A DNA stretch of 64,000 nt, from NCBI GenBank assembly GCA_021323535.1, contig JAJONO010000005.1:1-64000 (forward strand), given 5' to 3'. The position numbers and the translations under genes were made by a program. The number at the start of each line of letters is the position of its first letter. The first letter of the stretch is position 1. The notes under the pieces were generated by a model. It made no database searches, had not been told where the DNA came from, and was given only the letters and a program-made list of their open reading frames with translations. Origin of the DNA: Bacteroidota bacterium. GTDB lineage: Bacteria; Bacteroidota; Bacteroidia; B-17B0; Aurantibacillaceae. Positions 1-64,000 of this stretch are shown here, piece by piece.

Positions 1-2313
1 GGAATAATTGATAAGGACCTTGCAAGCTATACAACACCTTGCGGAAGACCGGAAACCAATTATGAATTCAATGAATACATAGATGTAAACGGTGATAACA
101 TTGTTCAGCCAAACGAATGTTACCAGTGCTGGGATTTAAATAAGAATTTTAAAAATGAAGTAGAAGAAGATCTTAACGTTGATGGTGTATTCAACGAGGT
201 AGATTGCCAGGTATACGGCGCAAAAGTGCGTCACTTTAATAATATCTGGACATTCGCTTTAGGTTGTATGTTCCTGTATCTTGTTTTCTCGAGGTATTTT
301 TTCAGGAACAATCAGGACCTTGCTTTTTTAGCGGCCCTGCTTTTCACCATGCACCCGATTCACTCCGAAGCAATCGCCAACGTAAAAAGCCGTGACGAAA
401 TTTTCTCTCTCATTTTTGTATCGCTCACATTCCTGTATTCCTTCAAATATATTGAGACCAGAAAAATGTGGGATCTCATCTGGGCCTCGGTCATGTTCCT
501 TCTCGCTCTCTTATCTAAAGAATACGCGGTTATGCTCATTGTGCTTGTGCCGCTTGCTGTTTATACGTTCACAGATAATGATGTGGATCTTCAGGAAATT
601 TTCTCAACCAAACTTATGTTGCGACTTGGCGTTATGATAGGCGTAGCAATTTTTGTTATGATCCTGCACAAGGCTGTCATCAACGAAATGCTAAGCTCTT
701 CGAAAGGAATGAAACGCGCCATTAGTTTTGGCATTCTTGTTGTTCTTGAAATTCTTGCCTGGAAACGTCTCAACGAAACTGCTTTATTAAAAAGATTGAA
801 ACCCTTTGTTCTTACACAGGACATTCGCAATCTTTTAGTTATAGCAATAGGATTTCTTCTTTGCGCGTTGTGCATGCTTTTAATGAAGAGAAGTTTTGAC
901 ATGACAGCTCAGCCTGGCAGTAAACCAATGAGAGCTTTCTGGTTCTTCCCTTTCCTTTACATCATTGTTATGATCGGAGGTTTCTCAAAAACATTCCGCC
1001 AGGTAAAATTCATTAACCTCATGTGCTGGTTTGGTTTTGTGATGCTGTTTTATTTAGGTATGCGTCTTGTGGCCGTAAAATTAAAACCAGGCGTTCCTGA
1101 TACAGAGATTCTTAACAATCCTTATCTACTTGCTGATGGAGAAGAGCGCATTGCTACAAAAGGATATGTGTTAATGAAATATCTTATTCTTCAGTTTTTC
1201 CCTCATCCATTATCATCCGATTATTCGTATAACACCATTGAGTATCGTCATTTTACCAGCTGGGATTTCTTGTTATCGCTTGTCATTCACTTAGGAATGG
1301 TGGTTGCCGCAATTTATTATACACTTAAAAAACACGTGCTTGGTTTCGCGTTAATGACCTATATTCTTTTCGCGTTAATGATTGGTAACGTGTTAATGGA
1401 CATTGGTGCTACTATGGGTGAACGTCTTATCTTCCACTCATCGTTAGGATTTTGTATCGCAGTTGCGTATTGGATAATCACAGGATTCGACAAACTTGCT
1501 GCTTTATCTCTAAACGTAAAGCGTGTTTCGTTAGCGCTCATTGTTTTAGTGGTTGGATTTTTATTTGGCTGCAAAACCTGGGAACGTAACTACGATTGGA
1601 AAAATGATGTAACGCTCTTCTTGAAAGACGTAAAAACAATGCCTAACTCTGTACTCGTACTAGGTAATGCCGGAGCACGTTGGGTTGACCTTGCAGATAC
1701 CAAAGAGGTAACAGGAGTTATTGTACCTGGCCAGGAAAACAAACCTTACAATGATTACAACGGTACACTTAAAATTACCGATGAGGAAGTAAAACAAGGT
1801 GGTTATAAAGACAAGCGTGAAGCCGCTCTTTACAAGGGCATTGGTTTCCTTAAACATGCCATTGAGTTACACCCTCGTTACGTAAACGGTTATCTTAATT
1901 TAGGTCTCGCGCACTTTAAACTGCGTAAAGATTTTGAAGCGTTATACTATTGGAAACTTGCCGAGCGTTTATATCCGAACAACCCTTATCTGCGTAATTA
2001 TTACATTGTGTATTACAATGATCTTAAAAACCGCGGAGCAACAGCCTTCAACCAGGGTAATATGAATCAGGCGGCACAGGAGTACAACAAATGTACTTTG
2101 CTTGATCCTAATAATCCTGAAGGTTGGTATAATCTTGGTGGAGCATACTTTAACCAGCAGAAATTCGCACAGGCAAAATACTGTTGGGAGAGAGCATTGC
2201 AGATCAATCCAAACTATGCAGAAGTTAAAAAGGTTCTTCCTATGATTACACCTGCGATGCTTGGAATTTCTCAACCTACAAATATGGTTCCAATACCAGT
2301 TGACAAACATTAA
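1..2313 (+). CDS. TMTC-like membrane O-mannosyltransferase with C-terminal TPR repeats, 5' truncated
   Basis: The frame is open from base 1, so the track's GTG start at 226 is not the real start; the gene begins upstream of the window. The visible 770 codons open with an extracytoplasmic-looking loop (four Cys and two EF-hand-like loops, codons 28-39 and 57-68). A run of hydrophobic helices follows, and the C-terminal part holds TPR units with the usual Asn-Pro helix breaks. The motif HPIHSEAIANVKSRDE matches the HPxHTEAVA-type loop of the TMTC/PMT glycosyltransferases, membrane enzymes that transfer mannose from a lipid carrier to Ser/Thr of exported proteins. The stop codon overlaps the start of the cupin gene (TAATG), so the two are probably translationally coupled. 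Family membership is well supported; donor and acceptor are unknown. Confidence 0.75.
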   Translation, partial: GIIDKDLASYTTPCGRPETNYEFNEYIDVNGDNIVQPNECYQCWDLNKNFKNEVEEDLNVDGVFNEVDCQVYGAKVRHFNNIWTFALGCMFLYLVFSRYFFRNNQDLAFLAALLFTMHPIHSEAIANVKSRDEIFSLIFVSLTFLYSFKYIETRKMWDLIWASVMFLLALLSKEYAVMLIVLVPLAVYTFTDNDVDLQEIFSTKLMLRLGVMIGVAIFVMILHKAVINEMLSSSKGMKRAISFGILVVLEILAWKRLNETALLKRLKPFVLTQDIRNLLVIAIGFLLCALCMLLMKRSFDMTAQPGSKPMRAFWFFPFLYIIVMIGGFSKTFRQVKFINLMCWFGFVMLFYLGMRLVAVKLKPGVPDTEILNNPYLLADGEERIATKGYVLMKYLILQFFPHPLSSDYSYNTIEYRHFTSWDFLLSLVIHLGMVVAAIYYTLKKHVLGFALMTYILFALMIGNVLMDIGATMGERLIFHSSLGFCIAVAYWIITGFDKLAALSLNVKRVSLALIVLVVGFLFGCKTWERNYDWKNDVTLFLKDVKTMPNSVLVLGNAGARWVDLADTKEVTGVIVPGQENKPYNDYNGTLKITDEEVKQGGYKDKREAALYKGIGFLKHAIELHPRYVNGYLNLGLAHFKLRKDFEALYYWKLAERLYPNNPYLRNYYIVYYNDLKNRGATAFNQGNMNQAAQEYNKCTLLDPNNPEGWYNLGGAYFNQQKFAQAKYCWERALQINPNYAEVKKVLPMITPAMLGISQPTNMVPIPVDKH

Positions 2314-2714
2314 TGTATTTCATTGCAATAATTTTTGCTCTGAGTTTATTTTCAGCGAAATCGCAAACGGTTAGCAGTACTGACACCATCGGGGCTAAAT
2401 CCGTAAGTGAAAATCTCTATAACAAAACCCTCTTTGGCGATAGTCTTGCCAGTAGCTTTTGCATCACCATTAAAAAGGAAGTAAAGGCGCATAAACATGT
2501 AACGCACAGTGAACATGTGATTGTACTGGAAGGCGAAGGCAATATGAAGATGGGCGATAAAACATTCACAATAAAAAAAGGAGATGTAGTTTTTATTCCG
2601 AAGAATACCATTCACTCTGTAAAAACAACAAGCAAAGCTCCTTTAAAAGTAATAAGTGTTCAGGCACCTTTGTTCGATGGTAAGGACAGAATAATGATCG
2701 AAGAAAAAAAATGA
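2313..2714 (+). CDS. secreted single-domain cupin protein
   Basis: This 133-residue protein has an N-terminal signal peptide (cleavage probably after about residue 18, ending SAKSQ) and one cupin_2 barrel. The two conserved cupin motifs are visible: a His-rich first motif around HKHVTHSEHV and a second around KGDVVFIPKNTIH, which together supply metal-binding His residues. Cupins of this size bind metal and small ligands or act as isomerases or dioxygenases; nothing here identifies the substrate. Its ATG overlaps the upstream stop by one base, and its own stop overlaps the next gene by four bases (ATGA). It is therefore the middle gene of a tight three-gene unit. An extracytoplasmic location is inferred from the signal peptide. 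Confidence 0.75.
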   Translation: MYFIAIIFALSLFSAKSQTVSSTDTIGAKSVSENLYNKTLFGDSLASSFCITIKKEVKAHKHVTHSEHVIVLEGEGNMKMGDKTFTIKKGDVVFIPKNTIHSVKTTSKAPLKVISVQAPLFDGKDRIMIEEKK

Positions 2715-4822
2715 AGAAACTTTTTTTAGCAACAGGATTAATCGCGTTTTGTTCAGGCACATTTGCTCAGGTACTTTTCAGTCATAGTGCAGGAAATCTT
2801 ACATTACAAACATATCCGGCCGGGTCGGGAGTTGTTCAATACACAAACGTTCCGGCAGCCTTCAGTGTGATCAACGATGGACTTACAAATAATTCCGGTG
2901 CCACAAACAATCCTAATTCTCCTTTTCATGCTCCTGGTTTTGCAACTGAAGGCTGGGCAGTTAAATATAATGCTTTAGAGAACGATACATTTTTTGTGAG
3001 TACAAGCTGGACATACAGCACTGAAGTAAATTGCGATCGCTGGATGATAACTTCTCCGGTTTCAAATATTGGTGCTAATTCTGTTCTGACATGGCTGGCT
3101 AAAAGTCCCGACGCTTCTTTTCCCGATGGTTACGAAGTTTACGGCACCAATAAAACAGGAACGCTTACCGCAGGAGATTTTACTCCAGGGGATAAACTAT
3201 TTTCCATCGCTGACGGGAATACTTCAGGGGGCGGAGAAAAAAGTACCTGGACAAGACGATCGGCCCACCTTGGCGCTTTTGCTGGACAAACATTACGTTT
3301 TGCATTCAGAAATAATTCCAAAGACATGTTCCAGTTATGGATCGATGATATTGAAGTAACTACTTTGCCATTTCTCACCGATGGATCATGTACTTCTGTT
3401 GAAACAGAAAAATATACACTCGTAAACAGTAACCATACCATCAGCGTTAATTACATGAACCTTGGCGCTGCCACAATTAATACTGTGGTGCTGAATTACC
3501 AATTCGGAACATCGGTTGTTTCATCACAAACTTTTACTTTCACCGAAGGACTTTCTTATCTCCAAAGCAACAAGTTGTCTTTCAGTCTTCCTTATTCCAT
3601 TTCTACGCCAGGGTATTATCCGATAAAAGTATGGTCGACTTTGACCAATGGAACAGCTGATCAGAACCTTGCCAACGACACCGCTAAGTTTTACGTAACG
3701 GTACAGGCATCTACTCCAAAGAAAAATGTACTTGTTGAACAATTCGTAAGCGCAAACGATCCTGAGTCGACAGATGCGCAGCAGAAAATTCTGGCGCTTC
3801 AGACAAAAACGCCATTACAATCCGACTCCATTGTTGTGGTAAACATTCATGATAATGATTCTATGAAAGAAGCAAATTCCACAGGCGTTTTAACAACGTA
3901 CAAAAAGAATTTCGCTACAGCAATGGTGGACAGAGTTTATTATCCGAACCTCAACACAAATACCATTAACAGGCAGAATTATTTAAGCCGGACTTACGAA
4001 AGAGCGCAATCCGTTACACCTGTTTCGGTGAGCATTATCAATAAAAGTTATAATACAGGAACAAAAGATCTATCATTTACTGTTAAAGCAGATTTTGTTG
4101 GAGAAGTTCAGGGAGATTACCGTATCAATGCTTATCTCATCGAAAATTATGTTCACGGAAAGTTATCAGACACAACGGTAAATGGTTTTAATCAGTTGAA
4201 TGATTATTACAATGTGCCATGGTCCAACGCTTACCAGTTAGGATACTATGCGCCGTTGGTTAATAGCTGGGTGATCAATGCCTGGTTATACAAACATCAG
4301 CGTGTTTTAATTCACTCATTCGATGGTTCTTTTGGAAGTTCTGGAATAATTCCTCAAACCGGAGGAACATCAGGACAATCGTACCAATCTACATTTACTG
4401 TTAGCATACCAACTTCAACTAATGGTGTATCAAGATACAATGCCGATAACATTTACATTGTGGCGTTTGTGGCCGAATATAATTCAGACAAATACAAAAG
4501 AGACGTGTTGAATGTAAGTATGGACAAACTGAATTCGAATAATGAAGTAGTTGGCATTACAGAAAGAGTTCAGGAAAACATCATTAAAGTATATCCTAAT
4601 CCATCGGAAGGAATTGTTTATCTCGCTTCGTCAAAAGAAAACAATAATTACATCATCAACCTATGCGATCTTTTGGGAAAATGTGTCATGACCAAACACA
4701 TTGTGAATGCTTTTCAGACCGAAAAACTCGATCTTTCTATCCTTAGCGAAGGAGCTTATTTACTTAACGTTCAGACAGAATCGGGAGTTTACAGGGATAA
4801 AATCGTGATCCGAAAAAACTAA
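2711..4822 (+). CDS. T9SS-exported Omp28-like protein with choice-of-anchor J domain
   Basis: The 703-residue protein has a signal peptide (MKKLFLATGLIAFCSGTFAQ). A cleaved-adhesin/choice-of-anchor-J-type beta-sandwich lies at about residues 25-225 (WIDDIEV near its end). A central region around VLVEQF resembles Omp28-family proteins, but the CGWCP-type cysteine motif expected just after it is absent. The C-terminus is a type A T9SS sorting domain (VYPNPSEG, then LSEGAYLLNV, ending IVIRKN), so the product should cross the outer membrane by T9SS and end up surface-attached or released. It overlaps the cupin gene by four bases (ATGA). A perfect promoter for a tRNA follows closely, so the operon ends here. 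Ligand or enzymatic role is unknown. Confidence 0.8.
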   Translation: MKKLFLATGLIAFCSGTFAQVLFSHSAGNLTLQTYPAGSGVVQYTNVPAAFSVINDGLTNNSGATNNPNSPFHAPGFATEGWAVKYNALENDTFFVSTSWTYSTEVNCDRWMITSPVSNIGANSVLTWLAKSPDASFPDGYEVYGTNKTGTLTAGDFTPGDKLFSIADGNTSGGGEKSTWTRRSAHLGAFAGQTLRFAFRNNSKDMFQLWIDDIEVTTLPFLTDGSCTSVETEKYTLVNSNHTISVNYMNLGAATINTVVLNYQFGTSVVSSQTFTFTEGLSYLQSNKLSFSLPYSISTPGYYPIKVWSTLTNGTADQNLANDTAKFYVTVQASTPKKNVLVEQFVSANDPESTDAQQKILALQTKTPLQSDSIVVVNIHDNDSMKEANSTGVLTTYKKNFATAMVDRVYYPNLNTNTINRQNYLSRTYERAQSVTPVSVSIINKSYNTGTKDLSFTVKADFVGEVQGDYRINAYLIENYVHGKLSDTTVNGFNQLNDYYNVPWSNAYQLGYYAPLVNSWVINAWLYKHQRVLIHSFDGSFGSSGIIPQTGGTSGQSYQSTFTVSIPTSTNGVSRYNADNIYIVAFVAEYNSDKYKRDVLNVSMDKLNSNNEVVGITERVQENIIKVYPNPSEGIVYLASSKENNNYIINLCDLLGKCVMTKHIVNAFQTEKLDLSILSEGAYLLNVQTESGVYRDKIVIRKN

Positions 4823-4823
4823 A

Positions 4824-4843
4824 CGGCAAAGTATTTTTTGCCG
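4824..4843 (+). terminator. short hairpin after the T9SS gene
   Basis: CGGCAAA and TTTGCCG form a 7-bp stem right after the stop codon. The U-tract is poor (GATATT), so it is a weak terminator candidate. Its 3' arm also supplies the TTTG of the tRNA promoter. Confidence 0.4.
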
Positions 4844-4867
4844 GATATTAAAAAATCCGTATCTTTG
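4837..4867 (+). promoter_or_regulatory. Bacteroidota promoter for tRNA-Leu(TAG)
   Basis: TTTG (4837-4840), 19 nt, then TATCTTTG (4860-4867), matching the -33/-7 consensus TTTG-N19-TAnnTTTG exactly. The tRNA starts 13 nt after the -7 box. Confidence 0.75.
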
Positions 4868-4880
4868 ATGTCCCAAATAC

Positions 4881-4964
4881 GCGGATGTGGCGTAATGGCA
4901 GCCGCACCAGACTTAGGATCTGGCGCCGCGAGGCGTGGGGGTTCGAGTCCCTTCATCCGCACCA
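4881..4964 (+). tRNA. tRNA-Leu (anticodon TAG)
   Basis: This is a class II cloverleaf. The acceptor stem is GCGGATG/CATCCGC, the anticodon stem CCAGA/TCTGG, and the 7-nt loop CTTAGGA has U33 and anticodon TAG. A long variable arm and the T-loop GTTCGAGTC follow. Discriminator A is followed by an encoded CCA, unlike the neighbouring tRNA. It decodes CUA and probably other CUN leucine codons. Confidence 0.95.
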
Positions 4965-5062
4965 TAAAGCAGAAAGAATCCAACCAATAGGTTGGATTTT
5001 TCGCTTTATGGTGCGGTGGTGAAGCGCAAAATATACTAAAGCAAATTTTTCTGCTTCACCAC
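4959..5062. repeat. two consecutive inverted repeats between the tRNA-Leu genes
   Basis: First hairpin (4959-5014): outer arms GCACCATAAAGC and GCTTTATGGTGC pair over 12 bp, and an inner AATCCAACC/GGTTGGATT stem pairs over 9 bp. The outer 5' arm includes the last bases of the upstream tRNA, including its CCA. Second (5016-5062): GTGGTGAAGC and GCTTCACCAC pair over 10 bp around a 27-nt loop. The first could be a terminator (TTTTT lies next to the inner stem), but its outer stem would sequester the tRNA 3' end in the precursor. Confidence 0.65.
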
Positions 5063-5077
5063 TAATCAAAAATCCCT

Positions 5078-5085
5078 TACCTTTG
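5078..5085 (+). promoter_or_regulatory. -7 box for tRNA-Leu(CAG)
   Basis: TACCTTTG matches the -7 consensus TAnnTTTG, 11 nt before the tRNA. No good TTTG sits 19 nt upstream; TTCTG nearby is the best partial -33 match. Confidence 0.5.
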
Positions 5086-5096
5086 TATCAACGTCA

Positions 5097-5180
5097 GCCC
5101 ACATGGCGAAATTGGCAAACGTTGCGGTCTCAGAAGCCGTTGGAGTTATATCCTTGGGAGTTCGAGTCTCCCTGTGGGCA
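5097..5180 (+). tRNA. tRNA-Leu (anticodon CAG)
   Basis: This is a class II tRNA. Acceptor arms GCCCACA/TGTGGGC pair over 7 bp. The anticodon stem GCGGT/GCCGT includes two G-U pairs, and the loop CTCAGAA gives anticodon CAG. It has a long variable arm, T-loop GTTCGAGTC and discriminator A. CCA is not encoded (the next bases are CAT). It decodes CUG. Confidence 0.93.
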
Positions 5181-5210
5181 CATCATTAAAAAACAGAGTG
5201 AGGAAAGAGG

Positions 5211-5235
5211 ACGAAGGTCTGTTCTTCGCTTTTTT
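5211..5235 (+). terminator. possible terminator after tRNA-Leu(CAG)
   Basis: A short CGAAG/CTTCG stem is followed by a run of T (CTTTTTT). It is weak but well placed to end the tRNA transcript. Confidence 0.4.
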
Positions 5236-5299
5236 GTTTTCGTTAAATTGCTTGATTTTGTGGTGCTTTATATTGCGATAAAAAATCCTGAATCTACAT

Positions 5300-5773
5300 T
5301 CAGTTTTTCACTCCCGCTTTCCTGGAAATCATTCCATCAATCCCCTCTGTAACAGCTCTCCATTGTTCGTACCATTTTTCCTGAACAAAATTACTCTGGG
5401 CATCGCTCACAATGATTTTATTTTTATCCCAGCCAATTGTAACACTTACGCCACCACGATCATACACAGTACCTTTTTCTGTGTTGTATTTGATCTTATT
5501 GAATGAATTCTTCTGAAGAAGTGTATAAAGACTATCTCTTTCGGCTATTGAAAGTTTAAAACGCTTCTCAACCACTTTACCATCTTCCCGCTTTCTGAAA
5601 TGACAGCTGTCGGCCGAAACATCGATCTGTACGGAGTAATCCATCATACCACCGTCGACATGATAATCAATCACTAAATCGTCGGGACGTTTTGTAGGAA
5701 GATCCGGATTTTTTTGTCCGCACGACAGAAGAAAAACAAATAAAGAAAATGCAATGAAATAGGTTTTTTTCAT
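5300..5773 (-). CDS. small lipoprotein, unknown function
   Basis: The ATG at 5773 is preferred over the track's start ten codons upstream because it begins a clean lipoprotein signal: MKKTYFIAFSLFVFLLSC, with lipobox LLSC. The mature part is about 140 residues, mixed charged and beta-rich, ending in a helical segment with several Trp residues (KWYEQWRAV). I recognise no domain. It stands alone on the minus strand, facing the tRNA genes and divergent from secDF. Periplasmic or outer-membrane-anchored location follows from the lipobox; function is unknown. Confidence 0.7.
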   Translation of the reverse strand: MKKTYFIAFSLFVFLLSCGQKNPDLPTKRPDDLVIDYHVDGGMMDYSVQIDVSADSCHFRKREDGKVVEKRFKLSIAERDSLYTLLQKNSFNKIKYNTEKGTVYDRGGVSVTIGWDKNKIIVSDAQSNFVQEKWYEQWRAVTEGIDGMISRKAGVKN

Positions 5774-5881
5774 AGTAAATGAAGCTCGCCAAATATAAAG
5801 CAAAAAAACCTGTCAGAAACACGCCAAAAAAGCATGGTTTTAGCTCGCAAATTACTCTCTATCAGTTTTTTAATGTTAAAA

Positions 5882-5912
5882 TTGGCAAATATGGGCTAAA
5901 ATGATATATTTG
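5882..5912 (+). promoter_or_regulatory. promoter of secDF
   Basis: TTGG (from 5882) and TATATTTG (5905-5912) match the Bacteroidota -33/-7 boxes with about 20 nt between them. The ATG of secDF lies 42 nt after the -7 box. Confidence 0.7.
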
Positions 5913-5954
5913 CACCCTTAATTAAAAAAATTACATAGTAGAAATTCTAAGATT

Positions 5955-8900
5955 ATGCAAAACAAAGGTGCTATTAAAATATTCGCCACTTTACTTACCC
6001 TGGCGTGTATTTTTTATTTATCGTTTACGTGGGTGACCAGTGGTGTTGAGGATGACGCAAAAGAGTATGCCAGTACGTACACGTCTTCTGCAAAAGTATT
6101 GTCTGCAGCAAATGAATATGCAAAGGGCAACGAAGCAAAGAAGACGAGTTATCTCGACTCCATCAAAACATACGTAGCTGATCGTTACCTCGATTCAATT
6201 AAGAAAATCGTTGTGTACGATATTTTCATTGCAGACTACACGTATGAAGAATGTAAAAAGAACGCGATCAATCTTGGTCTCGACTTACGTGGTGGTATGA
6301 ACGTAACACTTGAAGTTTCTGTAATGGATATCATCAAGAACCTGAGCAATGATAACCAGGACATTACTTTCAGAAACGCTCTCAAACAAGCACATGATAA
6401 TCTTGGTAAAAATAACAACGATGATTTCATCACCTTGTTCGAGAAATATTACAAACAACTCTCTAACGGACAAGGTCGTCTTGCTCCATTATTCCAGAGT
6501 ATTGAAAATAAAAACAAGATCAGCTACAACTCTTCGAACGAAGAAGTGATCAGGTTTTTAAAAGAACGGGTTTCTGAAGCTGTTGCTAACGCTGAGAAAA
6601 CATTTCGCAGTCGTATCGATCGTTTTGGTGTAACACAACCAAACATTCAGAAATTAGAGGCAAGCGGACGTATCCTGATTGAGTTACCTGGCGTGAAAGA
6701 AAAAGCGCGCGTTCGCGAACTTTTACAGGGAACTGCAAACCTTGAGTTCTGGGAAACTTATGAGAACGGTGAGATTGCCAACTTAATGGACAAAGCTAAC
6801 TACGCTGTGCGTAAAGAGCTTTTCCCTGAAACAATTTCAGAAGTTAAAGTTGAAACTCCAGACACTAACGCAGTAGTTAATCCGACTGCAACTTCAACTA
6901 CTTCAACTACCAGTTCTTCTACAGCTGCTTCTACTTCTACCGCTACAACTCCTGGCGATAGTGGTAAAATTGCCGATTCAGCTGCGTTGAAAGCTGCTTC
7001 TGCGTCTTCTGTAAATCCACAGGATACAGCAATGAAGAATTTCCGTAAACGTTATCCGCTTTACTCAATGTCTTCGCCTCTCATTCCAAACATTGTTTTT
7101 GAAGGAGACAAGCCTAAATCATATGGTGAAGGACCAGTATTAGGTCGTTCTTATTCCAAAGCCGATACAGCTTTAGTAAATAAATACCTTGCCATTGCAA
7201 GATCTAAAAACATCTTCCCGTCGAAATTAAAATTCATGTGGAGCGCGAAAGAGGTTGAGCAAAAACAGGAAGGTAAAGTTGTTGCTTCGTATTTCGAATT
7301 ATATCTTATTAAACAAACCGACAGTAAAGGTAAAGCTGCATTAAGCGGTGATATTATTACTGACGCGCGTAAAGATTATAACCAGCAATCTGGTGGTATG
7401 CCTGTTATCAGCATGAACATGAATAGCGAGGCTGCTCAAAAATGGAAAACAATTACTGGCGCCAATAGAGGTAAATGTGTTGCTGTTGTAATGGATAACA
7501 TGGTTTACTCTGCCCCGCGTGTTAATGGCGAAATTGCAGGTGGTCAATCACAAATCACAGGTAACTTTACAGATGCTGAAGCCGACGCTTTAGCTGCTAT
7601 TTTAAGCGCAGGTAAACTCCCTGCTCCTGCCCATATCGTTGAAGAAAGTGTTGTTGGTGCAACCTTAGGTCAGGAAGCGATTTCAGCAGGTTTAATGAGT
7701 TTTGTGATCGCTCTCGTGGTTATCCTCTTATTCATGGCCGCTTACTATAACAAAGCAGGTATTGTTGCAAACATAGCGCTTATTGCAAACATGTTCTTTA
7801 TCATGGGGGTTTTAACTTCTATGGGAGCTGTTTTAACTTTACCGGGTATTGCAGGTATCGTATTAACTATCGGTCTCGCCGTGGATGCCAACATCCTTAT
7901 CTTCGAGCGTGTTCGTGAGGAACTTGCTCTTGGAAAATCTTCCGCGCAAGCTATTAAAGAAGGTTTCAAACATGCGATGTCTTCGATCATTGACTCCAAC
8001 ATTACACTTTTATTATTAGGTATTATTCTTTACGTATTTGGTAGCGGTCCGGTACAAGGTTTCGCAACTACTTTATGCGTTGGTATCCTTGCTTCTTTAT
8101 TCTCTGCTATTTTAATTACACGCGTGATCTTCGAATGGATGCTTGAGCGTAAGATGACCATTCCTTTCGACAACAGCGCTACACGTAACGCATTCAAAAA
8201 TGTAAGCATCGACTTCGTAGGAAAACGTAAAGTATATTACGCTATCTCTACATTAGTTATTATTGCAGGTGTTGTATTCTTCTTCAAGAACGATGGATTA
8301 AACTTAGGTGTTGACTTTAAAGGAGGCCGTACTTACCAGGTTCGTTTTGATAAGGATGTAAATACAGAAGATGTTAAAAAAGCTCTTGCTGTAGAATTCA
8401 AAGAAGCTCCTATCGTTAAAACTGTTGGTAACGGTTCAAGCCAGGTGAAAATCACAACTACTTACCGTGTCTCTGACAATGCTCCTAAAGTAGACGAAGA
8501 AGTAGAAGCTCAACTCGTTAAAGGTTTATCTTCTTTCGGGGTTACAAATGATAACATCGTTCAATCCCAGAAAGTAGGTCCTACTATTGCAACAGACGTT
8601 GTTTACGGTGCTTATGGAGCGATCCTGTTCTCATGTTTAATGATGTTCATTTACATTGTTATCCGTTTCCGTAAATGGCAATATGGTCTTGGTTCAGTTG
8701 TGGCTTTATTCCATGACGTACTTATTGTATTATCATTCTACACCATTTTCGACGGGGTACTTCCATTCTCATTAGAGATTGGTCAGGATTTCATTGCGGC
8801 TATCTTAACGGTAATGGGTTACACCATGACTGAAACGGTAGTTGTGTTTGACAGGATCCGTGAAAAATTAACTGAGGCCGGTAAAGCAGATGTGTTTGGT

Positions 8901-9122
8901 GAAGAACGTAACAAATTAATCAACTACGCTCTTAACAGTACATTAAGCCGTACCATCCTGACATCGTTAACGGTATTCTTCGTGTTATTGGTAATCTTCA
9001 TCTTTGGTGGAGACAGTATCCGCGGATTTATCTTCGCGTTATTGATCGGTCGTATTATCGGTACTTACTCTTCGTTATGTATCTCTACTCCAATCGTAGT
9101 AGATTTCGATAAGAAGAAGTAA
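5955..9122 (+). CDS. secDF: protein translocase subunit SecDF (fused SecD-SecF)
   Basis: The 1055-residue fusion has the full SecD half (P1 start LGLDLRGG near residue 107; membrane motif GLAVDANILIFERVREEL) followed by the SecF half (LGVDFKGG near residue 783; GYTMTETVVVFDRIRE). SecDF uses the proton gradient to pull preproteins through SecYEG on the periplasmic side; the Asp in GLAVDAN is the key proton-path residue of SecD. In SecF the usual Asp of the NDTVVVFDR motif is Glu here. A Ser/Thr-rich low-complexity stretch of about 30 residues (near 308-335) interrupts the SecD periplasmic domain. The fused form is common in Bacteroidota. It is monocistronic, with its own promoter and a strong terminator. 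Confidence 0.97.
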   Translation: MQNKGAIKIFATLLTLACIFYLSFTWVTSGVEDDAKEYASTYTSSAKVLSAANEYAKGNEAKKTSYLDSIKTYVADRYLDSIKKIVVYDIFIADYTYEECKKNAINLGLDLRGGMNVTLEVSVMDIIKNLSNDNQDITFRNALKQAHDNLGKNNNDDFITLFEKYYKQLSNGQGRLAPLFQSIENKNKISYNSSNEEVIRFLKERVSEAVANAEKTFRSRIDRFGVTQPNIQKLEASGRILIELPGVKEKARVRELLQGTANLEFWETYENGEIANLMDKANYAVRKELFPETISEVKVETPDTNAVVNPTATSTTSTTSSSTAASTSTATTPGDSGKIADSAALKAASASSVNPQDTAMKNFRKRYPLYSMSSPLIPNIVFEGDKPKSYGEGPVLGRSYSKADTALVNKYLAIARSKNIFPSKLKFMWSAKEVEQKQEGKVVASYFELYLIKQTDSKGKAALSGDIITDARKDYNQQSGGMPVISMNMNSEAAQKWKTITGANRGKCVAVVMDNMVYSAPRVNGEIAGGQSQITGNFTDAEADALAAILSAGKLPAPAHIVEESVVGATLGQEAISAGLMSFVIALVVILLFMAAYYNKAGIVANIALIANMFFIMGVLTSMGAVLTLPGIAGIVLTIGLAVDANILIFERVREELALGKSSAQAIKEGFKHAMSSIIDSNITLLLLGIILYVFGSGPVQGFATTLCVGILASLFSAILITRVIFEWMLERKMTIPFDNSATRNAFKNVSIDFVGKRKVYYAISTLVIIAGVVFFFKNDGLNLGVDFKGGRTYQVRFDKDVNTEDVKKALAVEFKEAPIVKTVGNGSSQVKITTTYRVSDNAPKVDEEVEAQLVKGLSSFGVTNDNIVQSQKVGPTIATDVVYGAYGAILFSCLMMFIYIVIRFRKWQYGLGSVVALFHDVLIVLSFYTIFDGVLPFSLEIGQDFIAAILTVMGYTMTETVVVFDRIREKLTEAGKADVFGEERNKLINYALNSTLSRTILTSLTVFFVLLVIFIFGGDSIRGFIFALLIGRIIGTYSSLCISTPIVVDFDKKK

Positions 9123-9193
9123 TGAAGTAGAATCTGGTTCACTTCATTATGAATGAAGCAGAACATGAGTTCACGATTGAAAACAGAAATTAA

Positions 9194-9226
9194 AAAAACC
9201 CTCGCAGAAAACGCGAGGGTTTTTTG
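9194..9226 (+). terminator. terminator of secDF
   Basis: CCCTCGC/GCGAGGG makes a 7-bp GC-rich stem with an AGAAAAC loop, flanked by A and T runs. It is a strong, symmetric Rho-independent terminator. Confidence 0.9.
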
Positions 9227-9319
9227 TTTTATAACTTGAAATCATCAGTCTCAGTGCACTCAAGCTTTTAATTCTACTGAAATTTTATATTACGGAGCTT
9301 TTTTGATTACTTTTATGGT

Positions 9320-9493
9320 ATGAGCAAACCATGGTTAGGATACGTAGCGGCTGCACTTTTTGTTGTTGCAGGACTTTTTCAGATTGTAGCTAAAAATTAT
9401 ATACTTGGAGTTTTATTTGTTGTTCTCGCCATTGCTAATGTCATGATCACGATTTACATTAATAAAAATAAAAACAATAAAAACGCAGATTAA
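9320..9493 (+). CDS. 57-residue two-helix membrane protein
   Basis: This gene is below the ORF-track cutoff. ATG at 9320 opens MSKPWLGYVAAALFVVAGLF, then a second hydrophobic segment (LGVLFVVLAIANVMITIYI), and it ends in a Lys/Asn-rich tail. Two transmembrane helices with a positively charged C-terminus fit a small inner-membrane protein. It lies between the secDF terminator and the DUF2059 gene, 24 nt before the latter and on the same strand, so the two may be co-transcribed. No family is recognised. The even hydrophobic pattern and clean start and stop support it as real. Confidence 0.6.
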   Translation: MSKPWLGYVAAALFVVAGLFQIVAKNYILGVLFVVLAIANVMITIYINKNKNNKNAD

Positions 9494-9517
9494 CTTCAGC
9501 GTATAAATTTAAATCAA

Positions 9518-9955
9518 ATGAAAAAAACAGTTTTAATACTTATGATCCTTGGAGCAGGGCTTATGGGATTTTCGCAGACTCCTGCTAAAAAAGAAAACGT
9601 AAAAAACCTTTTGGAAATAACCATGGCCGGAGAACTTGGCGCCAACATGGGTCAGAGAATGATAGCTTCTTTTAAAACTTCATATAAATCAGTTCCAGGA
9701 GAATTCTGGGACGAGTTTGCAAAAGAAATTAAAGCCGAGGACCTTGTCGCTCTTATCATTCCTATCTACCAGAAATATTATAGCGATGAAGAAATTACCG
9801 AGTTAATTAAATTTTACAAAACTCCCCTTGGAAAAAAAGTAACCACCAATAACCAACTTATTGCTCAGGAATCCTATCTGGCGGGGCAACAATGGGGGAA
9901 AGAAATAGGCATGAGAGCATTAGAGAAAATGAAAGAAAAGGGTTACGACAAGTAA
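9518..9955 (+). CDS. secreted DUF2059 protein
   Basis: The 145-residue protein has a signal peptide (MKKTVLILMILGAGLMGFSQ) followed by a helical DUF2059-type domain. The family's recognisable core is present: IIPIYQKYYSDEEITELIKFYKTPLGKK split over the centre, with the YYSDEEI and FYKTPLGKK motifs intact. DUF2059 proteins are small exported helical proteins of unknown biochemical role. It follows the 57-residue membrane protein closely and is ended by a strong bidirectional terminator shared with dnaK. Confidence 0.85.
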   Translation: MKKTVLILMILGAGLMGFSQTPAKKENVKNLLEITMAGELGANMGQRMIASFKTSYKSVPGEFWDEFAKEIKAEDLVALIIPIYQKYYSDEEITELIKFYKTPLGKKVTTNNQLIAQESYLAGQQWGKEIGMRALEKMKEKGYDK

Positions 9956-9995
9956 TGAACGAGTTGAAGGTTGAAAGTTGAAAGTAAAGCGAATT

Positions 9996-10031
9996 AAAAA
10001 ATCCCCGGTGTCTTACACCGGGGATTTTTTA
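9996..10031. terminator. bidirectional terminator between the DUF2059 gene and dnaK
   Basis: ATCCCCGGTGT/ACACCGGGGAT forms an 11-bp stem with a 3-nt loop, flanked by AAAAA and TTTTT, so it works on both strands for the convergent genes. Confidence 0.9.
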
Positions 10032-10054
10032 TTTAGAAACCTTAAAGTTTATTT

Positions 10055-11974
10055 TTATTTCACTTCTTCATAATCAACATCTGTTACGTTTTGTCCACCG
10101 TTGTTGTTATTCTGATTAGCGTTTTGATCGCCTGCATTGTTATTTGCACCGGTGTTATTCTGATTTTGTTGCTGCGTTGCTTTGTACATGTCTTCACTTG
10201 CAGCGGCCCAAGCATCATTTATAACTTTTAAAGCAGCATCGATTTTAGCAAGATCCTTTGAAGCGTGTGCCGATTTTAATTCGGTGAGAGCGCTTTCAAT
10301 AGCTCCTTTTTTATCAGCCGGAAGTTTATCACCATGTTCTTTCAGTTGTTTTTCTGTCTGGAACACCATGGCGTCAGCCTCGTTGAGTTTATCAACTTCC
10401 TCTTTCGCTTTTTTATCAGCGTCGGCGTTAGCTTCAGCTTCGCGTTTCATGCGGTCGATTTCTTCCTGGCTCAATCCGCTCTTCGCTTCAATACGAATGT
10501 TGTGTGATTTGCCAGTAGCTTTATCTTTCGCGCTTACGTTTAAGATACCATTCGCATCAATATCAAATGTTACTTCGATCTGCGGCACGCCGCGTGGAGC
10601 CGGTGGAAGTCCGTCGAGGTTAAATTCACCTAACTTACGGTTATCTCTTGCCATAGGGCGTTCTCCCTGGTAAACCACGATCTGTACCGAAGGCTGGTTA
10701 TCAGCGGCTGTACTAAAGTCCTGCGATTTTTTAGTTGGAATGGTTGTGTTGCTTTCAATTAATTTAGTGAACACACCGCCCATAGTTTCGATACCGAGAG
10801 AAAGTGGAGTTACATCAAGTAACAACACATCTTTTACTTCACCGGTTAATACACCACCCTGAATTGCTGCACCAACTGCAACTACTTCATCAGGATTTAC
10901 ACCTTTGTTAGGAGCTTTTCCAAAGAATTTTTCAACTGCGGCCTGAATAGCAGGAATACGTGTTGAACCTCCAACTAAAATAATTTCATCGATATCGGTT
11001 GTTGCCAATCCTGCGTTTTTAAGCGCGGATTTACAAGGATTAATTGTACGTTGAATTAAGCTATCGGCTAACTGTTCGAATTTAGCACGTGATAACGATT
11101 TTACTAAGTGCTTTGGAATTCCATTTACCGGCATAATGTACGGTAAGTTAATTTCGGTGCTGTTAGAGCTTGATAATTCAATCTTCGCTTTTTCAGCAGC
11201 TTCTTTTAAACGCTGAAGAGCCATAGGGTCCTGGCGAAGGTCAATAGCTTCGTCTTTTTTGAACTCATCAGCTAACCAATCAATGATCACCTGATCAAAG
11301 TCGTCGCCACCTAAGTGTGTATCACCATCGGTAGATTTTACTTCAAACACGCCATCACCTAACTCAAGAACAGAAACATCGTGTGTACCACCACCGCAGT
11401 CGAACACAACAATTTTCATATCCTTACCTTTTTTATCCATACCGTAAGCAAGGGCTGCGGCTGTAGGTTCGTTGATGATACGTTTTACTTTTAATCCTGC
11501 GATCTCGCCTGCTTCTTTTGTAGCCTGACGCTGCGCATCGTTAAAATAAGCGGGTACTGTAATTACAGCTTCTGTAACTTCTGTTCCTAGAAAATCTTCG
11601 GCGGTTTTTTTCATCTTCTGAAGGATGATGGCCGAAATTTCCTGCGGAGTATATTTTCTGTCGTCGATCTGAACACGTGGTGTGTTGTTATCGCCTTTTA
11701 CAACCACATAAGGTACGCGTGAAACTTCCGTAGATACTTCATCGAAAGTGTGTCCCATGAAACGTTTAATCGAGTAAACGGTTTTTCTTGGATTGGTGAT
11801 GGCCTGACGTTTAGCAGGGTCTCCTACTTTACGTTCACCGCCTTCAACAAAAGCAACTACCGAAGGTGTGGTGCGTTTTCCTTCGTTATTAGCAATAACT
11901 ACAGGCTCATTACCTTCCATAACCGACACGCAGCTATTTGTAGTTCCAAGATCTATTCCTATTATTTTTCCCAT
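10055..11974 (-). CDS. dnaK: molecular chaperone DnaK (Hsp70)
   Basis: The full-length 639-residue Hsp70 opens [15 protein letters not shown] (phosphate-binding loop). It carries the ATPase signatures [14 protein letters not shown] and [13 protein letters not shown], the interdomain linker [16 protein letters not shown], the beta-sandwich substrate domain and the helical lid. The tail is unusually rich in Asn and Gln before a DVDYEEVK end. It refolds and holds client proteins with DnaJ and GrpE, neither of which is in this window. It follows a lipoprotein gene on the same strand after about 137 nt that contain a perfect palindrome, a candidate stress operator. It is convergent with the DUF2059 gene. 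Confidence 0.98.
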
Positions 11975-12042
11975 GTTTTCTAATATAAAATTCGTTAGGG
12001 AATCTTCAATAAATATGCCAGAAGGGAAATAGGGGATTTTTT

Positions 12043-12057
12043 ATGACAGACTGTCAT
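12043..12057. promoter_or_regulatory. palindromic operator candidate upstream of dnaK
   Basis: ATGACAG-A-CTGTCAT is a perfect 7+1+7 inverted repeat about 70 nt before the dnaK start codon. A repressor or activator dimer site for heat-shock control is an inference from position and symmetry. Confidence 0.5.
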
Positions 12058-12097
12058 TTTAACCTGAAAAAGACCTAAAATTTGACTTGAAACCCTT

Positions 12098-12126
12098 GAA
12101 AAACCGGGCTTTTACTGACAGCCGGG
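12098..12126 (-). terminator. possible terminator overlapping the lipoprotein stop codon
   Basis: On the minus strand a 7-bp stem with one C/C mismatch (CCCGGCT/AGCCCGG) is followed by GTTTTTC. The stop codon falls within the loop. Moderate support. Confidence 0.4.
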
Positions 12127-13224
12127 AAGTCCGAGAGAAGCATTGTAAAACTTATATGAACAACTGCCGGAATTAGTGGCAAACCCGCTTTTGAACGAGT
12201 TGTCGAGCTCTTTACACACTGTGGAGCGCGATCTGAAAGTAAAAATTCCAATGGCTGCTTTATCTGTAAAATTAGAATAAGTTGGTTTTTCCTGGGCAAT
12301 ATTCAGGGATGGCGCTGCAAACTGCAGGTAATCCATATAATCCTGTGTAGAAGTATAAATGAAGAATTGAACTTTATACATTTTTCTTCCGAAAATAGTT
12401 CCTACAGGCGCCGAGTTTTTTGACATATAAGTTCCGACTCCCTCGTAAATATCTTTCCCTTTGAAATTAACCTTAAAAACATTGGTCTGTGCATTAAGGT
12501 CTTTAGCGTATTGATTGTTAAAAGAATAATCTGCAAATCTATGGTTTTTATAATCATTTTCAGGAGTTGCCTCCGCTATCGAATCGTAGTAATGGAAACG
12601 CATGATAAACTGGTAAATTTTAGCAGGATCTTTTTTGTTAAAAATAATCTGGTAATTGGTTCCGGGATTACTGTAATCGATGAAGTCATCGTCGCTGTCG
12701 GGCGTACCCGGTGGAACAGGATACGGTAATCCAACAAAAGGACGATAACCTGCCGGTACACTGTCGAGCGCGCTTGCAAATGCAGTAAATGAGTTATTGG
12801 TTTTGTTGTTGTAAACAGTGAGCTTGTAGTCTCCGCTGGTGAATAGTTTTTCGGAACTTACATAAACCCTTTGGTTCGAATTAAAAACGCCCGGATCTGC
12901 TATAACCATTGAATCTCTGAACGTAACAATCTGGCTCGTAGTGCTCGCATTTGAAGGCGAACCATTTACAGAGCGTGTTAATGTTACCGTTAAATCTCCC
13001 GGCTGATAGTTGATGGAATCTGCTACCTGCGCCATAACATTGGCATCAGATTCACCGAGAAAAATTTTATTAATACGTATAATGTGAATTTTTTCCTGCG
13101 GACAAAGTACCGCATACACGCTTGGAGTTTCTTTATAAGGAGCGTTGATCTTAAGATCGTTTTTACAAGAATTGAAAACGAGTAATGCTGTTAAAGCCAG
13201 TAGTATATTTTTAGAAAAATTCAC
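12112..13224 (-). CDS. Bacteroidota lipoprotein, beta-rich, unknown function
   Basis: The track start is a TTG at 13248, but a perfect -7 box (TATATTTG on the minus strand, 13228-13235) lies inside those first codons, so a GTG at 13224 fits better. It gives MNFSKNILLALTALLVFNSC, a lipoprotein signal with lipobox-like FNSC. The mature protein is about 350 residues, beta-rich, with a conserved-looking opening (YAVLCPQEKIHIIRINKIFLG) typical of Bacteroidota-specific surface lipoproteins. I cannot assign a DUF number with confidence. It lies downstream of the deacetylase and DUF4270 genes on the same strand. Function unknown. Confidence 0.7.
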   Translation of the reverse strand: MNFSKNILLALTALLVFNSCKNDLKINAPYKETPSVYAVLCPQEKIHIIRINKIFLGESDANVMAQVADSINYQPGDLTVTLTRSVNGSPSNASTTSQIVTFRDSMVIADPGVFNSNQRVYVSSEKLFTSGDYKLTVYNNKTNNSFTAFASALDSVPAGYRPFVGLPYPVPPGTPDSDDDFIDYSNPGTNYQIIFNKKDPAKIYQFIMRFHYYDSIAEATPENDYKNHRFADYSFNNQYAKDLNAQTNVFKVNFKGKDIYEGVGTYMSKNSAPVGTIFGRKMYKVQFFIYTSTQDYMDYLQFAAPSLNIAQEKPTYSNFTDKAAIGIFTFRSRSTVCKELDNSFKSGFATNSGSCSYKFYNASLGLPGCQ

Positions 13225-13227
13225 GTT

Positions 13228-13235
13228 CAAATATA
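13228..13235 (-). promoter_or_regulatory. -7 box before the lipoprotein gene
   Basis: Read on the minus strand, TATATTTG matches TAnnTTTG. A TTGG lies about 24 nt upstream, slightly farther than usual. If used, transcription would start almost at the GTG codon. Confidence 0.4.
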
Positions 13236-13275
13236 CATCAATTTTCAAAGCAGGATTGCCAATTTTTATAAGTGG

Positions 13276-14643
13276 TCATTTTTCGGGGTGCGGCGTGCTT
13301 AACAGTTTTTTAAACATACCCCCAAAAGCGGGATAAAGATGGTCGGAAAAAGTACGTTCATGGAACACGGTTATAAACGGACCATTTACTTTTCGTACTT
13401 CATCCCTTAATTGCGACAATGACTCATAAGCCTTTTCTGCAGTAACAGTTTCATAAACGGTATAGGCTCCATCCATGGCACAGAAAGGCACAAACAAAAG
13501 TTCGCTTTCCATTTCTTTAGAAAAATCATAGTAATTAAATGGAAAACTTGTCCCGGCCCTGAAGCCCACTCCTGAAGCAAAACCCATTGTAAAATCGGTG
13601 TGAATGCCATTTTTGAGTAGCATTTGAGGAGTTGAGCGGATATCAAATCTTAAATAATGCTGACGTGAAATCTGAACTTTTTCTTTCAGTTTTTCTGAAA
13701 AAGTTTTTATCTCTGAAGAAAGTTGCTGTTCATTAACACTGCTTTCATAAGACGGATGCAGCCCTGCAATCGCATGATTGGTTTTTATTTTTTCAAGAAC
13801 TTTATCAAAAGATGAAGAAGATGGATCGACTGTTCTGTCGTGCTTAGTGCCCGATCTGAAAAGAAAGAACCAGAGCAGTGGAATATTGTGTCCGTAACAG
13901 AATTTCGAAAAACTTTCATACACATCGAAGGGGTCTTTTTTCCCTGAGAGAACGCCGATTCTTTCTCTGAAATTTTTAAAATCAAATCTGAGGATATCTT
14001 TCATCGCACCTCCGGCCGTTCTTAAAAAACCTTTATGAGAATATGCGAAAAGGTTATCAACATCGATAGTAGCGATTACCTGCGATTGTTTTAGAGGAAA
14101 AATAATGGTGGGGTAAAATTTCGCCAGTGACTGTTTAAATTCTGCTATCCAGATATCGGTAACCGGTTTAAGATGTACCTTGTATTTGAAGAGAAAACTT
14201 TGATCCAGTTCAAAACGCTGATGCTGATCTTTAGAAAACGACTGCCATTCTTCACATCTTGCAATCTGAAAAAACACAGCAGAGAAAAGATCAAAATCCA
14301 GGTTCGCGTTGTTCTTTGACTCGAAGATGTAAATGATATTGTTGCGTTTTGAAACTGTGGGCTTTTCTTCTGTTACCTGATTCTGAAAAATCAATCCAGC
14401 GGGAATAATCTGGAAAGCATTTTCGATAATAGCTTCCGAATAATTGATCCTGAAAAAAGAGGAAGAAGAAAACTCACGTTTATCGGAAGTAATGACATGT
14501 TTAACACCGATAACATATTCGAAAATAAAACGGCAAACGTATTGCAAACGTGGTGTTACCTGCTCTGAATAAATGATTACACCAGTAGCATCCGGATTTA
14601 CCTCAAGGTTAAACAGTTTATTTATCCCTTGTTTACTGATCAT
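13276..14643 (-). CDS. polysaccharide deacetylase family protein
   Basis: The 455-residue protein has a Bacteroidota-specific N-terminal half (about 1-200, probably the DUF7033 type) and a C-terminal NodB-like deacetylase barrel. ATIDVDNLFAYSHKG carries the metal and catalytic Asp pair, GLHPSY supplies a metal His, and later motifs RFDIRSTPQML and GFRAGTSFPFNYYD match the family's substrate-groove loops. Such enzymes remove acetyl groups from N-acetylated glycans in cell-wall or surface polysaccharide. There is no signal peptide, so the product appears cytoplasmic, which is common for this subfamily. The gene sits 18 nt after the DUF4270 gene, suggesting one transcript. Confidence 0.8.
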   Translation of the reverse strand: MISKQGINKLFNLEVNPDATGVIIYSEQVTPRLQYVCRFIFEYVIGVKHVITSDKREFSSSSFFRINYSEAIIENAFQIIPAGLIFQNQVTEEKPTVSKRNNIIYIFESKNNANLDFDLFSAVFFQIARCEEWQSFSKDQHQRFELDQSFLFKYKVHLKPVTDIWIAEFKQSLAKFYPTIIFPLKQSQVIATIDVDNLFAYSHKGFLRTAGGAMKDILRFDFKNFRERIGVLSGKKDPFDVYESFSKFCYGHNIPLLWFFLFRSGTKHDRTVDPSSSSFDKVLEKIKTNHAIAGLHPSYESSVNEQQLSSEIKTFSEKLKEKVQISRQHYLRFDIRSTPQMLLKNGIHTDFTMGFASGVGFRAGTSFPFNYYDFSKEMESELLFVPFCAMDGAYTVYETVTAEKAYESLSQLRDEVRKVNGPFITVFHERTFSDHLYPAFGGMFKKLLSTPHPEK

Positions 14644-14661
14644 CGATCCTCGTAAAAATTA

Positions 14662-16023
14662 TTAATCGTTTCTCAGTTTTATGAAACTGAAATTGAATTT
14701 CGGTTTGAGGGAAGAGTTATTGGTTCCTGCGAAAATAACACGCTCAACGTAATTGTCGCGGCGCGCGGTGTAAATAGGATCGGGACTAGCTACTACAAGA
14801 TAGAATCCATAGTTCTTTTTTGTTCCATTTAAAATTGCCTGAACATGTCGGGCGATGTTAAACACGTAACGGTTGTTTACTTCGTCGTAACTTCCATCAT
14901 AGCGACCCTGATCGGTAATATTTAACTGATCGAGTACAAAATTCTCTCTGTCTAACGAGTCAATGGCAAGCAATGCCAGCCCTGGCGGAGTGTAATATTG
15001 CCCATTTGGTGAAGTGAAAGAAGCGTCTACATTAAATACAACTTCAGCGCGGTTAACGGCAACTTTAAATGAGTCAACATAATTTTTCAGAAAAGGGATA
15101 TGCACTTTTACACGCGTGCCTCCCAGGCCCTTTAAAAATAAATTCTGTTTTCCTTTAAGACTATCGCCTGCTAATTGCGCAGAGAGTAAAGTGCTGCTTC
15201 CGCTAAGATTATACTTAACTGTATTATGTTTGTAGGTACCCGATCCCGAAAAAGGAAAACGATACGTTTTTGTTTCCTTGGTGGCCGAGGGTGTTCCGTT
15301 CTGATAATAGAGATAGAATCCGCTAGAAGTATTATTGAGATCAAATTTCGAAATAACTCCCTGCATGTTCACCGGATTTAACGGAGTTCCTTCGCTGGTG
15401 ATATAAAACCCTTTATAGGTTGATTGTAAAGTGGCATTGTCAATAAGGTAATTCGGATTTGTAAGAATGGCCTTCGCGTAGTTGTTGTCGATTGGAATCC
15501 GTAAGGCAAGTTTTCCATCTACAACGGTATATGTTCCGGTGTAGGACCCTATCATGTTTGACTTACTGTAGATACTATCGTTGGTTGAATAGAACAAAGT
15601 AGAAGTAGACAATGCGGTTGTCATTGGGAAAACAGAATAATTAAGAGCCACAGAATAATTCCCTACAAAATCCAGTCCTGGAATAACCATGACAAGTTCT
15701 GCCGAAACCAATTGTGGGTCGTCGCCAAAAGTAACATTGGTAAGAGCGTTATTGATACAGAAGTTGGTGTAAATTCCAACATCGGTTCTTCCGAAATGAG
15801 GATCCTGAACGCTTCCCAGAAATTTATTATTGTCGGTTGGTGAAGTAAAAATGGGTTTACCTTTTACTGTATGCGCAAAAAAGGAACTTGTATCGCTGAA
15901 ACTTGCACCGAGAACATCATTTTCGGGTTGCACATCAGCCCCTAAAATACTATGGTCCTTTTTACACGAGCCCAAACCGAGCGCAATAATGAGAACAGAA
16001 ATGATATATGAAAAATGCTTCAA
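14662..16023 (-). CDS. DUF4270 lipoprotein
   Basis: This 453-residue lipoprotein has signal MKHFSYIISVLIIALGLGSC and lipobox GLGSC. The start is TTG: an in-frame TAG immediately precedes it and no early ATG follows, so TTG is the only start that keeps the signal peptide. The mature protein matches the DUF4270 pattern (GADVQPENDVLG near the N-terminus, SVQDPHFGRTDVGIY, then long beta-rich repeats). DUF4270 proteins are Bacteroidota outer-membrane-associated lipoproteins of unknown role. It follows the GT5 gene after a terminator and precedes the deacetylase by 18 nt. Confidence 0.82.
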   Translation of the reverse strand: MKHFSYIISVLIIALGLGSCKKDHSILGADVQPENDVLGASFSDTSSFFAHTVKGKPIFTSPTDNNKFLGSVQDPHFGRTDVGIYTNFCINNALTNVTFGDDPQLVSAELVMVIPGLDFVGNYSVALNYSVFPMTTALSTSTLFYSTNDSIYSKSNMIGSYTGTYTVVDGKLALRIPIDNNYAKAILTNPNYLIDNATLQSTYKGFYITSEGTPLNPVNMQGVISKFDLNNTSSGFYLYYQNGTPSATKETKTYRFPFSGSGTYKHNTVKYNLSGSSTLLSAQLAGDSLKGKQNLFLKGLGGTRVKVHIPFLKNYVDSFKVAVNRAEVVFNVDASFTSPNGQYYTPPGLALLAIDSLDRENFVLDQLNITDQGRYDGSYDEVNNRYVFNIARHVQAILNGTKKNYGFYLVVASPDPIYTARRDNYVERVIFAGTNNSSLKPKFNFSFIKLRND

Positions 16024-16079
16024 CTAGAGGGGGCTAAAGTAAAAATTAAAAACGGGTTTTAACGGAAAGAATTGTAAAA

Positions 16080-16114
16080 AAAACAAAAAAAATACCCCGG
16101 CTTTAACCAGGGTA
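16080..16114 (-). terminator. terminator of the GT5 gene
   Basis: On the minus strand TACCCTGG/CCGGGGTA pairs with one mismatch and is followed by TTTTTTTTG. It separates the GT5 gene from DUF4270. Confidence 0.75.
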
Positions 16115-16137
16115 CAATTTTTAAAGTGAAGGAGTTT

Positions 16138-16968
16138 TTAACTCAACACATTTTCTTCCTCAAGAATTTCGTCATAGAATTCATTGAAGGCGTCCATGTA
16201 TTCCAACTCATTTTTATAGGTAAGAAATGGTTTACCTGTTTTCTTCACAAATTTTTCAATATCAGGATTGATCTTTTCAGATCCCTGGATAATACCATCT
16301 GCAAACTCAATAGATTGTTTGAGCATGTTGATATGACTTGAATCTTCAGAAAGATGTTTTAAATCTTTTTTAGTGAAACCGTCAAACGATAATTTATCAA
16401 GGAATTTTTTGTTCAGTGCTTTAGGATATTCATCATCGTATAACGATACCACAATTTTTGTTTCAGCAAAAAGAGGATCTTCAGCGTAATACTTCTTGAT
16501 GTACATCGGCATTAACGAAGTGAACCAACCATGACAGTGGATCACATCAGGCTGCCAGCCTAGTTTTTTAACGGTTTCGGCAACACCACGAACAAAGAAC
16601 ATTGCTCTTTCGTCGTTATCGTCGAAATATTTACCGCTTGTTTTGTCTGAGAGGACAGCTTTTCTGCTGAAAAACTCCTCATTATCAATAAAATACACCT
16701 GCATTCTCGCGCTCGGGATGCTGGCTACTTTAATAATCAGTGGATGATCTACATCATTAATCACCAGGTTCATTCCTGAGAGGCGTATTACTTCATGCAG
16801 CTGATGACGACGCTCATTTATACAGCCGTATTTCGGCATAAATGTGCGGATCTCTTTACCGCGTTCTTGAATACCCTGTGGGAGCTTCCTGGAAATTTTA
16901 CCAACGTATGTTTCGTCTAAGTATGGAGTAATATCTTGAGAAACGAAAAGGACTCTTGCTTTCTTCAT
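16138..16968 (-). CDS. GT5 N-terminal domain protein (glycogen/starch synthase-like)
   Basis: At 276 residues this is only the N-terminal Rossmann domain of a GT5 glycogen synthase; full enzymes are about 470-490 residues and have a second nucleotide-sugar-binding domain. The opening VLFVSQDITPYLDETYVGKISRKLP parallels the ADP-glucose synthase start, and WQPDVIHCHGWFTSLMP matches the family's DVVHxHDW loop. Database annotations usually call this type 'glycogen/starch synthase', but without the C-terminal GT-B half transferase activity is doubtful. It is divergent from panC across an 88-nt promoter region and ends at its own terminator. A sensing or regulatory role is possible but unproven. 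Confidence 0.8.
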   Translation of the reverse strand: MKKARVLFVSQDITPYLDETYVGKISRKLPQGIQERGKEIRTFMPKYGCINERRHQLHEVIRLSGMNLVINDVDHPLIIKVASIPSARMQVYFIDNEEFFSRKAVLSDKTSGKYFDDNDERAMFFVRGVAETVKKLGWQPDVIHCHGWFTSLMPMYIKKYYAEDPLFAETKIVVSLYDDEYPKALNKKFLDKLSFDGFTKKDLKHLSEDSSHINMLKQSIEFADGIIQGSEKINPDIEKFVKKTGKPFLTYKNELEYMDAFNEFYDEILEEENVLS

Positions 16969-16996
16969 ATAAATCTGTTCCTTTTAAAAGAATATA

Positions 16997-17028
16997 CAAA
17001 AGTAATAAAAAAAATACCATATTTCAAA
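16997..17028 (-). promoter_or_regulatory. promoter of the GT5 gene
   Basis: On the minus strand TTTG (17025-17028), 20 nt, then TACTTTTG (16997-17004), a good match to both boxes. Confidence 0.65.
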
Positions 17029-17036
17029 GTTAAATG

Positions 17037-17044
17037 TACTTTTG
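17037..17044 (+). promoter_or_regulatory. -7 box of panC
   Basis: TACTTTTG matches TAnnTTTG, 12 nt before the panC GTG. No clear -33 box. It is the mirror partner of the divergent GT5 promoter, which has the same -7 sequence. Confidence 0.5.
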
Positions 17045-17056
17045 CCTCCCTAAACC

Positions 17057-17899
17057 GTGTTAATTTTAACCAAAATAAGCCATTTAGAGACGTTTTTATC
17101 TCAAAAACGATCGCAGGGTTCAATAATAGGCTTTGTGCCCACTATGGGCGCTTTACACGAAGGACATATTTCTCTCATAAAAGCTTCAAAAAATGTAACA
17201 GATGTTACCGTCTGCAGCATTTTTGTGAATCCAACCCAGTTTAATGATAAAAAAGATCTGGAAAGATATCCTAAAACACCCGAAAAGGATGTTATGATGC
17301 TTGAAAAAGCAGGTTGCGACGCGGTATTCATGCCTGATGCGGAGGAGATCTATCCTGAGATAGACGAACGCCGGTTTGATTTCGGTTATCTTGATAAAAT
17401 TCTTGAAGGCGCACACAGGCCCGGTCATTTCAATGGGGTGGCGCAGGTGGTGAGTATTTTATTCAACCTTGTAAAACCCGACAAAGCTTTTTTCGGACAA
17501 AAGGATTACCAGCAGGTAATGATCATTAAAGCGCTAGTAAAACAACTTCACTACCCTATTGAAATTGTTCCCTGCCCTATCCTTCGGGAAAAAGATGGTC
17601 TTGCAATGAGCTCACGTAACACACTTCTTACGCCAGATGAAAGGAAAGCAGCAAGTCTTATTCCAATTGTTATGAATGAAGTGAATGAACTCAGCAGAAA
17701 GGGAACAGAAATACCGGAACTAAAAAAACATATTGAAGAACGACTAAAAGATCCTATCTACAAGATCGATTATTTTGCGGTTTGCGATGCCGATACCCTT
17801 AAAGAACTGAATTCATTCAGTGAAGCAAAATACCATGTTGCTTTAATCGCTTGCTTTGTTGGAAAAATACGTTTAATCGATAATATTATCCTTCATTAG
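17057..17899 (+). CDS. panC: pantothenate synthetase PanC
   Basis: The 280-residue protein condenses pantoate and beta-alanine with ATP to make pantothenate, the CoA precursor, in the cytoplasm. Signature motifs are present: FVPTMGALHEGH (residues 26-37, with both HxGH-type His), FGQKDYQQ and LAMSSRN. The start is GTG at 17057; the spacing of about 28 residues to PTMGALHEGH is normal for the family and no ATG fits. It is divergent from the GT5 gene. Its stop overlaps that of the convergent BNR protein by 4 nt (TTAG/CTAA). With the -7 box only 12 nt upstream the 5' leader must be very short. Confidence 0.96.
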   Translation: MLILTKISHLETFLSQKRSQGSIIGFVPTMGALHEGHISLIKASKNVTDVTVCSIFVNPTQFNDKKDLERYPKTPEKDVMMLEKAGCDAVFMPDAEEIYPEIDERRFDFGYLDKILEGAHRPGHFNGVAQVVSILFNLVKPDKAFFGQKDYQQVMIIKALVKQLHYPIEIVPCPILREKDGLAMSSRNTLLTPDERKAASLIPIVMNEVNELSRKGTEIPELKKHIEERLKDPIYKIDYFAVCDADTLKELNSFSEAKYHVALIACFVGKIRLIDNIILH

Positions 17900-20322
17900 C
17901 GGAAAATTACTTTTGCATCTTTTTCTTTAGTCACATAATTCATAATATCTGCAAGTGAATTATTTTCATCTCTTATCAAATTTTTATCTTTTACTATCAA
18001 GGTGCTTTTCTTCTTCAGAATGATCCGGCTTCCTTTTGTCAGAATGAGTTTTGATTCGATCAGGTAGCTTTTCCTTTTATTGACCACAACTATTCCATCA
18101 ATTTTCACAGCTTCTTTTCCTGTGCTTACAGATATTATTTTTTTATGGGAACTAGCTTTGCTCACAAGCTGTGTCACCCAGGCGCCTCGTCCGTATGTGC
18201 CCGCAATTAAAGTATTATTTACATAATTGATCGCCATATCGGTTACCATTACACGGGGAAGTGGCTTTTCTTTGCTGTAAAGTCTTTTCCAGATGATTTT
18301 ATCTCCTTCCTGCTCCGAGTAATAAACACCATCATCACAACCCAGGTAAATAACATTATTGAATTTATCGATCTTAATTTTATTGATACCCACTTTCGGA
18401 ATATTGTAATTAATTTCCTTTATAACGCAGTTATTGGAATCCGGGAGGTATTCCACTTCCAGCAAGCGACAATTGGTCTGGTTGTCCTGGTCACGACCCA
18501 CCGTATAAAAAAGATTAGGGTTTGAAGGATGTATTTCAGCAATGCTTATTTCCGCCCACCTGCATATTTCAAATGTTCCGATCAACGCTTTAGAAGTAAT
18601 ATCTAACCACTGCTGCTTCTTTGCGTTTATATCCACACAAAAAAATAGTTTTCCGGAAAGTTCTTTATCGCCCCACAATGGGTTTGCATAGGAAATAATT
18701 CCGGATGTTTTCCCAAGGCTCATTGATTTTATCACATGATTTCTGATGCCACCATCGTCTTTTTTACTGAAAGAAATGTCTGAGAATTTCTTAAACTGAT
18801 TTTGTCCTTTTTTTAAATCGGTTTTATTGATGCGCCAGATATCATGGTGACCAATGTAAACGAATGAATCTTTTACAAACAGCGGACGACGTGGATCAGT
18901 ATGCGGATCGTTTACCTGAAGATACATAGAGCCCTTCGATTTAAGGTCATGATAAAACAAGCCTGGAGGATTACATTCTACAATAGCAGAAGTTTCGTCT
19001 ATTGCCGCGGCAAGATACCCGTCGCCACAATTGCTCATTGTATTCAAACATTCCTTTTCATTGAACACAAAGCCCCCGTTATCCTGCGTACCGCCCGTTA
19101 CTAATAAAGAGTCGCTTTGCGCCACATCAATTCCCCAGAACTGAGTAACATCTAAACCATTACCATTTAAGTTTCTCCACTCTGTAGGGGAATGTTTTTG
19201 CGCAAATGAGATTCCTCCATCATTTCCAACAAACAAAGCGTCATCAGCTCCCTTATGTGTATTTCTTACCAGTTGCATGGACCTCACATCGGCGTGAGTA
19301 TTTTTACCATTATAACTTGCGATCTTTGAAAATGTTTTACCACCGTCGGTGCTTTTCGAAATCTCTGTCATCGCCACATACATAACTGTTGTATCTACTG
19401 CATTCACACACAATTCAAGATTCCAGTAAGTTCCTCCAAAGGTGTGCTGTATTGGTTGTTTGTTGAGATCGATGAATTTGTTTCCATTAAAAAATTTTAT
19501 GTAAGCAGCTGAAGCCCCCATAGCAACATAGAACATGTATTTCAGATCCTGTCTTGGCACAGCAGTTACTTCGATGCGGCTTGCCTTCACATTAGCAGGT
19601 GTAATATCTTTTATTTTTTTACCAAAGTCTTCACACAAATAGAGTTTTGCTTCCTCACGATTATTGGTCCTGGTACACACGTAGAATTTTCCCAGTTCGA
19701 AAGGAGCATATTCAATGTCGCAGATAGAAATGTCGGGATCGTTTTTATTGAAAGGCAGTTCTATCTTTTCCCAATCGAGCCAATCGTTTTTTGTAAGATA
19801 GATAGCGTTAGAACTATAGGCCATCATGTGCATGGGGTCCTGGTGATAAGAAGTCAGTCCTTCGAGACAAAATAAATTTTTAGTTTCGGAAGGTGGTCCC
19901 ACCTGTCGCCAGCTTGTTCCATCATCGTCCGATCTTAAAATACCGTTTCCGTACCCGAGGGGTAAACCGCTTTTATGTCCTGTTGCTATAAAAACAGATC
20001 TTCCCTGATTAACGTCGCTGTAATTCTTGTGAACAACAATGTCTGTAACACCAAAACACATTCCTTCATAGGTATCAGAAATATTTTTCCATTCGGGCTT
20101 ATCACTCATAGCATTGATGCTTTTGAAAAGTCCGCCCGAACAGCTTCCTGCAAACATGAGGTTCATGTTATTTGTATCTACCCAAAGCGCCCTTACAAAT
20201 CCTTTAACCTGCCCGCTCGTTTGCTTGGGCCCCAGATATTCCCACTGACCCGGTTCAGACTGGGCATGGGCATGGATTGAAAAAAAGAATGTTAGTATGT
20301 GTAGAAAACAGGCTCGTTTCAC
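17896..20322 (-). CDS. secreted BNR/sortilin-like beta-propeller protein
   Basis: The 808-residue protein has a signal peptide (CFLHILTFFFSIHAHAQ). It then has repeated BNR/Asp-box and VPS10-like blades, such as GGLFKSI, ISKSTDGGKTFSKI, FVGNDGGISF and TQDNGGFVFN. The sequence reads as a propeller comparable to the N-terminal part of the T9SS protein at 46053. A short C-terminal beta segment (residues about 730-808) ends without a recognisable T9SS sorting motif, so the export route beyond the periplasm is unclear. It is convergent with panC with a 4-nt overlap and divergent from glyS. Ligand unknown; not a demonstrable glycosidase. Confidence 0.7.
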   Translation of the reverse strand: MKRACFLHILTFFFSIHAHAQSEPGQWEYLGPKQTSGQVKGFVRALWVDTNNMNLMFAGSCSGGLFKSINAMSDKPEWKNISDTYEGMCFGVTDIVVHKNYSDVNQGRSVFIATGHKSGLPLGYGNGILRSDDDGTSWRQVGPPSETKNLFCLEGLTSYHQDPMHMMAYSSNAIYLTKNDWLDWEKIELPFNKNDPDISICDIEYAPFELGKFYVCTRTNNREEAKLYLCEDFGKKIKDITPANVKASRIEVTAVPRQDLKYMFYVAMGASAAYIKFFNGNKFIDLNKQPIQHTFGGTYWNLELCVNAVDTTVMYVAMTEISKSTDGGKTFSKIASYNGKNTHADVRSMQLVRNTHKGADDALFVGNDGGISFAQKHSPTEWRNLNGNGLDVTQFWGIDVAQSDSLLVTGGTQDNGGFVFNEKECLNTMSNCGDGYLAAAIDETSAIVECNPPGLFYHDLKSKGSMYLQVNDPHTDPRRPLFVKDSFVYIGHHDIWRINKTDLKKGQNQFKKFSDISFSKKDDGGIRNHVIKSMSLGKTSGIISYANPLWGDKELSGKLFFCVDINAKKQQWLDITSKALIGTFEICRWAEISIAEIHPSNPNLFYTVGRDQDNQTNCRLLEVEYLPDSNNCVIKEINYNIPKVGINKIKIDKFNNVIYLGCDDGVYYSEQEGDKIIWKRLYSKEKPLPRVMVTDMAINYVNNTLIAGTYGRGAWVTQLVSKASSHKKIISVSTGKEAVKIDGIVVVNKRKSYLIESKLILTKGSRIILKKKSTLIVKDKNLIRDENNSLADIMNYVTKEKDAKVIFR

Positions 20323-20347
20323 GCTTAAATTTAATCAATTAATTGGC

Positions 20348-20355
20348 TATTTTTG
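20348..20355 (+). promoter_or_regulatory. -7 box of glyS
   Basis: TATTTTTG matches TAnnTTTG, 18 nt before the glyS ATG. The -33 region is not obvious. Confidence 0.5.
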
Positions 20356-20373
20356 CTGCACTAAATTTTAATT

Positions 20374-21915
20374 ATGTCGCAGAAACCAGAAGACTTTTTC
20401 AAGAACATTATTTCTCACAGCAAAGAGTATGGATATATTTTTCAAAGCAGCGAAATCTATGATGGATTAAGCGCTGTGTATGATTACGGGCAAAACGGGG
20501 CCGAGCTGAAGAAAAATATTCGCGAATACTGGTGGAGAGCGATGGTGCAGATGCATGAGAACATTGTTGGAATTGATGCCGCGATATTTATGCATCCTAC
20601 AACCTGGAAAGCGAGTGGACACGTAGACGCTTTCAACGATCCTTTGATTGACAACAAAGACAGTAAAAAAAGATACCGTGCCGACGTACTTATTGAGGAG
20701 CACGTTGCAAAAATTGAAGACAAGATCGAGAAAGAAGTTGAAAAAGCGAAAAAACGTTTCGAGAATTTTGACGAAGCTATGTTTCGCTCAACTAATGCAA
20801 GAGTTGTAGAATATCAGAATAAGATCAATGACATTAACAACCGTTTCAAAAACGCGATGAACGATGGCAATCTTGCAGAAGTAAAACAGATCATTGTAGA
20901 TTGCGAAATTGTTGATCCTGTAAGCGGAAGCAGAAACTGGACCGATGTAAGACAATTTAATCTCATGTTTTCTACCGCCATGGGATCGGTTGACGGAGAG
21001 GGAAGCACTATTTATTTACGACCCGAAACCGCGCAGGGAATTTTTGTGAATTACCTCAACGTTCAGAAAACAGGAAGAATGAAGATTCCTTTTGGAATTG
21101 CTCAAACCGGAAAAGCTTTCAGAAATGAAATTGTTGCAAGGCAATTTATTTTCAGGATGCGCGAATTCGAACAAATGGAAATGCAATTCTTCTGCAAACC
21201 GGGAACTGAAAAAGAATGGTACGAATACTGGAAAGACGCGCGTTTGAAGTGGCACCATAGCCTTGGTTTAGGAAAAGAAAATTATAAATTTCACGATCAC
21301 GTTAAACTTGCTTTTTACGCCAACGCTGCTAGCGATATTGAATTTCAATTTCCATTTGGATTTAAAGAACTGGAAGGAATTCACTCGCGAACTGATTATG
21401 ATCTTAAACAACATGAGCAATTCAGTGGAAAAAAATTACAGTATTTCGATCCTGAAGAAGGAGCCAGCTATGTTCCATATGTAGTGGAAACTTCTGTTGG
21501 ATTGGATCGTTTATTTTTATCTATTCTTTCAGCTGCTTTCAAAGAGGAAAAATTACAGGATGGCGAAACGCGTGTTGTGCTCAGCCTGCCGCCTGCCCTT
21601 GCTCCAATTAAAGCGGCAGTGTTTCCGTTGGTAAAAAAAGATGGGTTACCTGAATTGGCCGAGAAGATCATCAACCAGCTCAAGTTTGATCATATTGTTA
21701 CTTACGACGAAAAAGATGCTGTAGGAAGAAGATACCGTCGCCAGGACGCGATAGGAACACCATATTGTATCACTGTGGATCACCAGAGTCTTGAAGATGG
21801 AACTGTAACTGTTCGTCACCGCGATACCATGCAACAGGACCGTATAAAAATTGAAGCGCTCAACGATTTCTTAAACGAAAGAGTAAGTATGAAGAGCTTG
21901 CTGAAACAACTTTGA
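20374..21915 (+). CDS. glyS: glycyl-tRNA synthetase (dimeric class II type)
   Basis: The 513-residue enzyme charges tRNA-Gly. It is the single-chain homodimeric form, not the alpha2-beta2 bacterial form: it opens with EIYDGLSAVYDYGQNGAEL, carries class II motif 2 around YLRPETAQGIFVNY and RMREFEQMEMQFF, motif 3 around VETSVGLDRLFL, and a C-terminal anticodon-binding domain (LPPALAPIKAAV onward). An insertion at about residues 100-165 is helical and charged. It is followed immediately by a strong terminator that overlaps the 5' end of the CAP gene. Confidence 0.97.
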   Translation: MSQKPEDFFKNIISHSKEYGYIFQSSEIYDGLSAVYDYGQNGAELKKNIREYWWRAMVQMHENIVGIDAAIFMHPTTWKASGHVDAFNDPLIDNKDSKKRYRADVLIEEHVAKIEDKIEKEVEKAKKRFENFDEAMFRSTNARVVEYQNKINDINNRFKNAMNDGNLAEVKQIIVDCEIVDPVSGSRNWTDVRQFNLMFSTAMGSVDGEGSTIYLRPETAQGIFVNYLNVQKTGRMKIPFGIAQTGKAFRNEIVARQFIFRMREFEQMEMQFFCKPGTEKEWYEYWKDARLKWHHSLGLGKENYKFHDHVKLAFYANAASDIEFQFPFGFKELEGIHSRTDYDLKQHEQFSGKKLQYFDPEEGASYVPYVVETSVGLDRLFLSILSAAFKEEKLQDGETRVVLSLPPALAPIKAAVFPLVKKDGLPELAEKIINQLKFDHIVTYDEKDAVGRRYRRQDAIGTPYCITVDHQSLEDGTVTVRHRDTMQQDRIKIEALNDFLNERVSMKSLLKQL

Positions 21916-22616
21916 TTTTGGAAGGCGCCGGAAACATAATCATTAATTTATATAAAAGAGCAGGTCTTATCACCTGCTCTTTTCTTTTTATGTTTCAGGT
22001 TTTTAACGCCCAAATTGAAAAAACTGAAGCTAAAATCTGGAACACCAAAGAACTTGATGCAGGACGCAAATCTTTCGGTCTTTCGGAGCTTGAAGCGGAT
22101 GTGATCCTTGAAATCAATAAAGCAAGAACCAATCCTTCTAAATACGCGGAATTGTATATAAAACCAAGGCTGTCAAATTACAATGGCAAAGTTTACAATG
22201 ATAAAACGGTAACAAAGGAAGGAACAGTGGCAGTGAATGATTGCATAAGCGCCATGAACTCCCAGGTTAAACTTTTACCCTTAAAGCCCGATAACAATCT
22301 TATTAAACTGGCCAAAGAATATACTAAAATGCAGGGCAAAACAAATCAAACCGGCCATGAAACTGATGGGAAAGGCTTTAAGGAGCGTATGAAAACGATC
22401 ATTGATGACAATAAAGTTGTTGGAGAAAATATTTCATATGGCAGAAACACCGCGAGGGACATTGTGATTGCTCAACTAATTGATGATGGTCGGCCGAAGC
22501 GCGGCCATAGAAAAAATATTTTACGCGCGAACTATACGCATATCGGTGTTGCATCTGGCGAACACAAGGAATACAGTACCATGTGTACAATTAATTTTTT
22601 CGGTGATAATACCTGA
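21912..22616 (+). CDS. secreted CAP-domain (SCP/PR1-like) protein
   Basis: The protein has up to 234 residues. The CAP core is clear: ILEINKARTNPSKYAELY, a helix around LAKEYTKMQGK, GHETDGKGFKERM, VGENISYG, and IAQLIDDGRPKRGHRKNIL. CAP proteins are secreted alpha-beta-alpha folds with diverse binding roles. The start is uncertain: the frame opens with TTG codons at 21912 and 21918 and the first ATG (21990) would cut off most of the signal peptide, which reads LYKRAGLITCSFLFMFQVFNAQ. A TTG start keeps the signal. The codons for KRAGLITCSF are the glyS terminator hairpin. It is convergent with the HIT gene, with 4 nt between stops. Confidence 0.8.
   Translation: MILEGAGNIIINLYKRAGLITCSFLFMFQVFNAQIEKTEAKIWNTKELDAGRKSFGLSELEADVILEINKARTNPSKYAELYIKPRLSNYNGKVYNDKTVTKEGTVAVNDCISAMNSQVKLLPLKPDNNLIKLAKEYTKMQGKTNQTGHETDGKGFKERMKTIIDDNKVVGENISYGRNTARDIVIAQLIDDGRPKRGHRKNILRANYTHIGVASGEHKEYSTMCTINFFGDNT
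21954..21989 (+). terminator. terminator of glyS, inside the CAP gene 5' end
   Basis: AAAAGAGCAGGT/ACCTGCTCTTTT is a perfect 12-bp stem with a 6-nt loop, followed by CTTTTT. It is a strong intrinsic terminator located within the signal-peptide codons of the next gene. Confidence 0.85.
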
Positions 22617-22620
22617 TAAA

Positions 22621-23016
22621 TTACTGGAAATTCGCTGCGATCTTATTGGCAATTTCCTCAAATTCTTCTTTAGACAATTTGAGTTTTTCATTGCTAAAAT
22701 CGCAATCATTCATTGTGTTAATCGGAATAAGATGAACGTGCGCATGCGGCACTTCTAATCCAATTATCTGCATAGATACTTTCTTGCAGGGAATGCTTTT
22801 CTTAATTGCTTCTGCCACTTTTTTGCTAAACAGCATGAGGCCGGTGTAATTGGCCTGGTCGAGATCAAAGATATAATCTTCTTCGTTTTTAGGAATTACC
22901 AGAACATGGCCTTTTTTTATTGGGAAAACATCCAGAAATGCCAAATAGCTTTCGTTCTCAGCAACTTTATATGCGGGAATATCTCCGGCAACTATTTTTG
23001 AGAAAATGGAAGACAT
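22621..23016 (-). CDS. HIT family nucleotide hydrolase
   Basis: The 131-residue histidine-triad protein belongs to the Hint branch: it opens SIFSKIVAGDIPAYKVAEN, has FPIKKGHVLVIPK, and the triad HAHVHLIP at residues 91-98 (catalytic His in HxHxH). Members hydrolyse adenosine phosphoramidates and related dinucleotides in the cytoplasm. It starts 3 nt after the greA stop on the same strand, so greA and HIT form a two-gene operon, an arrangement I recall as frequent in Bacteroidota. Confidence 0.93.
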   Translation of the reverse strand: MSSIFSKIVAGDIPAYKVAENESYLAFLDVFPIKKGHVLVIPKNEEDYIFDLDQANYTGLMLFSKKVAEAIKKSIPCKKVSMQIIGLEVPHAHVHLIPINTMNDCDFSNEKLKLSKEEFEEIANKIAANFQ

Positions 23017-23019
23017 GAA

Positions 23020-23493
23020 TTAAATAGAAATTTCAACAATTTCGAAAGTGATTAATCCTGCAGGAACCTGCACATCGGTTCTTTCACCCACTTTTTTACC
23101 AAGTAAGCCTTTTCCGATAGGAGAATCAACAGAAATTTTACCGGCTTTAAAATCGGCTTCGCTTTCGGCAACAAGCGTATATTTCATTGTGGCGCCGTTT
23201 TTAATATTTTTGATTTTCACAGTGGTAAGAATACTCACCTTGCTTAAATCGAGCTTGGTTTCGTCAACTAGACGGGCGTTTAGAATCACGTCTTTAAGTT
23301 TCCCTATTTTGACTTCAAGTAAGCCCTGCGCCTCACGGGCGGCGTCATACTCAGCGTTTTCGCTTAAATCGCCTTTTTCACGGGCCTCAACCACAGCCTC
23401 GGTGCATTTTTTACGCTCCACGGTTTCGAGGTAATGCAGTTCGGTTTTTAGTTTTTGTAATCCTTCTTCGGTATAATATCCAACTTGTGCCAT
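23020..23493 (-). CDS. greA: transcription elongation factor GreA
   Basis: The 157-residue protein has the GreA layout: an N-terminal antiparallel coiled coil (about 1-75) whose tip carries the acidic GDLSENAEYDAA motif that reaches into the RNA polymerase secondary channel, and a C-terminal FKBP-like domain (SPIGKGLLGKKVGERTDV). It stimulates cleavage of backtracked RNA, restarting stalled polymerase. It is the first gene of the greA-HIT pair and lies after the terminator of the PorV-family gene. Confidence 0.96.
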   Translation of the reverse strand: MAQVGYYTEEGLQKLKTELHYLETVERKKCTEAVVEAREKGDLSENAEYDAAREAQGLLEVKIGKLKDVILNARLVDETKLDLSKVSILTTVKIKNIKNGATMKYTLVAESEADFKAGKISVDSPIGKGLLGKKVGERTDVQVPAGLITFEIVEISI

Positions 23494-23506
23494 TGTGTCA
23501 AGCTTT

Positions 23507-23543
23507 AAAAAACAAAGAATCCCGATGCATACCGGGACTCTTT
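23507..23543 (-). terminator. terminator of the PorV-family gene
   Basis: On the minus strand AAAGAGTCCCG/CGGGATTCTTT pairs with one mismatch and is followed by GTTTTTT. It ends the TonB receptor/giant protein/PorV unit. Confidence 0.8.
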
Positions 23544-23571
23544 AAGATAGAACAAAATTAGTAAAAATTCC

Positions 23572-24639
23572 TTATAAATTCACACGTAAACCAAAAGTAT
23601 GGGTTCCGCCAAAAGGATTGGTGAAACGGTAAGAATAATCCACACCAACAGTTGATTTCTTGTCGTTAAAAGGTATTTCAAAAGTAACACCTGCGGCAGG
23701 GCCAGTAAAAACTGTTCTGCGTGTTTCTTCGCTTAAAATTCCTTTTTCAGCATAAAAACCAGCTCTGAACATTAACATCTCTTTCCATGCATATTCTGCG
23801 CCGAATAAGAAGTTATCATAAGTAAAGGAGTTTGAAGTGTAATTGGTGTTAAGTGAAAGACGTTGTTTTTTAGAACGTCCGGTGCTGTCTTTTGTAAGAT
23901 AGAAATCATATGCCAAACCAATATTTACAAGGGCAGGTAATTCAAAAGCACCCGAGCGGTTGTTTACAGTAAGCTCGTAGTTTGTTCCGTATTTTACTGT
24001 TGATTGACGGCTGAGACCATCACCGCGGTAGGTCATTTTAGGACCCCAGTTCTTTAACGCGATACCAATGTGAATGTTATCGTATTTGCCCGTGTGGTAC
24101 TGGATACCGGCGTCAATTGCAATTCCTCTCGCAGCAGCGTTAGGAATCTGCTCACTAAGAATCTTGAAGTTAACACCTCCGTAAATATTTTCAGAGAACA
24201 TTTTCGCATAAGACATACTGATGTTATAGAAGCTAGGCTCATAAGTACCGAGACCACCTTCAGGTTGTTCTTCAGTTGTAATATCGATTTTACCCGCTTT
24301 TATTGAAACGATACCGAGACCGATTGTGCCGGTTTCGCCAACGCCTTGAGTAAGACCAAAGCTGTTGATGAAAATATCGGTGCCTTGTAACCAGTTTGAA
24401 CGGTTAAAGATAAATTCAGTTTTACGCGTATACGCTGTTCCAGCAATGTTGAGAAACTGCGCTTCTAAACCGCGCGCGCGCGCTGAGTTTGAGCCTACCA
24501 TTCCGGCATTTCTGGCGTATGGGTTAATGAGCAACTGACTCGCACCAGCCTGTCCTGCACGTTCAGGGTTACCAGCTTCAAGCAAAGTTGAAGCTATAAT
24601 TGCCGTTGTTAAACCGAGATATTTTAAATTTTTAATCAT
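23572..24639 (-). CDS. PorV/PorQ-family outer-membrane beta-barrel protein
   Basis: ATG at 24639 is chosen because MIKNLKYLGLTTAIIASTLLEAG begins a signal peptide; the track's longer start overlaps the upstream gene. The remaining sequence has the PorV/PorQ hallmarks: NPYARNAGMVGSNSARARG near the N-terminus, GLGIVSIKAGKI, then alternating beta strands ending FGLRVNL with a terminal aromatic-rich strand. PorV-family barrels shuttle or anchor T9SS cargo in the outer membrane. It is third in a minus-strand unit, 20 nt after the stop of the 1496-residue secreted protein, and ends at a terminator. Its pairing with that protein suggests a dedicated partner rather than the general PorV. Confidence 0.82.
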   Translation of the reverse strand: MIKNLKYLGLTTAIIASTLLEAGNPERAGQAGASQLLINPYARNAGMVGSNSARARGLEAQFLNIAGTAYTRKTEFIFNRSNWLQGTDIFINSFGLTQGVGETGTIGLGIVSIKAGKIDITTEEQPEGGLGTYEPSFYNISMSYAKMFSENIYGGVNFKILSEQIPNAAARGIAIDAGIQYHTGKYDNIHIGIALKNWGPKMTYRGDGLSRQSTVKYGTNYELTVNNRSGAFELPALVNIGLAYDFYLTKDSTGRSKKQRLSLNTNYTSNSFTYDNFLFGAEYAWKEMLMFRAGFYAEKGILSEETRRTVFTGPAAGVTFEIPFNDKKSTVGVDYSYRFTNPFGGTHTFGLRVNL

Positions 24640-24659
24640 AGCAAATTTCTTCTGTAATA

Positions 24660-27600
24660 TTAATAACTCTGAACGTCTAATGGTCTCATTACACCAAACC
24701 ACTTAATAATTTTCTCTCCAACATTTGGTGCATCAATGTGAATGATGTATAATCCACTCGCAATTGAAATGTTGTTTTGGTTTTTAAGATCCCAATCAAC
24801 ATAAGAAAGGCGTTTTGCCTGGATGATATCCTGACCAGTACCTGCTTTACCTAAGTAAAGATCTTCCTGGCCGCTAACATCACGTTTAATCGTTCTTACT
24901 AGTGTTCCGTTCATAGAGAAGATCTTAACTGTACACTTACTTGGAAGGTTAGTGATTCTTACACGGTTATCGGTACGGTTTGTTTCGTAAGCCGAGCTTC
25001 CATAGTATGGATTTGGAACTACTTTAATCAGATCAAGAGCGCTCTTCGCAACAGAAGATTGCTGGAACAGCGTTGCAATATCGCTTGTATTGAATGAATA
25101 AAGCGGGAAGTTGTTGTTTGCTGCTCCTGATGTTTTAATATCTGTAGTTAACATAGACGGGGAGCTAACACTTGTAATCTTGTTAAAGTTATTGTAGATC
25201 TGCGATGGTGTAGTTAACACTCCAGAAAAACCATAACGGTAAGGCTTAGCAACGTTGATCTGAATTCTTACATCAGATGGCATGTTAACCGGATTCTTGA
25301 AATTAAATCCTTCTGCCGGCATTGGAATAGATGTCCACATGATATCTCTTTCAACTGCGCCGAAAGCTGCCATAAAGTTACCTGACACTGCTCCTGTGAA
25401 GTTTGAAGGATCAAAGAATTTATCAAGAATATATTTCATTTTCTTGCCACCATCATATCTTCCAACTCCATAATCCATTCCATCTAAATCATCTTCCCAG
25501 TTGTAAACGCCGGTGTTAGTAAATTTAGAATTAATTGAATTTCCACCGAATACGTAGATAAAGTGTTTACCGCCGAACGCAAAAGGATATGGAGAGAACG
25601 CGTTTGAAGTAGGGTTCCACATCATATCGTTACCGTTGTTTTCTTTTTGATAGCTGTCTTCACCAAAAGCCATATTAAGGCGCTCGCCAGTTTCGAGGTT
25701 GATAGCGTAACCAGGGAACCAACCCATTCCTGTTTCAGAAATGTAATTAGCATCGCTTCCAACAGAGCTGCTTCCTGAACCAACGGCACAAGGGACACCG
25801 TTTTTGTCAACCGACTGGTGTTTACGTGGTGAGAAGAAAGGAGCAAAGTTTTCGCTTAAGTTAGACTTCTCCTGCATTTCAAACACTACGCAACGCGTCC
25901 ATTTGCTTTGGTCCTTTGTTAGCACAATAAGCACACTGTTTATTTTTCTTAAATCAGTATTTCCTTTATCAGGAGCGTTGTTTGTTACCGAGCTGATACC
26001 AAATCCTGTAGTAGCGCTTAACATATAGTTATCCTGTTTCCAGATTTCACCGTTAAATCCAGGACCACCAAAAGCACGTGCAGGGAATCCGCCGCCGCTT
26101 GGTGTAATTGAGTAATAAGAAGCTGCGAGTGGATAAGGTGCCCATGTTCCATTTAAGATCTTACCAAATTGCTTATTTGGGTCGTAGAAACCTGCAACCT
26201 TGTTATCTGCATCTTTGGAGTAATACGCATCTTCGAAACCAGCCGACTTATTATTACCTGAGAGTATCCAGTTGAGCGGATTGGTTCCGTCAATATCCGG
26301 CACAGGGTTCATCCAGTTAGAAGCCCCATTAAGATAAGTAATGCTTGCTCCAATAAACGACCCAGCAGAAGGTCCGGCATAATCTGCAGTTAACGTGTTT
26401 GTAGCAGTAATACTATTAAGTTCTTCACCCGGATCAGCAACCTGTTTAATATTTAAGGAGAAACCTAATTCAGGGAAATAGAACTCATTACCAACTTTGA
26501 TAGTCTGGTATAAAGTATCTTTGTAGTTGGAGCTTGAAACATTTGTAGTTGGGGTAGGATCATTTGCGTGATATACTTTTCCGGTACTTAAGTCTGTAAG
26601 CTCCCAGCTTGTGTTATCAACGTTAAGCATTGCTGAGTTGTTACCGTTTCCTGTTAAGCCATTTGTTGCATTAGGAACAGCTGAAGGCATTGCATTGATT
26701 GAAGTTTGTGGAACAGTTGAAGTTGCTGAATATGATTTTACAGTTTTAAATTCGTTGTTAATGAATTTGAAACTGAAAGTAGCGTCTTTCACATTTAATG
26801 GATCCACAACACGGATGCTTAAAGGGCCTTGTGCATTTTCGTAAGTAACATCTGCTTTAAAACCATTAGCTACGATTTCATCTTCTGAAGCTTGTGTAAG
26901 AGTTAATCTGTTTCCACCATTACCTTGTCCTTCGATACGGGTAATTTTAGGGCCGAATCCATAAGCAGATTGCATTACGGTTCCGTCTTTTTCCATATCT
27001 GTATTGTGAGGAATACCAGCAGCGCGTTTAATCTTACGACCTTCAAGGTATGGACGTTTTTGTCCGAGGAAGTTTGCAGCAGGATTAACTGAAGAAGGAA
27101 CATCAGGAGCATAAGTCAGATAGTTATTGTAAGCATAAGAAACAGCAAGGAAATAGTAAGTTTTATTGTTTATCAGTTTCCTGTTGTCGCTGGTAGAGAA
27201 AGCATCTTCTGTGATTCTGAATGTAGACTGGATACCAGTATTAGCACCATCAACCATTACTTTTGGAACAAGAGCTCCGATAGAATTGTCCTGAACATAA
27301 TTCACCAAACGTGAAACGTTGTTCTTAAGATCACACTGGAACACAGGGATAGCTTTTGTAACATCATCAAGGTCTGTTGAAGTAACTTTGTCATCTTTTA
27401 CCTGGTAAACAATATATCCTTCAAAACGATAGTATTTATCAGGATTGCTTAATGCAGGGATCGGAGAAGTAGGATCAGATAAGATTGAAATATCTTCTTC
27501 AGCGTAATCGTTATTGTATAGTTTGTAGTTGTTGGTTCCTTTTTTGTTAGTAAGGTAAACGATAAGTTCGTTGCTTACCTCCTGGATAGTCATATCCGGA

Positions 27601-29150
27601 GCTTCAGGACCGTCAAGTAATTTAAAGCAGTTGTCAAATAAAGCTTGTGCTTTATCATCAGCTACTTTTAATAATTTAACCGATTCAATGTTTCCGCCTT
27701 TGTTCGGGCTTTGTGCCCAAGGCATACCAAAGATAATATCATTAACAGCGCCTGGCTTTAATGTGAAAGGTCCCGCAGACTGTAAGAAACGACGGTCACC
27801 AGGTAAGTTACCTGCACCTTTTTCTGTCCATCCTGTTCCTGCTACTGGATCACCATCGTAAACGAATTGAGCAGGAGCTGTTCCACCATAAGCGTTACCA
27901 CCTTGTGTAAACGGAGAACCATCTTTCCAGTATCCTGTCATGAAGTTATAGAAGTGAATTGCTAAGTCAGGGTTAGTAGTTTGTGGAGGGAATGCTCCGA
28001 TGTTATTGTTATAGTACGTGAAACGGCTCATCTGGATAGACTCACCCGGCTCATCAGTGAAAGCATCCTGGTCATTGTTAATTCCATCACCCGCATCGGC
28101 GATAGGACCTCTGAAGAAGTCGCAACCTAAAGCAGGAGGAAAATCAAGATAACCATTGGCACCACTTGCAGTTTCATCAAATGGGTCAGCGTTATAAATA
28201 TAACCTAAACCTCTTGCTACGTCACAACCAACATAATCATCAAGATAGTATCCAAGATCCGGGTCATTCCATACAGTAAAGTAAGTGCTGTTTAACTGGT
28301 ATGAAGATCTGTTATGAACCTGGTAGCTATAGAAAGTCATGTTATTGATTTCGTCATTTGTTTTAAAAGCGAAAGCCTGGGCTCTAACTTCAACACCAAT
28401 AGCAATACCTTGGGTTTCAGTGTGGATACCTCCATTATCATTAAACACCCAGAATAAAGTATTATCACCGTAGAGTTTTGTTTTACAGAAACCTAAAGCG
28501 TCTTTTTCAGCAAGATTTTTAACATCATATGCAGGATAATCACCTGTTGATGGATCGTAAAAACCATCTCCGTTAACATCAATATAAGGGGCAAGGCTTC
28601 TTCCCTGTTTCTTACTAACATCGCCATTACCTGGCCATGATAAAATGTTATTTGTTAATACTCCACTTGCAACAAAATTATCTACCTCAACACGCGTCAT
28701 TGTAAATAACTGGTCATATTTAGCACATTCGGCAACATCGGCAGAAGCATTAGAAGTATCAAGCGGACCGGGCCAGAAATCGATACCATTCTGACGGTAA
28801 GTCATAGCGGCTACTTTTAACTGTCCACCAGCGTCGAAACCACCTAACCAGATGGATCCACCAAAACATGAAGATACTCCGGCATTCCTGTTAGCTGTAG
28901 CAGGAATGATATAATAGGCACTTCCGTTTCCGAATAGATCCCACCACATATCACCACCACTGTAAATGATGGTTCTAACGTTGTTAACCCACAGCTCACG
29001 GCTCGATTTAGGGCTGGCACAGGCGGCCATTACTTTGGCGTTCAGGGCGGCATTATTGTTACCACTAACAACTCTTTCAGAGCCAGCTTTTTCCCTGGCG
29101 CTGACTGAAAGTGTTGTTAAAACACTGATTAATATGATTAGCTTTTTCAT
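24660..29150 (-). CDS. giant secreted protein with T9SS-like C-terminal domain
   Basis: The 1496-residue protein has a signal peptide (MKKLIILISVLTTLSVSA). The long middle contains no catalytic domain I recognise. It has Asp/Asn-rich calcium-loop-like stretches (DVNGDGFYDPSTGDYP; AGDGINNDQDAFTDEPGE) and many aromatic beta segments. The end has KVVPNPYYGSSAYE, VRITNLPSKCTVKIFSMNGTLVR and SGLYIIHIDAP, which follow the T9SS/FlgD-like sorting-domain pattern but finish KWFGVMRPLDVQSY instead of a short Lys-Ile/Val tail. It lies 22 nt after the TonB receptor gene and 20 nt before the PorV-family gene. Surface exposure is inferred; function is unknown. Confidence 0.75.
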   Translation of the reverse strand: MKKLIILISVLTTLSVSAREKAGSERVVSGNNNAALNAKVMAACASPKSSRELWVNNVRTIIYSGGDMWWDLFGNGSAYYIIPATANRNAGVSSCFGGSIWLGGFDAGGQLKVAAMTYRQNGIDFWPGPLDTSNASADVAECAKYDQLFTMTRVEVDNFVASGVLTNNILSWPGNGDVSKKQGRSLAPYIDVNGDGFYDPSTGDYPAYDVKNLAEKDALGFCKTKLYGDNTLFWVFNDNGGIHTETQGIAIGVEVRAQAFAFKTNDEINNMTFYSYQVHNRSSYQLNSTYFTVWNDPDLGYYLDDYVGCDVARGLGYIYNADPFDETASGANGYLDFPPALGCDFFRGPIADAGDGINNDQDAFTDEPGESIQMSRFTYYNNNIGAFPPQTTNPDLAIHFYNFMTGYWKDGSPFTQGGNAYGGTAPAQFVYDGDPVAGTGWTEKGAGNLPGDRRFLQSAGPFTLKPGAVNDIIFGMPWAQSPNKGGNIESVKLLKVADDKAQALFDNCFKLLDGPEAPDMTIQEVSNELIVYLTNKKGTNNYKLYNNDYAEEDISILSDPTSPIPALSNPDKYYRFEGYIVYQVKDDKVTSTDLDDVTKAIPVFQCDLKNNVSRLVNYVQDNSIGALVPKVMVDGANTGIQSTFRITEDAFSTSDNRKLINNKTYYFLAVSYAYNNYLTYAPDVPSSVNPAANFLGQKRPYLEGRKIKRAAGIPHNTDMEKDGTVMQSAYGFGPKITRIEGQGNGGNRLTLTQASEDEIVANGFKADVTYENAQGPLSIRVVDPLNVKDATFSFKFINNEFKTVKSYSATSTVPQTSINAMPSAVPNATNGLTGNGNNSAMLNVDNTSWELTDLSTGKVYHANDPTPTTNVSSSNYKDTLYQTIKVGNEFYFPELGFSLNIKQVADPGEELNSITATNTLTADYAGPSAGSFIGASITYLNGASNWMNPVPDIDGTNPLNWILSGNNKSAGFEDAYYSKDADNKVAGFYDPNKQFGKILNGTWAPYPLAASYYSITPSGGGFPARAFGGPGFNGEIWKQDNYMLSATTGFGISSVTNNAPDKGNTDLRKINSVLIVLTKDQSKWTRCVVFEMQEKSNLSENFAPFFSPRKHQSVDKNGVPCAVGSGSSSVGSDANYISETGMGWFPGYAINLETGERLNMAFGEDSYQKENNGNDMMWNPTSNAFSPYPFAFGGKHFIYVFGGNSINSKFTNTGVYNWEDDLDGMDYGVGRYDGGKKMKYILDKFFDPSNFTGAVSGNFMAAFGAVERDIMWTSIPMPAEGFNFKNPVNMPSDVRIQINVAKPYRYGFSGVLTTPSQIYNNFNKITSVSSPSMLTTDIKTSGAANNNFPLYSFNTSDIATLFQQSSVAKSALDLIKVVPNPYYGSSAYETNRTDNRVRITNLPSKCTVKIFSMNGTLVRTIKRDVSGQEDLYLGKAGTGQDIIQAKRLSYVDWDLKNQNNISIASGLYIIHIDAPNVGEKIIKWFGVMRPLDVQSY

Positions 29151-29172
29151 GTGTAAATTCCTCCTTTATTAA

Positions 29173-32100
29173 TTAAAATTCGAACATTAGACCAATACGG
29201 GTCTGGCGTGGTAAACTGAAGTTATTCGGGTTGTTCATACGAATTGAATACATATCGGTAAATGCTGCTGCGCTGTTGGTTTGAGCCAAAGTAGCAAGAG
29301 CTTGCGATGAAGTTAAGTATCCATCATCGTCAGGATTACCGGTGTAGTTATATACTCCAAGTACGTTTCTTGTATTAAATAAGTTAAGCACCTGTAAGTA
29401 AACGTTAAGATTAGCTGTTTTCTTAGCATCACCTTCTCCTTTACCCCAACTTAAAGCAATGTTTTTGTCAATACGTAAGTTAGTTCTAAAGCTCCAAGGT
29501 TTTGAAGAACCATTGATCTGACCAACAATACTAGAACGCGCATTACCATTAAGAGGTACTGCAGTGTTCCAGCGTGTATATGGGGTACCAGAACCTAACA
29601 CGAATGATAAGTTGAATCCAACATCTTCAAGAATCTGTAAAGTTTTTCCTGCTTTTGTTTTGAATGATGGGCCTTTGTAATCTGTACCACTACCAAAACG
29701 GAAGTCGTAGTTTAATACAAAGCTATGGCGCTGATCGAAATCAAGCGGTTGAAGAATACGTAAGTTAGGTTGACCAGAGGTAGCTAAGTTAGCTCCTGAG
29801 TTTACACCTGAACCTGAACCTTCAGCAAATTGTAATGTGTAGTTAGCATTGATACGTGAACCACCGGTTCTGCGGAAATCGAATGCAATTGACATACCTT
29901 TTGTAGTTCCGAAGTCGATATTGTCATACATAATGTATGTTTTTGGATATGCACCAGTAACTACACGTTGGTTGATCATGTTACGCATTTCGCGGTAGAA
30001 TGATGTGATCGTTAAAGAAGCATTTTTACGCTCGTTTAATACTTGTTGGAAACCTAATTCGTAGTCAATTGTTTGCTGTGGACGTTGGTTAGAGTTATTG
30101 ATCAACGGAGTAGAGCTGGACGCATCCATGAAGTAGTAATCAACAGGGCTTAATGCATTTTGAACCGGGCGTTGAGTTAAGATGTCATAGTGAGCGAAGA
30201 AGTTAGCAACGTCAGAAATAGGGAAAGAGAAAGCCACACGCGGCATTGCGTTGATTGCGGCTGCATATTGCGTGAAACCTCCTGCCGACATTTTAACGTC
30301 ATAGTTAGCTCTGTCTTTAAATAATGGAATAGGACGTCCGTCACTTGAAGCAATTAAAGTAGGATCTGAAATTTCGTTACCTTCTGAATCAAACCACTTG
30401 TCGCCGTCGCGGAAACCTCTGATTGATAAAGGTGATTTTCCACCTGAAGGGTTTTGAGCAATGTAAACAGCTGCATCTTTAGAAATACTTGAAGGAACAT
30501 TGTCTGAGAAACCAGCTGGTAAATAATCCAGTGATTTAAGATCACCTACAGTTGCAAGATCGTGAAGAGCATATTTATCTTTTAATACAGGCTGATTAGC
30601 ATCATAACGATCTACACGTAAACCAATGTTGAACTTAATGTCTTTGAAATCGAATTTATCCATAAGATACACAGAAGCGTAGATTGGTTGTAAGCCTCCT
30701 ACAGGGAAAAGATTGCGTCCCTTTTCATCTTTGCTTTCAAGAAATTCTTTAATATCTGTTTTTTCTTTGGTCCTTTTTCCATCAGTTGTGAAACCTTGCC
30801 AGTAAACAAGGCCAGTTTCATTCTGTGTACCAAGAAGATCTTCCGCACTGAACATATCCATGGTAAACATTTCAGGATCCATAGCATCGATATTCGGAAT
30901 TCCTTTGTAATCTACAGGTAAACCTAATTTCTCAAGTAATTTTTCTGAGAACTGGGTTTGTTTGTCCGCTTGATATAATCTGTCATAATAGTAGTAAGGA
31001 ACTAAACCAGAGAATTCAGGAACAAGGATTGGGTTCGATTTATCAAGTGATTTTAAGTGGAAGTCAGTTAAACCACGCATACGATTCCATAAAGCTGGAG
31101 CATTTTGAACGAGGTAACGGCTGAAATTTTGTCTGTCGAATTCAAGACCAAATGTAAGAGCGTGGTTTTTGATATCCGCGTTAAAGCTTGTAGCAATACG
31201 GAACTGCTCTAAGATATCTTTTCTGTAGAAAAGAGTAGATGTTCCGAAGTTGTTATATAAGTTATAAATGTTCTGAGGCTGATCACCATTACGAAGACCG
31301 TTGTTAGCTGCGATATAATCCATGCTTACAAAGTCAGTTGAAGGTGCGTTGTTCACGAGGTAACTTGTATAAAGCGCCTGATCAGGGTTTAATTCGCCTG
31401 GTGTAAACTGAACTTCGGTGATTTCTCTTGAACCTGTGTACTCATATGCGTTGATAGTTTGTCCGTTAAGAACGAAATCATTTTTGAACTCATAGTTATA
31501 TGCGAAATCTCTTTCGGCATAAGTTCTGTCAAATTTACCTACATAAGAGTAATTGAATACATTGTCTTTATGTTTTTGGTTTTGAACAATGCTCTTACGA
31601 TTTTCAAAACTTACTAAAAACCTGAAGAACGCGTTCTGAATTAATGATTGTGATTTATCTGGTTTAGCAGGAGCGTTTTTAAATTTCTGAGTAATAGATA
31701 AACTACCACGGAAAGTTCTTGTAGAAGTGATTGAGTTATTATCTGAATTTAAAAGAGTATTTGTAAACTGAGGGTTATTACTTAAATCCTGTCTGTGATC
31801 GTTATAATCGTAGAACCCTGATAAAGTAATGTTTGTATTTCCTGTAGGAGCGTAATCTAATTTAGCGAGGAAGTTCAATAATCTCTGGGCGTTATTAGGA
31901 CGGTATTTCTGAGTATTCATATCTTCTTTAGTGATATACTCAGAAGATTTGATAAAACCTGATCCTGAAGGAGACGGAACTAAAGGAGCATCTTTAATTT
32001 CCTGTAATTTTTCGTCCTTTAATACATAGATAGGAACAAATGAAGGGTTAGCGTCTTTTACATAGTTACCCTGGCCTGTTGCGAAGAATCCTAAAACAGT

Positions 32101-32910
32101 ACGTTTTGTGGAGTCGTTCTTTTTAAGGATCGGACCACCAACTGCAAAGTTTAATGAGTTATATCCGAAAGCATCTGTTAATTGTGATGATACTAATTCA
32201 ACACTTCCAAAATATTTTGCCTGGGGTCCCCTTGTTGAAATAGAGATGGCACCTGAGGTTAAGTCACCATACTGTGCCGGTACACCACCTGTGATAACAT
32301 TGATCTGCTCAATACCACTCTGAGAGAGGTTTGGAGTACCAAAAACTTTAACACCGTCTACGAAATATGTTGTGGAAGCATCGCGACCTCCGCGAACGTT
32401 AACCTTTTTACCTTCATCTGCCTGGTAAACCCCGGCAGTTGTAGCAGCTACTGAGTTAATATCTTTTGTAGCCAAGTTCTGGTAATCTTCGCGTGTTACA
32501 GTCTGACCCGATTTTGTATCCGGATCGATAAGAGGAACTTTATACGTTACAATTTCAACCTCGTCGAGTCTTACACCTTCGCCATTTGAAAGACCAATTG
32601 TAACATAGGCGGTTTTACCGTCACCCACGATTACATCTTTCATCTCTGCTGCCTGGTAACCAACGTAAACACCTTTTACCGAATATTTACCCGGCTCAAG
32701 AGGTTTGATCATTGCAACACCATCCATATCGGTAGTAGCAACACCTACCTGAACTCCATCCTTGTAAGCAACAACGTTCGCAAAAGGAATAGCTTCCTTG
32801 GTTGCCTTATCCGTGAGTGTAATTTTGATTGCGCCGTTACCTGTCTGAGCAAGTGCTGCCAATCCCGAAAAAATTACCAATACTACTGTTAAGTAAATGT
32901 TCTTTATCAT
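29173..32910 (-). CDS. TonB-dependent receptor with carboxypeptidase-like regulatory domain
   Basis: The 1245-residue outer-membrane protein has a signal peptide (IYLTVVLVIFSGLAALAQ). An N-terminal Ig-like carboxypeptidase-regulatory domain follows (about 25-110; PFANVVAYKDGVQVG). The plug starts near DINSVAATTAGVYQ and carries VRGGRDASTTYFVDGV and GGVPAQYGDLTSGAISI. A 22-strand-type barrel ends in QTRIGLMFEF with the usual terminal Phe. Such receptors import large ligands using TonB-ExbBD energy. It is first in the minus-strand unit with the giant secreted protein and the PorV-family barrel; no SusD partner is present, which distinguishes it from a polysaccharide-utilisation pair. Ligand unknown. 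Confidence 0.92.
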   Translation of the reverse strand: MIKNIYLTVVLVIFSGLAALAQTGNGAIKITLTDKATKEAIPFANVVAYKDGVQVGVATTDMDGVAMIKPLEPGKYSVKGVYVGYQAAEMKDVIVGDGKTAYVTIGLSNGEGVRLDEVEIVTYKVPLIDPDTKSGQTVTREDYQNLATKDINSVAATTAGVYQADEGKKVNVRGGRDASTTYFVDGVKVFGTPNLSQSGIEQINVITGGVPAQYGDLTSGAISISTRGPQAKYFGSVELVSSQLTDAFGYNSLNFAVGGPILKKNDSTKRTVLGFFATGQGNYVKDANPSFVPIYVLKDEKLQEIKDAPLVPSPSGSGFIKSSEYITKEDMNTQKYRPNNAQRLLNFLAKLDYAPTGNTNITLSGFYDYNDHRQDLSNNPQFTNTLLNSDNNSITSTRTFRGSLSITQKFKNAPAKPDKSQSLIQNAFFRFLVSFENRKSIVQNQKHKDNVFNYSYVGKFDRTYAERDFAYNYEFKNDFVLNGQTINAYEYTGSREITEVQFTPGELNPDQALYTSYLVNNAPSTDFVSMDYIAANNGLRNGDQPQNIYNLYNNFGTSTLFYRKDILEQFRIATSFNADIKNHALTFGLEFDRQNFSRYLVQNAPALWNRMRGLTDFHLKSLDKSNPILVPEFSGLVPYYYYDRLYQADKQTQFSEKLLEKLGLPVDYKGIPNIDAMDPEMFTMDMFSAEDLLGTQNETGLVYWQGFTTDGKRTKEKTDIKEFLESKDEKGRNLFPVGGLQPIYASVYLMDKFDFKDIKFNIGLRVDRYDANQPVLKDKYALHDLATVGDLKSLDYLPAGFSDNVPSSISKDAAVYIAQNPSGGKSPLSIRGFRDGDKWFDSEGNEISDPTLIASSDGRPIPLFKDRANYDVKMSAGGFTQYAAAINAMPRVAFSFPISDVANFFAHYDILTQRPVQNALSPVDYYFMDASSSTPLINNSNQRPQQTIDYELGFQQVLNERKNASLTITSFYREMRNMINQRVVTGAYPKTYIMYDNIDFGTTKGMSIAFDFRRTGGSRINANYTLQFAEGSGSGVNSGANLATSGQPNLRILQPLDFDQRHSFVLNYDFRFGSGTDYKGPSFKTKAGKTLQILEDVGFNLSFVLGSGTPYTRWNTAVPLNGNARSSIVGQINGSSKPWSFRTNLRIDKNIALSWGKGEGDAKKTANLNVYLQVLNLFNTRNVLGVYNYTGNPDDDGYLTSSQALATLAQTNSAAAFTDMYSIRMNNPNNFSLPRQTRIGLMFEF

Positions 32911-33160
32911 ACTGTTAAATTACCTTAAATTCTGTTTTTTAGTAAAGAGCTTAAAATTATAAATGCTGGGCTTATATTCAAAAAAAAAGTTAATATAATT
33001 TATTAATACCTTGATTTTCAATATTCTATTGTTTTCAGTCATAATTAACACACTCTTTGCATATACAATATTACAAACAATGGGTTTAAAGTAATTTAAC
33101 AGATTAAGATGTGGCTATTGAAGTTGTATAAGTGGTTAGGTTTTTGGAATAAATGGACAC

Positions 33161-33481
33161 CTATACTTTCTTTTTCTTTTTGAACCAACGTTTGAGAAAA
33201 AACTCGCGTTTATTTTCGTTATTCATGGTGGCGCGTTTTTTGCTACGCTTCATGCGCTTGCGCACCTGCTTGGTCTGCAGCCGTTTGTGGTGTGCTTTAA
33301 TGGCCTTTTTTTCGGCCTTTTCTTTACGACGTCTTTCACGTGCTTCCTGGCGGTCGAGCTTACGTTGTTTACGCTCACTTTTAAATGATTTTTCTTTAGG
33401 ACCTGTACCCTTTTCCTGACCATAAAATGGCATGGTAAAACTGAAAAAAAGCAGCAGATATATTAATTTCCTAAACTTCAT
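33161..33481 (-). CDS. small exported highly basic protein
   Basis: The start at 33481 (six codons inside the track ORF) gives MKFRKLIYLLLFFSFTMPFYGQ, a clear signal peptide. The remaining 84 residues are mostly Lys, Arg and Glu with a helical, coiled-coil-like pattern (RKQRKLDRQEARERRRKEKA) and end FFLKRWFKKKKKV. No domain is recognised. It overlaps the end of the dCMP deaminase gene by 11 nt on the same strand, which supports it being expressed. The charge pattern would suit binding an acidic surface or polymer in the periplasm; this is speculation. Confidence 0.6.
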   Translation of the reverse strand: MKFRKLIYLLLFFSFTMPFYGQEKGTGPKEKSFKSERKQRKLDRQEARERRRKEKAEKKAIKAHHKRLQTKQVRKRMKRSKKRATMNNENKREFFLKRWFKKKKKV

Positions 33482-33929
33482 TGGTGTAGTGGACCACATC
33501 TACACCAAAACGCTTTAAAAAATCAACCCCTTCGTCGGTCGGTAGTCCTTTAAATTTGGCGTAACTATCCTTATAGAATACTTTTTTTATGCCAGTTGTA
33601 AAAATAACGCGGGCACAGGCAATACATGGGGAAAGTGTTACATAAAGTGTTGCTCCTTCCATGCTCACATTGTTTTTAGCAGCATAAAGAATGGCGTTTT
33701 GTTCGGCGTGCAAAGCCAGTGAGCAACTTCCCTTGCTATCACGCGGACAACCTTCGCCCGGCCATTCATGGTCGCAGTTATGAGTTCCTGCCGGCGGACC
33801 ATTATAACCCAACGAAATAATACGTGTGTCTTTGGTAAGAACAGCACCTACATGGGCCCGTACGCAATGCGAACGGCTGGCAAGTTTTTCGGCAAGTTCC
33901 ATGTAAATGGTATCAAAAGAGGGCTTCAT
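33471..33929 (-). CDS. deoxycytidylate (dCMP) deaminase family protein
   Basis: The 152-residue protein is a zinc-dependent CDA-fold deaminase. It has HAEQNAIL (H74 and catalytic E76) and SPCIACARV (C102, C105) as the zinc site, plus a Cys/His-rich insert (THNCDHEWPGEGCP) typical of the dCMP deaminase/ComEB branch. It would convert dCMP to dUMP for thymidylate synthesis. It overlaps the downstream basic exported protein. ComEB-like annotation is also used for this family, but a DNA-uptake role is not implied. Confidence 0.92.
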   Translation of the reverse strand: MKPSFDTIYMELAEKLASRSHCVRAHVGAVLTKDTRIISLGYNGPPAGTHNCDHEWPGEGCPRDSKGSCSLALHAEQNAILYAAKNNVSMEGATLYVTLSPCIACARVIFTTGIKKVFYKDSYAKFKGLPTDEGVDFLKRFGVDVVHYTNEV

Positions 33930-34020
33930 ATTTTAGTTTTAAGTTCTTAGTGTTTAGTTTTTAGTAAATACTTCGCGTTTCGGTGATTATTAAAAACTGA
34001 AAATTAACCACTAAAAACTG
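33930..34020. repeat. AT-rich intergenic stretch with inverted TTTTTAGT repeats
   Basis: AGTTTTTAGT near the deaminase gene and ACTAAAAACT near the nfu end form an inverted pair about 60 nt apart, with further TTTAGT-like copies. Similar AT-rich text (GTGTTTAGTTATTGG) recurs at about 58770-58815. The far end could act as a weak terminator region; no gene is seen. Confidence 0.4.
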
Positions 34021-34021
34021 T

Positions 34022-34645
34022 TTACACTGCTTCACTTATAACTTCTTTTACGTGATCAGGTAACAATCTTTTTAAAAGCGCTTCAATTCCCGCTTTTAAA
34101 GTCATGGTGCTACTCGGGCAACCACTACAGCTTCCACGCATTTGAACCGTAACAACACCATCTTTCAATTCTTTAAAAGTGATCATTCCTCCATCAGATT
34201 CAACAGCGGGGCGAATATATTGTTCGAGTACTTCAATAATTTTGTTCTCTATATCATTTGCTGGTGGAACGTGCTGTGTATTCACGCTCACTGTTTCCTT
34301 AAAATTTGAATCTTTTGGGACAGCCTGCTGCGGAAGTTTGTTAATGATAGCATTTCCTTTGTTAAGATAATCCGTAAGAAAAACTCTTATTTCGTCACGA
34401 ATCTCCTCCCACTCTACAGAATCGTGTTTTGTAACAGTAATAAAATTTGCCGCAACAAAAATATTTTTCACGAAAGGAAATTTGAAGAGTTCCTTTACGA
34501 TCGGGGCATCGGTTGCTTCTGCTGCAGATTTATAATCGGCCGTGGCTCCGCTAACAAGTAATAACTTGTTTGCCACGAATTTAATGCTAGAAGGATTTGG
34601 AGTTTCTTCAGCATAAATAATGTATGGTATATCCTGTGGGTTCAT
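34022..34645 (-). CDS. Nfu-type iron-sulfur scaffold protein
   Basis: ATG at 34645 gives MNPQDIPYIIYAEETPNPSS; the track's extra eight residues are unlikely. The protein has an Nfu_N domain (about 10-95; PNPSSIKFV) and a C-terminal NifU domain (about 130-207) with the cluster-binding RGSCSGCPSSTMTLK motif (CxxC). It carries and delivers Fe-S clusters to client enzymes in the cytoplasm. It is divergent from nadB, whose family member in many bacteria works with the Fe-S quinolinate synthase; the adjacency may be coincidental. Length of 207 residues is normal. Confidence 0.93.
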   Translation of the reverse strand: MNPQDIPYIIYAEETPNPSSIKFVANKLLLVSGATADYKSAAEATDAPIVKELFKFPFVKNIFVAANFITVTKHDSVEWEEIRDEIRVFLTDYLNKGNAIINKLPQQAVPKDSNFKETVSVNTQHVPPANDIENKIIEVLEQYIRPAVESDGGMITFKELKDGVVTVQMRGSCSGCPSSTMTLKAGIEALLKRLLPDHVKEVISEAV

Positions 34646-34658
34646 TTTAAAAGAGACA

Positions 34659-34692
34659 CAAAAATACAAACTAAAAATTTATATTACTTTTG
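34659..34692. promoter_or_regulatory. divergent -7 boxes for nfu (-) and nadB (+)
   Basis: Minus-strand TATTTTTG (34659-34666) lies 13 nt before nfu, and plus-strand TACTTTTG (34685-34692) lies 25 nt before nadB. Neither has an obvious -33 box. Confidence 0.45.
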
Positions 34693-34717
34693 ATTCTCGA
34701 GAAACTATTTACAATTA

Positions 34718-36289
34718 ATGCAAATTAAGACAGATTTTCTGATTATTGGTTCCGGTATTGCCGGTTTGAGTTTCGCACTTAAGGCCGCCAAAAAAGGCAA
34801 GGTTATTCTTATTACCAAAAGTAACGAGGAAGAAAGCAATACAAAATACGCCCAGGGAGGAATTGCAGCGGTGTGGCACGATAGCGACAGTATCGAAAAA
34901 CACGTAGCTGATACCCTAAACGCAGGAGCAGGACTTTGTGATGAAAAAATTGTTCGTCTCGTTGTTACTGAAGGAACGGAACGTGTAAAAGAACTAATTG
35001 AGCTGGGAACCAAATTCGATAAAAAAGCCAACGGCGATTATGATCTCGCAAAAGAAGGCGGCCATACCGAAAACCGCATTCTTCATTACAAAGACGTAAC
35101 CGGTTTTGAAATTGAACGCGCACTCCTGAAACAAATTCACGAGCATAAAAACATTACAGTTTACGACCACTACTACGCGATTGATATCCTCACCCAGCAT
35201 CATCTTGGCGAAGTGGTTACCTCTCAAACGCAAGGCATTACCTGTTACGGCGCCTATATTCTCAATACAAAAAACGGTGTTATTGATACTGTTCTTTCAA
35301 AAATAACAGTGATGGCCACGGGTGGCGCAGGACACGTTTACGCCACCACCACAAATCCGGTGATTGCTACCGGTGATGGAATTGCCATGGTGTACCGGGC
35401 AAAAGGTCATGTTAAGGATATGGAGTTTGTTCAGTTCCATCCTACATCGTTATACAATCCAGGAGAGAATCCTAGTTTTTTAATTACTGAAGCGATACGA
35501 GGATTTGGCGGAATTTTAAAAACACTCGATGGAAAAGAATTCATGCAGAAATACGATGCGCGTGGATCCCTTGCTCCACGTGATATTGTAGCCCGCGCCA
35601 TAGATAATGAAATGAAAACCCGTGGCGACGATTATGTTTATCTCGATTGCCGCCATCTCGACAGAAAAGGTTTCATTGAACATTTTCCAAATATTTATAA
35701 CAAGTGTATGTCCCTGGGGATTGATCCCTTCATGAAAATGATCCCTGTGATTCCGGCACAACATTATTTGTGTGGTGGAATTATTGTAAATGAACACGCG
35801 CAATCTACCATTACCAGTTTATATGCAGTTGGAGAATGTGCCTGCACCGGCTTGCATGGCGCCAACCGCCTGGCCAGCAATTCACTTTTAGAAGCTGTTG
35901 TATTTGCACACCGTGCCGCTGAACATGCCGCATCTGCCATGAACGAAATTTCATTCAATGACAAAATTCCTGATTGGAATGCGGAAGGAACCGAGCAGGC
36001 CGAGGAGATGATCTTAATCACACAATCACAAAAGGAAGTGCAACAGATCATGAGTAATTATGTTGGTATTGTGAGAAGTGAATTGCGTTTAAAACGCGCC
36101 TTTGACCGCCTTGAAATTCTCTACAATGAAAATGAGAAGCTGTATGATGAAAAGGTGATCACACAAAAATTATGTGAACTCAGAAATCTGATCTGTATTG
36201 GTTATTTAATCATTAAGCACGCTATTCGCAGAAAAGAAAGTGTGGGATTGCATTACATGGTGAATTATAAAAAGAAAGAAAAAATCTGA
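34718..36289 (+). CDS. nadB: L-aspartate oxidase NadB
   Basis: The 523-residue flavoprotein oxidises L-aspartate to iminoaspartate, the first step of de novo NAD synthesis. It has the FAD-binding IIGSGIAGLSFAL start, YAQGGIAAVW, the active-site RGSLAPRDIVARAI with catalytic Arg, and GECACTGLHGANRLASNSLLEA, which separates NadB from succinate dehydrogenase flavoproteins. A helical C-terminal domain completes it. The partner nadA is not in the window. It is divergent from nfu and convergent with the helicase gene. Confidence 0.96.
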   Translation: MQIKTDFLIIGSGIAGLSFALKAAKKGKVILITKSNEEESNTKYAQGGIAAVWHDSDSIEKHVADTLNAGAGLCDEKIVRLVVTEGTERVKELIELGTKFDKKANGDYDLAKEGGHTENRILHYKDVTGFEIERALLKQIHEHKNITVYDHYYAIDILTQHHLGEVVTSQTQGITCYGAYILNTKNGVIDTVLSKITVMATGGAGHVYATTTNPVIATGDGIAMVYRAKGHVKDMEFVQFHPTSLYNPGENPSFLITEAIRGFGGILKTLDGKEFMQKYDARGSLAPRDIVARAIDNEMKTRGDDYVYLDCRHLDRKGFIEHFPNIYNKCMSLGIDPFMKMIPVIPAQHYLCGGIIVNEHAQSTITSLYAVGECACTGLHGANRLASNSLLEAVVFAHRAAEHAASAMNEISFNDKIPDWNAEGTEQAEEMILITQSQKEVQQIMSNYVGIVRSELRLKRAFDRLEILYNENEKLYDEKVITQKLCELRNLICIGYLIIKHAIRRKESVGLHYMVNYKKKEKI

Positions 36290-36317
36290 TCATTCTGAAA
36301 CTTTTTCTGCAGTGAAA

Positions 36318-38813
36318 CTAGCCTTCCTCTCTTAATTTATCAGCCAGTACACACTTTATTTCTCCAAAAGAAATATCGTTAGGTAAAGTTTTTTTAATTT
36401 CTGAAAGTCCTTTTTCTTTCGAGAAATTTTCAAGCGCCTTACGTATTGTTTTTTGTTTTTCACGGCTTACGAGGTAGTCAATTTTTAATTCGCCACTTTG
36501 TACATATTCAGCAAGATGACCTTCTATGGTGGTAACCGTAAATCCTCTTTGTTGAGCAATTTCTTCAATCTTCATTCCTTTTTTAAACAGCAGAAATGAT
36601 TGCTCTCTTGTGGGAATTTTTTCCTCCTCAGACTTTTCCTTTTTAGGCTTCTTCGTTTTTTTAACAGGGAGTTCATCCATGTTTGAACTGAGATCATTTT
36701 CGAGCATGAACGCTCTTATAATTTTCAAGAAACGATCGCCAAAAGCGTCTACTTTAGCCTGACCAAAGCCGGAAACTTTCAGCAGATGATTCTCATTAGT
36801 AGGAAGAAAATTAGTAAGTTCTGTCAACGTTTTATTATTCGCCACCATGTAAATTGGTTTTCCTTCGTCGTTACAGATTTCATCACGCAGTAAAATCAGT
36901 TCACGGTATAATTTCGGATATTTTACATCGGCAGAAACTTTAGTATTTTTTGCACTTGCATAAACATTCAGTTTAAAGTCCGGGTAAATTAATTTTAGTT
37001 TTCTTTTCACAAAATCAGAAAAAATAAATCCCTTTCCTATTGAAGAAATCAAAGAGTGTTTTTGAAACAACGTATCTAAGAACAACTGAAAAATCGCGTT
37101 CAGTTCATCGGCTGCTTCTTTGCTTTCGGTACGAAGAGTGCAATTCTTTAAATCGTCGAGACACTTTTTTATTTCCGTTTCAAAATAAACAGAAGCCTGT
37201 TTTAATCGTGCCTGAAGTGGCAAATCCGTTTCAATACTTAGTGCAGCATCTACAAGTGCCGACAACTGGTTCTTGAATTTAGTTGATACTTCATGAAGAG
37301 CATCTATCTTCTTAAAAAAAGTTTCGCTCCACTCAGCACCATCGCCCGTTATTTTAGTTTTGAAGAGTTGTATAATTCCACCTGCTTCCTGCCTTGAATA
37401 AAATAACTCAGTAAAATCAAAGAGGCTGGTTAAAACCGTTTTGATATAGTTTCGTTGTGCCCCACTGAAAATAGTATTAACCTGCTCGTTGTTTTGTTTT
37501 GTAGTAGAAAAGTTTACAATTTTTCTATCGTTCAGTAAGCTCTGTGGACTAATTTTAGAGCTTAAGGTTAATCCTTCCAGGCCACGGCAACGACTCAGCG
37601 CCACATATACTTGTCCCGCGCTAAAAGCTTCCGCCGCGTCAATGATCAGTTTATCAAAGGTTAATCCCTGGCTCTTATGAATTGTAATGGCCCAGGCAAG
37701 GCGGAGCGGAAACTGGTTGAATGTTCCAAGAACTTCTTCTTCGATGTGTTTTGTGCTTTTATCAACATTGTAAGCCACGTTGGTCCATGCTTCGCGCTGT
37801 ACATCAATCTCGTGATGATCTTCCTCACATTTTACTTTTATTTTTTCTTCATCAATAAAAGAAATGACCCCGATCTTTCCGTTATAATAATTCTTCTCGG
37901 TATTATTTTTCAGAAACATGACACGCGTTCCTTTTTTCAGAACAAGAATTTCATCGGCCGGGTAATTTTTTTCAGAAAATATTTTGTCTACTTTGCATTT
38001 AAAGCTGTACTCTTTACCAGGAAGATCTTTAAGCGAACTCAAATTGATTTCATCTGCTTTACGATTGTGAGTTGTTAATGTAATATTCTCACGGTAATCC
38101 TCTTTGGTGATATTGGCTTTAAAATGCGAATTAAGAAGCTCCAGCCCCTCCTGATCAAGAATATTATTTCTAACTTTATTCAAAAGATCAATAAACCTGG
38201 TCTCATTTTGCCTGTAGATTTTCGTTAGCTCAATAAAAACGGGAGGATTATTCTTAACAACGAGGCTATCAAAAAAATACGGGCTCTGGTAGACCTCATT
38301 CAGTATCCTCCATTCTTCAGGCTGCACTACAGGTGGAAGCTGATACATATCCCCAATGAGCATCACCTGAACGCCACCGAAAGGTAAATGCCATTTCTTG
38401 CGTGTTTGTCTGAGCGTAATGTCAATCTGATCGAGGAGGTCGGCGCGAACCATACTTACTTCGTCAATAACAAGGAGTTCAAGGTTCCTGAAAATGGATA
38501 ATCGTTGAAGATTATATTTTAGTGTGGGCAGATTTGTTTTTGACGCATTAAGTTCCCCTGTTTCTTTTAGTGACGGAAGAAAAGGAGTGAACGGAAACTG
38601 AAAAAAAGAATGTATTGTAGTTCCTCCTGCGTTGATAGCTGCAACACCTGTTGGAGCAACCACTGCAATCTGTTTGTATGTGTTTTCGCGAATGTACTTT
38701 AATAAAGTAGTCTTCCCTGTTCCGGCTTTTCCTGTAAGAAAAATAAGCTGGCTGGTTTGATTTACAAAACTAAGAACCTGTTCGAACTGTGGATTAATTT
38801 CTATAGTACTCAT
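36318..38813 (-). CDS. PIF1-like helicase with HRDC and HTH C-terminal domains
   Basis: The 831-residue SF1B helicase has Walker A GKAGTGKTTLL (about 27-37), VVAPTGVAAINAGG, Walker B LVIDEVSMVRADLLD, and a C-terminal motor half with AITIHKSQGLTFDKL and VYVALSRCRGLEGL, the PIF1/RecD-type motif set. After about residue 450 comes a long helical linker, then an HRDC domain (about 636-701, KVSGFGQAKVDAFG) and an HTH of the RecQ C-terminal type (about 730-786, KGMKIEEIAQQRGFT). PIF1 helicases unwind 5'-3' and resolve G-quadruplex or D-loop structures; HRDC is normally a RecQ accessory domain. It is divergent from the aldehyde dehydrogenase. Confidence 0.9.
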   Translation of the reverse strand: MSTIEINPQFEQVLSFVNQTSQLIFLTGKAGTGKTTLLKYIRENTYKQIAVVAPTGVAAINAGGTTIHSFFQFPFTPFLPSLKETGELNASKTNLPTLKYNLQRLSIFRNLELLVIDEVSMVRADLLDQIDITLRQTRKKWHLPFGGVQVMLIGDMYQLPPVVQPEEWRILNEVYQSPYFFDSLVVKNNPPVFIELTKIYRQNETRFIDLLNKVRNNILDQEGLELLNSHFKANITKEDYRENITLTTHNRKADEINLSSLKDLPGKEYSFKCKVDKIFSEKNYPADEILVLKKGTRVMFLKNNTEKNYYNGKIGVISFIDEEKIKVKCEEDHHEIDVQREAWTNVAYNVDKSTKHIEEEVLGTFNQFPLRLAWAITIHKSQGLTFDKLIIDAAEAFSAGQVYVALSRCRGLEGLTLSSKISPQSLLNDRKIVNFSTTKQNNEQVNTIFSGAQRNYIKTVLTSLFDFTELFYSRQEAGGIIQLFKTKITGDGAEWSETFFKKIDALHEVSTKFKNQLSALVDAALSIETDLPLQARLKQASVYFETEIKKCLDDLKNCTLRTESKEAADELNAIFQLFLDTLFQKHSLISSIGKGFIFSDFVKRKLKLIYPDFKLNVYASAKNTKVSADVKYPKLYRELILLRDEICNDEGKPIYMVANNKTLTELTNFLPTNENHLLKVSGFGQAKVDAFGDRFLKIIRAFMLENDLSSNMDELPVKKTKKPKKEKSEEEKIPTREQSFLLFKKGMKIEEIAQQRGFTVTTIEGHLAEYVQSGELKIDYLVSREKQKTIRKALENFSKEKGLSEIKKTLPNDISFGEIKCVLADKLREEG

Positions 38814-38857
38814 TGGAAAAGTAAAAGTAAAGTAAAATTTATAAATTAGTGGGTCTA

Positions 38858-40273
38858 ATGAACGAACATAAAATATATTGTGCCGGAAAATTTATCGAAA
38901 CCGGCCGGAAACTGGTGGTTACCAACAAATACAGCGGAAAAATTTATTCCACTACTTTTCAGGCTGATGAAAAAGTACTTAACAAAGCCATTGTTGCAGC
39001 CGAAAAAGTAAAACAGGAATGCAGGGAATTATCTTCACTTCAGAAATATGAAGCCTTAAAGTTTATTCATGAAGCCATTTTGAAAGACAAAAAAAGACTC
39101 GCGGAAATTCTTTGTATCGAGAGCGGGAAACCGATCATTTATGCCACAGGAGAAATTGAACGCGCCGCTCAGACATTTCTCATTGCGGCCGAAGAATGTA
39201 AACGTCTCCCAAAGGAATACATGAGTCTTGACTGGACCCTAAACGGAAAAAACAAGGAAGGAATTGTGAATTATTTTCCGGTTGGAGTTGTAGCCGGAAT
39301 TTCTCCGTTCAATTTTCCTCTCAATTTGGCGGTTCATAAAATTGCTCCGGCCATTGCCGCAGGTTGTCCCATTATTTTAAAACCAGCCTCTAGTACTCCA
39401 TTATCTACACTTGAATTGGCGAAGATCATTGACAAAAGTAATCTTCCCAAAGGATCGGTTTCTATTCTACCAATGGACCGCAAAACAGGAAACCTATTAG
39501 TAACTGACGATAGAATTAATTTATTAAGCTTCACAGGTTCTCCTGAAATTGGCTGGGAACTCAAAAAACAAAGTGGAAAAAAGAAAGTTGTACTTGAACT
39601 TGGAGGAAATGCAGGTGTCATTATTTCGAAAGGAACCGATATTAAATCTGTAATTGCAAAATGTATGATCGGAGCTTTTTCTTACAGTGGACAAATTTGT
39701 ATTCACGCTCAGAGATTCTTTGTGCATCCAGATGTGTATGATAATTTTCTGAAAGCCATGAAATCTGAGACAGACAAACTGAAGAACGCTGATCCGCTCA
39801 ACGATTCAACAAAAGTAAGCTGCATGATAGATGAAGAAAATGCGAAGCGTGTAGAATCATGGGTAAAAGAGGCTGTGAAGCAAGGCGCAAAATTAATAAG
39901 CGGCGGAAAACGTCATGGTAATTTTTATGAAGCTACTATTCTTACCAACACAACTTCAAAAATGAAAGTAAGCGCTGAAGAAATTTTCGGACCGGTTATC
40001 TGTATTGAAAAATACAATGGTAAAATTAAGGACGCTATCAAAAAAATAAACGATTCAAAGTTTGGCTTGCAGTGTGGCGTGTTCACAGATTCAGTAAGCG
40101 AACTTGATCAGTGTTTTAAAAACATTGAAGTGGGTGGCGTCATCCACAATGAAGTTCCAACACTTCGATTTGATCAGATGCCATATGGAGGAATAAAAGA
40201 AAGTGGTTTAGGAAGAGAAGGCGTTAAATATGCTATCATGGATATGATGGAAGCGAAAGTGCTTGTAAAATAA
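38858..40273 (+). CDS. aldehyde dehydrogenase family protein
   Basis: The ATG three codons inside the track ORF is preferred over its GTG. The 471-residue NAD(P)-dependent ALDH has PVGVVAGISPFNFPLNL, KPASSTPLSTL, the FTGSPEIGW cofactor loop, catalytic Glu in LELGGNAGVI, the nucleophilic Cys in YSGQICIHAQR, and EEIFGPVICIEKY. It would oxidise an aldehyde to its acid; substrate cannot be read from sequence. It resembles the broad succinate-semialdehyde/lactaldehyde type. It stands alone, divergent from the helicase. Confidence 0.92.
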   Translation: MNEHKIYCAGKFIETGRKLVVTNKYSGKIYSTTFQADEKVLNKAIVAAEKVKQECRELSSLQKYEALKFIHEAILKDKKRLAEILCIESGKPIIYATGEIERAAQTFLIAAEECKRLPKEYMSLDWTLNGKNKEGIVNYFPVGVVAGISPFNFPLNLAVHKIAPAIAAGCPIILKPASSTPLSTLELAKIIDKSNLPKGSVSILPMDRKTGNLLVTDDRINLLSFTGSPEIGWELKKQSGKKKVVLELGGNAGVIISKGTDIKSVIAKCMIGAFSYSGQICIHAQRFFVHPDVYDNFLKAMKSETDKLKNADPLNDSTKVSCMIDEENAKRVESWVKEAVKQGAKLISGGKRHGNFYEATILTNTTSKMKVSAEEIFGPVICIEKYNGKIKDAIKKINDSKFGLQCGVFTDSVSELDQCFKNIEVGGVIHNEVPTLRFDQMPYGGIKESGLGREGVKYAIMDMMEAKVLVK

Positions 40274-40368
40274 TTGCAGAATCTGTCATTTAAAACTCTG
40301 TCGCTCTAATGCATTTATAATTTGTGCCCTCAAAGTTTTTTAATACATTTACTCAAAACCATTCTAAA

Positions 40369-41826
40369 ATGAAAAAACTTTTACTGCTTGCTTCCACCAT
40401 CTTTATGACCGGAAGTTTATCCTCACAAAGTGTTACGCGTCTTTTGGCAGTTTCTCAAGGCGATGATCAATTACGTGTTCTTGACACAAACACTTATGCA
40501 ACCCTGAACGTTATTACCACTTCATTCACCAATGCAGCGCTAAGTGTTGATGGATTTACCGGATTAACCAAGCATCCGGTAACCGGAGCTTTGTACGTTA
40601 TTGCTAAAGAAGGTTCAGGCGACCGTTATCTTGGCAAGTTAAATGCTGCTACGGGAGCTGTAGATGATATTGGTATCCTTGGCGATAACTTTGCCACACT
40701 TACATTTAATGCGAATAACACTTTACTTGGAGTTACCGGGAATGGCGCTTCAGTTCCAAACACTGCTTACAGAATCAACCTGAACAATGCTTCAAATACA
40801 ATGATAGGCGCTATGGTAAATGGAAGTTATGGAGAATCTATTTCGTTTAATCCAACCATCAATAAAATATATCACTGGACAGGGTCTGCGATTACTTATG
40901 AAAAATATGATACGTCGTTTACAGCGCCAATTAATATTCCTACTGCTTATAGCGACGAAATAGGCGCATCTGTATTTAAGGCCGGTAACAAATTTATCAC
41001 TACAACTTATTTCGGAGATTTTTCAGAAGCTGATACTTCAGGAAACTTCACTCCTATTATGTCTTACTCCACCGGTATTAAAGGTTTAGCTTATATTACC
41101 TGTCCACGCGCAATTACCGGAACCTTTACCTTCTGCGCCAACTCTACAACTACATTAACAATGAGCAGTGGTGGCGCATCTTATCAGTGGTATGTGAATG
41201 GTACTGCTGTTGCCAACGCAACCAATCAAGCCATTATCACCAGTACAGCTGGCTATTATAAATGCATGATCACCGATGGCTGCGGAACCGATTCTATTGC
41301 TGCCGGAGTTACAACCCAATCGGTTAGTTTACCAACAGTTTCTATTTCAGGTCCAAGCGTCGTATGCGCCGGACAAACTGTTACCCTTACAGGTTCTTCG
41401 GGTGGAAGCAGCCAGTGGTATATGAACGGCGTTCTTCAGCCAGGTGCAACTGCAAACACATTTACTGTGAACGCTGCCGGAATTTACAACATGACAAAAA
41501 CCAATACCAATGGATGTAAAGATTCCGCGGCGGTTGGACACCAGGTGAGTGTTTCTCCATGTACAGGAATAAATGAAAATTCACTGAACGCTTCAATCAG
41601 AATTTCTCCTAACCCTACAACAGGAAAATTCATTATTGAGAGTGGCGAAGACATAGTTTCTTATTTCGTAACTGATATCACCGGCAAAAAAGTGATCAGG
41701 GAACAAAAAAATAATTCTTCAATTGTGAATGTCAATATCAGCGAACTTGATAACGCGATTTATTTTGTAACATTAACTGGCGCTTCAGGAAAAACGCAAC
41801 AGTTGAAAATAATTCTTTCGAAATAA
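40369..41826 (+). CDS. T9SS-exported beta-propeller/Ig-like protein
   Basis: ATG at 40369 opens a signal peptide (MKKLLLLASTIFMTGSLSSQ); the track's GTG 15 codons earlier is not needed. Residues about 20-240 look like a YVTN-type propeller (repeated DD-x-LRVLDTNT-like and TKHPVTGALYVI strands). Two Ig-like modules follow (each with a Cys pair and a Q-W-Y core, e.g. SYQWYVNG and SQWYMNG), then a T9SS type A sorting domain (ISPNPTTGKF, ending LKIILSK). It is first of three T9SS proteins with related modules. Ligand unknown; surface location inferred. Confidence 0.85.
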   Translation: MKKLLLLASTIFMTGSLSSQSVTRLLAVSQGDDQLRVLDTNTYATLNVITTSFTNAALSVDGFTGLTKHPVTGALYVIAKEGSGDRYLGKLNAATGAVDDIGILGDNFATLTFNANNTLLGVTGNGASVPNTAYRINLNNASNTMIGAMVNGSYGESISFNPTINKIYHWTGSAITYEKYDTSFTAPINIPTAYSDEIGASVFKAGNKFITTTYFGDFSEADTSGNFTPIMSYSTGIKGLAYITCPRAITGTFTFCANSTTTLTMSSGGASYQWYVNGTAVANATNQAIITSTAGYYKCMITDGCGTDSIAAGVTTQSVSLPTVSISGPSVVCAGQTVTLTGSSGGSSQWYMNGVLQPGATANTFTVNAAGIYNMTKTNTNGCKDSAAVGHQVSVSPCTGINENSLNASIRISPNPTTGKFIIESGEDIVSYFVTDITGKKVIREQKNNSSIVNVNISELDNAIYFVTLTGASGKTQQLKIILSK

Positions 41827-41844
41827 ATCTGAAGATCATATCAG

Positions 41845-41876
41845 AAAAGGGAGTCCGCAAGGCTCCCTTTTTTATT
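41845..41876 (+). terminator. terminator of the first Ig-like T9SS gene
   Basis: AAAAGGGAG/CTCCCTTTT makes a 9-bp stem with inner CC/GG pairing and a TTTTTTATTT tail. Confidence 0.85.
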
Positions 41877-41966
41877 TATGAGCATTTAAGAATTGGTTAT
41901 ACCCGCGAAATGGGCAACAAACACCTCACAAACATTGCTCCGTGATGTTAAAAGCATCACAATAGA

Positions 41967-41997
41967 TTTGGCAATTAAACAGAATTTACTATTTTTA
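41967..41997 (+). promoter_or_regulatory. promoter of the 929-residue T9SS gene
   Basis: TTTG (41967-41970), 19 nt, TATTTTTA (41990-41997): correct spacing, one mismatch at the last -7 base. A GTGATG/CATCAC inverted repeat lies just upstream. Confidence 0.6.
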
Positions 41998-42031
41998 ATC
42001 CTCCCTAAAGTTTAACCTAAACCAAATCCGT

Positions 42032-44821
42032 ATGAAAAAAATCTACCTGAGTTTATCAGTTATTGCTTTGGCGTTATTGTCGACCAGCAATTTAAATGCA
42101 CAATGCGCAAGCTCGGTTTCGGCCGGAGCAGCAACCAATTTATTTACGAATATCAGATGGACCACCAACCCTATTGCTGTAAACAAGGACCTTAACACCA
42201 TTGTTTTCGCGCATAGAAACAGCGTTGCTGGTTTCGGAGGCAGTTCAGGAAACATACGCTACGATGTTTCTACAAATGGCGGAACAACCTGGACCAACAA
42301 CCTCGGGAATCTTAATCCGTTAGTAACAAGTGCGGCGCGATATCCAAATGCCTGCATTTATAATCCAACCGGAAATTCAACCCCCTCTAACGCATATATC
42401 GGATACCTCGCTGCAACCATCAACGGAGCAGGTGGATGGAACGGACATGTTAGCGGCGTACGGCAATTAAGCGGCACCGGTAACACCGAAAATTACAATC
42501 AGGCAGGAAGCACCAACGTTTTAATTCCCAATTCCCTTACAAAAGGGGCGCCGGGAGTTTACTGGGCAGCCGACGCTGTTTTCAACGGGACCATTGTAAC
42601 AGGTTTCAGAATTTATAAAGGAACATGGAACGGCTCAAATGATATTACCTGGGCAAATAATTTTACAGCCACTCCGCCATTAAGCACTGCGTTTAACGGA
42701 ACAGCACAGGTTGCTGATTATAATATCGCATTTGATCCAACAGGACAGATGGGCTGGATGAGTTTTCTCGGACATGTAACCGGCGGGCCTACTAACTACG
42801 CATACTATCCTGTTTTCTACAAAACAACCGATGGCGGGGCTTCGTGGAACGGACCAATTCAGGTGGACATTAACCAGTTTCCATGTATCAGCTCTTTAAT
42901 TTCAACTACGAATGTTGCCACCACTGCGTTTGAGCATGATCTTACAGTGGACATATATGGGAATCCTCACATGATCACTACCATCTGTAACGGAAACAAT
43001 GCTTACTCTGTTTACTTCGGGTCAACACATCATATTTTTGACATCACACTGTTCAATGGAATATGGAACGCTTATGATGTTGCCAATGTAAATGCTGGCC
43101 GCGGAACTTTTGGCGTAGGAACAAATTCAGTTTCCATGGATATGTTCCCGCAGATTTCGAGAACAGCAGACGGTAAAAAAATATTCTTTGCATGGACCGA
43201 CAACTCAGGATACGCACTTGGATCGGCCAATCAAACACCAAACTTAATGTCGAAAGCATTCGACGTTACTACCTGGAAATGGACACCTCAAAAAGATTTT
43301 ACCTCGTGTAATGCTCCTTTGAACGGACAAATGCTTATGCCTCACATTGCCGATGAAGTTCTTGAACCAAGCGGCACAACATTTAAAATGGCGGGGGTTT
43401 ATGGTTTATTTACTGTTGCAAACGATCCGGGCTCTACCTGCAACTTTAATTACCTCGATAATCTTGTTTACAACGCCAGTGATTTTAGTATTACACAAAC
43501 TCCTATGAGTGTTTCTATTCAACAGGGAAGCAGCATGTTATTATGTCCTGCGCAGATTGCATCATTAAGCATTACAGGTTCGTATTCACAGGTTTTGTGG
43601 AACAACGCCGCCATTACTAATTCCACTTCCGTTGGTACCGGGAGTACATACATTGTAGCTGTAAGAAACGGATGTACACTCGGCGCGGATACAATTGTGG
43701 TAACGGGATTAACAGTGAACATTACTCCTTCAAATCCTTCCATTTGTATTGGAAATTCAACAACGCTGACAGCCAGTACAAACGCTCCAAGCTTTACCTG
43801 GAACCCAGGAGGTTTAACAACATCCTCTATTGTTATTACACCTACTGCAACTACCATCTATACCTTATCCACTCCAGGAACAAACTGTATGTATAATCCA
43901 ACTAACTTCGTCACAGTGAATAATCTTCCCACTATTACGATTTCCGGAAGTCCGTCTGTGTGTTCCGGATCTTCGGTAACGCATTCGGCAAGTGGAGCAA
44001 CTACGTATTCGTGGAATACCGGAGCAACAACAGCTTCTGTAAATTTATCGCCAACAGTAAACACAACTTATACAGTTACAGGAATTGATGCGAACTCTTG
44101 TGTAAATACACAGACTTCATCTGTTACAGTATTTACTTCTCCGACAGTTGCGGTAACAGGATCTATGGTTGTTTGTGCGGGAACACAAGTAACGCTTACT
44201 GCATCGGGCGCATCCACATATTCGTGGACCACAGGATCTTCATCATCAAGTATAACTATTACTCCAACAGTTGGAACCACAACCTTATCTGTAACAGGAA
44301 CCTCAACCAATTCATGTTTACATACTCTTCCGTTAACGCTTGCCGCCAATGCGTTACCAACTGTCAGTATCGGATCTACGCATACTTTACTATGCAGTGG
44401 ATCGACAGCAAGTTTAACAGGGTCGGGTGCTAATTCGTATAACTGGAACACAGGATCTACAAATGCAGTGATTGCAATTTCGCCAACAACAAATACAACT
44501 TACACCTTAACAGGAACAGGTGCCAATGGCTGCAGCAACACGTTTACGTTTACACAACAGGTTTCTCCTTGTGCAGGTATTGAAATGTTTACCAATAATA
44601 ACCTCATCAGCATTTATCCTAATCCAAATAACGGAGAGTTTACCGTTCTTACCAATGAACCTGTTTTATTAAACATTATAAATGAACTTGGCCAGGTTGT
44701 TTACGCGATCGATTTAAAAGAACATAAATCGGTAAAAATAAAACATCTTGCCCCTGGTGTTTATTTTGTAACAGGAACAACAAGCAAAAACTTAATCAGA
44801 AGTAAACTTATTGTAGAATAA
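42032..44821 (+). CDS. T9SS-exported BNR-propeller protein with five Ig-like modules
   Basis: The 929-residue protein has a signal peptide (IYLSLSVIALALLSTSNLNAQ). An N-terminal sialidase-like propeller occupies about 25-490 (Asp-box-like STNGGTTWTN; FYKTTDGGASWNGP). Five tandem Ig-like modules of about 70 residues each follow (to about 855), with a recurrent C-SG / Y-x-WNTG / YTVTG / C pattern, then a T9SS type A domain (YPNPNNGEF, SKLIVE). A role in adhesion or glycan binding is plausible, but no catalytic residues can be assigned. It shares its module type with the 1439-residue protein downstream. Confidence 0.85.
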   Translation: MKKIYLSLSVIALALLSTSNLNAQCASSVSAGAATNLFTNIRWTTNPIAVNKDLNTIVFAHRNSVAGFGGSSGNIRYDVSTNGGTTWTNNLGNLNPLVTSAARYPNACIYNPTGNSTPSNAYIGYLAATINGAGGWNGHVSGVRQLSGTGNTENYNQAGSTNVLIPNSLTKGAPGVYWAADAVFNGTIVTGFRIYKGTWNGSNDITWANNFTATPPLSTAFNGTAQVADYNIAFDPTGQMGWMSFLGHVTGGPTNYAYYPVFYKTTDGGASWNGPIQVDINQFPCISSLISTTNVATTAFEHDLTVDIYGNPHMITTICNGNNAYSVYFGSTHHIFDITLFNGIWNAYDVANVNAGRGTFGVGTNSVSMDMFPQISRTADGKKIFFAWTDNSGYALGSANQTPNLMSKAFDVTTWKWTPQKDFTSCNAPLNGQMLMPHIADEVLEPSGTTFKMAGVYGLFTVANDPGSTCNFNYLDNLVYNASDFSITQTPMSVSIQQGSSMLLCPAQIASLSITGSYSQVLWNNAAITNSTSVGTGSTYIVAVRNGCTLGADTIVVTGLTVNITPSNPSICIGNSTTLTASTNAPSFTWNPGGLTTSSIVITPTATTIYTLSTPGTNCMYNPTNFVTVNNLPTITISGSPSVCSGSSVTHSASGATTYSWNTGATTASVNLSPTVNTTYTVTGIDANSCVNTQTSSVTVFTSPTVAVTGSMVVCAGTQVTLTASGASTYSWTTGSSSSSITITPTVGTTTLSVTGTSTNSCLHTLPLTLAANALPTVSIGSTHTLLCSGSTASLTGSGANSYNWNTGSTNAVIAISPTTNTTYTLTGTGANGCSNTFTFTQQVSPCAGIEMFTNNNLISIYPNPNNGEFTVLTNEPVLLNIINELGQVVYAIDLKEHKSVKIKHLAPGVYFVTGTTSKNLIRSKLIVE

Positions 44822-44836
44822 AAAATTCTTTCTTTC

Positions 44837-44871
44837 GAAAAAGCTCTTCCAATTAAGGAAGGGCTTTTTTT
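44837..44871 (+). terminator. terminator of the 929-residue T9SS gene
   Basis: AAAAAGCTCTTCC/GGAAGGGCTTTTT pairs over 13 bp with one T-G wobble, followed by more T. Confidence 0.85.
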
Positions 44872-44910
44872 ATTTTATAATTACGGGTATCTTTAACGTC
44901 AAACTTTTTT

Positions 44911-45897
44911 ATGGAATACAGGAGATTAGGAAAATCAGGATTACAAGTGAGCGCGCTTTCGTTTGGAAGCTGGGTAACATTCGGGAAACAAATCGGCGAT
45001 AACACAGCCGATGAACTCATGAGTATTGCATATGACAACGGCGTTAACTTTTTTGATAACGCAGAAGTTTACGCGCGTGGAAAATCGGAACTGGTAATGG
45101 GAGAAATTCTTAAAAAGAAAAAGTGGGCAAGAAGTTCTTATACTGTAAGCAGTAAAGTGTATTTCGGTTACGAAGATTCAAAACCAAATCAAAGCGGGTT
45201 ATCACGCAAACATATTGTAGAAGGTTGCCACGCCGCTTTAAAAAGATTACAACTCGATTATCTTGATCTCTTCTTTTGTCACCGCCCTGATAAAAACGCT
45301 CCGATCGAAGAAACAGTCTGGACCATGAACACATTGATTCAGCAGGGAAAAATTTTATATTGGGGAACAAGTGAGTGGGGTAATGACGAGATCATGCAGG
45401 CTTATGTTTTCGCAGAGAAAAACAGGCTCATTGGTCCAACCATGGAGCAACCTCAATACAACATGTTCGAAAGAACAAAAATGGAAAAAGATTATCTTCT
45501 TCTTTTTCGTGATTTTGGATTAGGAACAACGATCTGGAGTCCGCTCGCGAGTGGCTTACTCACCGGAAAATACAACAATGGAATGCCTACCGATAACCGC
45601 CTCCACATTGAAGGAATGGATTGGTTAAAAGAACGGACTCTTGGCGACGGAACAAGAATTGATAAAGTAAAAGAACTTGATAAACTCGCCAAAGAACTTG
45701 GAACTACTTTACCAAAACTAGCCATTGCCTGGTGCGTAAAAAATCCGAATGTCAGTACAACTATTTTAGGCGCAAGTAAACCCGAACAATTAAAAGAAAC
45801 ACTCACTTCGCTGGATGTTGTTCCTTTATTGACCGTTGAAATAATGGAAAAAATCGAAGGTGTTTTACAAACCAAACCAGCACAGCCGTTATTCTGA
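44911..45897 (+). CDS. aldo/keto reductase, Kv-beta (AKR6)-like
   Basis: The 328-residue TIM-barrel oxidoreductase starts EYRRLGKSGLQVSALSFGSW. It carries the catalytic set D49 and Y54 (FFDNAEVY), K82 (SSKVYFG) and H124 (FFCHRPD), and NADPH-site motifs WSPLASGLLTGKY and ILGASKPEQLKE. It matches the voltage-gated K+ channel beta-subunit/YghZ-like group, which reduces aldehydes and ketones with NADPH. It sits alone between two large T9SS genes, apparently with its own expression; no functional link to them is visible. Confidence 0.92.
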   Translation: MEYRRLGKSGLQVSALSFGSWVTFGKQIGDNTADELMSIAYDNGVNFFDNAEVYARGKSELVMGEILKKKKWARSSYTVSSKVYFGYEDSKPNQSGLSRKHIVEGCHAALKRLQLDYLDLFFCHRPDKNAPIEETVWTMNTLIQQGKILYWGTSEWGNDEIMQAYVFAEKNRLIGPTMEQPQYNMFERTKMEKDYLLLFRDFGLGTTIWSPLASGLLTGKYNNGMPTDNRLHIEGMDWLKERTLGDGTRIDKVKELDKLAKELGTTLPKLAIAWCVKNPNVSTTILGASKPEQLKETLTSLDVVPLLTVEIMEKIEGVLQTKPAQPLF

Positions 45898-45904
45898 GTT
45901 TTCA

Positions 45905-45942
45905 TTGACAAAAAGGCCTTTTTTGACAATCTAAAAATTTAG
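45905..45942. promoter_or_regulatory. operator-like palindromes upstream of the 1439-residue gene
   Basis: TTGACA, then the palindrome AAAAGGCCTTTT, then TTGACA again, abut exactly (45905-45928), followed by CTAAAAATTTAG (45931-45942). The site is about 110-150 nt before the next ATG. It could also be a terminator remnant of the aldo/keto reductase gene, but the palindrome has no loop. Confidence 0.35.
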
Positions 45943-46052
45943 ACCCCCTTTTTACTGAAAGTTTTGAGCTTTTCATTCTAATTTCTTTGAAACACATTGA
46001 CTTTTAACTTTTTAAAGGTTAATTTAATGTTTTCGAAATTTAAAATTATTGA

Positions 46053-49000
46053 ATGAAATCATTTTTATTTTCCTGCAGTTTTATTGCTGCCTCATTTTTT
46101 GCTGTTGGCCAGGATTGGTCGGAGTTAATGCAAAAACCAGATGCCAATCTTTATCAGATCCAAAACAAATTTGAAAAATATTGGTCCGATAAAGACAAAA
46201 CAGAAAAAGGAAAAGGATATAAAGCTTTCAAACGCTGGGAGAATTTTGTTTCACCACGCGTTTATCCAACAGGAGACATTTCATTATTAAATCTCACGGC
46301 CAAAAACTACCAGGAATGGTATAACAATTACATGGGCAACAACGTTGGAGGGAAATTAATCTCTTCGAGCCCTCAGCAACTTGCTTCTACCACATGGACG
46401 GCAGTTGGCCCTATGGGTCCGATTAGCGGAAGTGCAGGCGGGCAACTATTAAAATCAGGAAGGATGAACTTTATCACGGTACATCCAACCAACACTCTTA
46501 ACCTTTATGTTGGAGCACCTGCAGGCGGATTATGGATATCTACTAATGGAGGCACAAGCTGGACCACCAATACCGATAACCTTGCTGTAACAGGATGCTC
46601 AGATCTTGCTATTGATCCCATCAACCCAAACAATATGTTTCTTGCAACAGGCGACGGTGATGCCGGCGACACAAGAAGTATAGGCGTTTTAAAATCAACC
46701 GACGGAGGCAACACCTGGAATGCAACAGGTTTAACTTTTCCTGTAGCTAACGGATATCTTATCAGGCGACTGATCATCAACCCAACAAACCCACAAATTG
46801 TAATTGCAGCAACTAACGGTGGCATCTATAGAACCATTAATGGCGGAACCAACTGGACGCAAGTGAGCACATCGAACTGTTATGACCTGGAATTTAAACC
46901 GGGAGATCCGAACACAGTGTATGCAGCCGGAGCATCTTTCAGACTTTCTACCAATGGCGGAGCAAGTTTTACGCAGATAACAAACGGTATTCCAAATACC
47001 GGCGTTGGGAGGATGGCCATTGCAGTTACACCTGCCGATCCGCTTTACGTGTATGTTATTGCCGCAAATAATACTGATGGGGGCTTACTTGGATTTTACC
47101 GTTCCACTGCAAGCGGAACTGTATTCACACAACAGGCAACATCACTCAATTTATTAGGATGGGCCACAATGGGTAACGATGCAGGCGGACAAGGATGGTA
47201 CGATCTCTGTATTGCTGCTTCCCCTCTTAATAAAGATGAAGTTGTTACCGGAGGGGTGAACGTTTGGCGAACACTCACTGGTGGGGGCTCGTGGGCCATT
47301 TATGGACACTGGACAGGCTCAGGCGCGCCGTTTACTCACGCCGATCATCACGATCTTGAATTTGCTCCGAACGGAACTTTATTCAACGCCAATGACGGAA
47401 CAGTTTACAGGAGAGGAACAACATCCTGGACAGAAATTTCAGGAACAATAAATATTTCACAGATCTATAAAATAGGCACATCCGCTTTAACTGCGAATAA
47501 ATGGATCACCGGTCACCAGGATAATGGAACCAGCATCTGGAACGGAACAACTTATAATGCTACTATGGGTGGAGACGGAATGGATTGTTTTATTGACAGA
47601 ACCAATGACAATAATATGTTTGCAGAATATTACGATGGCTCTTTCAGAAAATCAACAAATGGAGGAGGATCATGGTCCAACTGCACTACAGGAATGACAG
47701 GAACCGCGCCATGGGTTGCCATATGGAAACAGGATCCGGTTACCCCAACAACCTTATACGCGGGATATACCAATTTATTCAAATCAACTAATTCGGCGGG
47801 ATCGTGGACCGTACAAGGCACAGTAGGGGGCACAGGAACCATTATTGAATTTGCCATTGCTCCATCCAACAACCAGGTAATTTATGTTTTAAAAAGTTCA
47901 GGAATTTACAAAACAATAAATGGCGGAACCAACTGGACAAATGTTACAGGAACAGTTCCTGTTGCAAGCGCCGCGCCGCAATATATTGTAATTGATCCTA
48001 CCGATGCTAATAACGCATGGGTTGTATTGAGCGGATACTCTGCGGGAAATAAAGTATTCATGACTGCAAATGGTGGAACCAGCTGGACCAATTACACATC
48101 CAATCTTCCAAACATTCCTGGAAATTGTTTATTGTATCAAACATCTACCAACGACAGAATTTATGTTGGTATGGATGTAGGTGTTTACTACAGAGATAAT
48201 CTTTCGGCAACATGGACGCTTTATAACACCGGATTACCAAACACGCCGGTGTCGGATATGGAAATTTCTCCTGCTAATCCAACAAAAATTGTTGCAGCTA
48301 CATACGGAAGAGGAACCTGGATCGTTGACGCAATTGCTTCATCTGTGCCACCTTCATCTTCATTTAACTTTACAGGAACAATCTGTAGCGGAACACCAAA
48401 AACATTTAACGATGTATCTACGAACTCACCTACTTCATGGAGCTGGAGCGTTACACCTTCGGCCGGTGTAAGCATTTCATCGGCAACGGTGCAAAATCCA
48501 TCATTTACATTTTCGAACGGAGGGACTTATACTGTAACACTGGTTGCAACGAATGGAGCGGGGCCTGGTTCTCCTTCTAATCAGACAGTAACTGTAAGTG
48601 CAACACCAACAGTTGTAGTTACTAATAGTGTTCAAACAATTTGTTCCGGAGCAACCGCAACAATTACTTCAAGCGGAGCAACAACGTATTCATGGAACAC
48701 AGGAGCAACAACATCAAGCATTTCGGTTTCACCAACAGCAATGACAGTTTACACCATTACAGGAACAACGGGTGGTTGCAGCAATGTAAAGACCGCGACT
48801 GTAAATGTAAATGCAACACCAACAGTTGCTGTAAATAATCAAACCATATGTTCAGCTTCGTCTGTAACAATGGCGGCCAGCGGAGCATCAACCTATTCAT
48901 GGAACACCGGAGCGGCAACTTCGTCTATCGTTGTTTCGCCGGCATTAACAACTGTATATACTGTAACAGGGACCGCGGCGAATGGTTGTAAAAATGTGAA

Positions 49001-50372
49001 GACAGCAACCATCACAGTAAATTCATCTCCTACGGTCGCCGTAACAAATAGTGTTCAAACAATCTGTTCAGGAGCAACCGCAACAATAACAGCAAGCGGC
49101 GCAACAACGTATTCATGGAACACAGGGGCAACGGCGGCAAACGTAACAGTTTCCCCAACTGGAACAACTGTATACACTGTTACAGGAACAACTGGTGGCT
49201 GTACCAATGTGAAAACTGCAACCATAAGCGTTAACGCATCTCCAACGGTAAATGTGAACAATGCAAGTATCTGCAGCGGAGGCTCGGCTACACTAACAGC
49301 AACAGGAGCCAACTCTTATTCGTGGAACACAGGATCAGCAAGTGCTGCTTTAGTAGTATCTCCGGCCTTAACTACAGTTTATACAGTAACAGGAACCGCA
49401 GTGAATGGATGTAAAAATATAAAAACATCTACTGTAACTGTAAATACAACTCCGAGTGTTTCTGTAAGCGGAAGTGTTCAGGCAATTTGTTCAGGATCAT
49501 CTGCAACAATTACAGCAAGTGGAGCAGCAACTTATTCCTGGAATACAGGTTCAACTTCAGCAAACATTTCTGTTTCTCCTTCAGGGACAACTGTGTATAC
49601 TGTTACTGGATACAACGGCACTTGTGCTTCAATAATTAAAACAGCTACCATTACAGTGAATACTTCTCCGACAGTTAGCGTAAACAATGCTACTATCTGT
49701 TCAGGAGCAACTGCAACTATTACCGCAAGTGGAGCAACTACTTATTCATGGAATACAGGTGCAACAGCGGCAAACATCTCTGTTTCTCCAACGGTAACAA
49801 CCTTTTATACAATAACAGGAACAAGCGGTGCATGTAATAATATAAAAACAGCAACTGTAATGGTAAACGCGGCTCCATCCATTGGTATTTCAGCAAACAA
49901 TACTGTGATTTGCCAGGGCCAGATGGTTTCATTAACGGCAACAGGAGCCAATACGTATACATGGCAGCCGGGAGGTGTAACCGGATCGGTTGCTAACTTC
50001 ATTCCTTCCGCTTCAACAATTTATACCTGCACCGGTACTGGTGGAAATGGCTGCAACGGAAATAACTCAGTTTCCATTTCAGTTTCTCCTTGTACAGGAA
50101 TAATGAATGGAAGCAACGAGGTAAGTTTTAATGTGTATCCAAATCCAGTAAAAGATCAGATCACAGTAAACATCAACACAACTAAATCATTCGAGTGTAA
50201 AATAGAAATGTATGATGCCGCTGGCAAATTACTATTGAAACAAAACTCGAAATTTGAAAACGGAAGCAACGAACAACACTTCAACATGAATACCTTTGCA
50301 AAAGGAATGTACTACATGAAGATCACAACCAAAGAAGGAAACGTTCAAACGATTAAGATCGTGAAGGAGTAA
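46053..50372 (+). CDS. T9SS-exported sortilin-propeller, PKD and Ig-like repeat protein
   Basis: The 1439-residue protein has a signal peptide (KSFLFSCSFIAASFFAVGQ). A VPS10/sortilin-type propeller occupies about 100-760 with many Asp-box blades (WISTNGGTSWT, VLKSTDGGNTWN, YKTINGGTNWT). A PKD-like domain follows (about 765-850), then seven Ig-like repeats (about 852-1345), and a T9SS type A domain (VYPNPVKDQ, ending IKIVKE). The repeats alternate between two subtypes. The propeller type is also found in T9SS peptidases and glycan-binding proteins, but no active site is identifiable. Surface adhesin is the most natural reading. It is flanked by unrelated genes. Confidence 0.87.
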   Translation: MKSFLFSCSFIAASFFAVGQDWSELMQKPDANLYQIQNKFEKYWSDKDKTEKGKGYKAFKRWENFVSPRVYPTGDISLLNLTAKNYQEWYNNYMGNNVGGKLISSSPQQLASTTWTAVGPMGPISGSAGGQLLKSGRMNFITVHPTNTLNLYVGAPAGGLWISTNGGTSWTTNTDNLAVTGCSDLAIDPINPNNMFLATGDGDAGDTRSIGVLKSTDGGNTWNATGLTFPVANGYLIRRLIINPTNPQIVIAATNGGIYRTINGGTNWTQVSTSNCYDLEFKPGDPNTVYAAGASFRLSTNGGASFTQITNGIPNTGVGRMAIAVTPADPLYVYVIAANNTDGGLLGFYRSTASGTVFTQQATSLNLLGWATMGNDAGGQGWYDLCIAASPLNKDEVVTGGVNVWRTLTGGGSWAIYGHWTGSGAPFTHADHHDLEFAPNGTLFNANDGTVYRRGTTSWTEISGTINISQIYKIGTSALTANKWITGHQDNGTSIWNGTTYNATMGGDGMDCFIDRTNDNNMFAEYYDGSFRKSTNGGGSWSNCTTGMTGTAPWVAIWKQDPVTPTTLYAGYTNLFKSTNSAGSWTVQGTVGGTGTIIEFAIAPSNNQVIYVLKSSGIYKTINGGTNWTNVTGTVPVASAAPQYIVIDPTDANNAWVVLSGYSAGNKVFMTANGGTSWTNYTSNLPNIPGNCLLYQTSTNDRIYVGMDVGVYYRDNLSATWTLYNTGLPNTPVSDMEISPANPTKIVAATYGRGTWIVDAIASSVPPSSSFNFTGTICSGTPKTFNDVSTNSPTSWSWSVTPSAGVSISSATVQNPSFTFSNGGTYTVTLVATNGAGPGSPSNQTVTVSATPTVVVTNSVQTICSGATATITSSGATTYSWNTGATTSSISVSPTAMTVYTITGTTGGCSNVKTATVNVNATPTVAVNNQTICSASSVTMAASGASTYSWNTGAATSSIVVSPALTTVYTVTGTAANGCKNVKTATITVNSSPTVAVTNSVQTICSGATATITASGATTYSWNTGATAANVTVSPTGTTVYTVTGTTGGCTNVKTATISVNASPTVNVNNASICSGGSATLTATGANSYSWNTGSASAALVVSPALTTVYTVTGTAVNGCKNIKTSTVTVNTTPSVSVSGSVQAICSGSSATITASGAATYSWNTGSTSANISVSPSGTTVYTVTGYNGTCASIIKTATITVNTSPTVSVNNATICSGATATITASGATTYSWNTGATAANISVSPTVTTFYTITGTSGACNNIKTATVMVNAAPSIGISANNTVICQGQMVSLTATGANTYTWQPGGVTGSVANFIPSASTIYTCTGTGGNGCNGNNSVSISVSPCTGIMNGSNEVSFNVYPNPVKDQITVNINTTKSFECKIEMYDAAGKLLLKQNSKFENGSNEQHFNMNTFAKGMYYMKITTKEGNVQTIKIVKE
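48606..50087 (+). repeat. seven tandem Ig-like repeats of about 210 bp within the T9SS protein
   Basis: Unit starts at 48606, 48819, 49029, 49242, 49452, 49668 and 49875 give units of 71, 70, 71, 70, 72 and 69 codons and a divergent last one. Units 1, 3 and 5 carry NSVQ/GSVQ-x-ICSG and lack the NGC ending; units 2 and 4 carry NN-x-ICS and NGCKN; unit 6 shares the NN-x-ICS start but ends GACNN. The period is therefore a two-unit block of about 420 bp. Confidence 0.85.
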
Positions 50373-50672
50373 TCTGTTTACATTTCCGGTCGTTCCGGAA
50401 TACCACCAAACAAAGCTTCTTATGTTCGTGAGTTTTTATTTTATCTTCTTAGCATTCGGCGTTCTATTCTCGCGGTCTTACTTGTTTTTCTGATGCTTGG
50501 AAATATCATGATCTCGCTTAATTAATCCGGAAAATCTTTAATTATAATCGTCTGGTTATTCAACAGGCTACTGTTGTTTTTTGCACAAAATTTTATTTTA
50601 TAATGATGGCTGCTATGTTAGTTTTTGATTTTATCATATTTAAGTATATTTACTTTCATATCTTTTCATCTT
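50373..50672. other. intergenic region before the hydrolase gene
   Basis: No gene is seen in these 300 bases. A plausible promoter for the hydrolase is TTTG (50624-50627), 17 nt, TATATTTA (50645-50652, one mismatch). No convincing terminator follows the T9SS gene. Confidence 0.45.
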
Positions 50673-51479
50673 ATGCGCTCATTTATGGTAGCTGGTAAAA
50701 ATGTGTATACCTCCGGGGAGGTTAAAGATAAGGCTATTGTTTTTTTACACGGAAACTCATTAGATGCCCAAACATTTAAATACCAGTTTCAATTCCTGCA
50801 TGGAATGCCGCTGGTCGCTTTTGATTTGCCAGGACATGGTCTATCTAAAAAAGCATCTGATGCAGCAAAAACTTATAGTATTCCCGGTTATATCAATTCA
50901 CTTGAAGAGGTTATCCATGAATTAGGAATCCGTGATTTTATCCTCGCAGGACATTCATTGGGAGGGCATATTGCAATTGAGGCAACAGAAAAATTAAAAG
51001 GTATAAAAGGTTTGCTAATTATGGGGACTCCGCCAATCACAATTCCTCCGAAAATGGAAGAAATGTTTTTCCCTAATCCTGCAGCCGGAATTCTATTCAA
51101 GGAAACGGTAATGGAAGAAGAAGCCCTGGAGTTTGCAAAAAATCTTATCATTCAGGATAGCGGTCATTTAAAATTGCTTTCATCTTCTGTTTTAAAAACC
51201 GATGGCGCTGCTCGTGTAAACCTCGGAGCTTCACTTGGACAAGGATTATTCCAGGATGAATTAGCCATCATTCATAAACTTACGATCCCGGTAGCAGTTT
51301 TACATGGTCAGCAGGATGCAATCGTAAACCCGGAATATTTCCGATACCTTAACACCTCAGCGTTATGGGAAGAAAAAGTACACTACATTCCCGGCGCAGC
51401 TCATATGCCTCAAATCGAGCAGCCAGAGGAAACGAGTAAGCTGATCCGGAAATTCTACTCATTTGTTTTTAGAACCTGA
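50673..51479 (+). CDS. alpha/beta hydrolase, RsbQ-like in size and triad spacing
   Basis: ATG at 50673 (17th codon of the track ORF) is preferred because the upstream codons are hydrophobic leader-like and overlap the promoter; this gives 268 residues. The alpha/beta-hydrolase fold is clear: IVFLHGNSLD (oxyanion loop), FDLPGHGLS, nucleophile elbow GHSLGG (S95), acid D215 in HGQQDAIV, and H244 in GAAHMPQ. No signal peptide remains, so it is cytoplasmic. Substrate cannot be told. The stop overlaps the start of the PAS-LuxR gene (TGATG), implying coupled translation. B. subtilis RsbQ is a similar-sized hydrolase paired with a PAS-domain protein, so a ligand-processing role is a reasonable inference. 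Confidence 0.88.
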   Translation: MRSFMVAGKNVYTSGEVKDKAIVFLHGNSLDAQTFKYQFQFLHGMPLVAFDLPGHGLSKKASDAAKTYSIPGYINSLEEVIHELGIRDFILAGHSLGGHIAIEATEKLKGIKGLLIMGTPPITIPPKMEEMFFPNPAAGILFKETVMEEEALEFAKNLIIQDSGHLKLLSSSVLKTDGAARVNLGASLGQGLFQDELAIIHKLTIPVAVLHGQQDAIVNPEYFRYLNTSALWEEKVHYIPGAAHMPQIEQPEETSKLIRKFYSFVFRT

Positions 51480-52210
51480 TGAAGAAAGAAAAAATAGGAG
51501 ACTATTTAAATTCCGTAAGTAAAAAGCTTTCCTCCAGGAATGTGGTGAAAAGACCGTTTGCTCATATCAGGAACTTCCCGCTTTTAAAAGGACAAGGATT
51601 TTATGTACTGGATTATCAAAAAAAGAACATCACATTTCTGAAAGGGATTCTCGAACTGCTTGGATATACTCCTGAAGAATTTACTTTTGACCTGGTGACA
51701 GGTTATTTTCATCCGGATGATTACGACATTATTACAAGGCTGATTAAAGCGACCTTGCTTTTTGCAACTGAGAACAATGTAAGCCGCGACGTGGCTTTTT
51801 TTGTAACCTACCGTATACGACATAAGAAAGGACATTATGTGAAGGTACTAAGGCAGTCAACGGTTTTTGATCTCGACGAAAATGGAAAAATAATCAGTAA
51901 TCTTTCTGTTCTCTCAGATATATCTTTCTTAAGTACCTCCAATAAGGTTGACTGGAAATTTGAAGCTCCCGGACTGGATCAGAAAAAATTTAAGGCGTAT
52001 GTTACCAAAGAGTATCAAGGTTTTTTTTCAGAACGGGAACTAGAGATTTTAAAACTCCTAAAAGACGGGGCTACCAGCTCTATGATTTCAAAAAAACTGT
52101 TCATTAGCAAACATACAGTTGATGGTCATCGGAGAAATATGATCAGGAAAAGTAATTGCACAAATACCATTGATCTTATTAACTTTTCCAAAATCAACGG
52201 CTTATTATAA
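51479..52210 (+). CDS. PAS domain LuxR-type transcriptional regulator
   Basis: In this 243-residue protein, residues about 40-160 form a PAS-like domain (ITFLKGILELLGYTPEEF, YFHPDDYDII, FFVTYRIRHKKGHYVKVL, then a DLDENGKI turn) of the PAS_3 type. Residues about 182-243 form a LuxR/GerE helix-turn-helix (FSERELEILKLLKDGATSSM, then SKHTVDGHRRN). There is no receiver or kinase domain, so the PAS domain is the likely signal input and the HTH binds DNA. The ATG overlaps the hydrolase stop by one base. Targets are unknown; the downstream genes are candidates by position only. Confidence 0.9.
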   Translation: MKKEKIGDYLNSVSKKLSSRNVVKRPFAHIRNFPLLKGQGFYVLDYQKKNITFLKGILELLGYTPEEFTFDLVTGYFHPDDYDIITRLIKATLLFATENNVSRDVAFFVTYRIRHKKGHYVKVLRQSTVFDLDENGKIISNLSVLSDISFLSTSNKVDWKFEAPGLDQKKFKAYVTKEYQGFFSERELEILKLLKDGATSSMISKKLFISKHTVDGHRRNMIRKSNCTNTIDLINFSKINGLL

Positions 52211-52295
52211 CCCTGCCTAAAAACAGTCATTAATGAGTATTGCGGGTTATCCCGTTTAGCGATATTTTCACTGGCTAATAGTCAAACTTATTTCT

Positions 52296-53576
52296 ATGGA
52301 TGTGAAATTTTTCCTTATTCCTTTAATAGCCTGTTTGTGTATTTCAAACTTAACTTTCGCGCAAACCGAGTGTGATTGTAGTAATGATTCTAAAGCAGTA
52401 CAATACAAAAATAAAATGTCAACCCCTTCTAATACGGGTGAACAAAAACTTGGAGCCCCGATGGGCGGAAATGATGCTACGTCGTGTTCTTACTGCGCCC
52501 AAATCGCTTTATATATATGTTTGTGTAATTGCGAAACTACAAATACGCCTCCGGGGCAAATTGAACAGCAAATTGCAAGTTTAGGAAAAACGATAAAAGG
52601 ATTCCAAGATCAGGGAATTGGAAATTGTTGTTCGGAATACGCTGGAATTAGCAGAAATTGTCCTAATGCCGGTAAAAAGAAAGGGGGCGGTAATGCCAAT
52701 AACTCTAATTCCGATCCAAAAAACCAAACGGTAGCAGAAGTGAACCAGGACTTTGTTAATTTCGCGAATATGCTTGCACCATTTGCCGATAATCCGGAAG
52801 CGGCTCAAATGGTAAAAAAATTGAATAACCTTCATACTAAGGCACAGGCTGCTAAAGACATCCTGAAGGCGGGAGGCGCGGCTGCGAAAACGCTTCAAAC
52901 TGTTGATAACCTGGAAAGAGTCGGACAAGTGGCTACGGTTTATGGAAATCTCTCACAGCCTTCAGCGGAAGCGCAGCAAAAATGGAAAGAACAGGACGAA
53001 TCAAAAGAATCTATTAAAACTCTGGACAAACTCTTATTAGAGTCTTATCAAAAATCTTCCACCATACCTTTACAAGATGCCAGTGGCAAAATTTCTTTGG
53101 AGACTATTAATGCTTTTGAAAAGCAGATAAATGATTATGATAACAATACTGCCATGCAACGCTTGTTGATATTACGTTACAATCAATACAGTGAACCCCC
53201 TGTGATTACAGAACTTGCAGAAATAGCTACAGAAATACAAAAGGTTTATAATGAAAGAGGTGTCAATGCAATAAAACATAAAATAAATAGCTATGTTAAA
53301 TCCGGCTTAACTGAAAATCATTTGTTGAACGCCGATCAATCTGCAATGGGGCAAGAACTATTACGTATGAAAGCGCAATATTATATTAACCAGGGCGACG
53401 CAGTGCAGGCTGCCAAATTATCAAAGCAGGTGGAAACTCAAAAGGCCCTCGAAAAAGCAGCAAAAGAAGAATATAAACGGGAAAAAAGGCGGGAAAGGAG
53501 AGCCATAGCAATACCAATCGTAGGCGGAGTGGCTTTTGGCGGCCTTATTTTTGTTTTGTTAATGTTACTTATTTAA
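52296..53576 (+). CDS. exported Cys-rich protein with C-terminal membrane anchor
   Basis: The 426-residue protein has a signal peptide (FFLIPLIACLCISNLTFAQ). A Cys-rich N-terminal part (about 25-130) has clusters ECDC, CSYC, CLCNC, CC and C, and there is a helical charged middle. The end has a basic stretch (KREKRRERRA) before a single hydrophobic helix (IVGGVAFGGLIFVLLMLLI) at the very C-terminus. The predicted topology is periplasmic with one membrane anchor. No known domain is recognised; the paired cysteines could bind metal or form disulfides. It follows the PAS-LuxR gene by 85 nt on the same strand. Confidence 0.65.
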   Translation: MDVKFFLIPLIACLCISNLTFAQTECDCSNDSKAVQYKNKMSTPSNTGEQKLGAPMGGNDATSCSYCAQIALYICLCNCETTNTPPGQIEQQIASLGKTIKGFQDQGIGNCCSEYAGISRNCPNAGKKKGGGNANNSNSDPKNQTVAEVNQDFVNFANMLAPFADNPEAAQMVKKLNNLHTKAQAAKDILKAGGAAAKTLQTVDNLERVGQVATVYGNLSQPSAEAQQKWKEQDESKESIKTLDKLLLESYQKSSTIPLQDASGKISLETINAFEKQINDYDNNTAMQRLLILRYNQYSEPPVITELAEIATEIQKVYNERGVNAIKHKINSYVKSGLTENHLLNADQSAMGQELLRMKAQYYINQGDAVQAAKLSKQVETQKALEKAAKEEYKREKRRERRAIAIPIVGGVAFGGLIFVLLMLLI

Positions 53577-53918
53577 CAATAAGACGTATCAAAAAAACAG
53601 AAACGGTATACTGCCGACAGTTAGGAGCCTGAAGCTTTAATATAGTTTTATCGCGATTTTTTAGCAACTTACGGCCTTAAATTTATAAAAGCGGGAAACA
53701 TAAAATGTGCAAAGCAGGCAAAAAAAGGATATGAACCGGTTAGCAACTTCAATAACTGATTTATAAATTTGACTTATGAATAAGTTTACCATTTATTGTT
53801 CTTATTTGCCTTATTGTGTCCATAAGGAAAAACGTACAACGAAAAGAGTACAAGCAGATTTTTCGCAATGTCAGTTATACAGTATTTCCTTTGTTTAAAT
53901 TAAAGAAGATTGTACGTT
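53577..53918. other. intergenic region before the WG-repeat gene
   Basis: In these 342 bases I find no supported gene. A 40-codon frame from about 53776 (ATGAATAAG) and the track ORF 53816-54019 have no recognisable features and disagree in frame. AAGAAGA precedes the WG-protein ATG and may act as a weak ribosome site. Confidence 0.5.
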
Positions 53919-55937
53919 ATGAAATACCTATATTTAAACCTATTCATTCAGCTGATTTGTATCTCATCCTATTCGCAAAACAGGTATCAAAATGTTATCG
54001 ACTATTTAGCCGGTACTGAGCGTACAAAGCAATTTATCAGCAAAGAATCGAAGTTTGTATTAAAGTCTTCGCCTGAAGCTGTGTTTGATCAGGTAGGTTT
54101 TACATGGTTTAAACTATGGATTGTAAAAGATAAAAACCGCTGGGGTATTGCCGATTCCAACGGAAAAATGATAGTACCCGCAAAGTACGACACGATCTAT
54201 CCCTTATATACTTTATCAGATATTCCTTCGCTTAAAGACAGTTATGCGTCCCATAAGAAATATTGTTCGTCGTGTAAGGATTCGGCTACTTACGCCAAAG
54301 ACTATTCATACACTTTAGCCGAGAAAATTTATGCCCTTGATGATCTTAAAAGCATTCTTGTAATGGAATGCCGAAAAAATTACTTCTACGAAAAATACGA
54401 ATTATTCAACGTAGAACTGAACAGACATTGCGTCGACAAATTTTATGAGCTGACGTTGAAATCGGACGAGATCAGGCGTGATAAAAAGTGGTTATTTGTA
54501 ACAAAAAAAGATGATAAAGGAATATTAAATGGAGATTTTACTTACGCTGTTCCTCCGCTTTATTATGAAGTCAGGTTTTTTGGCGGAAGATCCGAATCGC
54601 CCAAAGCTTATTTTAATGACGGAATTTATTTCAGCATTAAGAAACTGGGGTTATATGGCATTTACAAAGTTGGCCATGGGGAATTGGTAAAAACCATGTA
54701 CGACGGCTTTTATACCTGGAGCAATTCTAAGGGATATTATATGTTCCGCGATGGAATCACTTATAGCGTTAAGGGGACTAAAATGGGTATCATAGATTCA
54801 ACAGGTACGGAGGTACTTCCAGCAGAATATGACGATATTGAAAAAGGAACAACTCCTGGAAGTTTGTTGCGTGTTGGTAAAAATAAGAAGTATGGGTTCT
54901 ATTCCCTGCAGGAAAAAAAGCTGGTAATTCCGATGAAGTACTCTTCTGGATACAATAACTCTTTTTTTTATGGCAGATTTGCAAATAATTATTGCGTAGT
55001 AAACGATACTTCGGGCTTGTATGTAATTGATACGCATGGCAATATTATTACAGGGCCCGTTGTTGAAGAAGACATGGTGGTGGATGAAAGTGGTTATTTA
55101 TACAGAAGAAAAGTGGACACGGATCTTTGGACGGTAATATATCTTCCAACCCAAAAGGTTATTCACACAGCGGCTACAGAATGTCCTGAGCTTGGACAAT
55201 TCAAATTACCTGCATTCGAGAACAAAGCAACTATCCTTATTGATGAAAAAGGAATGAAACTGGTTACCACAGAAGGAAAGATTTTGCACAAATTTAAATC
55301 TGTGGCTTGTGAGGGTCCGTTTAAAGTAAATGACTATCCCATTTTCAAAGACCGTGAAACCTTATTTGAACTCACTGATAAAAACGAAGTGAAAAAACTC
55401 AAGCTCGTTACAATTTTCGACATTGATCAACTGGAATATGGAGTACTGGCGTTCTATAACGGAAAACCATGTACTATAAAAACTGATCACGACCGTGGAG
55501 GAATGCGTTTACAGTTTTTACCGGAAACGATAAACTGGGCAAAAAATCAGGAAACGATAACTTATATGAAAGACTATAACCAGGCAGTAATTGAAAAAGA
55601 TAAAAAGTTTGGGGTTTATGATTTGCAAAGGGACTCGATCATTGTTGAGCCAATTCTCAGTGGTAAAAAGCAGTTTAATCTGGTTGAAGGTGAACCGGCC
55701 TACCGGAATGGCAAGGCAGTTTTTGTTTGGGGAGAGGGCAATTTTTCAGTATTTGAACTTGCTGACAATGTAAAGTGGGCGATTGATCAAAGAGGAGTTA
55801 AGCTCACAGATAAAACCTGGATTTTAATTGAAAAGGATAATAAGTTAGGAGTGTATGATAAAGCCATGAGACAGATTCTCGTAGAGCCTGTTTATTCAAA
55901 TTTTACTGAACTGGAGAGTTATCTGAAAACCCTTTGA
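53919..55937 (+). CDS. exported WG-repeat protein
   Basis: ATG at 53919 follows the track's TTG by three codons and starts a signal peptide (MKYLYLNLFIQLICISSYSQ). The 672-residue protein carries at least six WG (KWG-type) repeats: RWGIADSNGKMIVPAKYD, LYGIYKVGHG, KMGIIDSTGTEVLPAEYD, KYGFYSLQEKKLVIPMKY, KFGVYDLQRDSIIVEP and KLGVYDKAMRQILVEPVY. WG repeats form beta-rich solenoids or propellers of unknown function, often in exported Bacteroidota proteins. No T9SS tail is visible. It is last of a same-strand run beginning at the hydrolase, but the 342-nt gap suggests its own promoter. Confidence 0.85.
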   Translation: MKYLYLNLFIQLICISSYSQNRYQNVIDYLAGTERTKQFISKESKFVLKSSPEAVFDQVGFTWFKLWIVKDKNRWGIADSNGKMIVPAKYDTIYPLYTLSDIPSLKDSYASHKKYCSSCKDSATYAKDYSYTLAEKIYALDDLKSILVMECRKNYFYEKYELFNVELNRHCVDKFYELTLKSDEIRRDKKWLFVTKKDDKGILNGDFTYAVPPLYYEVRFFGGRSESPKAYFNDGIYFSIKKLGLYGIYKVGHGELVKTMYDGFYTWSNSKGYYMFRDGITYSVKGTKMGIIDSTGTEVLPAEYDDIEKGTTPGSLLRVGKNKKYGFYSLQEKKLVIPMKYSSGYNNSFFYGRFANNYCVVNDTSGLYVIDTHGNIITGPVVEEDMVVDESGYLYRRKVDTDLWTVIYLPTQKVIHTAATECPELGQFKLPAFENKATILIDEKGMKLVTTEGKILHKFKSVACEGPFKVNDYPIFKDRETLFELTDKNEVKKLKLVTIFDIDQLEYGVLAFYNGKPCTIKTDHDRGGMRLQFLPETINWAKNQETITYMKDYNQAVIEKDKKFGVYDLQRDSIIVEPILSGKKQFNLVEGEPAYRNGKAVFVWGEGNFSVFELADNVKWAIDQRGVKLTDKTWILIEKDNKLGVYDKAMRQILVEPVYSNFTELESYLKTL

Positions 55938-55966
55938 TAAATAGTTTATGTTCAGGTTACCTTCTA

Positions 55967-56941
55967 TCAGACCTTCAATCTTCTCTTCTTCACCATTCCA
56001 CCTTTAATGTCTTTTACAGGTGAGCTCACAATGAAGGCATTCGGATCTATTTTCAGAATCTCATAGTTAAGTTTTGAAATTTCAAAACGTGTTACAACTG
56101 TATAAATGATCTCAAGTTCGTAAACTGTTCCACGTTTTCCGTAACCGCCTTTACCATTGTAGATGGTAACGCCTCGCCCAAGGTCGTGTGTAATAACTTC
56201 ATTGATCTCGGCCGAGTGGGTCGAAATAATTGTAACACCAACATATTCTTCTATTCCTTCAACAACAAAATCAAGCGTTTTTGACGCGGCAAGATAAGTG
56301 ATCATAGAATATAAAGCCTGTTCAATAGAAAGAAAATAAGCGGCAAAACCGAATATGACAATGTTGAAAATGATAATAAAATCTCCTATTGTTGTGTGCA
56401 GCTTTCTGCTTAAGTAAATGGCTAAGATTTCCGTACCGTCAAGTACCGCTCCACCCCTGATAGACAAGCCAATTCCCGCGCCGAGAAAAAATCCTCCGAA
56501 TGCCGAAACAAGTAATTTATCATGCGTGATCTGGGGGAAATGAAAAAAATAAATACACACTGCAAGCGCCGAAATAGCGATGGCCGTTTTTATAGCGAAT
56601 TCACTGCTGATGACTTTTGCCCCAAGTAAAATAAATGGAATATTTATGAGCACTAATAAAATAGGAAGTGGCCAACTCGTAATTTCTGTAACAAGAAGTG
56701 AAATACCAGTCACTCCGCCATCAATAAAACTATTTGGAAGAAGAAAACTTTCCAATCCGAATGCAGCAGCCCCAACGCCAGCCGAAATAAGGATAACGTC
56801 TTTAAGGTACCGAAGCGCAATGATTTTTAATTCACGAAAACCTTTAGCAATCTGATAATCGGAGTACTGCTTTTTTCCGTAATCCTTCTTTTTACGATTA
56901 AGTACGCCTTGTATGACTATTTGTGTCCAGATAGGGTTCAT
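55967..56941 (-). CDS. YitT family membrane protein
   Basis: The 324-residue protein has five or six transmembrane helices: LILISAGVGAAAFGLESFLLPN-type start, then GGVTGISLLVTEI, and GAGIGLSIRGGAVLDGTEILAIYLSRK, the hallmark of the YitT (DUF161) family. A C-terminal cytoplasmic DUF2179 domain (about 240-315; VTIISTHSAEINEVI, GVTIYNGKGGYGKRG) follows. The N-terminal 40-residue soluble extension is longer than usual but starts at a clear ATG. The family's transport role is unproven. It lies downstream of msrB on the same strand with a 91-nt gap. Confidence 0.92.
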   Translation of the reverse strand: MNPIWTQIVIQGVLNRKKKDYGKKQYSDYQIAKGFRELKIIALRYLKDVILISAGVGAAAFGLESFLLPNSFIDGGVTGISLLVTEITSWPLPILLVLINIPFILLGAKVISSEFAIKTAIAISALAVCIYFFHFPQITHDKLLVSAFGGFFLGAGIGLSIRGGAVLDGTEILAIYLSRKLHTTIGDFIIIFNIVIFGFAAYFLSIEQALYSMITYLAASKTLDFVVEGIEEYVGVTIISTHSAEINEVITHDLGRGVTIYNGKGGYGKRGTVYELEIIYTVVTRFEISKLNYEILKIDPNAFIVSSPVKDIKGGMVKKRRLKV

Positions 56942-57032
56942 CTCCCCACAAGATACACAAACTTCCTGCCTGCCAGATTAGAATAGGATTAGAAGCGCTT
57001 CCCTAAAGCCCACTTTGGCGAAGTGCTTATCA

Positions 57033-57569
57033 TTACTTTTTAGTTTCGTTGCTTTTTTCGAGCTTTTTAAAGCCAATGCTGAGGCCGTTCACACAATAGC
57101 GCTGACCTGTTTGGGTTGGACCATCATCAAAAATATGGCCAAGATGGCCGCCGCATTTGGCGCATACTATTTCGGTACGGATCATGCCATGAGAAAAATC
57201 TTTCACCTTTTTTACCCTGTCGCCGGCTCCAATTTCATTATCAAAACTTGGCCATCCGCAATGCCCGTCGAATTTTTGTTTGCTGGTAAATAATTCTGTT
57301 CCACAACCTGCGCATACATAGGTTCCTTCTTCAAAATTACTATTGAGTTCACTTGAATGAGGGCGCTCCGTACCTTTCTCTCGGAGCACATGATATTGAT
57401 CAGGAGTAAGAATTTTTTTCCACTCTTCATCGGTTTTATTGAAGTTATTGTCCATTGTCTTTTTACTTGTAGAGTTATTTGTTGATTCGTTATTTGTTGT
57501 TGGGTTAGTTTGGCAGGAACCAAATCCAAAACTTAACATTAAGCTGAAAAATAAAACTGTCTTCGTCAT
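57033..57569 (-). CDS. msrB: peptide-methionine (R)-S-oxide reductase MsrB, lipoprotein form
   Basis: ATG at 57569 gives MTKTVLFFSLMLSFGFGSC, a lipobox, so this is an envelope-anchored MsrB of 178 residues; the track start 12 codons earlier is less likely. After a low-complexity Asn/Thr linker comes the MsrB domain: zinc-site CAGCG and CAKCG, GWPSFDN, and the catalytic Cys in QRYCVNGLSIGF. It repairs oxidised methionine residues of exported proteins. It follows the VWA gene, 48 nt apart on the same strand, and precedes yitT. Its envelope location suits protection of the many secreted proteins in this genome. Confidence 0.93.
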   Translation of the reverse strand: MTKTVLFFSLMLSFGFGSCQTNPTTNNESTNNSTSKKTMDNNFNKTDEEWKKILTPDQYHVLREKGTERPHSSELNSNFEEGTYVCAGCGTELFTSKQKFDGHCGWPSFDNEIGAGDRVKKVKDFSHGMIRTEIVCAKCGGHLGHIFDDGPTQTGQRYCVNGLSIGFKKLEKSNETKK

Positions 57570-57617
57570 GTTTATATATACGAAGTTAGTCCCTTTTCCT
57601 TTCAAAATTTACGAAAA

Positions 57618-58739
57618 TTAACGTTTACTGCGCGTTTTTACCTCTTCCAGCAACTTATCACGGCCTTCATTTCGTGTAAGGATATGAATGAAAGAACCTT
57701 CTCCTTTTAAAGCGATCTCTTTGAGGTTTTTGATGGCTTCTTTATCATTGCCAAAAGCAACCGTGGTCAGAGTTATTTTTTTTGCTCCCTGGCTGCTCAC
57801 CCATTTTGCGTGATCATCGGGTGTAAATTTAAATTTACCGTCAGTAGCAAGAAAGATCTGGTTGTTTCCTTCCGGAATAAAATTAGCCTGGGCCACCTGT
57901 TGACTTTTATGAATGGCTTTGTTTCCTCTTGTATAGCCTTTCCCCTTTAATCCATCAACGATTAATTTTAATTGCGCTTTATCACTTCCGCTCATTGCTT
58001 CTTTAAGAACTTTTACACTATCGGCGTATGTAATAAAAGTGATTTTATCTATGTCGCGAACGGCATCTATCAGTGTATACAATGCCGTTTTCATAAATGG
58101 AAGTTTCATGGTATCGCGCATGGAACTGCTAACGTCTACCAGAAATACAATGTTGTTTGGTTTATATTTCAGTAATGAAAGTGAAGAGTGGTCCTCGGTA
58201 ATTTCGGGTTCTGTTTGCTTAGGCTGAACGGTTTTTGTAACAACGGGTTCCGAAGAATTATCAGGCATTTTATTGCTATTATCTCTTTGTTGTTTAGGAT
58301 CTGTTACTACAATGGCACCATCTTTAATTTTCACATTACTGGTATTCTTTCTGCTTCCAAAATAAAAACAAGCAAGCTTGTCATCTGCTTTTAATTTATT
58401 GAGATTTCCGCTCAGACTCAAACGATAGGGTTTATCCTGATCACTCGACACTAATTTTATTTCCCTTTTAAATTTTCCTGAAGATTGTGGAATGAATGAA
58501 ATAACAAGTAAAGTTGTATCTCCCGCCTGCAATGTTTTTTTTGATGCAAATACTTTTATTCCGGGATCGGCATCGGCGCGAAGCAAAAATATTTTTTTAT
58601 CGCTTTCATTTTTAATAATTACGTCGCCCTTTATTTCGTAGGCTTCGGCAATTTGTCCAAGATCTGTGTCTTTATCCTTAAACACCAATTGTGCTTTCGC
58701 TGAAGAGAACAGGATTATAAGAAAGATAATTCTTAGCAT
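57618..58739 (-). CDS. exported VWA-domain protein with DUF1573-like N-terminus
   Basis: The 373-residue protein has a signal peptide (MLRIIFLIILFSSAKAQ). An Ig-like DUF1573-type domain at about 20-110 (DLGQIAEAYEIKGDVIIKN, LQAGDTTLLVISF) is followed by a linker rich in Gln and Ser, then a von Willebrand A domain (about 190-370). The MIDAS residues are DVSSSM, the Thr in KGYTRGNKA and ATDGKF. VWA domains bind protein partners through a metal ion; location is periplasmic or on the surface. It has its own upstream AT-rich region and precedes msrB by 48 nt. Partner unknown. Confidence 0.85.
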   Translation of the reverse strand: MLRIIFLIILFSSAKAQLVFKDKDTDLGQIAEAYEIKGDVIIKNESDKKIFLLRADADPGIKVFASKKTLQAGDTTLLVISFIPQSSGKFKREIKLVSSDQDKPYRLSLSGNLNKLKADDKLACFYFGSRKNTSNVKIKDGAIVVTDPKQQRDNSNKMPDNSSEPVVTKTVQPKQTEPEITEDHSSLSLLKYKPNNIVFLVDVSSSMRDTMKLPFMKTALYTLIDAVRDIDKITFITYADSVKVLKEAMSGSDKAQLKLIVDGLKGKGYTRGNKAIHKSQQVAQANFIPEGNNQIFLATDGKFKFTPDDHAKWVSSQGAKKITLTTVAFGNDKEAIKNLKEIALKGEGSFIHILTRNEGRDKLLEEVKTRSKR

Positions 58740-58827
58740 AAAAATAATGAATCAAAAAGCGGACCAATATCCAATGCTTAGTGTTTAGTTATTGGTTTTT
58801 AATAATTTCTAACTAAACGTTATAAGA

Positions 58828-60141
58828 TTACTTTTGGGTTTTGGGTACAAAAAACAGCCCAATAAATCCTAAAACGAAGAAGGCAATGAGAGCGAGAACA
58901 GCAGGACGCATACCTCCAACGGCTTCGCTGATGGCGCCGAAAGAAACCGTACCAATGATCATTCCAAGTTTTTCCATGACGTCGTAAAAGCTAAAGAAGC
59001 TCGTGTGATCATCCGTCTCTGGAAGAAACTTACTATAGGTACTTCTGGACAAAGCCTGGATACCGCCCATTACAAATCCTACAAGAAATGCCACAATGTA
59101 AAAGTGTTCCGGTAGTCTTACCACCCAGTAAGTAAAAGAGCAAATAAAGATCCAGATAACAATCGCGATCATCAACGAATGTATGTTGCCTATCTTTCCC
59201 GAAAGTCTTGAAAACACGAACGAACCTAATATGCCCACAAACTGAATTATGAGAATACTTACAATGAGAGAAGTTGTTTTGGTTTTTTCTGCCGCTTCTC
59301 CGGATCCCCAGTCTATTTCATTTCTTGCAAATAAAACGGCAACAACCATTATGGTTTGAACACCCATGTTGTAGAAAAAGTAACTGAACAAAAAACGCTT
59401 TAACCGCTTTATTTTCTTAACCTGTGAAAACACAGACAATAATTCTTTGAACCCTTTTGACAATAAATTCTTTTTGTCGGCTCCATGCGCGGCATGATCA
59501 CGATCCGGAAGTCCTTTAAAAGTAAACTGCGCAAATCCTATCCACCATAATCCTACAAGGAGAAAGCTATATTTTGCAGGCATCTTTAATACCATAATGC
59601 CAACAAGACAAATGATCAGCAAAAGCGAACTTCCGAAATATCCTAATGAAAATCCTCTTGCGCTTACTTTATCCTGATTTTCTATACTTGCAATTTCCGG
59701 CAGATACGAATTGTAATAGACAAGGCTCCCCCAGAAACCAATCGTTGCCGTTATAAAAGGAATAAAACTTAGTTCAAGACTTTTACGCGAAAAGAAAAAC
59801 AGGCACATACACGATAGCGCCCCGAGATAACAGAAAAACTGTAAAAAACGTTTTTTATTTCCGAGGTAATCGGCAATTCCGCTTAAAACCGGGGCAATTA
59901 GAACTACAATGAATAAAGCGAACGCGTAAACGAAGGAATAAATATTCTGGTTCTCGAAAGAGCTTCCAAAAAAAGTAACCGTGTGCCCAATGAAATTTTT
60001 GTTTTCATCGTGCGTGGTTATATAATCATAAAAGTTCGGAAAAATGGCCGAGGTAATCACCAGCGGAAACACCGAGTTGGCCCAATCGTAGAATGTCCAT
60101 GCTTTAATAATTTTAGGATCGTCTTTCTGAATAAGGCTCAT
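58828..60141 (-). CDS. MFS transporter, UMF1/Atg22-like
   Basis: The 437-residue protein has about 12 transmembrane helices. It opens KAWTFYDWANSVFPLVITSAIFPNF, the conserved start of the UMF1 (Atg22-like) MFS group, with SGIADYLGNKKRFLQ between helices 2 and 3, GGIQALSRSTYSKFLPE and SFYDVMEKLGM later. Yeast Atg22 exports amino acids from the vacuole; bacterial substrate is unknown. Its ATG is 2 nt after the stop of the OmpA-like gene on the same strand, so the two form an operon. Confidence 0.93.
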   Translation of the reverse strand: MSLIQKDDPKIIKAWTFYDWANSVFPLVITSAIFPNFYDYITTHDENKNFIGHTVTFFGSSFENQNIYSFVYAFALFIVVLIAPVLSGIADYLGNKKRFLQFFCYLGALSCMCLFFFSRKSLELSFIPFITATIGFWGSLVYYNSYLPEIASIENQDKVSARGFSLGYFGSSLLLIICLVGIMVLKMPAKYSFLLVGLWWIGFAQFTFKGLPDRDHAAHGADKKNLLSKGFKELLSVFSQVKKIKRLKRFLFSYFFYNMGVQTIMVVAVLFARNEIDWGSGEAAEKTKTTSLIVSILIIQFVGILGSFVFSRLSGKIGNIHSLMIAIVIWIFICSFTYWVVRLPEHFYIVAFLVGFVMGGIQALSRSTYSKFLPETDDHTSFFSFYDVMEKLGMIIGTVSFGAISEAVGGMRPAVLALIAFFVLGFIGLFFVPKTQK

Positions 60142-60143
60142 AT

Positions 60144-61229
60144 TTATTTTTTTATAATCTCAAATTCAACACGCCGGTTTTTTGCTCTTCCATCATCTGT
60201 ATCATTACTCGCAATTGGCTGAGTGCTTCCAAAACCTTTAAAGTACATTTTATTCTGCACACCTTTTTTAATAAGATATTCAAATACTTCGCGCGCCCGG
60301 AGTTCACTTATTTTCTGATTCTTGAATTTCAGTCCGCTGTTATCGCTATGCCCGTTAATACGAATTTCCATTGAGGGATTTCTAAGTAGATACTGCGCAA
60401 GTTTGTTCAGTTCCTGGTTCGACTCAGGAAGAAGATAATATTTTCCATTTTCAAAGAAGAGATTTTTGAGCGCTACTTTCTCTCCTACCTGGATATTTTT
60501 ATTTACCTGAAGGGTAGAATCTTCAGGATTAATTACAGAGCCGACAACTTCTTCTACCACTTTATCTTCTTCGTGATATTTTACAAGACTAACATCATCT
60601 ACAAAATAATACGATTCTTTGAAGCCAAGTTTGAACAGGTTCATGCGAACCATATCTTTTTTTATCTCGGGCGCGAAATTTCCTATCGTAAGATATTTCT
60701 CTCCTCCATCGGCTTTGTAAAAACCATGAAACGTGAACCATTGAAAGCCTTTCATGAGTCCGCCTTTTTTTACCATAGTATCCACCATATTGGCTCTAAC
60801 AGCATCGGCCGGACGTCGGTATCCAGCCTTAGAAAAAAGAACCCCGAACGATTTCAGAGTGGCATTGCTCCAGAAAGCGAGGCGAATCTGCATTGTAATT
60901 TCATAGGTGGTTCCCCTGTGGAGCGGTTCGGCCAGTTTTACCTGCAAAAACTCTTTATAACGTTTCTGGAAACGGAAGCCGGTATAACAATATCCTTCAT
61001 AAGCCCCTTTCTGAACGGTGGTATCGTTGTCGAGCGGGTTATGATAATAATCAATGGATGCAATTGGTTGCCAAGGAATTGCCATTCGAATATTGTCAGA
61101 TTTTTTGCGGTAATTTTCGAAACTTCCGTTAGGAACCAGATTTTTTTGAGGTTTATTATCGGCCGGATTTTGCCCTGAAAGCGAAAAAGCTGTGAAAAAC
61201 AGGACTACTATGGGGTAGAAACGGCTCAT
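60144..61229 (-). CDS. OmpA family outer-membrane protein
   Basis: ATG at 61229 (fourth codon of the track ORF, which starts TTG) gives MSRFYPIVVLFFTAFSLSGQ, a signal peptide. Residues about 35-220 form a beta-rich domain (NLVPNGSFENY, RGTTYEITMQIRLAFW, YYFVDDVSLV), reminiscent of carbohydrate-binding folds. The C-terminal OmpA domain binds peptidoglycan: EIRINGHSDNSG, LRAREVFEYLIKKGV, GFGSTQPIASN and GRAKNRRVEFEI. It tethers the envelope to the wall. It is first of the pair with the MFS gene. Confidence 0.9.
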   Translation of the reverse strand: MSRFYPIVVLFFTAFSLSGQNPADNKPQKNLVPNGSFENYRKKSDNIRMAIPWQPIASIDYYHNPLDNDTTVQKGAYEGYCYTGFRFQKRYKEFLQVKLAEPLHRGTTYEITMQIRLAFWSNATLKSFGVLFSKAGYRRPADAVRANMVDTMVKKGGLMKGFQWFTFHGFYKADGGEKYLTIGNFAPEIKKDMVRMNLFKLGFKESYYFVDDVSLVKYHEEDKVVEEVVGSVINPEDSTLQVNKNIQVGEKVALKNLFFENGKYYLLPESNQELNKLAQYLLRNPSMEIRINGHSDNSGLKFKNQKISELRAREVFEYLIKKGVQNKMYFKGFGSTQPIASNDTDDGRAKNRRVEFEIIKK

Positions 61230-61281
61230 TTCATACAAAAATAGCCTAAAATGAGAGTTCCCGGCTATTTTGTTTTTAACA

Positions 61282-61311
61282 TTTGCATATTGGAAAAAAA
61301 ACGTATATTTG
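61282..61311 (+). promoter_or_regulatory. promoter of rpsT
   Basis: TTTG (61282-61285), 18 nt, TATATTTG (61304-61311): a textbook Bacteroidota promoter, with the ATG 42 nt downstream, the same leader length as secDF. Confidence 0.8.
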
Positions 61312-61353
61312 CCTTCCCAAAATTACGGGAACAATTTTAAAGAATTAAATACA

Positions 61354-61611
61354 ATGGCAAATCATAAATCAGCTATTAAACGCATCCGCTCAAACGACGC
61401 AAAACGTACCGAAAACCGTTATTATGCAAAAAGTACACGTACTGCGGTAAAAAAATTACGCACTTCAACTTCTGAGAAAGAAGCTAAAGAATTATTACCA
61501 AAAGTATCTAAGATGCTTGATAAATTAGCTAAAAAAGGTGTGATCCATAAAAACAAAGCTTCTAACCTTAAGTCAAAACTGACTAAGAAAGCAGCTTCGT
61601 TAAAAAAATAA
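61354..61611 (+). CDS. rpsT: 30S ribosomal protein S20
   Basis: ATG at 61354 is the real start ([22 protein letters not shown]); the track adds 28 codons that overlap the promoter. The 85-residue, strongly basic helical bundle binds 16S rRNA in the small subunit. It is monocistronic, with a promoter 42 nt upstream and an intrinsic terminator downstream. Confidence 0.97.
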
Positions 61612-61633
61612 TCAAGATCATTTAATGTTCTGA

Positions 61634-61662
61634 AGCCTGTCATTCCCTGACGGGCTTTTTTT
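61634..61662 (+). terminator. terminator of rpsT
   Basis: AGCCTGTCA/TGACGGGCT makes a 9-bp stem with one T-G pair and a 5-nt loop, followed by TTTTTT. Confidence 0.88.
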
Positions 61663-61766
61663 GTGATGTTATATTTTCCACAAAGAGGTTATTTTACAGT
61701 TTCTTTTTGTGTTCAGGTTAGCGTCCATTCGCGAAATTCGCGTTCGCTTTCAATAAAACATTTTGT

Positions 61767-61774
61767 TACATTTG
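61767..61774 (+). promoter_or_regulatory. -7 box of the GNAT gene
   Basis: TACATTTG matches TAnnTTTG only 7 nt before the ATG, which implies a leaderless or nearly leaderless transcript. A TTCG about 20 nt upstream is a poor -33 match. Confidence 0.5.
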
Positions 61775-61781
61775 ACAGAAC

Positions 61782-62060
61782 ATGGAAGTTAAACACCGCG
61801 ACGAAAAACCCAAAGGCGCCTTTTACATTGAGGAGAATGGTAAAGAGATTGCCACGATGACTTATGTGTTTGCCGGAGAGGGTCGTTTCATTATTGATCA
61901 TACCGTTGTTGACCAGGCTTACGAAGGAAAAGGATTGGGACGCCAATTGGTAAAAGCAGGCGTTGGGTTTGCGAGAAAAAATCATCTTAAGATCATTCCG
62001 CTTTGTCCTTACGCAAAACGCATTCTCGAAAAAACTCCCGAATACAGTGATATTTTTTAA
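61782..62060 (+). CDS. small GNAT-family acetyltransferase, YjdJ-like
   Basis: The 92-residue protein is a minimal GNAT domain: KGAFYIEENGKEIATMTY, then HTVVDQAYEGKGLGRQLVKAGV (the acetyl-CoA pyrophosphate loop) and a final CPYAKRILEK. It matches the short YjdJ/Gtn-like N-acetyltransferase group; substrate unknown. The next gene encodes a Fer4_19-type protein, the same pairing as E. coli yjdI-yjdJ. The ATG is very close to its -7 box. Confidence 0.85.
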   Translation: MEVKHRDEKPKGAFYIEENGKEIATMTYVFAGEGRFIIDHTVVDQAYEGKGLGRQLVKAGVGFARKNHLKIIPLCPYAKRILEKTPEYSDIF

Positions 62061-62138
62061 TTCATTATAAAAACAAATAGACGCTGATTTCGATAATTAA
62101 CGCAATACGTCCAACTCATTACCTGAAAAAAATACAAA

Positions 62139-62366
62139 ATGGATCCTGACAACGTAAAAAAAGAATACAGCAACGGCGAGGTTACCATTGTGTGGCAATC
62201 GGGATTATGTATTCACTCCGGTAACTGCGTCAAAAATCTTCCGGGCGTTTTCAAGCCAAAAGAAAAGCCGTGGATCACTCCTGAAAATGCATCTACGGAA
62301 GAAATCATTGCAGCTGTTAAAAAATGCCCTTCCGGAGCTCTCAGCTTTTACATGAATAAAAAATAA
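62139..62366 (+). CDS. divergent 4Fe-4S mono-cluster protein, YjdI-like
   Basis: The 75-residue protein has Cys in GLCIHSGNCVKNLP and KKCPSGALSF, the spacing of the Fer4_19 (divergent 4Fe-4S) family. It probably holds one Fe-S cluster for electron transfer in the cytoplasm; visible Cys number three, so the fourth ligand, if any, is not obvious. It follows the GNAT gene by 78 nt, likely one operon. Function of the pair is unknown. Confidence 0.85.
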   Translation: MDPDNVKKEYSNGEVTIVWQSGLCIHSGNCVKNLPGVFKPKEKPWITPENASTEEIIAAVKKCPSGALSFYMNKK

Positions 62367-62371
62367 CAGCT

Positions 62372-62465
62372 TACTTCACTATTATCTTTCTGGAAGTCAA
62401 TCACTATTTCTTCGGTTCTCAGATTCAGTAAATAAATCCCAGAAGAAATTCTATGCGTATCCATT
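62372..62465 (-). pseudogene. decayed T9SS C-terminal sorting-domain fragment
   Basis: Read on the minus strand, one frame gives DTHRISSGIYLLNLRTEE, the classic core of a T9SS type A tail. After a frame change it gives TSRKIIVK followed by TAA, the classic end. The two halves are in different frames with a TGA between them, so a sorting domain has been frameshifted and the rest of its gene lost; nothing upstream on this strand continues it. Confidence 0.7.
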
Positions 62466-62551
62466 TTCTAATTATAACTCAGAAAAACCTACTTGTAAAA
62501 CGTTTGCATAAACTTCTAAATCGATAGAGGAATTTTCAATCGTTTCCTTTC

Positions 62552-62585
62552 TACCAAATTGTAAGTCAGAAATACCAAATTGTAA
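62552..62585. promoter_or_regulatory. tandem 13-bp repeats spaced 21 bp
   Basis: TACCAAATTGTAA occurs twice (62552-62564 and 62573-62585), identical and exactly 21 bp apart, i.e. two helical turns. It lies 64 nt before the next gene's ATG. This looks like a pair of protein-binding sites on one face of the DNA. Confidence 0.5.
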
Positions 62586-62649
62586 AATAGGTAATGAGAA
62601 GTTGGCATCGCGTAGTTAATTTTGACCCGTAACAAAAACTAACACCAGC

Positions 62650-63042
62650 ATGAAAAAAATTATACTCCTTTCCTTCATCATTTTTATTACAGAAATTTTA
62701 ACATCAAACACATTGACCACTTTACCAATTGAAAAAGAAGTTTTACTCGCTATCGACAATTACAAAACTTACACAATTTCCATTTATAAAAATACTGATA
62801 AAAAAACTCCATACTCTATTTCTGTAGCTGGCAACAACTCTTCATCAAAAGAATTGATGGTGATTGAACAGGATGATGATCTTTTCAAATTTGTTCTTGT
62901 AGAAAAAACCGCAACCGAAATTTTATATTATCCTTTTGCATGGTCGGAACTTAAAATGATAACCGCAGCCGACCTTAAAGAAAACTCCCGTAAAATATTA
63001 GACAAACAGGCCAGACCTGTTGAAAGGAAACCGTTGAAATAA
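62650..63042 (+). CDS. small exported protein, unknown function
   Basis: The 130-residue protein has an N-terminal signal peptide (MKKIILLSFIIFITEILTSNT). The rest, about 105 residues, is beta-rich (YTISIYKNTDKKTPYSISV; LMVIEQDDDLFKFVLV) with a basic end (RPVERKPLK). No known domain, lipobox or T9SS tail is seen. Two 21-bp-spaced direct repeats lie upstream as possible control sites. An imperfect palindrome follows downstream, facing the convergent PLP-enzyme gene. Confidence 0.65.
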   Translation: MKKIILLSFIIFITEILTSNTLTTLPIEKEVLLAIDNYKTYTISIYKNTDKKTPYSISVAGNNSSSKELMVIEQDDDLFKFVLVEKTATEILYYPFAWSELKMITAADLKENSRKILDKQARPVERKPLK

Positions 63043-63153
63043 ACGAAAGAAAAAGCCACAGGTCTTACCCTTAAATTACATAAATGGGAAGGTGTGATTT
63101 GTAAGGCTTGTGGCTCTACTATTTCCAAACCAAACGCTTCAAACTTCTCTAAA

Positions 63154-63222
63154 GAAAAAAAGCCGCAGATTACACCGATTTACGCAGATTATTTATCTGT
63201 GAAAATCCGCGAAATTTGCGGC
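63154..63222 (-). terminator. long imperfect palindrome, probable terminator of the PLP-enzyme gene
   Basis: GCCGCAGATT/AATTTGCGGC (9 of 10) encloses GATTTACGCAGAT/ATCTGTGAAAATC (11 of 13). On the minus strand a CTTTTTTTC run follows directly, so it can end the gene at 63241. The CGCAGATT motif resembles interspersed repeats I recall from other Bacteroidota intergenic regions. Confidence 0.65.
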
Positions 63223-63240
63223 CTAAAAAGTCGAAGCAAC

Positions 63241-64000
63241 TTAAAGCGCCTGCGAGAATCCTTCTTTAATCTTATCGGCAGCATATTGCCCACCGTATAA
63301 TTTATCTTTGATCTTGCTGAACGATTCAATTGTATAAGATACATCCTGTGCCGTATGAACCGCTGTTGGGATCAAACGTAAAATGATCATTCCTTTTGGA
63401 ATTACAGGATATACCACCATTGAACAGAAAATTCCGAAGTTCTCTCTTAAATCAATTACCATGTTGGTGGCTTCAGGGATCGAACCTCTCATGTAAACAG
63501 GAGTTACCGGCGTATTAGTAACACCAATATCAAATCCTGCGTCAACTAATCCTTTTTGTAATTGCGTGGTAATGTCCCACAATTTTGTTCTGTATTCCTG
63601 GTGCTTGTTTAATAATTCGAGGCGTTTCAACAAACCTACCACTAAAGGCATTGGTAACGATTTAGCGAAGATCTGCGAACGCATGTTGTAACGTAAGAAT
63701 GTAATCACTTCTTTTGAAGAGCTGATAAATCCACCTATTAACGCGAATGATTTTGCAAATGTTCCAAAATAAATATCAATTCCATCCTGGCAGCCCTGGT
63801 GCTCGCCCGTTCCGCCACCTTTAGCTCCCATGGTTCCTAATCCATGAGCATCATCAACAAATAAACGGAATGGATATTTTTTCTTAAGAGCAACAATTTC
63901 TTTTAGTTTACCCTGGTCGCCACGCATTCCAAACACACCTTCAGTAATCACAAGGATTCCACCCCCGGTAGTCTCCACTAATTTTTTAGCGCGTGCTAAT
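63241..64000 (-). CDS. PLP-dependent alpha-oxoamine synthase, serine palmitoyltransferase-like, 5' truncated
   Basis: The frame stays open to the window edge (LARAKKLVETT before the track's GTG), so the start lies outside. The 252 visible codons are the C-terminal two thirds of an alpha-oxoamine synthase: LFVDDAHGLGTMG (PLP-pyridine Asp) and GTFAKSFALIGGF (Schiff-base Lys), then IFAKSLPMPL and a C-terminal domain with PKGMIILRLIPTAVHT. The KSFALIGGF form favours serine palmitoyltransferase, which makes sphingolipid precursors typical of this phylum, over 2-amino-3-ketobutyrate ligase or BioF, but these are not excluded. Confidence 0.8.
   Translation of the reverse strand, partial: LARAKKLVETTGGGILVITEGVFGMRGDQGKLKEIVALKKKYPFRLFVDDAHGLGTMGAKGGGTGEHQGCQDGIDIYFGTFAKSFALIGGFISSSKEVITFLRYNMRSQIFAKSLPMPLVVGLLKRLELLNKHQEYRTKLWDITTQLQKGLVDAGFDIGVTNTPVTPVYMRGSIPEATNMVIDLRENFGIFCSMVVYPVIPKGMIILRLIPTAVHTAQDVSYTIESFSKIKDKLYGGQYAADKIKEGFSQAL

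Follow-up and report, generated by a model that had tools for sequence, protein, structure and literature searches.

Organization of the hydrolase-regulator locus

In a 64,000-nucleotide stretch of a Bacteroidota bacterium of the Aurantibacillaceae (contig JAJONO010000005.1, assembly GCA_021323535.1; hereafter the window), a gene for a small alpha/beta hydrolase runs directly into a gene for a PAS-containing LuxR-type regulator, which raises the question of whether the two proteins act together. Bacteroidota have many LuxR-type regulators and few known signal molecules; an enzyme-receptor pair would offer a direct handle here, in that the ligand of the regulator should follow from what the hydrolase consumes or produces. 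Because the pair adjoins in many Bacteroidota, and in several gene orders, the results reported below suggest that hydrolase and regulator jointly form a chemical-sensing switch of a kind not described before.

The features of the locus are collected in Table 1. A previous sequence-only reading had described a 268-residue hydrolase with S95, D215 and H244 in a pair spanning positions 50673–52210, and inspection of the open reading frame and of these residues returned exactly the same values. The overlap proposed on that occasion was also found, the hydrolase stop codon TGA (51477–51479) and the regulator start codon ATG (51479–51481) having a single A in common at 51479. Pfam assigned the hydrolase, whose Ser95 sits in a GHSLG motif, to Abhydrolase_6 (1.7e-20), and recognised PAS_3 (5.5e-11) and GerE (5.7e-14) in the regulator, which consists of a single PAS domain and a C-terminal GerE helix-turn-helix (HTH), without a receiver domain. 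As no kinase or receiver domain was found adjoining the pair in the window, the description of the regulator as an orphan is appropriate.

Table 1. Coordinates of the features of the hydrolase-regulator locus in the window.
Feature	Position	Strand	Basis
AidH-family alpha/beta hydrolase, 268 aa	50673..51479	+	ORF, Pfam, best PDB relative AidH, fold of homologue L069
PAS_3-GerE (LuxR-type) transcriptional regulator, 243 aa	51479..52210	+	ORF, Pfam, AF2 model, fold matches
TGATG stop/start overlap	51477..51481	+	Sequence
Catalytic nucleophile Ser95 (= AidH Ser102)	50955..50957	+	Alignment to AidH
Phe154 at AidH Tyr160 position (AHL lactone contact lost)	51132..51134	+	Alignment; Tyr160 role from PMC3532132
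Catalytic acid Asp215 (= AidH Glu219)	51315..51317	+	Alignment to AidH
Catalytic His244 (= AidH His248)	51402..51404	+	Alignment to AidH
PAS_3 domain, regulator residues 55-142	51641..51904	+	Pfam; followed by DIS motif at residues 147-149
GerE/LuxR helix-turn-helix DNA-binding domain, residues 183-235	52025..52183	+	Pfam
Terminator-like stem-loop and T run (tentative), between upstream gene and pair	50561..50576	+	Consensus match only

The gene upstream of the pair encodes 1439 aa, including a sorting domain for type IX secretion, and ends 300 bases before the hydrolase; the gene downstream starts 85 bases after the regulator, and its 426-aa product gave no match in Pfam. Consensus matching retrieved five terminator-like hairpins in the region against 1.6 expected, and the one preceding the hydrolase would tentatively set the pair apart as a unit of its own. 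Several pairs adjoin the gene of a large secreted protein that carries a type IX sorting domain, a kind of protein common in Bacteroidota; this gene lies upstream of the pair in the window (46053–50372) and downstream of it in loci L069 (4146–8696) and L094 (7615–11925); no orthology of the latter two with the protein of the window was found.

Conservation of the linkage across genomes

Conservation of the linkage across Bacteroidota, a test that the sequence-only reading had set beforehand, was upheld. A clear relative of the hydrolase is carried by 8 of 87 genomes of the same family, with a relative of the regulator adjoining it in 8 of 8 cases. Similarly, 10 of 395 sampled Bacteroidia genomes carry the hydrolase family, always with an adjacent PAS-LuxR gene (10/10), the partner in genome G327 being a divergently transcribed version with two PAS domains. 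When both sets were combined (14 genomes, 15 hydrolase genes), a PAS-GerE gene was present within 1.5 kb in 15/15 cases, compared with 0/22 for the control, made up of other alpha/beta hydrolases of the same fold found in the same-family genomes at 24–30% identity, thus indicating a pairing beyond chance.

The scan was extended to named genomes with the closest hydrolases as query, the broader alignment being too diverse for this use, and returned 80 loci. A PAS-GerE gene within two genes was found for 42 of the 68 hydrolase genes scoring above 150 bits (one of them from a Hymenobacter plasmid, L131), seven of the named loci (L136–L140, L162 and L178) being contigs of genomes already counted and hence not independent. 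Most of the 26 unpaired genes come from other phyla such as Bdellovibrionota and Proteobacteria, or are located at the end of a contig. Carriers of the pair include Flavobacteriaceae, the genera Algibacter, Mariniflexile, Maribacter, Zobellia, Pseudozobellia, Aurantibacter, Arenibacter, Flagellimonas, Aquimarina, Marixanthomonas and Algoriphagus, the Hymenobacter plasmid, Bacteroidales, Prolixibacteraceae, Balneolaceae and Ignavibacteriota (Ignavibacteria). The hydrolase-regulator linkage is real and phylum-wide, and cultured carriers such as Zobellia, Algibacter, Algoriphagus and Hymenobacter make it experimentally accessible. In Bacteroidota, no third gene accompanied the pair beyond the synteny that close relatives share, and the search for a shared upstream operator or palindrome gave nothing convincing beyond A/T runs.

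Of the 49 paired genes placed on the tree, the hydrolase precedes the regulator in 32 and follows it in 8, while 8 further pairs are convergent and 1 is divergent; this implies at least 10 changes of order or strand with the pair unbroken. Overlaps of one or four bases occur in a subset (the window, L072, L186 and L200; L098, L099, L163, L184, L188 and L194), and gaps from tens of bases up to about 230 are found in other pairs. The exact overlap is not a conserved feature of the pair. Translational coupling through an overlap, proposed for the TGATG of the window, is therefore one option among several, since gapped, regulator-first and convergent pairs exist. Two arrangements with multiple genes were also observed, namely a single hydrolase with three PAS-LuxR regulators in tandem behind it (L099:1579-4677), and three tandem GerE regulators of about 225 aa each, with no recognisable PAS domain, between two hydrolases (L195:4938-8723).

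Family assignment and active site of the hydrolase

By sequence and predicted fold, the hydrolase is placed with AidH and is not RsbQ-like. AidH is the best solved relative of the window hydrolase (3.6e-34, 121 bits, about 30% identity), far ahead of the best KAI2 matches (38–45 bits) and of RsbQ (PDB 1wom; 7e-8, 35 bits, rank about 30). The family profile widened this gap, scoring AidH at 195 bits, the next match at 93 and RsbQ at 61. When the AF2 model of the homologous pair L069 was submitted to Foldseek, eight AidH entries ranked first, with an rmsd of about 2 Å for most, followed by generic esterases with E-values weaker by about nine orders of magnitude; RsbQ was absent from the top 50 matches. 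The motifs DLPGHG, GTPP and TDGxxR are common to AidH and to the hydrolase family. Homology of the hydrolase with RsbQ was thus rejected by sequence, profile and fold searches.

The window hydrolase falls in a clade of eight (support 98), all of them paired. Alignment to AidH revealed the triad in nearly every paired hydrolase (Ser in 56/57, Asp or Glu in 57/57, His in 57/57), and the paired enzyme probably works as a serine hydrolase and has a hydrophobic pocket.

Domain structure of the regulator

PAS_3 and GerE were present in 39/39 paired regulators examined, with DIS or DIT at the end of the PAS domain in 32 of them (DIS in the window). The AF2 model of the window regulator (pLDDT 93.5, pTM 0.86) has as nearest full-length solved folds 3clo (a Bacteroides PAS-LuxR-type regulator), autoinducer-bound VqmA, and EL222. 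A LOV photoreceptor, as the match with EL222 could have implied, was discarded upon inspection, as no LOV cysteine motif was seen. The ligand of VqmA depends on threonine dehydrogenase, and no hydrolase partner is known for this receptor. Like the window regulator, VqmA (PDB 6ide, 6ugl; DPO receptor) joins a PAS domain and a LuxR-type HTH in one small protein and was among the top full-length fold matches, although the identity between the two is low (about 16%). With VqmA and other PAS-LuxR regulators as its nearest full-length matches, there are solved precedents for direct control of a LuxR-type HTH by a PAS domain, and the suggestion that the PAS domain would switch the DNA-binding domain directly, in one step, is plausible. 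Residues Q39, P34/L35, R125 and W159 are enriched in paired versus unpaired regulators, two sets that also differ phylogenetically.

Probable loss of catalysis and of the enzyme in genus g10

In genome G067 the GHSLG and HGNS motifs of the hydrolase (L074:9267-10121) have become GHAIG and HGGS, so that Ala replaces Ser and Gly replaces Asn in the active site; the regulator is kept alongside. At the syntenic site of G077 (L076:9402-10118) the regulator is present with no hydrolase and no remnant of it, the flanks being 67–77% identical to those of G067 on both sides. This pattern is consistent with an enzyme that first became inactive and then disappeared. The dependence of the regulator on the hydrolase is hence not absolute, given the serine-less hydrolase of G067 and the regulator without hydrolase of G077, and the regulator can be retained without its partner, presumably with a changed control.

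Other partners of the two families

Regulators of the wider PAS-LuxR family adjoin alpha/beta hydrolases of other lineages with 4-base overlaps at L112:2133-2951, where the hydrolase is convergent, and L113:509-1504, where it lies upstream; these neighbours suggest an independent recruitment. On the other side of the pair, an AidH-family hydrolase is found directly upstream of a gene for a giant AAA-GAF-histidine kinase protein, which also carries a Ser/Thr kinase domain, in SAR324 (L144:5820-10802), and overlaps a giant AAA-GAF-histidine kinase gene in a member of the Catalimonadaceae, within Bacteroidota (L169:5759-10084). Judging from gene context, these giant kinases may represent an alternative output for AidH-family hydrolases. 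In Bdellovibrionota and relatives the hydrolase adjoins HTH_3 regulators, the HTH_3 gene being directly 3' of the hydrolase in L193 and, by position, also in L196, L198 and L201. In a Halobacteriovorax MAG, hydrolase and HTH_3 (XRE-type) are fused in one 541-aa frame (L182:4953-6578), a fusion that rests on this single MAG and could be an assembly error.

Comparison with known hydrolase-PAS systems

The sequence-only reading had compared the pair with RsbQ-RsbP. Layout and triad support the parallel: in both systems a small single-domain serine-triad alpha/beta hydrolase, with the triad intact, is encoded next to a PAS signalling protein, and the PAS domain is tied to several kinds of output. 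On the contrary, lineage, PAS motif and output do not. The hydrolase is AidH-like (121 bits versus 35 for RsbQ); the PAS_3 domain has DI(S/T), whereas RsbP-PAS domains are described as lacking a DIT motif (Nadezhdin 2011, PMC3183031); and the output is a GerE HTH (39/39) instead of the PPM phosphatase, histidine kinase or GGDEF cyclase, usually connected via a coiled coil, of the RsbQ-PAS modules (PMC3183031). The text of the same paper, which deals with hydrolase-PAS modules, makes no mention of LuxR, HTH or Bacteroidota. These comparisons indicate that evolution has combined serine hydrolases with PAS sensors on more than one occasion, drawing on different hydrolase lineages, and this repetition bears on how RsbQ signals.

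The plant receptors KAI2 and D14 are likewise alpha/beta hydrolases in small-molecule perception, but they are, like RsbQ, only weakly similar in sequence, and their partner proteins are unrelated. The PAS4-LuxR solos of Photorhabdus resemble the regulator as orphan PAS-HTH proteins thought to sense non-AHL small molecules; they have PAS_4 instead of PAS_3, and no partner hydrolase is mentioned in the part of the source consulted (PMC4235431). In the open-access literature searched, no report of an AidH-family hydrolase-PAS-LuxR pair was found.

Proposed mechanism and alternative explanations

On the whole we lean slightly towards the pair being a self-contained ligand switch made of two proteins, the hydrolase controlling the level of a small ester or lactone and the PAS-LuxR factor reading it. 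Hydrolase and regulator would form a cytoplasmic sensing module, with the regulator acting as a direct small-molecule-responsive transcription factor of VqmA-like layout and the AidH-family hydrolase as its dedicated partner enzyme, whose Ser-Asp-His triad would cleave an ester or lactone small molecule. Cleavage would make, or remove, the ligand read by the PAS domain, which would thus be the substrate or the product of the hydrolase; the effect on ligand and transcription may go either way. The activity of the hydrolase would thereby set transcription in one step. The ligand could possibly be handed over by direct contact between hydrolase and PAS domain, as proposed for RsbQ (PMC3183031).

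We counted in favour of the two-protein switch the invariant pairing against the control hydrolases, the pair outlasting rearrangement, the conservation of the triad and the constant PAS_3 and GerE domains, together with the recruitment seen in L112 and L113, the kinase and HTH_3 neighbours and the L182 fusion. Against it we counted the Ser to Ala pair of G067, the absence of the hydrolase in G077, the lack of a shared upstream operator among the pairs searched, and the many related PAS-LuxR regulators that have no hydrolase beside them. A fuller version, which we hold as possible rather than probable, is that the AidH-family hydrolase edits or perceives a non-AHL lactone or ester signal, passed by contact to the VqmA-like PAS-LuxR protein, the whole being phylum-wide, of an origin independent from RsbQ-RsbP, and with outputs swapped in other lineages.

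The main rival to the two-protein ligand switch sees the hydrolase itself as the receptor, its occupancy by the ligand, with slow hydrolysis as a timer, altering its docking on the PAS domain. Precedents are KAI2/D14 and model 2 proposed for RsbQ-RsbP, and RsbQ directly contacts RsbP-PAS and needs its triad (PMC3183031). A sensor role would also fit the L182 fusion and the exchange of output partners, and the Ser-to-Ala member of G067 keeps its partner. In addition, an AF2 model in which the stop codon of the L069 pair was read through (pLDDT 95) hints at a defined hydrolase-regulator arrangement, since its pTM of 0.70, obtained from a mostly unpaired alignment, is somewhat higher than expected for two independent halves. 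This pTM, however, is only suggestive of an interface and was given no weight as evidence of contact, and the near-universal triad fits plain catalysis equally well. We consider the receptor explanation rather unlikely.

It is somewhat less probable still that the PAS-LuxR protein senses an environmental ester substrate and merely controls an adjacent catabolic hydrolase. Regulator-enzyme neighbours are indeed common, a tandem pair could be autoregulated, and the regulator alone is retained in some relatives. However, the divergent layout usual for such pairs occurs in only 1 of 49 cases against 8 convergent ones, neither a transporter nor any additional catabolic gene is conserved around the pairs, and hydrolases of other lineages, as well as kinase or fused outputs, recur.

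A third possibility is quorum quenching, in which the hydrolase would be a lactonase acting on AHLs and the regulator would sense AHLs. AidH, the closest characterised relative by sequence and fold (the latter examined on homologue L069) and with the same triad, is a metal-independent N-acyl homoserine lactonase of Ochrobactrum (PDB 4g5x, PMC3532132), and AidH-like proteins of a flavobacterium have been listed as quorum-quenching candidates by BLAST (PMC4324048). In AidH, Tyr160 clamps the AHL lactone ring, and Phe189 and Phe192 form the tunnel gate (PMC3532132). Tyr160 is kept in just 1/57 paired hydrolases, Phe189 in 1/57 and Phe192 in 2/57, the window hydrolase having F, G and L at the three positions. 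As Tyr160 is almost never kept, an AHL appears an unlikely substrate. Furthermore, Pfam found no Autoind_bind domain in the window regulator (PAS_3 and GerE only), and AidH forms with plasmid relatives of Rhizobiaceae, Indioceanicola and Legionella a clade (support 99) apart from the paired proteins, no PAS-LuxR gene being present beside the hydrolase in the four proteobacterial plasmid neighbourhoods examined. The AHL explanation is accordingly very improbable. Finally, adjacency by chance with no functional tie, for which the sole argument is that neighbours can arise in this way, has next to no probability left, being already refuted by the genome survey (15/15 against 0/22) and by the persistence of the pair through rearrangement.

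Aside from the pairs, a recurrent hydrolase cluster was observed in Bdellovibrionota and relatives (L154, L182, L185, L193, L196, L198 and L201; also L157 and L191), where the hydrolase occurs together with a methyltransferase, two protein families that Pfam does not recognise, and a histidine kinase containing a PAS or GAF domain. From its gene content, this cluster is possibly signal-related.
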